Source: an uncultured Ruminococcus sp. | GTDB lineage: Bacteria > Bacillota > Clostridia > Oscillospirales > Ruminococcaceae | Direction of reading: 5' to 3' | DNA: 33,355 nucleotides | Assembly: GCA_902776945.1 (NCBI GenBank) | Contig: CACYSH010000027.1 | Location: forward strand, 1-33,355 | Part shown: piece after piece, positions 1-33,355 of the stretch | Numbering within the stretch: the first letter of the stretch is position 1 | Layout: every line of letters begins with the position of its first letter | Made by a program: the position numbers and the translations under genes | The notes under the pieces: model-generated | Seen by the model: only the letters and a program-made list of their open reading frames with translations | Told to the model about the DNA's origin: nothing | The model's database searches: none

Positions 1-263
1 CCTGCGCCGCCGCCCTGACCCCATTTTCGCCATTGCTTTGCGAGTTCGGCAGCTTTCGGATAATCAAAGTTATATTTATAGTTTTCAACATTTCCAACGC
101 AAATGTTGCGCCTGCGCCGCCGCCCTGACCCCATTTTCGCCCTTGCTTTGCGAGTTCGGCAGCTTTCGGATAATCAAAGTTATATTTATAGTTTTCAACA
201 TTTCCAACACAAAGGTTGCGCCTGCGCCGCCGCCCTGACCCCATTTTCGCCATTGCTTTGCAA
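1..263. repeat. 110-bp tandem repeat, about 2.4 copies
   Basis: A unit of 110 bp starts at 1, 111 and 221, the last copy being cut after about 40 bp. Copies differ at only a few bases. Each unit has a GC-rich head (CCTGCGCCGCCGCCCTGACC) and an AT-rich tail containing TATATTTATAGTTTTCAAC. Because copy one begins at the first base, the array probably extends outside the window. Reading frames through it are repetitive and look non-coding. Function unknown. Confidence 0.9.
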
Positions 264-331
264 GAATCGTATGATCTGCGCCGATTTTTTTGTAAATTTA
301 TGTGACATATCACAAATCGTTCTCCAGCCTA

Positions 332-360
332 TTGACAATCAGCTGTTTATATGTTATCAT
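332..360 (+). promoter_or_regulatory. sigma-A promoter of the metal-efflux operon
   Basis: A consensus -35 TTGACA (332-337) is followed by a 17-bp spacer and a -10 TATCAT (355-360). Transcription would start near 367, giving a leader of about 28 nt before the regulator's ATG at 395. Confidence 0.8.
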
Positions 361-378
361 ATGAACAGATGAACATAT
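359..378. promoter_or_regulatory. putative ArsR/SmtB operator
   Basis: The imperfect inverted repeat ATATGAACA (359-367) / TGAACATAT (370-378), in 9-2-9 layout with 7 of 9 positions symmetric, sits on the promoter's -10 edge and transcription start. This AT-rich TGAACA-type palindrome is what SmtB-family repressors bind, so autorepression relieved by metal is inferred. A second, wider pair ATATGTT (349-355) / AACATAT (372-378) overlaps it. Confidence 0.65.
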
Positions 379-394
379 GAAAGGAAGTGAGCAG

Positions 395-757
395 ATGACT
401 GCGGAGATACATCAGCATTATACGGAGGAACACAGCCATTCGCACGAACCTCACACCCGCGAAAGCGGCATTATCCCGGAAGAAAGCACGCTCGTCGATC
501 TCGCAGAGTTCTTCAAGGTATTCGGCGACGTAACAAGAATACGCATACTTTACGCGCTGCTCGATACCGAGCTTTGCGTCGGCGACCTTTCCCAGCGGCT
601 CGGACTTTCGCAGACCGCCTGCTCGCATCAGCTCAGAGTGCTTAAAAACAACAAGCTCGTGCGGTTCAGGCGCGAGGGCAAGGTGGTCTACTACTCGCTC
701 TCGGACGACCATGTAAGAAGCATTATTGAAACGGGTCTTGAACACGTTACCGAATAA
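395..757 (+). CDS. SmtB-type ArsR family metal-sensing repressor
   Basis: A 120-residue winged-helix transcriptional repressor that should release DNA when zinc (or Cd/Pb) binds. The HTH spans roughly residues 55-85, with ELCVGDL followed by LSQTACSHQLRVLK, then a beta wing ending VVYYSL. The C-terminal helix carries Asp104, His106, His117 and Glu120, the same residues and the same numbering as the alpha-5 zinc site of cyanobacterial SmtB. Cys61 occupies the alpha-3N position. The N-terminus (residues 6-20) is rich in histidine, which may add a metal ligand. I chose ATG 395 because AAGGAAGTGA lies just upstream; the in-frame ATG at 377 has no ribosome binding site and lies inside the operator. 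It is the first gene of a four-gene operon, 11 bp before the methyltransferase. The metal identity is inferred. Confidence 0.93.
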   Translation: MTAEIHQHYTEEHSHSHEPHTRESGIIPEESTLVDLAEFFKVFGDVTRIRILYALLDTELCVGDLSQRLGLSQTACSHQLRVLKNNKLVRFRREGKVVYYSLSDDHVRSIIETGLEHVTE

Positions 758-768
758 GGAGGAAAAAT

Positions 769-1368
769 ATGGTTTGGGATACTTTTTCACCGATCTACGA
801 CGCTGCCGAAACGCTTTACAATAAGGACGTTTACCTCACTACGGGGAAAATCGTCGCGGAATACGTCGGCGCGGGGGATATTGTCCTTGAATGTGCCTGC
901 GGAACGGGCGCTATCAGCCGTTTTGTCGCCCCGAAATGCAAAAGGCTCATCGCTACCGATGTGTCGAAGGGTATGCTCCGCGAGGCGCAGAAAAACTGCG
1001 CGGAGTTCGCGAACGTCAGCTTCTACATGGCAGACCTCACGGCGCTCAAATGCAGCGACAACTGCTTTGACAAGGTGATAGCGGGAAACGTTATCCACCT
1101 GCTTGACGACCCGCAGACGGCTTTGAAGGAGCTTGAAAGGGTCTGTAAGCACGGCGGTAAGATAATCGTCCCGACCTACATAAACGCCGCCAAGCCCTCG
1201 CAGAAGGCTGTCACCGAATTACTCAGGAGCTTCGGCGTGGATTTCAAGTCGGAATTTGATATGCACTCCTACCGCGAGTTTTTCGCCGAAATGGGCTATG
1301 AAAATGTCGAATATCGTATCGCGGGCGGCAGAATGGACTGCGCTGTCGCGATAATCACAAAATTCTGA
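769..1368 (+). CDS. class I SAM-dependent methyltransferase
   Basis: A 199-residue Rossmann-fold methyltransferase of the UbiE/MenG-like type. Motif I is VLECACGTG (residues 39-47), the acidic ribose-binding residue is Asp64 in ATDVSKGM, and an ADL motif follows near residues 88-90. The substrate cannot be read from the sequence. It lies between the metal sensor and the metal ATPase, with a strong AAGGAGG site and 11-14 bp gaps, so it is co-transcribed with metal export. It may act on a metal(loid), on a small-molecule chelator or on an unrelated quinone-like acceptor. It lacks the three conserved cysteines expected of an ArsM arsenite methyltransferase in their usual arrangement, so arsenic methylation is not supported. 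Confidence 0.85.
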   Translation: MVWDTFSPIYDAAETLYNKDVYLTTGKIVAEYVGAGDIVLECACGTGAISRFVAPKCKRLIATDVSKGMLREAQKNCAEFANVSFYMADLTALKCSDNCFDKVIAGNVIHLLDDPQTALKELERVCKHGGKIIVPTYINAAKPSQKAVTELLRSFGVDFKSEFDMHSYREFFAEMGYENVEYRIAGGRMDCAVAIITKF

Positions 1369-1382
1369 AAGGAAGTAATATT

Positions 1383-1613
1383 ATGGCAATCGTTAAGAAA
1401 GTGTTTGAAATGGAAGACCTCGACTGCGCCAACTGCGCGAGAAAAATGGAAGAAGCTGTCTCAAAGATCGAGGGCGTTCAGAGCTGCATGATAACATTCA
1501 TGACGCAGAAAATGACCCTCGAATACGATGAGGACAGCGAAAAGAAGATATTCAAGGAGATACAGAAAGCCGTTAAAAAGGTCGAGCCGGACACATCGGT
1601 AAACTTTGACTGA
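1383..1613 (+). CDS. stand-alone heavy-metal-associated (HMA) domain protein
   Basis: A 76-residue ferredoxin-like HMA peptide. It carries the metal-binding loop DLDCANCA with Cys15 and Cys18. An aspartate just before the first cysteine is common in zinc/cadmium/lead-type HMA domains, as opposed to MxCxxC copper domains. It is either a soluble metallochaperone or a detached regulatory domain for the ATPase encoded 62 bp downstream, which has no HMA of its own. Its ribosome binding site AAAGGAAG lies just after the methyltransferase stop. Confidence 0.9.
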   Translation: MAIVKKVFEMEDLDCANCARKMEEAVSKIEGVQSCMITFMTQKMTLEYDEDSEKKIFKEIQKAVKKVEPDTSVNFD

Positions 1614-1625
1614 TAACGAATGAAC

Positions 1626-1653
1626 AGCGCCGTGCGGGTCTCCGTGCGGCGCT
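1626..1653 (+). other. intercistronic hairpin before the ATPase gene
   Basis: AGCGCCGTGCGG (1626-1637) pairs with CCGTGCGGCGCT (1642-1653) around a GTCT loop. In RNA this makes a 12-bp stem including two G-U pairs. No T-tract follows, so it is not an intrinsic terminator. A role in mRNA processing or in setting differential expression between the HMA peptide and the ATPase is inferred. Confidence 0.6.
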
Positions 1654-1675
1654 AAGACCCGAAAGGAAGAGCGCT

Positions 1676-3580
1676 ATGAACATAAAGCTGTCAAAAAAGC
1701 AGAAAAAAATGCTGTACCGCATAATCGGGGCAATCGTGCTGCTTGTCGCAGCATTGATCGTTTCGCACGTTTTCGAGCTGCCGCGCCCCGCGCTTATCGG
1801 GATATTTCTGCTCCCGTTCGCCTGCGCGGGCTGGGACGTTGTGAAAAAAGCAGTAATGAACATCGGTCACGGACAGCTTTTTGACGAGAATTTCCTTATG
1901 ACCGTTGCAACGATTGGCGCTATGGCGGTCGGCGAGTACAGCGAGGGCGCGGCGGTCATGATATTCTATCAGACGGGCGAGCTTTTCCAGAACATTGCCA
2001 CCACTCGTTCGAGGAAATCCGTTGCGGCGCTTATGGACATTCGCCCCGACAGCGCGGTGGTTCTCCGCGGCGGCGAGCGCATAGAGGTTCACCCGTCGGA
2101 GATCGAGCCGGGCGAGCTTATTGAAGTTCGTGCGGGCGAAAAGCTCCCGCTTGACGGCGTTATCGTCGAGGGCGGCAGCTCGCTCAACACGGCGGCGCTC
2201 ACGGGCGAAAGTATGCCCCGCGAGGTCGCGGCGGGCGACGAGGTGTTGAGCGGCTGCGTGAATCTTTCCGGCACGCTCAAAATTCGCACGACAAAGCCCT
2301 TCGGCGAGTCTACGGTCTCCAAGATCCTGCAAATGGTCGAGAACGCCGCGTCAAAAAAAGCGCGTTCCGAGAATTTCATCACGAAGTTTGCGAAGGTCTA
2401 CACTCCGGCGGTCGTGGGAGCGGCGGTGCTGCTGGCGGCTGTCCCCCCGCTCGTTACAAACATAGCGTTCACCGATTCGCTCATGCGGGCGCTGAATTTC
2501 CTTGTTGTCTCCTGCCCGTGTGCGCTTGTTATCTCGGTGCCGATGAGCTTTTTCGGCGGCATCGGCGGAGCCTCGCGAAAGGGCGTGCTTATCAAGGGCG
2601 GCAACTACATGGAATCGCTTTCGCAGGTCGGCACGGTCATTTTTGACAAGACAGGTACGCTCACACGCGGCGAATTTTCGGTAACGAAAGTCATTCCGAA
2701 CGGCTGCACCGAAGAGGAGCTTCTTTCGGCGGCGGCTTCTGCCGAGAGCGGTTCAAATCACCCGATTGCGCGTTCACTTATCCGCGAAGCCGAGCTGCGC
2801 GAGATCGGCTTTTCGGCGGCGGCAGACCACAAAGACCACTCGGGTATGGGTATTTCCTGCAAGGCGAACGGCAGCGAGATCCTCGCGGGCAACGCGGCGC
2901 TGATGTCGGCAAACGGCATTGAGTTCAGTAAGCAGGAGCTTACCGGAACGGTCGTTCACATCGCACGCGGCGGGAAATATTTAGGCGCTGTGAACATCAG
3001 TGACACCGTGAAGCCCGACAGCCGCGAGACTATCTCGAAGCTGCGCGAAATGGGTATCCGCACGGTGATCCTCACGGGCGACAGCAAAGCCGCGGGCGAA
3101 GCGGCGGCGCGTGAGCTTGGCGTGGACGAGGTATTCACCGAGCTTATGCCGCAGGACAAGGTAGCCAAAGCGGAGGAAATAATCGCGGCGGGCAAGGGCA
3201 GAGTGGCTTTCGCGGGCGACGGCATAAACGACGCGCCTGTTCTCTCCCGTGCCGACGTAGGCATAGCAATGGGCGCATACGGTGCCGACGCGGCTATCGA
3301 AGCCGCCGACATAGTTCTCATGGACGACAAGCCCTCGGGCATAGTCACGGCGATAGGCATTTCCCGCAAGACAATAGGCATTGTGAAGCAGAATATCGCG
3401 TTTGCGCTGGGCGTGAAAGCGCTGGTGCTGCTGACGAGTGCTTTCGGTATCACGAATATGTGGGCGGCGGTCTTTGCGGACGTAGGCGTGGCAGTTCTTG
3501 CCATACTGAATGCCATGCGGGCATTAGGCAAAAAGCCCAAGGAGCCGACAGCGGAAGAGCTTGTCCCGGCGGCGGCATAG
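1676..3580 (+). CDS. cadA: P1B-2 type Zn/Cd/Pb-exporting ATPase
   Basis: A 634-residue heavy-metal P-type ATPase of the cytoplasmic membrane that exports soft divalent cations. Visible in order: two N-terminal helices (about 12-55), the actuator TGES (176-179), the metal-binding CPC (280-282), the phosphorylation motif DKTGT starting at Asp324, the HP motif at His362, and the hinge GDGINDAP from 514. Near the C-terminus, NIAFALGVK and FADVGVA match the ZntA/CadA pattern, with a lysine in M7 and Asp-x-Gly in M8, which points to P1B-2 specificity rather than copper. There is no N-terminal HMA domain (ZntA is about 730 residues); that domain is encoded separately upstream. AAAGGAAG precedes the ATG. 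It is the last gene of the SmtB-controlled operon and is followed by a terminator. cadA and zntA are equally defensible names. Confidence 0.95.
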   Translation: MNIKLSKKQKKMLYRIIGAIVLLVAALIVSHVFELPRPALIGIFLLPFACAGWDVVKKAVMNIGHGQLFDENFLMTVATIGAMAVGEYSEGAAVMIFYQTGELFQNIATTRSRKSVAALMDIRPDSAVVLRGGERIEVHPSEIEPGELIEVRAGEKLPLDGVIVEGGSSLNTAALTGESMPREVAAGDEVLSGCVNLSGTLKIRTTKPFGESTVSKILQMVENAASKKARSENFITKFAKVYTPAVVGAAVLLAAVPPLVTNIAFTDSLMRALNFLVVSCPCALVISVPMSFFGGIGGASRKGVLIKGGNYMESLSQVGTVIFDKTGTLTRGEFSVTKVIPNGCTEEELLSAAASAESGSNHPIARSLIREAELREIGFSAAADHKDHSGMGISCKANGSEILAGNAALMSANGIEFSKQELTGTVVHIARGGKYLGAVNISDTVKPDSRETISKLREMGIRTVILTGDSKAAGEAAARELGVDEVFTELMPQDKVAKAEEIIAAGKGRVAFAGDGINDAPVLSRADVGIAMGAYGADAAIEAADIVLMDDKPSGIVTAIGISRKTIGIVKQNIAFALGVKALVLLTSAFGITNMWAAVFADVGVAVLAILNAMRALGKKPKEPTAEELVPAAA

Positions 3581-3592
3581 ATCAAAAATATT

Positions 3593-3626
3593 ATCCCCGG
3601 TTTGACCACCGGGGATTTTTTTCTTT
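3593..3626 (+). terminator. intrinsic terminator of the metal-efflux operon
   Basis: ATCCCCGGT (3593-3601) pairs with ACCGGGGAT (3608-3616) around a 6-nt loop. A T-rich tract follows directly. It lies 12 bp after the ATPase stop codon. Confidence 0.92.
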
Positions 3627-3639
3627 AGCAAAAGGCAGC

Positions 3640-3780
3640 ATAAGTTAGCAAACGTAGCAAATGGCAGCTTAAGCAAGCAAAAGTTAGCAAATGTAGCTGA
3701 TAATGATACTGTTACTGATACTGATAATGAAACTGAAATATGATGCTGTTACTGATATTGTTATTGAGAATGAGAATAAA
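3640..3780. repeat. degenerate short repeats in intergenic DNA
   Basis: GTTAGCAAACGTAGC (3644-3658) recurs as GTTAGCAAATGTAGC (3683-3697), a 39-bp period. The next 80 bp are built from variants of GATACTGTTACTGATACTG and GATAATGA. No convincing gene is present. The pattern suggests decayed microsatellite-like expansion. Confidence 0.6.
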
Positions 3781-3816
3781 TCTGTAATAAAATCAAACAA
3801 CGACAACGCAATACAA

Positions 3817-3932
3817 CATACATAATAATCTGCATTATTATGTATGGGCGAGCATGGCACGAACTTGTTCGTGCAGTCGCCCGTGAACGAACCGTCGGCG
3901 GCACAATCAAGCGGCGGGAGCAAGCCCCCGCC
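3817..3932. repeat. composite of three stem-loops (palindromic intergenic element)
   Basis: Three inverted repeats lie side by side. CATACATAATAAT (3817-3829) pairs with 3834-3846 around CTGC. GGGCGA (3846-3851) pairs with TCGCCC (3877-3882), enclosing the palindrome GCACGAAC/GTTCGTGC (3857-3874). GGCGGG (3913-3918) pairs with CCCGCC (3927-3932). Related palindromes occur at 27740 and 33305, so this looks like a dispersed REP/MITE-like unit with no coding content. Confidence 0.65.
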
Positions 3933-3950
3933 CTACACCAATAGTAAAAC

Positions 3951-3983
3951 AAAAAAGACCCCCGCGGTCTTCACGCAGGGGTC
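3951..3983 (-). terminator. intrinsic terminator of the ribosomal protein operon
   Basis: On the minus strand GACCCCTGCG pairs with CGCGGGGGTC (one G-U pair) around a 7-nt loop. Six Ts follow. It lies 9 bp after the rplQ stop and ends the 16-kb S10-spc-alpha transcript. Confidence 0.92.
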
Positions 3984-3991
3984 GGAATTTA

Positions 3992-4333
3992 TCAGATAAG
4001 AGAGATTATTGCCATCTCGGCAGCGTCGCCGCGACGCGGTCCGATCTTTACGATCTTCGTGTAACCGCCCTGACGACCCTCATAAGTGGGTGCGATCTCA
4101 TCAAAGAGCTTCTTGGCAACTGCCTCCTTGGTAACGTAGGAGAATACCTGACGCTTGGAATGCAGGTCGCCTGCCTTGCCGAGAGTTATCATTTTCTCGG
4201 TCATGGCGCTGACTTCCTTAGCTCTTGTAACAGTTGTTTCGATCTTTCCGTTTTCGAGAAGATATGTTACCATCGCTCTGAGCATAGCTCTTCTGTGGTC
4301 GGTGGTTCTTCCCAGCTTTCTTGTACCCGGCAT
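3992..4333 (-). CDS. rplQ: 50S ribosomal protein L17
   Basis: A 113-residue L17 protein of the large subunit, near the exit-tunnel side. It begins with the family signature [18 protein letters not shown] and ends in [14 protein letters not shown]. An upstream in-frame TTG at 4342 abuts the Shine-Dalgarno sequence with no spacer, so ATG 4333, 9 nt after GGAAGGAG, is the start. It is the last gene of the alpha operon, 21 bp after rpoA, which is the usual pairing. Confidence 0.97.
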
Positions 4334-4354
4334 GATCTTCAACTCCTTCCTAAG

Positions 4355-5314
4355 TTAATTGTCTTCTTCGGAACTGAGGTCATAGCCCAGCGAGTGGAGC
4401 TTTTCCTTGACCTCGTCGAAAGACTTCTTGCCAAGGTTCCTGACCTTCATCATTTCTTCTTCGGATTTTTCTATAAGGTCGTTCACAGTGTTGATACCCG
4501 CACGCTTCAGGCAGTTAAACGAGCGCACGGATAAGTCAAGTTCCTCAATGGTCATCTCAAGGATCTTTTCTTTGCCCTTGTCGTCCTTTTCAACCATGAT
4601 CTCTTCAACATGAGTATCCTCCGAGAGGTCGATGAAGAGAGTAAGATGCTCGTTGAGGAGTTTGGCTGCCATTGAAACGGCTTCCTTAGCGGATATGGTA
4701 CCATCGGTCCATACCTCCAAGGTGAGCTTGTCGTAGTCTGTGATCTGACCTACACGGGTGTTATCAACGGTGTAGTTCACCTTAAGCACGGGCGTGTAAA
4801 TGCTGTCAACAGCGATAACGCCGATAGGTGCGTTGGGTGTCAGAGACTTGTTCTTTTCTGCGGAAACATAGCCTCTGCCGCGGTCGATAACTATTTCCAT
4901 ATACAGCTTTGCGCCTGCGCTGAGTGTTGCGATGTGCATATCGGGAACGAGTATGTCTACCTCGGAATCCGCTTTAATGTCGCCCGCAGTGACCTCGCAC
5001 TCGCCTTCGGCTTCGATGTATATGGTTTTGGGTCCTTCACCGTACAGCTTTGCCGTGAGTCCCTTTAGGTTAAGGATAATTTCGGTTACGTCTTCCTTAA
5101 CTCCCGGAATGGTTGTAAGCTCGTGATGCACGCCGTCGATCTTGACAGATGTAACGGCAACACCCGGTAACGAGGAGAGCAGTACCCTTCTCAAGCTGTT
5201 GCCCAGCGTAATGCCGTAGCCGCGCTCGAGAGGCTCAAGGACGAAACGACCGTAAGTGCCGTTACTCTTGAGCTCTTCTGTTTCTATTTCAGGCTTTTCG
5301 ATCTTTTCAAGCAT
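4355..5314 (-). CDS. rpoA: DNA-directed RNA polymerase subunit alpha
   Basis: A 319-residue alpha subunit. The N-terminal domain (about 1-230) dimerises to nucleate RNA polymerase assembly and contains [21 protein letters not shown] charged linker leads to the C-terminal domain (about 250-315), which carries the helix-hairpin-helix [20 protein letters not shown] that contacts UP elements and activators. AGGAGGG precedes the ATG. The gap to rpsD is a rather long 130 bp. Confidence 0.98.
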
Positions 5315-5444
5315 TTAGAACCCTCCTGTTTAAAACTGCGTACACACACCGAACAAGCCGGCGGATGCCGCTTTCTTTATCTTTACGATGTCTTATGCAA
5401 AGCAATGTAAACGGATAACGGACAGTCCCTTGTAAGAACTGCTA

Positions 5445-6122
5445 TTATCTCGAATACAGCTCGACGATGAGGTGCTCCTCTACCTGGTAATCAAGATCTT
5501 CCTTAACGGGTGCCCTGAGAACCTTAGCTTCCTTGCTGTCCTTGTTTACTTCGAGCCAAGTGGGAACAAGTCTGTCCTTCGTACCGCCGTTGCCGTCCTC
5601 GCCCTCGGTGATGAGCTTGAACTTAGCGCTCTTCTTGAAGCTGTCGGCTACGCTGATAACGTCGCCTACCTTAACGGTATAGGAAGGAATGTCAACTCTC
5701 TTGCCGTTTACGAGGAAGTGACCGTGAGAAACAAGCTGACGGGCTTCTCTTCTGGTAAGAGCCATACCCATTCTGAAAGCCACGTTATCGAGTCTTTCTT
5801 CAAGAAGGGTGATGAGGTTTTCACCAGCCTGACCCTCCATCTTCTGAGCCTTCTCATAGATGTGTCTGAACTGCTTTTCGAGAACGCCATAGATGAAGCG
5901 GAGCTTCTGCTTTTCCTTCAGCTGAAGACCATATTCGGAGATCTTTCTTCTCATTCCTGCGTGAGGATCTCTGAATTCAAGGTTATCGGTAACGCCTCTC
6001 TTGCCCAGCTTGTCGAGCTTTGCCTTTCTTTCGGGAGTAAGAGTAGTGCTTACGCCCATTACCATGGGGCTGATGCCGAGTTCGCGGCAAGTTTTCAGTA
6101 TGGGTTTCTTATTAACTGCCAT
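5445..6122 (-). CDS. rpsD: 30S ribosomal protein S4
   Basis: A 225-residue S4, a primary 16S rRNA-binding assembly protein. The S4 RNA-binding domain is visible as RLDNVAFRMGMALTRREARQLVSHGHFLVNGKRV, starting near residue 110. Two features are unusual. The N-terminus (MAVNKKPILKTCRELGISP) has a single cysteine in place of the zinc-binding cysteine cluster of many S4 proteins. An acidic Gly-rich insertion (EGEDGNGGTKD) lies near residue 175, making the protein longer than the usual 200-209. A 100-bp gap separates it from rpsK. Confidence 0.97.
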   Translation of the reverse strand: MAVNKKPILKTCRELGISPMVMGVSTTLTPERKAKLDKLGKRGVTDNLEFRDPHAGMRRKISEYGLQLKEKQKLRFIYGVLEKQFRHIYEKAQKMEGQAGENLITLLEERLDNVAFRMGMALTRREARQLVSHGHFLVNGKRVDIPSYTVKVGDVISVADSFKKSAKFKLITEGEDGNGGTKDRLVPTWLEVNKDSKEAKVLRAPVKEDLDYQVEEHLIVELYSR

Positions 6123-6222
6123 TTTAAATTACCTCCGTTTTTTGATGTCAGTATCGGATCTTTGCGCAAAGGGCGGCGCTTATCCGACTTTGAGTAAACA
6201 TTGGGAACACTCAAATTGATTA

Positions 6223-6612
6223 TTATACACGTCTTCTCTTGGGGGGACGGCATCCGTTGTGGGGGATCGGGGTAACGTCCTTTATCATGCGTACCTCAAG
6301 CTCCTCGGACTGAAGCGCTCTGATAGCAGCCTCTCTGCCTGCGCCGGGTCCCTTAACGTATACCTCAACGATCTTAAGACCATGCTCCTTAGCGGCTCTT
6401 GCAGCTGTCTCGGCAGCGGTCTGAGCGGCGAAGGGAGTGCTCTTCTTGGAGCCGCGGAAGCCTAAGCCGCCGGCGGAAGCCCAAGAAATGGCGTTGCCCT
6501 GCATATCGGTGATGGTAACGATGGTGTTATTGAAGGTGGACTGGATATGAACCTGTCCCTGTTCGATGTTCTTTCTTTCGCGTCTGCGGCGAATAACCTT
6601 TTTCTGAGCCAT
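6223..6612 (-). CDS. rpsK: 30S ribosomal protein S11
   Basis: A 129-residue S11 of the 30S platform, where mRNA leaves the decoding region. It shows [16 protein letters not shown] near the start, [14 protein letters not shown] in the middle and the conserved basic tail [11 protein letters not shown]. It lies 18 bp after rpsM, as in most Firmicutes. Confidence 0.98.
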
Positions 6613-6630
6613 GTTCTTGTAAGTCCCTCC

Positions 6631-6999
6631 TTACTTCTTCTTGTTAGCGATGGTCTTTACAGGTCCCTTGCGGGTTCTGGCGTTGGTCTTGGTTCTCTGT
6701 CCTCTTACGGGGAGACCTCTTCTGTGGCGCACGCCTCTGTAACAGCCGATCTCAACAAGTCTCTTTATGTTAAGAGCTACTTCTCTTCTGAGGTCGCCCT
6801 CAACGGTAATGTTGTGGTCAATATACTCACGCAATTTAGCAACGTCGTCCTCCGACAGATCCTTTACTCTGATGTCGGGGTCAACGCCTGTCTCCGCAAG
6901 AATTTTTGCGGAGGTCTTCTGACCGATGCCAAAAATATAGGTAAGTCCTATCTCGACTCTCTTATCCTTGGGCAGGTCTATACCGGCAATACGAGCCAT
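6631..6999 (-). CDS. rpsM: 30S ribosomal protein S13
   Basis: A 122-residue S13 of the 30S head that contacts the P-site tRNA and L5. It starts [19 protein letters not shown], has the helix-two-turns-helix [14 protein letters not shown] and ends with the basic tail [23 protein letters not shown] precedes the ATG. It lies 20 bp after rpmJ. Confidence 0.98.
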
Positions 7000-7019
7000 T
7001 CAATTACACCTCCAAAAAA

Positions 7020-7133
7020 TTATCCCTGACGCTGCTTGTGCTTGGGGTTCTGGCAGATAACCATGATCTTGCCGTGTCTTTTGATAACCTTGCACTTTTC
7101 GCACATGGGCTTAACGGAAGGTCTTACTTTCAT
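7020..7133 (-). CDS. rpmJ: 50S ribosomal protein L36
   Basis: A 37-residue zinc-type L36. The peptide starts [17 protein letters not shown] and ends [10 protein letters not shown]. Zinc ligands are Cys11, Cys14, Cys27 and His32 (C-x2-C...C-x4-H). AGGAGGT lies just upstream of the ATG at 7133. Its place between infA and rpsM is the standard one. Confidence 0.96.
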
Positions 7134-7209
7134 TTGAAATACCTCCTTTTGTGTACGCCGCTTAAGTTCCTCCGAACCCGGCGGCTCTTGGCTGATGAGG
7201 CGGGCTTTA

Positions 7210-7428
7210 TTACTTAGCCCTCCAGGTGATTCTTCCCTTTGTAAGATCGTAAGGCGACATTTCGACCGTAACCTTATCGCCGGGGACGATACGAATATAA
7301 TTCATACGCAGCTTTCCGCTGATGTTAGCGAGTATCTTGTGTCCGTTCGCCAGCTCTACTCTGAACGTAGCGTTCGGAAGCGCCTCGGTAACTTCGCCCT
7401 CCAGCTCGATTACATCTTGTTTAGACAT
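7210..7428 (-). CDS. infA: translation initiation factor IF-1
   Basis: A 72-residue OB-fold IF-1 that fills the ribosomal A site during initiation. It has the family signature [16 protein letters not shown] and [37 protein letters not shown] lies before the ATG. It is separated from map by 224 bp of structured DNA with no KOW-domain gene, which some relatives carry there. Confidence 0.97.
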
Positions 7429-7563
7429 TTATCCACATTCCTTTCGGCAGCGGATCATCAGCCCCGCATCGTGTGGGATACGGTCTGCCGATTCACGCTT
7501 TGGGTCTTAAACCTAAATCAGCTTGCGCTTTACTGTTTTCAGGCGATCTTTTGCCAAAAGGTA

Positions 7564-7624
7564 CCGGACAGGTGAAATGCTCCGCCGTGCAAAGCAACGT
7601 AATTTTTTTGCGGCGGACTGTCCG
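7564..7624. other. long bulged hairpin in the map-infA spacer
   Basis: CGGACAG (7564-7570) and TCCGCCG (7581-7587) pair with CGGCGGA (7611-7617) and CTGTCCG (7618-7624), leaving a 10-nt bulge on one side. The enclosed TGCAAAGCAACGTAA resembles TGCAAAGCAATGTAA in the rpsD-rpoA spacer (5396-5410). On the minus strand it lies inside the operon mRNA and has no T-tail after the stem, so processing or autoregulation is more likely than termination. Confidence 0.5.
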
Positions 7625-7652
7625 AAGCCTTCTGTCTGACGCGCCTTAAAGC

Positions 7653-8414
7653 TCAGTACGGAGTAGGGTCGCTCAGAATAATGCAGCCTTCCTTCGTAAT
7701 AGCTATCGCGTGTTCAAAATGCGCTGCGAGCGAATGATCGACGGTCTTTACCGTCCAGCCGTCGTCGAGCACCTTTACCTTGTAATCTCCCGCGGTTATC
7801 ATCGGTTCGATACAGATGACCATACCCTCGCGGAGCCTTACGCCGTGACCCGCCTTGCCGTAATTCGGCACCTCGGGGTCTTCGTGCATATCTCTGCCGA
7901 GTCCGTGACCGCAGTATTCTCTGACGATCCCGAAACCGTTATCCTCGTTATACTTCTGGATAGCGGCAGCGATGTCGCCGATCCTTACGCCGGGAGCCGC
8001 CATTGACACGGCGAGCATCAGGCTTTCGCGGGTCGATCTCAGCAGTCTTTCCGCCTCGTCGGAGATATTCCCGACTGCGAATGTCCGTGCCGAATCGCCG
8101 TGATAGCCGTCGATATAAGCGCCCGTATCGACAGACACTATATCGCCCTCTTTGATAACGTAATTTCCGGGTATCCCGTGGATAACAACATCATTTACCG
8201 AGATACACGCCGCAGCGGGGAACCCGCCGTACCCCTTGAAGCCGGGCTTTGCGCCGTGAGAGGTGATGTACTTTTCTATCACCCTGTCAAGCTCCTTGGT
8301 GGTCATGCCGGGCTTTATCGCCTTTTCGGCTGCGTCGAGCGCTCCCGCGGTGATGAATCCCGCACGGCGGAGCTTTTCGATCTCGGTCTTTGATTTGATA
8401 GAGATCATTGGCAT
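7653..8414 (-). CDS. map: methionine aminopeptidase, type I
   Basis: A 253-residue pita-bread-fold metallopeptidase that removes the initiator methionine from nascent proteins. The metal ligands can be placed: two aspartates in VDTGAYIDGYHGDSART, the histidine in YCGHGLGRDMHE, one glutamate in VICIEPMI and the last in HFEHAIAIT. The start at 8414 follows a purine-rich AGAAAGAAG; ATG 8408 is also possible. It begins 13 bp after the adk remnant, the usual order. Confidence 0.96.
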   Translation of the reverse strand: MPMISIKSKTEIEKLRRAGFITAGALDAAEKAIKPGMTTKELDRVIEKYITSHGAKPGFKGYGGFPAAACISVNDVVIHGIPGNYVIKEGDIVSVDTGAYIDGYHGDSARTFAVGNISDEAERLLRSTRESLMLAVSMAAPGVRIGDIAAAIQKYNEDNGFGIVREYCGHGLGRDMHEDPEVPNYGKAGHGVRLREGMVICIEPMITAGDYKVKVLDDGWTVKTVDHSLAAHFEHAIAITKEGCIILSDPTPY

Positions 8415-8427
8415 TTTCTTCTTTCTA

Positions 8428-9008
<581 letters not shown>

Positions 9009-9017
9009 TTAAGTTTA

Positions 9018-10319
9018 TTATTCGAGGAAGCCCTTGTGATGACGCATCATCATCTGGGATTCCATAGTTCTTGAAGTCTCCAGCGCAACGCTTACAACGA
9101 TGAGTATCGAGGTACCGCCCATTGCTGCGGGGATACCGGTAAGGGCTGCGAATATGATCGGGAACAGAGCGATAAGTCCGAGGAAGAAGGCTCCCACGAG
9201 GGTTATCTTGGAAAGAACTCTGCGCAGGTAATCCACGGTGGGCTTGCCGGGACGGATACCCGGGATAGCGCCGTTGGACTGACGCAGATCGTTCGAGATC
9301 TGAAGCGGATCATACTGCATGGAGATGTAGAAATAGTTGAATGCGATTATAAGCAGGAAGTACAGAATACCGTATACAGGGTGAGTATACTGGAATACCT
9401 TGAGTATCTTCTCATAGATACCGCCCTCCTTGGGAGTGATAAACAGCTCTAAGGTAGAGGGGAGAGACATAAATGCCATTGCGAAGATTATGGGGAGCAC
9501 GCCCGCCATAGAGATCTTCACGGGAAGGTAGGTATTCTGACCGCCGTACTGCTTTCTGCCGACAACGCGCTTGGCGTAGGCTATCGGCACGCGCCTTTCC
9601 GCGGCGTTCATGAAAACGATGAGCGCTATCATGAGGACGTAGATGACGTAAAGCAGAGGAACGAGTATCTTATATTTGGTATCATCGAGCTGCATATAGC
9701 CGAAGTCTCTGATGATGTCGTTGGGTATACGCGCTATGATACCCGCGAACAGCAGCATGGAGATACCGTTTCCGAGACCCTTTTCGCTCACCTGATTACC
9801 GAGCCAGATCGTAAGGAACGAGCCGGCGGTAAAGCACATGATAATAACTATCTCGGAGAAGATCTTGGCGAAGTCAGACCCCGTGTAAACGAGCGCCTGC
9901 GCCTTGTTCTTCAAAGTCAGGTAGTAAGCCCACGCCTGGAACACGCTTATCGCGAGTGCCGAGTAGCGGGTGATCTTGTCTATCTTCTTCCTGCCCTCCA
10001 TGCCTTCCTTGGATAGCTTTTCAAGCGGTGGGAGAGCGTATGTCAGAAGTTGGATAATAATTTGCGCGTTGATGTAGGGTGATACGGAAAGTGCGAGCAG
10101 AGTACCCTTCGAGAAGTTGTCGCCCGAGAGTACATTCAGGTAGCTGAACACGTTTCCGCTGGCGTTCTGCTGGTCGAACCAGCTTCTCAGTACGTCTCTG
10201 TCGAGATACGGTACCGGGATAGCGCCGCCGATACGGTAAATGATAACGATGAGTAAAGTGTAAAGGATCTTCTTCCTAAGCTCGGGTGTTGCCCATGCGT
10301 TTCTAAAGGTCTGTAACAC
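9018..10319 (-). CDS. secY: preprotein translocase subunit SecY
   Basis: A 433-residue integral membrane protein with about ten transmembrane helices, forming the SecYEG channel. Recognisable segments are IYRIGGAIPVPYLD at the N-terminus, SPYINAQIIIQLL (plug/TM2 region), the cytoplasmic loop RRVPIAYAKRVVGRKQYGG, and RPGKPTVDYLRRVLSKITLVGA before TM9. Its ATG lies 2 bp after the rplO stop, suggesting translational coupling. adk follows after 36 bp. Confidence 0.98.
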   Translation of the reverse strand: MLQTFRNAWATPELRKKILYTLLIVIIYRIGGAIPVPYLDRDVLRSWFDQQNASGNVFSYLNVLSGDNFSKGTLLALSVSPYINAQIIIQLLTYALPPLEKLSKEGMEGRKKIDKITRYSALAISVFQAWAYYLTLKNKAQALVYTGSDFAKIFSEIVIIMCFTAGSFLTIWLGNQVSEKGLGNGISMLLFAGIIARIPNDIIRDFGYMQLDDTKYKILVPLLYVIYVLMIALIVFMNAAERRVPIAYAKRVVGRKQYGGQNTYLPVKISMAGVLPIIFAMAFMSLPSTLELFITPKEGGIYEKILKVFQYTHPVYGILYFLLIIAFNYFYISMQYDPLQISNDLRQSNGAIPGIRPGKPTVDYLRRVLSKITLVGAFFLGLIALFPIIFAALTGIPAAMGGTSILIVVSVALETSRTMESQMMMRHHKGFLE

Positions 10320-10321
10320 TA

Positions 10322-10762
10322 TTACATCACCTCTGCCTTCCCGCCTGCCCTTTCGATTTTCTCTTTAGCAGCTGCCGAGAATTTTGCAGCCTTAACGGTA
10401 AGGTTCTTAGTGAGTTCTCCGTTGCCGAGGATCTTGATGCCGTCAAGCTCCTTCTTTACAAGACCCGAAGCCTTGAGCAGCTCGGTGTCAACCACGGTGC
10501 CGTCGGTGAATCTTTCAAGATCACATACGTTTACAACCGCGTAAACGGTTCCGAAAATATTATTGAATCCGCGCTTAGGGATACGTCTTGCAAGCGCTGT
10601 CTGACCGCCTTCAAAGCCGGGTCTTACGCCGCCTCCGGATCTTGCCTTCTGACCCTTGTGACCCTTGCCTGCGGTCTTACCCTGTCCCGAGCCGTGACCT
10701 CTGCCTATACGCTTGGTCTCCTTGGTGCTGCCGGGAGCGGGGGATAATTCGTGCAGTTTCAT
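10322..10762 (-). CDS. rplO: 50S ribosomal protein L15
   Basis: A 146-residue L15, a late assembly protein of the large subunit. The glycine/lysine-rich N-terminus ([20 protein letters not shown]) threads into 23S r[23 protein letters not shown] is the family signature. It lies 18 bp after rpmD and 2 bp before secY. Confidence 0.97.
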
Positions 10763-10780
10763 TCTTGCACCTCCTTGATC

Positions 10781-10960
10781 TTACGCTTCGGTTACTTTTA
10801 TAAGGTGAGAAATTACCTTGATCTTGCCCTGTGTCTGAGCGTTATCGGGCTGAACGGTCTCAGCGCCGATCTTATGAAGACCAAGGGAATGTGCAGTAGC
10901 GATCTGCTTCTGCGACTTAGAATTCAGGCTCTTTACGAGCGTGATCTTAAGATTTGCCAT
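10781..10960 (-). CDS. rpmD: 50S ribosomal protein L30
   Basis: A 59-residue bacterial-type L30. It begins MANLKITLVKSLNSKSQKQI and contains TAHSLGLHKIGAETVQPDN, the conserved central strand-helix, ending VISHLIKVTEA. AGGAGG precedes the ATG at 10960. It sits between rpsE (12 bp) and rplO (18 bp), the canonical position. Confidence 0.96.
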   Translation of the reverse strand: MANLKITLVKSLNSKSQKQIATAHSLGLHKIGAETVQPDNAQTQGKIKVISHLIKVTEA

Positions 10961-10972
10961 TGCCGGTCCTCC

Positions 10973-11476
10973 TTATTTGAACAATTCCTTTACGGTCTTA
11001 CCGCGCTTTGCGGCGACCTCTTCAGCGGATTTAAGCGCCGCAAGCCCGTTGAAGGTAGCTCTTACTACGTTCGAAGGGTTATTGGAACGGAGCGATCTGG
11101 TTCTGATGTCCTTGATGCCTGCTACTTCAACGACCGCTCTGACAGGACCGCCGGCGATAACGCCGGTACCGGGAGCGGCGGGCATAAGAAGAACCTCGCC
11201 TGCGCCGAATTTGCCGATTATTTCGTGAGGGATAGTGGTGCCTCTGAGAGATACCTTGATAAGGTTCTTCTTAGCGTCCTCGATTCCCTTACGGATAGCG
11301 TCGGGAACTTCGCCCGACTTGCCAAGTCCGAAGCCGATGGTGCCGTTTCCGTCGCCGACTACCACGAGTGCGGAGAACTTCATGATTCGTCCGCCCTTAA
11401 CGGTCTTGGATACTCTGTTTATGGCAACTACCTTTTCGGCAAGCTGCTCGGATCCGTTAGCATCTGTAAAAGCCAA
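10973..11476 (-). CDS. rpsE: 30S ribosomal protein S5
   Basis: A 167-residue S5 of the 30S body, important for decoding accuracy and mRNA unwinding. The double-stranded RNA-binding domain (about 10-75) contains [19 protein letters not shown]-like sequence and the Gly-rich [15 protein letters not shown]. The C-terminal domain has [19 protein letters not shown]. It lies 14 bp after rplR. Confidence 0.98.
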
Positions 11477-11490
11477 AGTAAAACCTCCTT

Positions 11491-11850
11491 TTAGAACTTG
11501 AGTCCGCCCTCACGAGCGCCGTCTGCCAACTCCTGTACGCGGCCGTGGTATACATAACCGCCTCTGTCGAAAACGACTTCGGTGATACCCTTTTCGGCTG
11601 CCGCCTTCGCGATAGCCTCGCCGACCTTGCGAGCGCCTTCCTTGTTGCCGCCGTTGCCCTCGAAGCCCTTGTCCATCGAGGAGGCTGCACAAAGCGTAAC
11701 GCCCTTAATATCGTCAATGATCTGTGCATAGATATGCTTAGAGGAGCGGAATACATTCAAGCGGGGGCATTCGGCAGTACCGTTGATCTTGTTGCGGACT
11801 CTGTAATGCCTTTTGGCTCTTGCCTTTGCTCTGTCAAGCTTTTTAACCAT
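11491..11850 (-). CDS. rplR: 50S ribosomal protein L18
   Basis: A 119-residue L18, a 5S rRNA-binding protein of the central protuberance. A basic N-terminus ([19 protein letters not shown]) precedes the conserved [19 protein letters not shown] and ends [21 protein letters not shown]. Gaps are 22 bp to rplF and 14 bp to rpsE. Confidence 0.98.
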
Positions 11851-11872
11851 TTGTCATTCTCTCCTTTGCGCG

Positions 11873-12424
11873 TTACTTCTTGCTGCCCTTACCGGCCTTA
11901 CCTTCCTTGCGGATGATATATTCGCCGGTGTAGCGGATACCCTTGCCCTTGTAAGGCTCGGGAGGACGCTTCTCACGGATCTCGGAGGCGAACTGACCGA
12001 CCTCCTGCTTGTCGATACCCGTTACAACGATCTGGTTGGGCTGGGGAACGTCGAGCTTGATCGAATCGGTCTCGGGGATAATTACGGGGTGAGAGTAACC
12101 GAGGTTTAAGTGAACCTCCTTGCCCTTCTTCTGAGCCCTGTAACCAACGCCGACGATCTCAAGGGTCTTGGTATAGCCCTCGGTAACGCCTACGACCTGA
12201 TTGTGGATGAGCGTTCTTGTAAGTCCGTGGAGGGACTTGTGAAGTTTGTCTTCGGTGGGGCGTTCAACGGTGATAACGCCGCCGTCTGCCTTGATTATCA
12301 TGTCCTTGTTGTAGGACTTAGTAAGCGTACCCTTGGGTCCCTTTACCGTCACAACGTTGCCGTCGGCAACAGTTACCTCAACTCCGGCAGGAACTTCAAT
12401 GGGCTTAACACCTATTCTTGACAT
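11873..12424 (-). CDS. rplF: 50S ribosomal protein L6
   Basis: A 183-residue L6 made of two duplicated alpha/beta domains, located near the GTPase-associated centre and sarcin-ricin loop. It starts MSRIGVKPIEVPAGVEV and ends with PEPYKGKGIRYTGEYIIRKEGK, the family signature in the second domain. Gap to rpsH is 13 bp. Confidence 0.98.
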   Translation of the reverse strand: MSRIGVKPIEVPAGVEVTVADGNVVTVKGPKGTLTKSYNKDMIIKADGGVITVERPTEDKLHKSLHGLTRTLIHNQVVGVTEGYTKTLEIVGVGYRAQKKGKEVHLNLGYSHPVIIPETDSIKLDVPQPNQIVVTGIDKQEVGQFASEIREKRPPEPYKGKGIRYTGEYIIRKEGKAGKGSKK

Positions 12425-12437
12425 ATATTTGTCCTCC

Positions 12438-12836
12438 TTACCAGATAAATGCGAGAACCTCGCCGCCTACCTTAAGCTCTCTTGCCTTCTTGTCGGTGAT
12501 AACACCCTTTGAGGTAGAGATTATAGCAACTCCGAGACCCTTCATAACCTTGGGAAGGTCTTCGCAGCTGGAATAAATTCTTAAGCCGGGCTTGGAAACT
12601 CTTTTAAGACCCGAGATAACGGATTTTTTGTTATCGTCGTACTTCAGGGTAACTCTGATTATTCCCTGCTTGCCGTCCTCGATCACCTTGAAATCCTTGA
12701 TGTAGCCCTCGTCGAGAAGGATCTGAGTGATGGACTTCTTTATGCCCGATGCGGGAATGTCAACCGTAGCGTGCTTTGCTGTTGATGCGTTGCGGATGCG
12801 GGTAAGCAGGTCCGCAATAGTATCTGTGATCTGCAT
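12438..12836 (-). CDS. rpsH: 30S ribosomal protein S8
   Basis: A 132-residue S8 that binds helix 21 of 16S rRNA and, in many bacteria, represses the spc operon by binding its mRNA. It opens with [18 protein letters not shown] and ends [26 protein letters not shown]. The gap to rpsN is 18 bp. Confidence 0.98.
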
Positions 12837-12854
12837 TCTGAATTAACCTCCCTT

Positions 12855-13040
12855 TTACCAGCTTGCCTTCTTAACTCCGGGGATCTTGCCCTCGTGAGCG
12901 AGCTCTCTGAAGCAGATGCGGCAAATGCCATACTTTCTGATGTAAGCGTGCGGTCTGCCGCAGATCTTGCATCTGTTGTATGCGCGGGTGGAGAATTTAG
13001 GAGCAGCCTGCTGCTTGTTAATCATAGACTTCTTAGCCAT
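12855..13040 (-). CDS. rpsN: 30S ribosomal protein S14, zinc type
   Basis: A 61-residue S14 of the short, zinc-binding (type Z) class. The four ligands are in [20 protein letters not shown] (C-x2-C-x12-C-x2-C). Gram-positives often hold both zinc and zinc-free S14 forms; only the zinc form is present here, inside the spc operon, 21 bp after rplE. Confidence 0.97.
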
Positions 13041-13061
13041 TTTGTCAGGTACCTCCTTGTA

Positions 13062-13607
13062 TTACTTGGCGAAGGGAGCGCCCAGAAGGGATAAAAGCTC
13101 CTTAGCCTCTTCATCGGTCTTTGCGGTAGTGATGAAGTTTATATCCATGCCGCGAACCTTGTCGATCTTATCGTACTCGATCTCGGGGAAGATAAGCTGT
13201 TCCTTGATACCGGTGGAATAATTTCCTCTGCCGTCGAAGGAATTGCCGTTGATCCCTCTGAAGTCACGAACGCGGGGGAAAGCAACGTTGAACAGTCTGT
13301 CGCAGAATTCGTACATTCTGTCAGCTCTGAGCGTTACCTTAACGCCGATCACCTGACCCTCTCTGAGCTTGAAGTTCGCAACGCTCTTCTTTGCCTTGCA
13401 GAGAACGGGCTTCTGACCGGTGATAGCGGCGAGGTCTGCGCAGATAGCGTCGAGGACTTTCTTGTTGTCCTTATCGGCACCGCAGCCTACGTTGATAACT
13501 ACCTTATCGAGCTTGGGGATCTGCATTACGTTTTCGTACTTGAATTTCTTCATCAGGGCGGGAGCTACGTCGGATACGTAGTATTCTTTGAGTCTTGCGC
13601 CAGCCAT
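13062..13607 (-). CDS. rplE: 50S ribosomal protein L5
   Basis: A 181-residue L5 that binds 5S rRNA and forms bridge B1b with S13. It begins with [17 protein letters not shown]-type sequence, has [21 protein letters not shown] and [19 protein letters not shown], and ends [21 protein letters not shown]. The gap to rplX is 18 bp. Confidence 0.98.
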
Positions 13608-13625
13608 CGTAAATCTCCTCCTTAA

Positions 13626-13949
13626 TTAAAATTCTTCTCCGCAGCCGTCGTTCTTGCAAACTCTGACCTTGGAGCCGTCCTCCAGGAGCTTGTGAGCTAT
13701 CCTGGTAGGCTTTCCGCACTTGGGGCAGATGACCTGAACCTTGGACGAATAGATAGCGCCCTCAGCCTCAACTATGCCGCCCTGCTGTCCGGCTCTGCCG
13801 GGCTTAACGTGCTTCTTTACCTTGTTTATACCCTCAACGATTACCTTTCCTTCCTTGGGGGAGACAGCGACAACCTGTCCCTTCTGTCCCTTATCCTTTC
13901 CGGAAAGAACTACTACGGTGTCGCCGGTCTTTACGTGTACTTTACTCAT
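13626..13949 (-). CDS. rplX: 50S ribosomal protein L24
   Basis: A 107-residue L24, an early assembly initiator of the 50S subunit. The KOW motif lies in GDTVVVLSGKDKGQKGQVV near residues 8-27. The C-terminus has CPKCGKPTRI and VCKNDGC, a zinc-ribbon-like four-cysteine tail. An upstream TTG (13973) would read through AGGAGGAG, the ribosome binding site; ATG 13949, 10 nt after it, is the start. Confidence 0.97.
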   Translation of the reverse strand: MSKVHVKTGDTVVVLSGKDKGQKGQVVAVSPKEGKVIVEGINKVKKHVKPGRAGQQGGIVEAEGAIYSSKVQVICPKCGKPTRIAHKLLEDGSKVRVCKNDGCGEEF

Positions 13950-13969
13950 AATATATCGGCTCCTCCTGA

Positions 13970-14338
13970 TCAAAGTACCTCGGGAGCGAGGGAGAGGATC
14001 TTCATATAGTCCTTCTCGCGGAGCTCCTTAGCCACAGGTCCGAAAATACGGGTTCCTCTGGGGTTCTTGTCCTCTTTTATGATTACGGCTGCATTCTCGT
14101 CGAAGCGGATGTAAGTTCCGTCTGCTCTTCTGAGACCGCTTGCCGAACGAACGATTACTGCTTTTACAACATCGCCCTTCTTAACTACTCCGCCGGGTGT
14201 TGCTTTTTTAACGGAAGCTACCACAACGTCGCCGATGTTTGCATATCTTCTGCGTGTACCGCCGAGTACTCTGATGCACATAAGCTCCTTAGCGCCGGAG
14301 TTATCTGCAACCTTGAGATAGGTCTGCATCTGGATCAC
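13970..14338 (-). CDS. rplN: 50S ribosomal protein L14
   Basis: A 122-residue L14 of the subunit interface. It begins [20 protein letters not shown] and contains [22 protein letters not shown] and [33 protein letters not shown] precedes its ATG. A 127-bp spacer before it is longer than other gaps in this part of the operon; it includes an AAGACC/GGTCTT stem but no clear promoter. Confidence 0.98.
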
Positions 14339-14465
14339 AGTGCGTTCCTCCTTTCAGAAACTTAAAAAATGTTTAAGATAAGTTTTCGATCATTTGACCT
14401 GTAAACGAAATTTCCCGCCTGCGCGTCAAGACCAACGAGGGGTCTTCGCCGCGGCTGAAAGCTGC

Positions 14466-14723
14466 TTACTTAGCGGTCTCAAGAACCTTAACAAGTCTCC
14501 ATCTCTTATCCTTGGAGAGAGGTCTTGTTTCCATAACCTCGACCTTGTCGCCCTTGTGGCACTCGTTGTTTTCGTCGTGTGCCTTGAGCTTAACGGTTCT
14601 CTTGATGATCTTGTTATAGAGAGGGTGTGCTACGTTATCCTCGATAGCTACCACAATGGTCTTATCCATCTTGTCGGAAACTACAACGCCGACTCTGGTT
14701 TTTCTAAGATTTCTTTCGCTCAT
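14466..14723 (-). CDS. rpsQ: 30S ribosomal protein S17
   Basis: An 85-residue OB-fold S17 that binds the 5' domain of 16S rRNA. It shows [19 protein letters not shown] and the C-terminal signature [20 protein letters not shown]. It lies 17 bp after rpmC, the standard order. Confidence 0.98.
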
Positions 14724-14740
14724 TTTAAAACGTCCTCCCT

Positions 14741-14932
14741 TCAGGCGTTCTCGCTGGCGCGGAGAACTGTCTTTACACGAGCTATATCCCTTTTAACGGC
14801 TTTCATTCTCAGGGGATTTTCGAGCTGGTTAACAGCGTGCTGAAAACGAAGGTTAAAAAGCTCCTGCTTAAGCTCAGCGAGCTTCTGCTCAAGCTCCGCC
14901 TGCGATAATTCTTTTAATTCACTTGCCTTCAT
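14741..14932 (-). CDS. rpmC: 50S ribosomal protein L29
   Basis: A 63-residue helical L29 at the polypeptide exit, part of the docking site for trigger factor and SRP with L23. It starts [18 protein letters not shown] and has the signature [20 protein letters not shown]. Its ATG overlaps the rplP stop by one base (TAATG), implying translational coupling. Confidence 0.97.
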
Positions 14933-15357
14933 TACTGTTCACCGTCACTTTCATCTCTCTTGACGAACTTGCACTTGATGGGGAGCTTGTGCATAGCAAG
15001 TCTCATAGCCTCGCGGGCAATTTCCTCGGAAACGCCTGCGATCTCGAACATTACTCTGCCGGGCTTAACTACGGCTACCCAATATTCGGGCGAACCCTTA
15101 CCGGAACCCATTCGGGTCTCGGCAGGCTTTTCGGTAACGGGCTTGTCGGGGAAGATCTTGATCCAAACCTGACCGCCACGCTTGATATATCTGGTCATCG
15201 CGATACGGGCAGCCTCGATCTGATTGGAGGTGATCCAGGCAGGCTGTAAAGCCTGTAAGCCGTATTCGCCGTAGTTTACCTTGTTGCCGCGGTTAGCCTT
15301 ACCCTTAAGTCTGCCGCGCTGTACTCTTCTGTACTTAACTCTCTTAGGAAGCAGCAT
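14932..15357 (-). CDS. rplP: 50S ribosomal protein L16
   Basis: A 141-residue L16 that helps position tRNA at the peptidyl-transferase centre. It begins [19 protein letters not shown] and contains [24 protein letters not shown]-type sequence. Both ends are coupled by TAATG overlaps, with rpsC upstream and rpmC downstream. Confidence 0.98.
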
Positions 15358-16199
15358 TATTTTGTACCTCCTTCTCTTTTAGCAGCCCTCTGTCTGTTGA
15401 AGTCTCTGCGATGATCCTTAGCCTTGTCATCGCGGCGCTGTCTGGGCTTTCTGTCAGTCTTTCTGTCGGTAGGAGCGATCTGTCCCTTGAGGACTTCGCC
15501 TCTGTATATCCAGACCTTGATACCGATCTTGCCGTAGGTGGTGTTAGCCTCAGCTACGCCGTAGTCGATGTCGGCTCTGATAGTCTGGAGCGGGATAGTA
15601 CCCTCGTGATAGCTTTCGCTTCTGGCGATCTCAGCGCCGGCGAGTCTTCCGCTTGCCTTTACCTTGATGCCCTTAGCGCCCAGCTTCATAGCCTTGCCGA
15701 TAGCCTGCTTCATAGCTCTTCTGAAGGAAACTCTGTCCTCAAGACCATGAGCGATATTCTCGGCAACGAGCTGTGCGTTGATGTCGGGGCTTTTTACCTC
15801 GATGATATTGATAGCTACCTTCTTGCCGGTGAGCTTTTCGATGTCCTTGCGGAGATCCTCAATATCAGCGCCGCCTCTTCCGATCACGAGACCGGGCTTG
15901 GCGCAGTGAACATGAACCTTTACCTTCTGACCGCCATCGTTATCGGCAAAGCGCTCGATCTCTACCTTCGGAACGCCGGCATAAACGGTCTTGTTCTTAT
16001 TCTTCTTGGCATTCTTTTCGTCTGCCTCAAATCTTACATTACTCTTAGAGCGAGTGTTCAGCTTCTTAAGGATATACTCGCGGATCTTGTAGTCCTCAAC
16101 GAGAGTATCGCCGAAATCGCTTTTACCGGCGAACCAGCGGGAATCCCAGTCCTTGATAACACCGACTCTGAGTCCGTGGGGATTGACCTTCTGTCCCAT
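15357..16199 (-). CDS. rpsC: 30S ribosomal protein S3
   Basis: A 280-residue S3 at the mRNA entry site. It starts [20 protein letters not shown]. The KH domain has [20 protein letters not shown], with the GxxG loop, and the C-terminal domain has [17 protein letters not shown] and WIYRGEVL. The tail (about 235-280) is a long lysine/arginine-rich extension that makes it longer than the usual 210-240 residues. Confidence 0.98.
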
Positions 16200-16220
16200 A
16201 TCTTCTTACCTCCAGGCTAA

Positions 16221-16562
16221 TTAATCTCTCTCCTTGAGAACTACCGTGATATGAGAAGTTCTCTTAAGGATCCTGTACGCTCTGCCCTGTGCTCTGGGCA
16301 TAATTCTCTTCATAGTCATTCCGGGGCAAACGAAGCACTCGGCAACATAGAGGTTGTTCTTATCCATGTTGTGGTTATTCTCAGCGTTTGCGGCGGCGGA
16401 CTTCAGAAGCTTTTCAAGATATTCACTGGCAGCCTTGGGTGTATGCTTAACGGTCGCTAAAGCGACTTCATAATCCTTGCCTCTGATAAGGTCGAGCACG
16501 ATCTTGACCTTTCTCGGAGATATTCTGGCAGATTTCAATACTGCTCTTGCATTTGCGTCCAT
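16221..16562 (-). CDS. rplV: 50S ribosomal protein L22
   Basis: A 113-residue L22 whose beta hairpin lines the exit tunnel and affects macrolide binding. It starts [20 protein letters not shown], and [20 protein letters not shown] forms the hairpin-to-helix signature. The frame stays open 29 codons further upstream, but GGAGGAAATTCGCA precedes ATG 16562, which matches family length. Confidence 0.97.
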
Positions 16563-16584
16563 TGCGAATTTCCTCCTTCCGCCG

Positions 16585-16869
16585 TTACTTCTTACCGTTG
16601 TTCGAGGTCTTAGAGCCGGCGTGACCCTTGAAAGTTCTGGTCGGAGCAAATTCGCCGAGCTTATGTCCTACCATATCCTCGGTAACATAAACCGGAATGT
16701 GCTTTCTGCCGTCGTGAACTGCGAATGTATGACCTACGAAATCGGGGAAAATCGTCGATGCGCGGCTCCAGGTCTTAAGAACCTTCTTCTCGCCCGCTTC
16801 GTTCATAGCGATTACTCTCTTCATGAGGGCTTCTTCAACGTAAGGGCCCTTTTTAACACTTCTTCCCAT
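16585..16869 (-). CDS. rpsS: 30S ribosomal protein S19
   Basis: A 94-residue S19 of the 30S head, partner of S13. It opens [19 protein letters not shown] and has [20 protein letters not shown] and [19 protein letters not shown], the family signatures. It lies between rplB (23 bp) and rplV (22 bp). Confidence 0.98.
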
Positions 16870-16892
16870 TAGTCAACTGCCTCCTTTCGGTA

Positions 16893-17726
16893 TTACTTGC
16901 CGTTTCTGCGCTTTACGATAAACTTATCGGTGCGGTTATGCTTGGCGCGGGTCTTGTAACCGAGAGTAGGCTTGCCCCAGGGAGTAACAGGACCGGGACG
17001 ACCGATCGGGGACTTGCCCTCACCACCGCCGTGGGGGTGATCGCAGGGGTTCATTACGGAACCGCGAACCTTCGGTCTCCAGCCCATGTGGCGCTTTCTA
17101 CCGGCCTTACCGATGTGTACGTTAGAGTGGTCAACGTTGCCTACCTGACCTATCGAAGCCATGCAGTCAATGGGAAGCTTTCTCATTTCGCCCGAAGGAA
17201 GTCTTACGAGAGCGTACTTGTCTTCCTTACCCATGAGCTGTGCCATATTGCCGGCGGAGCGAACGAGCTGTGCGCCCTTACCGGGATAAAGCTCCAGGTT
17301 GTGGATGAAGGTACCAACAGGGATATTCGCGAGCTTGAGCGCGTTGCCGACCTTGATGTCAGCGCTGTCGCCGCTTCTTACGGTATCGCCTACGTTCAGA
17401 CCCTCGGGAGCGATGATATATCTCTTCTCGCCGTCCTCGTATTCAACGAGCGCGATGAAGGAAGATCTGTTAGGATCGTATTCAAGCGTCAGGACTTTAG
17501 CGTCCATGTCGAGCTTGTTTCTCTTAAAATCAATGATGCGGTATTTTCTTCTGGAACCGCCGCCTCTGTGGCGGACGGTGATCCTGCCGTAGCTGTTTCT
17601 GCCGCTTTTCTTATCCATCGGCTCAAGCAGCTGCTTGCAGGGTGCTACCTTGCTTATCCCCGAATAATCGGTCACGGTCATGCCGCGTCTGCCGGGGGTA
17701 GTAGGCTTATAGGCTTTGATTGCCAT
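16893..17726 (-). CDS. rplB: 50S ribosomal protein L2
   Basis: A 277-residue L2, needed for subunit association and peptidyl-transferase activity. It has the OB domain with [17 protein letters not shown], and the SH3 domain ending in [18 protein letters not shown], including the functionally important histidine in DHPHGG. GGAGTG precedes the ATG. The 76-bp gap from rplW contains a GGCGC...GCGCC stem. Confidence 0.98.
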
Positions 17727-17802
17727 TACATTTCACTCCTTAGCAGTGTTTTGCAGGCGCTTTTTGTGGCTTGAAAAAAAGCCGCGCCTATACGATTGAT
17801 TA

Positions 17803-18096
17803 TCAGAACAGACCGTCGAAGAATTCAATGGTCTTATCGCCCTTAACGGTAACGATAGCCTTCTTCCAGTCGGGGCGGAAGCCCGTGTACTTGCCCATTC
17901 TCTTTTCCTTGCCCTTTACCGAGATAGTGTTTACCTTAGCTACCTCTACGCCGAAGAGCTTTTCAACAGCCTTGGCGATCTCTACCTTGGTAGCGTCCTT
18001 GGCAACTCTGAAGGTATACTTACCGCCCGGAAGTCTGTCAATGGAATCCTCGGTGATTATAGGCTTAATGATGATATCGGAAGCGATCTTTTCCAT
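17803..18096 (-). CDS. rplW: 50S ribosomal protein L23
   Basis: A 97-residue L23 at the exit tunnel, the docking site for trigger factor. It has DIIIKPIITEDSIDRLPGGKYTF and VAKVNTISVKGKEKRMGKYTG, the family loop and strand. The start overlaps the rplD stop by one base (TAATG). Confidence 0.98.
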   Translation of the reverse strand: MEKIASDIIIKPIITEDSIDRLPGGKYTFRVAKDATKVEIAKAVEKLFGVEVAKVNTISVKGKEKRMGKYTGFRPDWKKAIVTVKGDKTIEFFDGLF

Positions 18097-18746
18097 TATT
18101 TATTTACCTCCTCAATCTTCTTTTTTGCATAATTCTCCTCGATCTTTGCTACTGCGTCCTTGGCAACGATGAACTTGTCATAGTTGAGAATATCGTAAAC
18201 GCAAAGCGTATTAACGGTCGCGGTCTTAACGCCGGGGATATTCGCGGCGCTCTTAATGAGCTTGGAATCAACGGCGCTGGTAACGATAAGAGCCTTCTTG
18301 TCAGCGCCGAGAGCCTTGAGCATCTCAACGACAGTCTTGGTCTTGTAGCCTTCGATCTCGAACTTGTCAACAACGATCATATCGTTATCGAGAACCTTGC
18401 TGGAGAAAGCGGACTTCATAGCAAGTCTCTTCTCTTTCTTATTAAGCGAATAGCTGTAATCTCTGGGCTTGGGACCTAAAGCAACGCCGCCGTGTACCCA
18501 CTGAGGAGCGCGGATCGAACCCTGACGGGCGTGACCTGTACCCTTCTGTCTCCAGGGCTTTCTTCCGCCGCCCGAAACCTCTGTTCTGGTGAGGGTGGAC
18601 TGTGTACCCTGACGCTGATTAGCGAGGTAGTTTACAACCATAGCGTGCATGATAACAGTATTAGGCTTGATACCGAAAACGCTGTCATTAAGCTCAAGGT
18701 CGGATACTTTGTTGCCCTTCATATCTACTACTGCGATCTGAGACAT
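18096..18746 (-). CDS. rplD: 50S ribosomal protein L4
   Basis: A 216-residue L4. Its long tunnel loop appears as [19 protein letters not shown] and [10 protein letters not shown]-type sequence (here [20 protein letters not shown]). In E. coli L4 also autoregulates the S10 operon through its leader; whether it does here is open, although this operon has a long leader with a terminator. Gap to rplC is 18 bp. Confidence 0.98.
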
Positions 18747-18764
18747 AACTTATTCCTCCTTCCG

Positions 18765-19403
18765 TCAAGCCTTCTTCTTAACGCAATCAACAATGGTAAC
18801 TACGCCATTCTTGGGGCCCGGAACCGCGCCCTTTATTGCGATAAGGTTGTTTTCAGCGTCTACCTTGACTACTTCAAGGTTCTGAACGGTAACTCTCTCA
18901 TTTCCGAGATGACCGGGCATACATTTGCCCTTGTAGATTCTCGAAGGCGAGGAGCAAGCGCCCATAGAGCCGGCGTGTCTGTGAACAGGACCGGTACCGT
19001 GGGTCTCTTTAAGTCTCGCGTTGTTGAAGCGCTTGATAGTACCCGCGTAGCCCTTACCCTTGCTGGTGCCGCAAACATCAACGATGTCGCCGACAGCAAA
19101 GACATCAGCCTTTACAATGTCCTTTACGTTAAGAGCCGAGCAGTCGTCAAGTCTGAACTCCTTAAGGGTTCTCTTGAGGGCTACGTCAGCCTTCTTGAAG
19201 TGACCCTGAAGGGGCTTGTTTACTCTCTTGGCTCTGATCTCACCGAAGCCCAGCTGTACAGCCTCGTAACCGTCCTTTTCCGCAGTCTTCTTCTGAACGA
19301 CTACGCAGGGACCGGCTTCGATGACAGTTACGGGAATAACCTTTCCCGTCTCGTCGAAGATCTGCGTCATACCGATCTTCTTTCCGATGATGCCTTTCTG
19401 CAT
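18765..19403 (-). CDS. rplC: 50S ribosomal protein L3
   Basis: A 212-residue L3, an early assembly protein reaching the peptidyl-transferase centre. It starts [20 protein letters not shown] and has [25 protein letters not shown] and [27 protein letters not shown], including the extended central loop. AGGAGG precedes the ATG. A 98-bp gap separates it from rpsJ. Confidence 0.98.
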
Positions 19404-19501
19404 TTTCTTTTTCCTCCTAATCGGTTATTGGTCGGAAGTTCCCGACATGACCTGCGTGTTTCATTGTTGAGAAACCAAAAGCACATGGTTTCCGTCGGAA
19501 A

Positions 19502-19816
19502 TTACTTGATCTCCATTACAATGCTTACACCGGCAGGAAGTTCAAGACTTTCTAAGGTAGAGGTGGTCTCCTTAGTGGGACGAAGCACGTCGATAAGTCT
19601 CTTGTGAGTTCTCATCTCGAACTGCTCACGGCTGTCCTTATACTTGTGAACAGCGCGGAGAATGGTAACGATCTCCTTTTCGGTAGGGAGCGGGATAGGT
19701 CCGGAAACCTTAGCGCCGCTGCGCTTAACTACCTCAACGATCTTTGCCGCCGCCTGATCAACAGTCGCGTGCTCGTAGCCCTTGATCTTGATCCTGATCT
19801 TTTCATTGACTGCCAC
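19502..19816 (-). CDS. rpsJ: 30S ribosomal protein S10
   Basis: A 104-residue S10 of the 30S head (NusE in antitermination complexes). It contains [55 protein letters not shown] and the C-terminal [19 protein letters not shown] is upstream. It is the first gene of the cluster, behind a leader of about 330 nt. Confidence 0.98.
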
Positions 19817-19908
19817 TTAAATCGCCTCCTTGTGCGCATTAAAATTAATGTGGGGGCAGATTACTGTAACCTTAACTACTTTGCCGTGTGTTCCCTGTTT
19901 TCGCTTAT

Positions 19909-19937
19909 AAAAAAACCGAAAGCGCAAACGCTCCCGG
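19909..19937 (-). terminator. terminator hairpin in the S10 operon leader (possible attenuator)
   Basis: On the minus strand CCGGGAGCG pairs with CGCTTTCGG (two G-U pairs) around a TTTG loop, followed directly by seven Ts. It sits inside the leader, about 210 nt after the predicted start and about 95 nt before rpsJ. That position fits transcription attenuation of ribosomal protein synthesis. The antiterminator partner is not identified. Confidence 0.7.
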
Positions 19938-20152
19938 ACTTACAGCAAAACACACACTCATACCAAAAGAACGGACAGACCGTCCCTCTCGCAAGAAAGT
20001 ATAAGCACAAACAGTGTTTCGTTATTACAGCCGCCCGGTTTAAAATCGGACATACTCAGCGGAAATTACCCGACGCACCGCCGGCAACCTCCCGCCTCAT
20101 CGCATATCATTTATTCGTACCGCCATTGCGATACCTTGCAGTCGCAATATAT

Positions 20153-20181
20153 ATTATACACTATAATCCCGCACATTGCAA
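20153..20181 (-). promoter_or_regulatory. promoter of the S10-spc-alpha operon
   Basis: On the minus strand, -35 TTGCAA (20176-20181), a 17-bp spacer and -10 TATAAT (20153-20158). Transcription should start near 20146, about 330 nt before rpsJ. Confidence 0.85.
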
Positions 20182-20323
20182 GAGGTTTTCGCAGATTTTA
20201 CATTTAATTCACAATTTATCAGCGTAGAAAATCGTACACTTATCCCGCATATATTTGTCTGTTTTGCACAGCCGATTATCCGCGTTCCGATACGAAACGG
20301 CGACATTTTGTCGAAAAATCACA

Positions 20324-20352
20324 TTGACAAAAAAAGATTAATATGGTATACT
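20324..20352 (+). promoter_or_regulatory. sigma-A promoter upstream of the tandem inverted repeats
   Basis: Consensus -35 TTGACA (20324-20329), a 17-bp spacer and -10 TATACT (20347-20352). Transcription from about 20359 would run into the two inverted repeats at 20370-20523 before reaching the gene at 20567. Confidence 0.8.
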
Positions 20353-20369
20353 GTAATAAGATATGTATA

Positions 20370-20427
20370 AGAACCTGTTTAATATCTCGGTGTACACAAG
20401 TTTTCGGCGAGATATTAAACAGGTTCT
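20370..20427. repeat. 20-bp perfect inverted repeat with 18-nt loop
   Basis: The arm at 20370-20389 (starting AGAACCTGTTTAATATC) is perfectly complementary to 20408-20427. No T-tail makes it a clear terminator on the + strand. It could be the ends of a tiny mobile element or a structured leader element for the downstream gene. Confidence 0.8.
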
Positions 20428-20433
20428 AAAATA

Positions 20434-20523
20434 AGGAACTGTCCTGAAATAAATTGTACATTTATGCTTGCCTATTTTTCCTTGTGCTTCGTTGAACGCA
20501 CAATTTATTTCAGGACAGTTCCT
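20434..20523. repeat. 24-bp perfect inverted repeat with 42-nt loop
   Basis: The arm at 20434-20457 (starting AGGAACTGTCCTGAAAT) is perfectly complementary to 20500-20523. The loop holds a competing hairpin, TTGTGC (20482-20487) / GCACAA (20498-20503). It lies 6 bp after the previous inverted repeat; both start with a GAAC(C)TGT-like motif. It may be a MITE-like insertion or a switching leader. Confidence 0.8.
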
Positions 20524-20566
20524 AACAGACAGCAGACAATTGCCTTGTACGGAGGGTGGTCAGCCT

Positions 20567-21280
20567 ATGGACGAATTCGATCTGATGACAGAGCTGTACG
20601 GCGCTCCGCAGCCCGCCGATGAGCCTGCTGAGGACGACGAGATACAACTGAATATCCGCAGCCACAAAACGGACGAGGCTTTCGAAAAAATGTTCGCCGA
20701 GCTTGGCGGCAAATACGGCGGCTCAAAGCGCAAAAAGCCCGGAGCGCCGCGCCCCGATTTCGTAAGGAACAAGTCTGCCGAAGATGAAGACGACCCGGAG
20801 GAATCCGAGCCGCCGCCCGCAGACCCGTCCGCCCCCGCAAGACCCGCTCCCGCGCCGCCGGTAAAGCGCCGCCCTCAGCCCGAGCGCAAAACGCCCGAAC
20901 AGTTGGAGATCGAGCGCCGCGAGCGCGAACGCCGCGCCGAGCAGGAGCTTTTCGAAAAGCGCGAGCGCGAAGCAAAGGAGCGCGAACAGCAGTTTATCGA
21001 GAAAATAGCCAATATATGGAACACACCCGAGTTCGCGGAGGGCGGCAGGGTGGAAATGAGTATCCGCACCGAGGCACGCAGGGAGATTCGGATAAATTTG
21101 CCGTCGCTGCCCGTGTCGGAAAAGCAGCCCGAAAAAGAGCAGCCGAACTGCACGCCGGTTATCCCGACGAAATCGCCCGAGGAAAAACGCGAGCTTGTCG
21201 AAGAGGCAGCCCGCAAAAGCGCACAGGACAGAACCGAAAAGGCAGCCTCAAAAAAGATCAGCATAAAAAAGAAACGATAA
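20567..21280 (+). CDS. uncharacterised proline-rich, charged coiled-coil protein
   Basis: I do not recognise a family for this 237-residue soluble protein. The first 60 residues are acidic (MDEFDLMTELYG, EDDEIQLNIRSHKT). Residues 75-110 are rich in proline, and residues 110-150 are an Arg/Glu heptad-like helix (EQLEIERRERERRAEQELFE). The C-terminus is basic (KKISIKKKR). No signal peptide, membrane segment or enzyme motif is visible. The frame is open back to 20468, but GGAGGG lies 10 nt before ATG 20567, and the upstream part runs through the inverted repeat, so 20567 is the start. It has its own promoter and terminator. A scaffold or adaptor role is only a guess from composition. Confidence 0.75.
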   Translation: MDEFDLMTELYGAPQPADEPAEDDEIQLNIRSHKTDEAFEKMFAELGGKYGGSKRKKPGAPRPDFVRNKSAEDEDDPEESEPPPADPSAPARPAPAPPVKRRPQPERKTPEQLEIERRERERRAEQELFEKREREAKEREQQFIEKIANIWNTPEFAEGGRVEMSIRTEARREIRINLPSLPVSEKQPEKEQPNCTPVIPTKSPEEKRELVEEAARKSAQDRTEKAASKKISIKKKR

Positions 21281-21310
21281 AAAAGCTCCCCGCGATGAGG
21301 AGCTTTTGTT
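21281..21310. terminator. bidirectional intrinsic terminator
   Basis: AAAAGCTCC (21281-21289) pairs with GGAGCTTTT (21299-21307) around 9 nt. T-rich sequence follows on both strands. It serves the coiled-coil gene on + and the converging MIF-like gene on -. Confidence 0.88.
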
Positions 21311-21333
21311 TATATACCTTTATATAAGAGCTG

Positions 21334-21675
21334 TCAGAAATTCGAACCGTTCATTCCCCAGTCGGACGTTTCGTGGTAGCTGACGTAAATTCTCTGCGGC
21401 GGCACCTTCAGCTCGTCGAACACGGCTTTCGTTACCTTCTGCGTCAGAGCGCTCTTCGCGTCGGGAGACTGCTTTCCGTAGATGCTCACCTGGATCATCG
21501 CGCAAAGCTCGTTTGTTCCCTGAAAGTACATAGCGGTAGAGGGCTGAATGGCGATCATGAGCCAATGTTCGCTCTTGCCGGGCAACGCGGTGATAGCTTC
21601 GCCCAGCGCGGTCTTGAGCTTAATCTCGCGCCCCTTGTTCAGCTCCGCGTTGGTGATTACATTGATAAAAGGCAT
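21334..21675 (-). CDS. MIF-like tautomerase family protein
   Basis: A 113-residue protein with the layout of macrophage migration inhibitory factor, a trimeric keto-enol tautomerase fold. The initiator Met is followed by Pro (MPFINVITNAELN), the catalytic base of the family. A Lys in ALPGKSEHWLMIAI matches the MIF Lys32 region, and the IYVSYHETSDWGMNGSNF end resembles the VYINYYDMN...WNNSTF end of animal MIF, with Ser in place of Asn97. The CxxC redox motif of human MIF is not conserved (CAMI). Substrate unknown. It is monocistronic, with promoter TTGCAA-17-TATAAT at 21748-21776 and AAGGAGGAAT before the ATG. Confidence 0.9.
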   Translation of the reverse strand: MPFINVITNAELNKGREIKLKTALGEAITALPGKSEHWLMIAIQPSTAMYFQGTNELCAMIQVSIYGKQSPDAKSALTQKVTKAVFDELKVPPQRIYVSYHETSDWGMNGSNF

Positions 21676-21747
21676 GATTATTCCTCCTTAAATGATTGTC
21701 CGCAAGACCGCCCGGCAAATCAGCCGCCGCAGTCCCGGTTAATTTGT

Positions 21748-21776
21748 ATTATACCATACCGAACAATTTTTTGCAA
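21748..21776 (-). promoter_or_regulatory. promoter of the MIF-like gene
   Basis: Minus-strand -35 TTGCAA (21771-21776), a 17-bp spacer, -10 TATAAT (21748-21753). It closely resembles the S10 operon promoter, suggesting strong constitutive expression. The rest of 21780-21914 is AT-rich with nothing recognised. Confidence 0.8.
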
Positions 21777-21914
21777 GAGTTTTTTCTAATAAATTTCACT
21801 AATTGCGATATGCCCTCACTTTACGGGTTTTGTGATGTACAATTCAGGCTGACGTTTACTATAAATATTCATAGCGCCTTGCTTGTTTGATCGTCCCATA
21901 AAAGCCTTGAATAT

Positions 21915-22487
21915 CTATATTAGTTTTTTATTCCCAATCTGATATTCTGAATCAAGAGCAGTATTGGCTGCTTTTGATTGTTGGTCATGCAATTGATATT
22001 CAGAATTAGGATTGGTTTTAAACAAAATTGAATCAAAATAAGGTAAAGCTGACTTTGAATAATCTCTTTGATAGCGTTTGGGATGCAGTATCTCAGTTCC
22101 ATTTTTATGATTAATATAGGTGGTTAAATACGCAAGAGCTTCCTTTACTATTCTATCAATATTATCAATCATAGCTCGATATTCATCTCTGTCGATGATA
22201 GCGTTATTGTCTAAATAATCAGTATCAGTTATAATAACCATTTTAGAATAATCTAATCCTGATCTATGAGATCTACTTCTGTTGGTAGCATGAAAATGAA
22301 ACCCGTTGGAATGTCTGATCTCGCTTCTGAATGGTACACAAACAAAATAATCAGAGTGACAATCAATAAGTATACAGTTGTAACCTCTTGTAGGTTTTTC
22401 TAATATTTCAGGGAATTGATCGTGTGGGTAGTCTTGATAAAATTTAGAGGAAAGCTTATAAACTTGATAACAATAATTGAGGTGCAT
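21915..22487 (-). CDS. type III toxin-antitoxin endoribonuclease (ToxN/AbiQ superfamily, TenpN/CptN-like)
   Basis: A 190-residue toxin, expected to be a sequence-specific endoribonuclease that processes its own repeat RNA and is held inactive by it. Segments typical of the superfamily are RGYNCILID (34-42), VPFRSEIRHSNGF (51-63) and GLDYSKMVII (77-86), followed by DEY and helical sequence to about 125. The residues after about 160 look like a variable tail. ATG 22487 lies 10 nt after AGGA; the in-frame TTG at 22496 is too close to that site. Its ribosome binding site touches the U-tail of the upstream terminator, so the toxin is translated only from read-through, the usual type III layout. 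It is clearly AT-rich compared with neighbours, which suggests acquisition. Assignment to the TenpN versus CptN subfamily is uncertain. Confidence 0.85.
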   Translation of the reverse strand: MHLNYCYQVYKLSSKFYQDYPHDQFPEILEKPTRGYNCILIDCHSDYFVCVPFRSEIRHSNGFHFHATNRSRSHRSGLDYSKMVIITDTDYLDNNAIIDRDEYRAMIDNIDRIVKEALAYLTTYINHKNGTEILHPKRYQRDYSKSALPYFDSILFKTNPNSEYQLHDQQSKAANTALDSEYQIGNKKLI

Positions 22488-22501
22488 ATTTATCAAATCC
22501 T

Positions 22502-22537
22502 AAAAAAACAGCGAGGTAAGTTTGCACCAACCCCGCT
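22502..22537 (-). terminator. leaky terminator between antitoxin RNA and toxin gene
   Basis: On the minus strand AGCGGGGT pairs with ACCTCGCT (one G-U) around 12 nt. GTTTTTTT follows, then AGGA and the toxin ATG. Confidence 0.88.
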
Positions 22538-22550
22538 ATAATATTTTCAT

Positions 22551-22658
22551 CGCTCGGTCACGATTTTATTTTACCGACGAGTCAGAACCGTCACTCGTCA
22601 ACTACGCTCGGTCAATTTTTATTTTACCGATGTGTCAGAACCGTCACACATCTTCATC
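22551..22658 (-). repeat. two 54-bp antitoxin repeats
   Basis: CGCTCGGTCA marks the start of each copy at 22551 and 22605. ATTTTACCGA and GTCAGAACCGTCAC are shared; only the hairpin arms and the last 5-8 bp differ. Confidence 0.9.
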
Positions 22659-22665
22659 CGCGATG

Positions 22666-22688
22666 TTGTAAACATTATTTGTTTACAA
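22666..22688. promoter_or_regulatory. palindrome at the antitoxin start site
   Basis: TTGTAAAC (22666-22673) and GTTTACAA (22681-22688) form a perfect inverted repeat around ATTATTT. It overlaps the predicted transcription start, so it could be an operator or a 5' cap hairpin of the RNA. Confidence 0.5.
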
Positions 22689-22692
22689 TTAT

Positions 22693-22721
22693 ATTATATA
22701 CCAAAGTTTGAAATGTGTCAA
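22693..22721 (-). promoter_or_regulatory. promoter of the type III toxin-antitoxin locus
   Basis: Minus-strand -35 TTGACA (22716-22721), a 17-bp spacer, -10 TATAAT (22693-22698). This fully consensus promoter fits the high RNA antitoxin output that such loci need. Confidence 0.88.
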
Positions 22722-22759
22722 TAGGTTTTCGAAAAGATTTTCAGAAAATTTATAATTTA

Positions 22760-22897
22760 TCAACGCTTTATAACTAAAAATACGTTAAAACAGAAAAACA
22801 TCTTAACTAACAAGATAAATCCTGAAACAAAAATGCCAATTAGCAATCCTAAATTAAATTTATCAAGTAATTCAATATTTTCTTCATTTTGCGCATT
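22760..22897 (-). pseudogene. possible remnant encoding a small membrane peptide
   Basis: A frame without a start codon reads 45 residues, including NLGLLIGIFVSGFILLVKMF, a plausible transmembrane helix, then stops with TGA. It is strongly AT-rich like the neighbouring toxin. It may be the tail of a decayed gene brought in with that locus, or chance. The rest of 22722-22914 shows nothing else. Confidence 0.2.
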
Positions 22898-22914
22898 TTA
22901 ACGAAAACATTCAT

Positions 22915-23319
22915 TTATTTGATTATATACGGCTCAAACTTAGCGTAAATATCAGGCTCTTTCTTTTTCAGGTTGATAACTCTGCCGTCCCGCAGGAAAC
23001 AATGGCGGCTCGTCGCTTCGCAGCAGACCTCGCCGTTTTCATGGGTCATGGTATAGCTGACGAGCATTTTTACACCGGAAAATTCCTCCAGCTGCGTGTT
23101 TACCGTGATAGTTTCGCCGAAACGCACCATGCCGATGTACTTGCAGCCGACCTCGATCACGGGACAAATCAGACCCATTTCCTCCAGCTTTTCAAACGGA
23201 GCGCCTATCCTTTCGAGGAAATCCACCCGTGCTTCCTCCATCCAGCGGATAAAATTGGAATGGTGTACCACCTGCATTTTGTCGGTCTCGTAATACTGAA
23301 CCTTGTGCTTATATTCCAT
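22915..23319 (-). CDS. acyl-CoA thioesterase, YbgC/4HBT hotdog family
   Basis: A 134-residue hotdog-fold thioesterase expected to hydrolyse acyl-CoA (or acyl-ACP) thioesters. It begins MEYKHKVQYYETDKMQVVHH, where the aspartate in YETD and the following VHHSNFIRWMEEAR match the 4HBT/YbgC active-site segment. GVKMLVSYTM and CCEATSRHCFL form the later strands. AGGAGG-like sequence lies before the ATG. It starts 17 bp after the DAHP synthase stop, so the two are probably one transcript. The natural substrate is unknown. Confidence 0.9.
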   Translation of the reverse strand: MEYKHKVQYYETDKMQVVHHSNFIRWMEEARVDFLERIGAPFEKLEEMGLICPVIEVGCKYIGMVRFGETITVNTQLEEFSGVKMLVSYTMTHENGEVCCEATSRHCFLRDGRVINLKKKEPDIYAKFEPYIIK

Positions 23320-23336
23320 TTATTTCCTCCGCAGGA

Positions 23337-24368
23337 TCAAAGCTGATCGGCGATCTCTAAGATAAGCCTTTCCGACTTCTCCCAGCCGAGGCACGGGTCG
23401 GTTATCGACTTGCCGTAAACGCCCTCGCCGATCTTCTGCGCACCGTCAACAAGATAGCTTTCGATCATAAGACCCTTGACCATGCCTTTGATGTCGTCCG
23501 AGTGTCGGCAGCTGTGCAGGACTTCGTTTGCGATACGCGGCTGCTGGTCGAACTGCTTGCCCGAGTTGGCGTGGTTGCAGTCAACAACAACGGCGGGATT
23601 TGCCAGACCGCGCTTTTGATAAAGCTCGTAAACGCCCACAAGGTCTTCATAGTGGTAATTCGGCAGCGAATTGCCGTGCTTGTTGACATAGCCGCGGAGA
23701 ATTGCGTGAGCGAGCGGGTTGCCCTTGGTGTGAACTTCCCAGCCGCGATAGAGGAACGTGTGCTGCGACTGCGCCGCCACGAGCGAATTGAACATAACGC
23801 CAATATCGCCGCCCGTGGGATTTTTCATACCGACGGGAATGCTGAGACCGCTTGCGGTAAGGCGGTGCTGCTGGTCTTCGACCGAGCGTGCGCCGATAGC
23901 CACATACGCCAGCAGGTCGTTAAGATAACGGTGATTTTCGGGGTAGAGCATTTCGTCCGCGCAGGTAAGCCCGCTTTCGCTGACAGCTCTTCTGTGCAGG
24001 TCGCGGATAGCGATAAGCCCCGCGAGCATATCCTCCTTTTTATTGGGGTCGGGCTGATGAACCATGCCTTTGTAGCCCTCGCCTGTGGTGCGGGGCTTGT
24101 TGGTGTAGATTCTCGGGATAATTATCACCTTATCCTTGACCTTTTCCTGAACGCCCGCCAGTTTATTGACATATTCAAGCACAGCGTCCTCGCGGTCTGC
24201 GGAGCAGGGTCCTATTATCAGCAGGAACTTGTTTGATGCGCCTGTGAATACGTCGGCGATCTCCTTATCGCGGCGTTCCTTGATAGCCTTTATTTCGTCG
24301 GAGACGGGAAATTGTTCCTTGATGTCTCTGGGGATAGGCAGTTTTCTGATAAATTCCATGTTGTTCAT
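23337..24368 (-). CDS. aroF: 3-deoxy-7-phosphoheptulonate (DAHP) synthase, class I
   Basis: A 343-residue enzyme joining phosphoenolpyruvate and erythrose 4-phosphate, the first step of aromatic amino acid synthesis. It is of the AroF/G/H class. The metal ligands are Cys55 (IIGPCSADRE), His266 (VDCNHANSG), Glu303 (MIESYL) and Asp324 (SITDPCLGW). The substrate motif KPRT is at 91-94. The N-terminal extension of about 45 residues is the usual feedback-inhibition region, so control by an aromatic amino acid is likely but not readable. GGAAG lies 8 nt before ATG 24368. aroF, aroG and aroH cannot be told apart here. Confidence 0.94.
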   Translation of the reverse strand: MNNMEFIRKLPIPRDIKEQFPVSDEIKAIKERRDKEIADVFTGASNKFLLIIGPCSADREDAVLEYVNKLAGVQEKVKDKVIIIPRIYTNKPRTTGEGYKGMVHQPDPNKKEDMLAGLIAIRDLHRRAVSESGLTCADEMLYPENHRYLNDLLAYVAIGARSVEDQQHRLTASGLSIPVGMKNPTGGDIGVMFNSLVAAQSQHTFLYRGWEVHTKGNPLAHAILRGYVNKHGNSLPNYHYEDLVGVYELYQKRGLANPAVVVDCNHANSGKQFDQQPRIANEVLHSCRHSDDIKGMVKGLMIESYLVDGAQKIGEGVYGKSITDPCLGWEKSERLILEIADQL

Positions 24369-24416
24369 TTTTCATACTTCCTTTACTGTTTATATTATAT
24401 AGTATACACGTTATTT

Positions 24417-25868
24417 TTATTCTTTTGCAAGCTCCGTCGGCTCAAACCTGATACGCAGCTTGGGCAGCTTTTTGATTTCCGCATAGCTGTTCAAAAGCCC
24501 GTCCGTCAGCGAAAGATCATTCTCACCCGTCGCAGGCGGCGCAAAGATCCTCAGCGTCAGATCGGCGGCACCGTCAAGCGGCTTCTCAAAGAAAGCGCTC
24601 ATCAGATCAATGGTCTTCGCTTTCGGCGACTTATAAAACCACCTGCCGTTAATTTCCATCATCAGATTGCTTTCATCGTCCTTATCAAAAACGACCTCGC
24701 AGAAATGCGGATTCCCCTCAAAATGCAGCGGTATCTCAATACCCTCCGCGTCCTCGGAGCTGCCCCAGCGGAGCTTCACAGGGAACTGCAATTCCTCTCC
24801 GCGGGTCATTTCGGGCTTGAAAAAGTCCTCGTGGATTATCTCTTTATAGGTCTTTAACAACGGCTGCTCGATGCCGCATTCGGCATTGTTCGGGTCTTCG
24901 ATCTCAAGTCCCAGTCTGCCGCGGTCGCGGAACTGATACATCGAAAACGCCGCGAACCAACCCTCGTCGGGGTCGGCTTTCAGCTTTTCGCACCATTCTT
25001 TAATCATGTCCGCCTGCTCATAAGGACCCGTAACGTCGCCGTCGGCGTTGAACTCGCTCATTACCATAGGCTTTTCGCCGCCGCAGATCTCGGTCAGGCG
25101 CTGTTTTGTGCGCTTTGTCCAGTCGTAGATGTCGCCGACCTTCCCCCGCGAATGCGACTTCCCGCCGCGCTCCGCAACATCAAAGGGCCAGCCCCAATGC
25201 AGCGCGAAATAGCTGTCAACGCTCCAAATATCGGTGCATTTGAAGGCATTTAAAAATTCGTCTTCCATTTCGATCTTGCCGCTGCCGTCGTGCGAAAGCC
25301 CGCCCGCGCAGAGAATAGTTGAAACGTTCGGCGCGTATTCCTTTAATATAGCGACGAAACGGCAGTAAAAATCGGCGATCTCCTGATAGGTGGCGCGTTT
25401 GGTAAAGCTGAACCAGTCGCCCGTTGCTTCGTGGTTTATCCTGATGAACATTCTTCCGAAGGGGCGCAGGTCTTTTGCAATGGCGATAAGATGATCGTCG
25501 GAAACGTTCGGGTCTATCGTCAGGGTCAGCAGGACTTCCTGTCCGTGGCGGCGTATATCGCGCATAAACTCAAACGGTTCGCCGCTCGTGTCGCCGACCA
25601 GACCGCCCTTGTAGGTGAAATAATCGTCATAGGCGTAATCCCACGCGAAGGAAACGTTCTTGTCGGTGCTGACCTCGGAAATGCGGGCGGGAAATTCCTT
25701 GTCAAGCGGGTAATAGCAGTACATAAGGCTGATTCCGCGGTGGGGTCTGCCGAGCTTGTGAAGAATGTAGTCCTGCGAGACATACTCGCCGCGTTCGGAG
25801 CCGTCGCCCAGGTCAACAGCGCATTTAGCCGCGCCCATGTGAACGGAATATGCTTTAAGCTCACTCAT
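24417..25868 (-). CDS. GH26-like putative glycoside hydrolase (clan GH-A)
   Basis: A 483-residue protein with a probable TIM barrel (about 1-360) and a C-terminal beta-rich domain (about 375-483). RMFIRINHEATGDWF has the look of the GH26 acid/base segment (Glu147), and KPMVMSEFNADGD that of the nucleophile strand (Glu272); WSVDSYFALHWGWPFD and FSMYQFRDRGRLGLE add substrate-cleft aromatics. That suggests a mannan- or beta-glucan-active enzyme, but the family call is by eye. No signal peptide is seen, so it should act in the cytoplasm. ATG 25868 follows GGGAGGAA; the upstream 18 open codons lack a site. It lies 48 bp before the DAHP synthase gene. Confidence 0.6.
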   Translation of the reverse strand: MSELKAYSVHMGAAKCAVDLGDGSERGEYVSQDYILHKLGRPHRGISLMYCYYPLDKEFPARISEVSTDKNVSFAWDYAYDDYFTYKGGLVGDTSGEPFEFMRDIRRHGQEVLLTLTIDPNVSDDHLIAIAKDLRPFGRMFIRINHEATGDWFSFTKRATYQEIADFYCRFVAILKEYAPNVSTILCAGGLSHDGSGKIEMEDEFLNAFKCTDIWSVDSYFALHWGWPFDVAERGGKSHSRGKVGDIYDWTKRTKQRLTEICGGEKPMVMSEFNADGDVTGPYEQADMIKEWCEKLKADPDEGWFAAFSMYQFRDRGRLGLEIEDPNNAECGIEQPLLKTYKEIIHEDFFKPEMTRGEELQFPVKLRWGSSEDAEGIEIPLHFEGNPHFCEVVFDKDDESNLMMEINGRWFYKSPKAKTIDLMSAFFEKPLDGAADLTLRIFAPPATGENDLSLTDGLLNSYAEIKKLPKLRIRFEPTELAKE

Positions 25869-25969
25869 AAAAATTCCTCCCGTAATAATAATGGTGATGA
25901 AAGAAATTGCCGATTTTCGCACAAGGATAAGGAACTGCGATCAAATAAGCCGAATAATTTGTCAGTTGT

Positions 25970-26179
25970 TCAGGTTTGCCCGTTCTCATCGTCCTCATAC
26001 TCGGTGAGCAGGATAACATCATCAATGTTTTCCGCACCGTAACGCACATACTCTTTTCCACCATCAACAAAACATTTTTTACATTTGCACGTTACAAAGT
26101 CATGTGTGTATTTTGATTCTATAATATCACCGCACAATTTACACTGTAATACGTTGCGCTTGATTTTTCTGTTATCCAT
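25970..26179 (-). CDS. small zinc-ribbon protein of unknown function
   Basis: A 69-residue protein with RNVLQCKLCGDIIESKYTHDF followed by CKCKKCFVDGGKEYVRYG, so two pairs of cysteines that could bind one zinc, and an acidic tail (TEYEDDENGQT). Such short CxxCGD...FVDGG proteins are widespread in Firmicutes, but I know no function. ATG 26179 follows AGAGGGATAAT; an upstream in-frame TTG at 26200 is less likely. It lies 43 bp after the lipoprotein hydrolase. Confidence 0.7.
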   Translation of the reverse strand: MDNRKIKRNVLQCKLCGDIIESKYTHDFVTCKCKKCFVDGGKEYVRYGAENIDDVILLTEYEDDENGQT

Positions 26180-26222
26180 ATTATCCCTCTGTTTCCGCAA
26201 TTATTTTGTCTGCTTTTCTTAA

Positions 26223-27563
26223 TTAAAAAGCCAGCTGTTCATTAACAATATCAAACTGCTTTGCCAGTCTGTGGAACACCTTATCGCTCTCGTCATTCTC
26301 CGGAACCTGCTGCGTCATGATGACCAGCACAAACGGCGAATCCGCATAACATATCGCACAATCATGATAACACACCTGTAACCTGTCCGAACCGTACTTG
26401 TGCGAGACAGGATACTTGTCTTTAAGCTGCGCCGTTATCTGCCGTTCAAATTCGGTCTTCTGCATAAGCTCAGTCAGCCACTTTACGCGCTTGTTCTTTT
26501 TTGCCAGCTTGTAAATGTGGATATATTGCTTCATAAGCTGCCGCGAGGTGCATGGGGTGAATATAAAACCGTCGGTAAGGTAATAATCCGCGCCCGCCTT
26601 ATCGTTGAAATCGTTGAATATCTGCTTGCCGTAGCGGTTCGTAAGATTGAGATACGCCGTGTTGTCCGATTGGATTATAGTATAGCGTATCAGGTCGCGC
26701 ACGGTGTATACTCTGCCGTAGCCGCCCCTTGCCGCCGTACCTGTGATGTTGTCCCACATGGCATTTATTGTTATTTTCTCGTCAAGATCAGCGTCGCTTT
26801 CGAGGAGCGCCGCGCAGTAGGGCGCTTTTATCGTCGAACAGCTTCCGTACCAGGTGTCGGCGCGGTAAAGGCAGCAGGCACCGGTTCGTATATTATAATA
26901 CGCAAAGCTCATTCTGCCGTCGTATTCCGCGCATATCTTGTCGATGCTGGCAAAGGCTTTTTTCAGCTTGTTGTTTGAATAAACGTACTTCGGGAATTTT
27001 TCCGCGCTGAAACTGTGCTTTTTCAACAGCGAGGTTTTCAGCTTCTGCGGCAGACGGAATTTCAGCCCCGAGCCAAGCCCCGAAAGCGTTCCCACGCCCG
27101 CCGTATACCGTCCGAACAGATCTTCGAACGATATTCCGCCCGCGTTGGGCTTTGCCGTACTTACCGTAGTCTCGGCAGGCTTTTCCGTTGCGGCGGTCGT
27201 TGTGGCGGGTGTAGTTGTCGTTGTGGTAGTCGTGGTTGTAGTGGTAGTCGTCGTTGTCGTGGTGGTGGTCGTAGTAGTTGTTGTGACCGGAGCCGCCGTT
27301 GTCGTAACAGTTGTAACCGTCGTATCTGGCGGCACGGAGGTCTCCCCGCCGCTCTCGGCAGGAGCGGTCGTCGTTACGGTCTCGGAGGGCGATGTTGTTT
27401 CGGTAACGGTCTCGGTCACCGTTGTGGCAGTTGTGTATTTGCCCCTTATGATAGCGTTTCCGAGAGGAACGTCCGTCATGCGAAAATCGCTGCCGCAGCA
27501 GGAGGAAAGCATTGCCGCCGCCGCAATAACAGCAGCTATTCTTGTTGAATATAATTTTAGCAT
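26223..27563 (-). CDS. lipoprotein with poly-Thr linker and class A beta-lactamase-like serine hydrolase domain
   Basis: A 446-residue exported protein. A signal peptide ends in the lipobox LSSC (Cys22), so it is lipid-anchored outside the membrane. Residues about 43-140 are a Thr/Ser/Pro-rich spacer with a run of more than 20 threonines (27210-27288), likely a flexible or glycosylated stalk. The C-terminal half has the serine hydrolase triad: Ser243-T-I-Lys246, Ser299-Asp300-Asn301, and Lys389-Tyr-Gly where KTG is usual. This suggests a penicillin-recognising fold, as peptidase, beta-lactamase or wall-related hydrolase; the KTG change makes true beta-lactamase activity doubtful. AAAGGTGA precedes the ATG. 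Confidence 0.85.
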   Translation of the reverse strand: MLKLYSTRIAAVIAAAAMLSSCCGSDFRMTDVPLGNAIIRGKYTTATTVTETVTETTSPSETVTTTAPAESGGETSVPPDTTVTTVTTTAAPVTTTTTTTTTTTTTTTTTTTTTTTTTPATTTAATEKPAETTVSTAKPNAGGISFEDLFGRYTAGVGTLSGLGSGLKFRLPQKLKTSLLKKHSFSAEKFPKYVYSNNKLKKAFASIDKICAEYDGRMSFAYYNIRTGACCLYRADTWYGSCSTIKAPYCAALLESDADLDEKITINAMWDNITGTAARGGYGRVYTVRDLIRYTIIQSDNTAYLNLTNRYGKQIFNDFNDKAGADYYLTDGFIFTPCTSRQLMKQYIHIYKLAKKNKRVKWLTELMQKTEFERQITAQLKDKYPVSHKYGSDRLQVCYHDCAICYADSPFVLVIMTQQVPENDESDKVFHRLAKQFDIVNEQLAF

Positions 27564-27575
27564 AGTTTCACCTTT

Positions 27576-27604
27576 ATTGTATCATATACCATGTGAAAAG
27601 TCAA
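27576..27604 (-). promoter_or_regulatory. promoter of the lipoprotein hydrolase gene
   Basis: Minus-strand -35 TTGACT (27599-27604), a 17-bp spacer, -10 TACAAT (27576-27581). Just upstream lies the palindrome TTTCCGC/GCGGAAA (27609-27630), a possible operator. Confidence 0.7.
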
Positions 27605-27739
27605 CTATTTTCCGCCAAATTACGCGGAAATCAATTTTACCCTGTTTATTAATATACTTGTATGCGCCCGTATGAACCTAAAATCAACGTGTTTTCAATA
27701 TTTTTGTGTTAGGTTAGTGCATATGAGGGTTATCCCCCT

Positions 27740-27758
27740 GCACGAGCTATGCTCGTGC
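27740..27758. repeat. GCACGAGC palindrome, member of a dispersed family
   Basis: GCACGAGC (27740-27747) and GCTCGTGC (27751-27758) around TAT. It resembles the palindromes at 3857-3874 and 33310-33329. The surrounding 27605-27830 holds no gene I can support. Confidence 0.5.
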
Positions 27759-27830
27759 CACCACCTTTCCTAAGACTTTTGGTTTGCCCTCATTTTGCGC
27801 TTTTTCGGCTTTGCTTTTGCTCAATACAAA

Positions 27831-27852
27831 TGACCGCCCGTGCGGACGGTCA
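27831..27852 (-). terminator. hairpin after the Nudix gene, probable terminator
   Basis: TGACCG and CCG pair with CGG and CGGTCA across one mismatch and a TG centre. On the minus strand a modest T-rich stretch (ATTTGTATTG) follows, so termination is probable but not strong. Confidence 0.5.
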
Positions 27853-27865
27853 CTCCTTACATTTC

Positions 27866-28270
27866 TCAGCGAATGAATTTCTTGGCTTTGTTGACAATAC
27901 AGCGATCGTTGTCGTATGCGAGCAGCTCGGATGCAAGATTTATCTCTACCCACTTTACCTCAGCTATCTCGTTTTCCTGCGGGAAAAGATTGCCGCCCTT
28001 CGCCTTTGCGATGAAGTAAACGACTACCTTCTGCGTATCCTTTTTCGGGCTGTAAGTCACAAGCTCTCTGAACGTGGGATCAACCATCACATCAATGCCG
28101 GTCTCCTCCTTTATCTCGCGCATGGCAGTCTCGATCTCCGTCTCTCCGGGTTCAACGTGCCCCTTCGGAAAAGACCAGTGACCGCTGTTGATGTGCTTGA
28201 TAAGAAGTATCTCGGTATTACCGTGATATTTTCTGTACACTATCCCACCGCAGGATTTCTCGTGCAGCAT
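27866..28270 (-). CDS. Nudix hydrolase, probable Ap4A hydrolase type
   Basis: A 134-residue Nudix enzyme. The Nudix box GHVEPGETEIETAMREIKEETG-type motif (split here as GHVEPGETEIETAM, then REIKEETGID) spans residues 37-60, with metal-binding glutamates at 52, 55 and 56. MLHEKSCGGIVYRK at the start and HWSFPKGHVE fit the NUDT2-like bis(5'-nucleosyl)-tetraphosphatase group, which cleaves Ap4A. Start ATG 28270 gives the family's usual length; its AAAGGA is 14 nt away, rather far. A promoter and leader hairpin precede it. Confidence 0.88.
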   Translation of the reverse strand: MLHEKSCGGIVYRKYHGNTEILLIKHINSGHWSFPKGHVEPGETEIETAMREIKEETGIDVMVDPTFRELVTYSPKKDTQKVVVYFIAKAKGGNLFPQENEIAEVKWVEINLASELLAYDNDRCIVNKAKKFIR

Positions 28271-28305
28271 TATTATGTATACGTTCCTTTCTGTAAAAGT
28301 CCGAC

Positions 28306-28328
28306 CTGCCGCCGCTCTCCGACGGCAG
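28306..28328 (-). other. leader hairpin of the Nudix gene
   Basis: CTGCCG (28306-28311) pairs with CGGCAG (28323-28328) in the roughly 70-nt leader, shortly before the ribosome binding site. A role in translation control is possible. Confidence 0.4.
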
Positions 28329-28343
28329 ATACCCATTGTATCC

Positions 28344-28372
28344 ATTATATCATATATTTTTACCAATGTCCA
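28344..28372 (-). promoter_or_regulatory. promoter of the Nudix gene
   Basis: Minus-strand -35 TGGACA (28367-28372), a 17-bp spacer, -10 TATAAT (28344-28349). Confidence 0.7.
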
Positions 28373-28501
28373 TAGTTTGCGGCAAAATTCTCCCCGTGTT
28401 TTTGAAAATTTGTACATTCGGACATAATTCAGCCACTTTTTTATATATCGTGATATATCCGATGACAGTCCTTATTTTTTTTTTAAAATTTAAAATAATA
28501 C

Positions 28502-28530
28502 TGGACAAATACTTGAAAATATGTTAGAAT
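28502..28530 (+). promoter_or_regulatory. promoter of the HD-GYP gene
   Basis: -35 TGGACA (28502-28507), a 17-bp spacer, -10 TAGAAT (28525-28530). Divergent from the Nudix promoter, about 130 bp away. Confidence 0.65.
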
Positions 28531-28584
28531 AGAAATGAGTTACACAGTAATTGATACCCCTCGAAAAAGGAGAGTGAACAGGCT

Positions 28585-30072
28585 TTGGAATGGCTTAACG
28601 ATAAAACCATTGAAGCTCTTATTAACAGTATCGGCAGTATCGTCAACGCTGTTATACTTACAATAATATTCGTCTTTCTGAACGACGTTCTGTTTCTTTC
28701 AAGATACTATAAATATGATACCAAGGAAAATAGAAAGATCATCACAAAAAAGCTCAGACGGCTGATACCCCTTTCGCCGATAGGGCTTATACTGGCGCTC
28801 TCGGTGCTGCTGATAGGCATTACCTCTCTTATGAACCTTTTTATGAAAAAAATGGGCGTGATCAGCTTTATACCCGATATTGTCGTCGTTATGCCAAAGG
28901 TCTCGGCGGAAAGCGGCATCTCGCTCGAAACCTCCGACTCGAGCACCGACGCGCTGCTTATCCTGTTTGTGATAATGTTCGTGATAGCGGTGCCGCTGTT
29001 CCTGATCATCATGAAAAGGTACTGCAAGATAATCGGCTGCTCAAAGGAAATGGGGCTTTTCGTCTATATGGCGGTGCTTTTCATGTACATAACGAGCGCA
29101 CTCATCACCCTGCCGATCAAGAATATCACGATCTCCAGCCTTATCTCAACGGGCAGCTTTATCGTCATGCTGCTGATATTCTATCTGCCTTCGGAGGAAA
29201 AGATCGAGCTTATGCGGCAGAATGAAAACACCGACATGATGCGGAAGATCAACCGCCTGCCGATAGTAAATTTCTTCCTGCTGCTTATACTTTTGGGGCT
29301 TGAATATATGCTGATGAAGACGGGGCAGCTCAATACGGCGTTCTACATCGTAATACTTGTTTTCGCGGTGCTGCTTTACACGGCTTCGCAGATCTCGTAC
29401 AGCATACTTTTCACGCACATCGACGAGGGCAACCGAATCAGGGAACTTTCCAGAGAATCCCAGCAGGCGCAGGAGCAGGTAACGCTCGCCTTCGCAGAGA
29501 TCACCGAAGCAAAATCGGGTCAGACGGGTCAGCACGTTAAGCGCGTTTCGGAGTACACCCGCGTTATCGCGGAGGCTATGGGCTTCGACCATAAAATTGT
29601 AGACGAAATGCGCGTAGCCTCGATGATGCACGACGTTGGAAAGCTGCTTATCCCGCCCGAGATACTCGAAAAGCCGGGGCGGCTGACCGATGAAGAATTT
29701 ACCATTATGAAGGAACACGTCAACATCGGCGAGAGCCTGCTGTGTGAAGCGCCCGGCGAGATAATGAAAATGGCAAGGGTGATAGCGCAGCAGCATCACG
29801 AATGGATAAACGGCAAGGGCTATCTCGGCTTGAAGGGCGAGGAGATAGAAATGCCCGCAAGGATATGCGCCGTCGCCGACGTTTTCGACGCGCTGACAAG
29901 CGCCCGTTCGTACAAAAAGGCGTGGACGGCGGAGGAAGCGTTCAAGATAATCACGGAGGAATCGGGTACGCACTTTGACGAAGAAGTCGTAAAGGCGTTC
30001 TCGGAGCATTTCGACGAGATCAAGGAAGTTCAGGAGATCTACCGCGATGAGACCTCGACATATCGTTTCTGA
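28585..30072 (+). CDS. membrane-anchored HD-GYP domain phosphodiesterase
   Basis: A 495-residue protein. About seven transmembrane helices occupy residues 13-275 (for example 120-142, 156-178, 183-201, 228-245, 250-270), a likely sensor. A cytoplasmic helix (285-310) leads to the HD-GYP domain (about 310-485): His317, His349-Asp350 in MMHDVGK, His378, and HHEWINGKGYL (404-414). The signature HHExxxGxGYP is degenerate, ending in Leu instead of Pro. The domain hydrolyses cyclic di-GMP or related cyclic dinucleotides; activity here is probable but unproven. The start is TTG 28585 after AAAGGAGA; the next in-frame Met is about 80 codons later. A terminator follows. Confidence 0.88.
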   Translation: MEWLNDKTIEALINSIGSIVNAVILTIIFVFLNDVLFLSRYYKYDTKENRKIITKKLRRLIPLSPIGLILALSVLLIGITSLMNLFMKKMGVISFIPDIVVVMPKVSAESGISLETSDSSTDALLILFVIMFVIAVPLFLIIMKRYCKIIGCSKEMGLFVYMAVLFMYITSALITLPIKNITISSLISTGSFIVMLLIFYLPSEEKIELMRQNENTDMMRKINRLPIVNFFLLLILLGLEYMLMKTGQLNTAFYIVILVFAVLLYTASQISYSILFTHIDEGNRIRELSRESQQAQEQVTLAFAEITEAKSGQTGQHVKRVSEYTRVIAEAMGFDHKIVDEMRVASMMHDVGKLLIPPEILEKPGRLTDEEFTIMKEHVNIGESLLCEAPGEIMKMARVIAQQHHEWINGKGYLGLKGEEIEMPARICAVADVFDALTSARSYKKAWTAEEAFKIITEESGTHFDEEVVKAFSEHFDEIKEVQEIYRDETSTYRF

Positions 30073-30080
30073 AAAAGATC

Positions 30081-30113
30081 AAGGCTGCACGGCATTACCG
30101 CGCAGCCTTTTTT
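30081..30113 (+). terminator. intrinsic terminator after the HD-GYP gene
   Basis: AAGGCTGC (30081-30088) pairs with GCAGCCTT (30102-30109), with further CGG/CCG pairing inside. A run of Ts follows. It may also help end the converging LRR gene. Confidence 0.9.
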
Positions 30114-30134
30114 GTATCGGACGAACCGATCTTT

Positions 30135-32339
30135 TTATAATACGTAAACCTTGAAAGCTCTTTCCTTGATCTTAGTTGTATCCCACTTGCCGTTTACTTT
30201 TGCGCAGACCGCAAAGATGTAATCGCCGGGGGTGAGCTGCGGGGTGGTCATAGATGTTACCGTGGAGCCTACTTCACCCTTTATCTTCCATTTGCCGTTG
30301 ACATAAGCCGCAACGCAGTAACCCTGCGCGTTCTTTGCAGGATCCCATTCGATCTTGACCTTATGTGTTTTGCGGCTGATATTCACGCTGCTGACTTCGG
30401 GATAAACGGAAATATCAGGATCGGGATCGGCTGCTTTGGGCGTTACGGTAACAGCATTTGAAAATTCCTTATTCCATTCGCTGCCGAACATAGCGATCAC
30501 TGACAGCTTGTATTCTTTGCCGTTGGTAAGACCGTTCACGGTGTAGCTCGTGTCGGTGGTCTCGTCGATCACCCTCCAGCTGCCGTTTCTGTATACGCAT
30601 ACGGCGTATTTCTGCGCGTTGCTTACGGCTTCCCATTCAAGCGCAGCAGATTTATCGCCCGCGTCAGCTTTAGTAATGGCAGGATTATTAACGAGGTTTA
30701 TTTCCTCAAAGGGTATGTTATTGTCCTTGGCAAACTTCTCTGCCAACGAACCCTTTACGCCGTAGATAATGGGCAGATAATTATCGTTGTTAGGCGACCG
30801 GAATGCTGATTCATCAATATAAGTAACGCTTTCCGGGATCGTAATGGAATGTGAGTGATTCCTTATAACAAATGACCTCTTTCCAATGTATGTAGCGCCT
30901 TCAGGCAAAACAACATTTGAAAGATTATCACAGTTTTCAAACGCGCTAGATTCTATCTTCATTACAGTATCGGAGAAATTGACCTTTTTTAGTCCCGTGC
31001 AATAACGAAACGCACAGGAACCGATAGTCGTAACTCCCTCGGGAATGTCTATTTCCGATAACAAACTACAACTTTCAAAAGTATTTTCACTGATCTTGGT
31101 CAGTTCCTTTGAAAGTACAGCACTGACAAGAGACTTGCAGTCTTTGAAAGCATATTTTTCAACAGACACAACACTGTCGGGAAGAACGATCGAAGTGAGC
31201 GCTTCACAATCTATGAAAGCATTTTCTCCGATAATCGTTAAGCTTTCGGGTAATTTGATCGAGGGCAGCGATTTGCAATATGCAAAAGCTTCTTTGCCGA
31301 TAGTTACAACACTGCTTTCAGACATATCGACCTTGGTAAGCGATGTACAGTTAAAGAAGGCATTGGCATCTATAACAGTTGTATCAGCGGAAATTTTTAT
31401 CTTTGTCAGAGCGGTACAATTATAAAATGCACCTGAATCAATGGAGCCAATGCCATCAGGTAATGTTACAGATACAAGCGACTTACAATCTTGAAAAGTT
31501 GTACTGTTTATTTTTGTTACGTCCTTTGGTATCTTAATTGAAGAAAGTACCTGACAGTTTCTGAATGCCTCGCTGCCGATAAATGACAGTTCATCAGGCA
31601 GGTTGATCTTAGTAAGCGCCTTGCAATCTCTGAAAGCTCCGCTGCCGATCTTTGTTAATGATTCAGACAACTTAACAGATGATAATGAAGTACAGCCATT
31701 GAAAGCGTAGTCACCTATACCGGTAACACTTTCGGGCAGTTCAATTTTTACGAGCGATGTGCAGCCTTTAAAGGCTTTATTACCAATTTCCGAAACATTG
31801 TTTGGAATATTGATCTCCTTTAGTGAAGTGCAGTTTTCAAAGCAGCCCGCTTCATAACTAGCAACATCACTACTTAATTTTGTAAGCGTATTCGGCAAAG
31901 TTACTTTTTTTAGACCGGTACAGTCAACAAATGCAGTGCCTTTGATAACAGTTACTCCCTCGGGAATTACTATTTCTGAAATTGCACTGCAACCTTCAAA
32001 GGCATAAGTATCAATAGTCGTAACGCTTGACGGTATTGTTACAGATTTGATCTGACTTGATTTAAATGCTGATCTTCCTATCGTGCGAACAATATTGCCT
32101 TCTAATTCCGAGGGTATCTCCACTGTCGAGTCTTCACCGATGTATTGATGAATAACAGCATAATTTGTTTTATCCTCGACGTAATATACATAATCGCCAA
32201 AGGTAAATAATTCATGCCCATTCCATCGATCCGCGCTCGCCGTAACAGCCGTATCAAGCGCCGCGAAACCAGAGGGCAAAGCCCCGCCGGATACTACAAG
32301 AGTTAAGGCGAGTAAGCCTGCTATTATTCGTTTGTTCAT
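30135..32339 (-). CDS. secreted BspA-type leucine-rich repeat protein with two Fn3 domains
   Basis: A 734-residue surface or secreted protein. The signal peptide MNKRIIAGLLALTLVVSGGA leads to an Ala-rich cleavage region near residue 35. Residues about 75-520 are roughly 19 LRR_5 (BspA/TpLRR) repeats of about 23 residues with the pattern IG..AF..C..L..I.LP. Two fibronectin type III-like domains follow (about 555-640 and 650-734), each with a conserved YxVxVYxNGxW strand. No LPxTG or other anchor is seen, so it is probably released or held noncovalently. BspA-like proteins mediate adhesion to host proteins or other cells in oral and gut bacteria; the ligand here is unknown. Repeats are AT-richer than the Fn3 part, a hint of modular assembly. 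Confidence 0.92.
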   Translation of the reverse strand: MNKRIIAGLLALTLVVSGGALPSGFAALDTAVTASADRWNGHELFTFGDYVYYVEDKTNYAVIHQYIGEDSTVEIPSELEGNIVRTIGRSAFKSSQIKSVTIPSSVTTIDTYAFEGCSAISEIVIPEGVTVIKGTAFVDCTGLKKVTLPNTLTKLSSDVASYEAGCFENCTSLKEINIPNNVSEIGNKAFKGCTSLVKIELPESVTGIGDYAFNGCTSLSSVKLSESLTKIGSGAFRDCKALTKINLPDELSFIGSEAFRNCQVLSSIKIPKDVTKINSTTFQDCKSLVSVTLPDGIGSIDSGAFYNCTALTKIKISADTTVIDANAFFNCTSLTKVDMSESSVVTIGKEAFAYCKSLPSIKLPESLTIIGENAFIDCEALTSIVLPDSVVSVEKYAFKDCKSLVSAVLSKELTKISENTFESCSLLSEIDIPEGVTTIGSCAFRYCTGLKKVNFSDTVMKIESSAFENCDNLSNVVLPEGATYIGKRSFVIRNHSHSITIPESVTYIDESAFRSPNNDNYLPIIYGVKGSLAEKFAKDNNIPFEEINLVNNPAITKADAGDKSAALEWEAVSNAQKYAVCVYRNGSWRVIDETTDTSYTVNGLTNGKEYKLSVIAMFGSEWNKEFSNAVTVTPKAADPDPDISVYPEVSSVNISRKTHKVKIEWDPAKNAQGYCVAAYVNGKWKIKGEVGSTVTSMTTPQLTPGDYIFAVCAKVNGKWDTTKIKERAFKVYVL

Positions 32340-32376
32340 AACATATCTGTCCTTTCATAATAAAAATAGTAATTAT

Positions 32377-32405
32377 ATTATACTATATTATGAAGAAATA
32401 TTCAA
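32377..32405 (-). promoter_or_regulatory. promoter of the LRR protein gene
   Basis: Minus-strand -35 TTGAAT (32400-32405), a 17-bp spacer, -10 TATAAT (32377-32382), about 38 bp before the ATG. Confidence 0.75.
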
Positions 32406-32449
32406 TAGTTAAATACACTAAAAATATTTTAAAAATTTAGTCATTTACA

Positions 32450-33214
32450 CTACTGTTTTTTCCTCGCCTTTATCTCCTCCGCGACGCGCTGCTTTAAGCC
32501 CCTGAATATGATGTCCCGCGCCGCCGCCGCCTGTTCCTTTGTCGCGGGCGGAACGCCTTTCAGCCGGTAGGGCAGCCCGAGCGCTTCATATTTTGCCGTT
32601 CCCAGCGTGTGATACGGCAGAACGTCTATCGCCCTGAGTGTCCGCAGCCCGCCGATGAACCGCCCGAGCGCCAGTAGCGAAGGCTCGTCGTCGGTAACGC
32701 CCGGCACGAGAACGTGCCTTATCCACATATCAATGCCCTTTTCGGCGATATGCTCCGCAAAGCGCAGTATCGCTGCGTTATCCTTACCCGTGAGAGACCT
32801 GTGCTTTTCGGGGTCGATGTGCTTTATATCGAGCATAACAAGGTCAGTTGAACCGAGTACGCGGTCAATTGTTCCGTGCAGAGCGTCATTCTCCCACATT
32901 ATCCCGGAGGTGTCAAGGCAGGTATGCACACCCTGTTTTTTTGCGGCTTCGAAAAGCTCCGCGACGAACTCCGCCTGCATGAGCGGCTCGCCGCCTGTGC
33001 AGGTAAGACCGCCGCCGCGCAGGAACTCCCGCACGCCGTTAAGCTCGGTCATTATCTCACTGACGGACATTTGTTTGCCGGTTTTTTCCTGCCAGGTGTC
33101 GGGGTTATGGCAATAGGCGCAGCGCATCGGGCAGCCCGAAAGAAACACCACGAACCGCAGTCCGGGGCCGTCAACGGTGCCAAGGCTTTCGGTAGAATGA
33201 ACGTAGCCGATCAT
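32450..33214 (-). CDS. pflA: pyruvate formate-lyase activating enzyme
   Basis: A 254-residue radical SAM enzyme that generates the glycyl radical of pyruvate formate-lyase in anaerobic pyruvate cleavage. The [4Fe-4S] cluster is held by Cys28, Cys32 and Cys35 in SGCPMRCAYCHNPDTW. GGLTCTGGEPLMQAEF is the GGE motif that binds the SAM amino group, and VMLDIKH and HVLVPGVTDDE are typical later strands. ATG 33214 follows GGAGGTG at a 6-nt spacing; an earlier Met codon in frame overlaps that site. The pflB partner is expected just outside the window's right end. Confidence 0.95.
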   Translation of the reverse strand: MIGYVHSTESLGTVDGPGLRFVVFLSGCPMRCAYCHNPDTWQEKTGKQMSVSEIMTELNGVREFLRGGGLTCTGGEPLMQAEFVAELFEAAKKQGVHTCLDTSGIMWENDALHGTIDRVLGSTDLVMLDIKHIDPEKHRSLTGKDNAAILRFAEHIAEKGIDMWIRHVLVPGVTDDEPSLLALGRFIGGLRTLRAIDVLPYHTLGTAKYEALGLPYRLKGVPPATKEQAAAARDIIFRGLKQRVAEEIKARKKQ

Positions 33215-33261
33215 AAAAAACACCTCCATAATCAATACAATACAACTTTGCCATACTAATA

Positions 33262-33355
33262 CTATTCCTCGACCAAATTCGCAACAATCTTCGCCACCCT
33301 GAACACGATGGTACGAACAAGTTCGTACCGTCGTCTTCCTCCTCGACTAACGCCA
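33262..33355 (-). other. open frame entering from the right edge, overlapping a palindrome
   Basis: On the minus strand one frame is open from the edge to TAG at 33262, ending RTIVFRVAKIVANLVEE. It could be a gene's 3' end, but it runs through the palindrome at 33305-33334, so it may be a non-coding repeat instead. Confidence 0.2.
33305..33334. repeat. 14-bp-arm palindrome related to those at 3857 and 27740
   Basis: ACGATGGTACGAAC (33305-33318) pairs with GTTCGTACCGTCGT (33321-33334), one mismatch that is G-U in RNA. The core GGTACGAAC..GTTCGTACC followed by GTCG mirrors the 3856-3879 element. Confidence 0.6.

What the first reader, a model, noticed from the sequence alone, without database searches (positions are those of the whole stretch)
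21915..22721. Complete type III toxin-antitoxin locus next to core genes
In one 800-bp AT-rich stretch the minus strand has a consensus promoter, a non-coding repeat RNA, an intrinsic terminator, and a ribosome binding site touching the terminator tail. A gene with ToxN/AbiQ-superfamily motifs (VPFRSEIRH, GLDYSKMVII) follows. Type III systems (ToxIN, TenpIN, CptIN) are established as RNA-inhibited endoribonucleases, several of which block phage. The repeat sequence is not one I recognise, so it may be a new antitoxin specificity.
Basis: partly seen in the sequence, partly recalled or inferred. Interest (0 to 1): 0.85.

Follow-up and report, generated by a model that had tools for sequence, protein, structure and literature searches.

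The report
Bacterial toxin–RNA antitoxin copied by phages
The stretch is a bacterial toxin gene kept silent by a small knotted RNA, a known kind of phage-defence module, and the same RNA also turns up without the toxin in several virus contigs, which suggests that phages carry it to disarm the defence.

Summary
21915-22721 (minus strand) is a complete type III toxin-antitoxin locus of the TenpIN family (NCBIfam NF047358, 156.6 bits, cut-off 90): perfect sigma-70 promoter, 5' hairpin, two antitoxin units 53 nt apart, terminator, RBS, 190-aa toxin. The locus itself is a new member of a known kind. Its antitoxin is not a new specificity: bacteria of its family and order, a Streptococcus and virus contigs carry the same repeat.

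Comparing 32 distinct units supports an H-type pseudoknot: five of seven stem-1 pairs and one of five stem-2 pairs show changes on both sides. A covarying closing helix joins the leader to the tail of the last unit.

Unexpectedly, 27 IMG/VR contigs hold this repeat, yet only 2 hold the toxin and one has a remnant. The other 24 carry toxin-less units in seven separate contexts; 19 of the 24 loci hold tRNA genes. These units keep their stems nearly intact and score like bacterial ones. I read them as phage RNA decoys against TenpN, comparable to phiTE pseudo-ToxI. That function is inferred, not tested.

The parts
22693..22721 (-). Sigma-70 promoter TTGACA-17-TATAAT
   Evidence: 12 of 12 consensus positions
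22666..22688 (-). 5' hairpin near the predicted start of the transcript
   Evidence: Fold z -3.78, 0 of 200 shuffles as good
22660..22665 (-). 5' strand of closing helix (CAUCGC)
   Evidence: Pairs with 22553-22548; own leader/tail pairs beat mismatched ones over 14 loci, 0 of 20000 permutations as high; better with the last unit's tail than the first in 12 of 13 loci, 1 equal
22609..22652 (-). Antitoxin unit 1: H-type pseudoknot (S1 22652-22646/22635-22629; S2 22643-22639/22613-22609)
   Evidence: R1 model 79.4 bits (a training sequence)
22555..22599 (-). Antitoxin unit 2: H-type pseudoknot with a different but fully paired S1 (GACGAGU/ACUCGUC)
   Evidence: R1 model 71.2 bits (a training sequence)
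22548..22553 (-). 3' strand of closing helix (GCGAUG), in the tail of unit 2
22502..22539 (-). Intrinsic terminator: stem 22539-22508 and T tract to 22502
   Evidence: -17.7 kcal/mol, z -5.85
22498..22501 (-). Ribosome binding site AGGA, directly after the T tract
   Evidence: Read from the sequence
21915..22487 (-). tenpN toxin gene, 190 aa from ATG 22487, predicted endoribonuclease
   Evidence: NCBIfam NF047358 TenpIN, 156.6 bits, E 4.5e-46, cut-off 90

Best explanation
A chromosomal TenpIN type III toxin-antitoxin system. One promoter makes a short RNA: a 5' hairpin, then two H-type pseudoknots held together by a closing helix, ending at a terminator (shown as sequence, folding and covariation). 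Occasional read-through makes TenpN, an RNase that cuts the precursor between units and is held inactive by the freed pseudoknots (inferred from the family). When phage takeover stops antitoxin supply, TenpN is freed, cuts RNA and aborts infection (inferred from other type III systems). Phages answer by carrying toxin-less antitoxin units, often in or beside their tRNA arrays and in several cases closed by their own helix, that would soak up TenpN (presence shown, function inferred).
For: Toxin family match. Promoter, units, terminator and RBS in the type III order, as described in PMC5086642 (text seen). The same RNA precedes the toxin in relatives 44-52% identical to it (L002, 52%, is cut off by its contig end). 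Pseudoknot: 98.7% of cells paired and 35 cells with changes on both sides, against 88.5% and 9.3 in shuffles; the rival local hairpin has none. Closing helix. In 337 genomes of the family the RNA model found 4, each with two units, and these four are the window's genome and those of L004-L006, which have tenpN. Phage units.
Against: No expression, toxicity or neutralisation data exist here. No solved structure matches convincingly by sequence. The window toxin has a C-terminal tail of roughly 30 residues that most relatives lack. PADLOC does not recognise it. For the decoy step: strict patterns for two other TenpI repeat types gave no hit in the virus collection; two orphan types (L039/L041, L037) have a broken S2 pair and L064 an imperfect S1; another virus contig, L067, has the repeat with the toxin and was missed by my pattern; the hosts of these phages are unknown.
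Confidence: 0.9

Rival explanations
1. The phage units are leftovers of complete TenpIN systems that lost the toxin and have no present function.
For: L054 is an antitoxin pair followed by terminator, RBS and only a short remnant that starts like tenpN, so this path exists. L059, in a bacterial genome, is one unit with a terminator-like hairpin and no toxin. L037, L039/L041 and L064 have imperfect stems.
Against: Virus orphan units score 62.6-80 bits (L064: 47.8; the third unit of L047: 25) under a model trained without them, against 58.5-79.6 for units beside toxins, and apart from L064 keep S1 fully paired, also in variants not seen beside a toxin such as GACGUGU/ACACGUC. Between phages L030 and L031 the unit is 46/49 identical while the flanks are 11/26 and 58/124. 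They sit in seven separate contexts.
Confidence: 0.2
2. The phage units serve the phage's own RNA processing: the host RNase TenpN, or another host RNase, would cut the tRNA array at the unit.
For: 19 of 24 orphan loci hold tRNA genes, and the units I compared there lie between or beside tRNAs on the tRNA strand.
Against: The toxin is rare in the bacteria sampled: over the cut-off in 7 of 396 family genomes, though the phages' hosts are unknown. Orphans L029, L037, L043, L047 and L055 have no tRNA in the fetched locus.
Confidence: 0.07
3. The 21915-22487 ORF is not an active toxin: a degenerate or domesticated relative.
For: Unusual C-terminal tail; single copy in the genome and absent from the other 12 genomes of the genus.
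Against: The 17 columns invariant in A4, which includes the window protein, show no loss of a shared residue; no stop inside the match; promoter, RNA and terminator all present.
Confidence: 0.06

Closest known systems
TenpIN of Photorhabdus luminescens (type III TA, phage abortive infection)
   Same: Same toxin family by NCBIfam model; same order promoter-repeats-terminator-toxin (PMC5086642, sections and passages seen; PMC5377504, passages seen).
   Different: A branch with its own repeat, in a genome that carries an S10-Clostridia leader. I did not compare the Photorhabdus repeat itself; the 2012 classification paper is not held.
CptIN of Eubacterium rectale
   Same: Antitoxin is an H-type pseudoknot of 45 nt with a long second loop making A-minor contacts; a single repeat neutralises (PMC4627078, passages seen). 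The TenpI core here is 42-45 nt.
   Different: Different toxin family: only TenpIN was hit in NCBIfam up to E 10. A closing helix around the array is not mentioned in the passages I saw.
Pseudo-ToxI of phage phiTE
   Same: Phage-encoded, toxin-less copy of a type III antitoxin, acting as an RNA mimic (PMC3475682, abstract and passages seen).
   Different: Another TA family and other phages. Wild-type phiTE carries 1.5 DNA repeats that do not encode one full unit and must expand; most units here are complete with fully paired stems, and several are closed by their own helix in or beside tRNA arrays.
Racr RNA anti-CRISPRs (solitary repeat units in phages)
   Same: Solitary copies of a defence RNA repeat in viral genomes that jam the host system (PMC10651486, passages of abstract and main text seen).
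   Different: The target there is CRISPR-Cas; here it would be an RNase toxin.

Membership tests
TenpIN (type III TA) | Toxin matches the TenpIN toxin family | tested here: met
   NF047358, 156.6 bits, cut-off 90
TenpIN (type III TA) | Tandem antitoxin repeats upstream on the same strand | tested here: met
   Two units 53 nt apart
TenpIN (type III TA) | Intrinsic terminator between repeats and toxin | tested here: met
   not reported by the scanner
TenpIN (type III TA) | Antitoxin unit folds as a pseudoknot (all type III antitoxins crystallised by 2016, PMC5086642, passage) | tested here: met
   Covariation in S1 and S2; S2 rests on one pair with 3 rows from 2 loci
TenpIN (type III TA) | Toxin is an RNase that cuts its own antitoxin | not testable with these tools
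   Inferred from the family only
TenpIN (type III TA) | RNA neutralises the toxin; locus protects against phage | not testable with these tools
   Needs bench work
ToxIN (Pfam ToxN_toxin / AbiQ) | Protein matches PF13958 or AbiQ | tested here: not met
   No match for the window protein up to E 10; 1 of 17 relatives each at 0.0055 and 0.009
CptIN | Protein matches a CptIN model | tested here: inconclusive
   Only TenpIN was hit in NCBIfam; I did not check that a CptIN model is in that library
Phage antitoxin mimic (pseudo-ToxI kind), for the virus units | Antitoxin unit in a phage without the toxin | tested here: met
   26 of 28 records without the toxin family; 22 of 28 with terminase family phrog_2; records may be fragments
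Phage antitoxin mimic (pseudo-ToxI kind), for the virus units | Suppresses the host toxin | not testable with these tools
   Bench test needed

The most novel reading that the evidence does not exclude
Phages (hosts not determined) carry complete TenpI pseudoknots, mostly in or beside their tRNA arrays and in several cases closed by their own helix, as ready-made RNA inhibitors of host TenpN. At least one (L043) adds a second pseudoknot with another loop and stem 2 exactly one repeat length further on, which would be a mixed decoy array against more than one toxin specificity.
Probability: 0.6. Interest if true: 0.78.

Novelty: new variant of a known kind. Interest (0 to 1): 0.62.

Why it matters
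The window locus itself is an ordinary new member of TenpIN. Three things go beyond that. First, a covariation-based structure for a TenpI antitoxin; I found no convincing TenpN relative among solved structures by sequence. Second, a closing helix around the array, which may keep the precursor ordered before cutting. Third, natural toxin-less units in several separate virus contexts. If the third is right, phages carry RNA inhibitors of an abortive-infection toxin in advance, many of them in tRNA arrays. This can be tested directly with a toxicity rescue in laboratory E. coli.

Tried and rejected
Local hairpin CGGU...ACCG after stem 1: rejected, no covariation and 10 of 32 rows unpaired at one of its pairs.

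New antitoxin specificity: rejected, the repeat is shared.

Known Rfam family: at gathering scores the window has only an S10 leader elsewhere; six weak matches at E 1.7-6.8 in 22400-22800 judged chance.

Orphan units as part of a known RNA family: no Rfam match covers them in the 18 loci scanned (16 of the 27 virus loci, plus L057 and L059), nor with laxer thresholds in 5 virus loci.

Decoys of other TenpI repeat types: none with two strict patterns. Alternative stem-2 letters: 24 contigs, all already among the 27.

Other collections: the two-unit query gave one convincing phage record (L064, 8e-8); L065 and the weaker hits (E 0.9 and above) lack the unit or were not pursued. Plasmids gave one chance-like 22-base hit.

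Empty-site comparison in the genus: not possible, the neighbours are not conserved.

A search for relatives of the second L043 pseudoknot used a mis-spaced pattern and is worthless; the corrected one was run only on held loci and found L043 itself.

Generic pseudoknot scan of ten regions: it recovered most TenpI units, the second L043 pseudoknot and three doubtful others; shuffles gave 0-0.4 hits a region. It listed one of the two window units and missed L037.

Closing helix tested singly against shuffled flanks: only L042 (0.008) and L059 (0.022) fall below 0.05 among 12 orphan units, and none of 12 units beside a toxin. The support comes from the joint tests.

Structure prediction never ran.

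Full report
1. What is there. On the minus strand, 22721-21915 reads: perfect sigma-70 promoter, 5' hairpin 22688-22666, two antitoxin units (cores 22652-22609 and 22599-22555), terminator 22539-22502, AGGA, and a 190-aa ORF from ATG 22487. The leader RNA 22690-22490 folds better than all 200 shuffles (z -3.40).

2. The protein. NCBIfam gives one family up to E 10: NF047358 TenpIN toxin, 4.5e-46, 156.6 bits against a cut-off of 90. Pfam and PADLOC give nothing for it. PHROGs give three: one of unknown function (1.7e-15), a weak MazF-like one (0.019) and another unknown (0.062). The best solved chain is at E 0.05 (a pancreatic RNase) for the protein and 0.51 for the profile, neither convincing. 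Among 17 family members, one touches Pfam ToxN_toxin (0.0055) and one PADLOC AbiQ (0.009), among other weak hits that look unrelated. Of eight relatives tested, seven pass the TenpIN cut-off; the Listeria plasmid protein L027 does not (73.3 bits).

3. Distribution. The toxin family matches at E 0.001 in 1 of 13 genomes of the genus (its own), 9 of 396 of the family (7 over the cut-off), 9 of 394 of the order (7 over) and 8 of 398 of the phylum (2 over). These samples overlap. It also occurs on plasmids (36 records, all under 60% identity), in 2 phage records and in 15 virus loci found with the alignment. So it is a rare gene with a patchy, mobile-looking distribution.

4. The antitoxin is shared. 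I read the DNA upstream of 15 toxins, the window's own included. Seven have the window's repeat (the window, L003-L006, L019, L020). L021 and L022 share another kind, and L007, L008, L012 and L023 a third. L009 shows none that I recognised, and L002 is cut off by its contig end. Toxins 44-52% identical to the window toxin go with its repeat (L002, 52%, unknown), and those near 30% with others, as the review says of toxin and antitoxin (PMC5086642, section seen). L003 is a Streptococcus.

5. Structure of the unit. Units were collected by a motif plus at least 4 of 7 stem-1 pairs, which favours paired stems; 54 units gave 32 distinct ones, aligned as A3. The AACGG unit of L055, the second unit of L067 and the third of L047 did not fit the motif and are not in A3. 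Stem 1 (7 pairs) has changes on both sides at 5 pairs. Stem 2, loop CGGUU with downstream GACCG, has 3 such rows at one pair (U-A to C-G, in L006 and L020) and U-G/U-A changes at another. In all, 98.7% of cells pair, against 88.5% in shuffles and at most 50.7% in slid versions; the count of further pair types does not discriminate (9 against 8.3). Twenty units from loci with a toxin (A5; three rows from the virus contig L038, one from L067) give the same picture. The rival local hairpin has no covarying pair. Caveats: shuffles ignore relatedness, and stem 2 rests on few events. The loop and the A-rich stretch are nearly invariant, as expected of toxin contacts (inference).

6. Different stems in one array. 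Among 12 loci beside a toxin or its remnant with two or more tabulated units, 8 have units that differ in stem 1 but keep it paired (window, L004, L005, L019, L020, L038 with one mismatch in one unit, L054, L056), and 4 have the same stem (L003, L006, L048, L060); L067 is not fully tabulated. A simple reason would be to stop arms of neighbouring units from pairing with each other (inference). L057 has a toxin and only one detected unit, so one unit may be enough. For CptIN a single repeat was reported to neutralise fully (PMC4627078, passage).

7. Closing helix. In the window CAUCGC (22665-22660) can pair with GCGAUG (22553-22548) in the tail of unit 2; the plain fold shows it. Across 14 loci with a toxin or remnant, leaders pair better with their own last tail than with others' (mean score 10.86 against 8.09, 0 of 20000 permutations as high; shuffled tails 6.77), although in L067 the best helix is not at the usual place. 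For 11 orphan contexts it is 8.32 against 6.76, p 0.0065 (1 of 200 shuffles as high); L029, L036, L037, L047 and L064 show no convincing helix, and L029, L030 and L031 are from one phage group. In 12 of 13 multi-unit loci the leader pairs better with the last tail than with the first, and in one equally. Tested one by one against shuffled flanks, most units are not significant. I have not seen this feature mentioned in the passages I read.

8. The virus collection. The 31-letter pattern of the unit hits 27 IMG/VR contigs. The same pattern read backwards hits none. A looser pattern gives the same 27. Whole-record search finds the toxin family in 2 of 28 records (27 contigs plus MT835481.1): those of L038 and L048. 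L054 has two units, terminator, RBS and then only a short remnant beginning like tenpN. That leaves 24 contigs with units and no toxin. In the complete loci read, the toxin starts within about 100 bases of the last unit. Records can be fragments, but each of the 24 loci has more than 600 bases held downstream of the unit, and tblastn with 17 TenpN proteins finds none there. One further virus contig, L067, has both toxin and repeat and was missed by the pattern, because its stem 1 ends in A-U. Terminase family phrog_2 matches 22 of 28 records; those of L029, L036, L037, L038, L042 and L043 have none. Phrog_2 also matches 11 of 14 control bacterial genomes, so it supports phage origin but does not prove it.

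9. Independence. Clustering the flanks with units masked gives 11 clusters for 28 records. The 24 orphans fall into seven: one group of 17 (L029-L035, L039-L041, L044-L046, L049-L051, L053), one of two (L036, L052), and five singles (L037, L042, L043, L047, L055). MT835481.1 (L064), from human faeces, is an eighth, with 5 of 7 stem-1 pairs. Members of the big group resemble SPbeta-like Bacillus phages only weakly (66-72% over a few hundred bases); hosts are not known. 19 of the 24 orphan loci hold tRNA genes. In L030 the unit lies between tRNA-Phe and tRNA-Lys, on the tRNA strand.

10. Signs of selection. A model trained without the orphan units (R1) gives the virus orphans 62.6-80 bits (L064 47.8, third unit of L047 25), against 58.5-79.6 for units beside toxins, many of which are training rows. 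L030 and L031 agree at 46 of 49 positions in the unit but 11 of 26 and 58 of 124 in the flanks. Against: L039 and L041 have a broken end pair in stem 2, and L037 a broken middle one.

11. Contrast with bacteria. R1 over 337 genomes of the family finds the RNA in 4, each time as two units (strict filters); these are the window's genome and those of L004-L006, which have the toxin. The letter pattern over 381 genomes of the class hits 5; the toxin is found beside it in 4 and not in L059. So in the bacteria sampled the RNA mostly goes with the toxin, and in the virus contigs mostly not.

12. Interpretation. The locus works like, and by every feature that I could test is, a TenpIN system (confidence 0.9). 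The virus units most likely act as decoys for TenpN (0.6). Precedents are phiTE pseudo-ToxI (PMC3475682, passages) and Racr solitary repeats (PMC10651486, passages). In the eight paper searches I saw no listing that reports TenpI units in phages; these cover only the held open-access library, the listings were capped, and the 2012 classification paper is not held. The main rival is decay of full systems, for which L054 is a real example.

Noticed in passing
L043 3425-3460 (minus strand): A second H-type pseudoknot with another loop and stem 2 lies exactly 53 nt after the TenpI unit, and both are enclosed by a 10-bp helix: possible decoy of another specificity.
   Followed up: partly
L047 2510-2662: Three units in a row without toxin; the third is diverged (25 bits).
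   Followed up: no
L054 7703-7805 and downstream: Complete antitoxin, terminator and RBS followed by a short remnant that begins like tenpN: a system caught decaying. A FuFi-1 RNA match lies nearby on the other strand.
   Followed up: partly
L036 773-842, L052 1201-1270, L042 11103-11175: Rfam 'skipping-rope' RNA lies close to orphan TenpI units beside phage tRNA genes.
   Followed up: no
L030 13681-14089; L051 11089-11510: tRNA arrays of these virus contigs also contain a tmRNA (L030; L051: only).
   Followed up: no
window 21918-22016: The toxin has a C-terminal tail of roughly 30 residues absent from most relatives; the closest one (L048/L066, 58% identical) matches up to residue 169.
   Followed up: no
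L059 1494-1543: A solitary TenpI unit with terminator-like hairpin and no toxin in a bacterial genome.
   Followed up: no
window 20028-20109: S10-Clostridia ribosomal protein leader, upstream of the ribosomal protein genes.
   Followed up: no
window 1-261: 2.4 copies of a 110-base repeat at the contig end, 97% matches.
   Followed up: no
window 27186-27285: Low-complexity repeat encoding a threonine-rich linker in the ORF 26223-27563.
   Followed up: no
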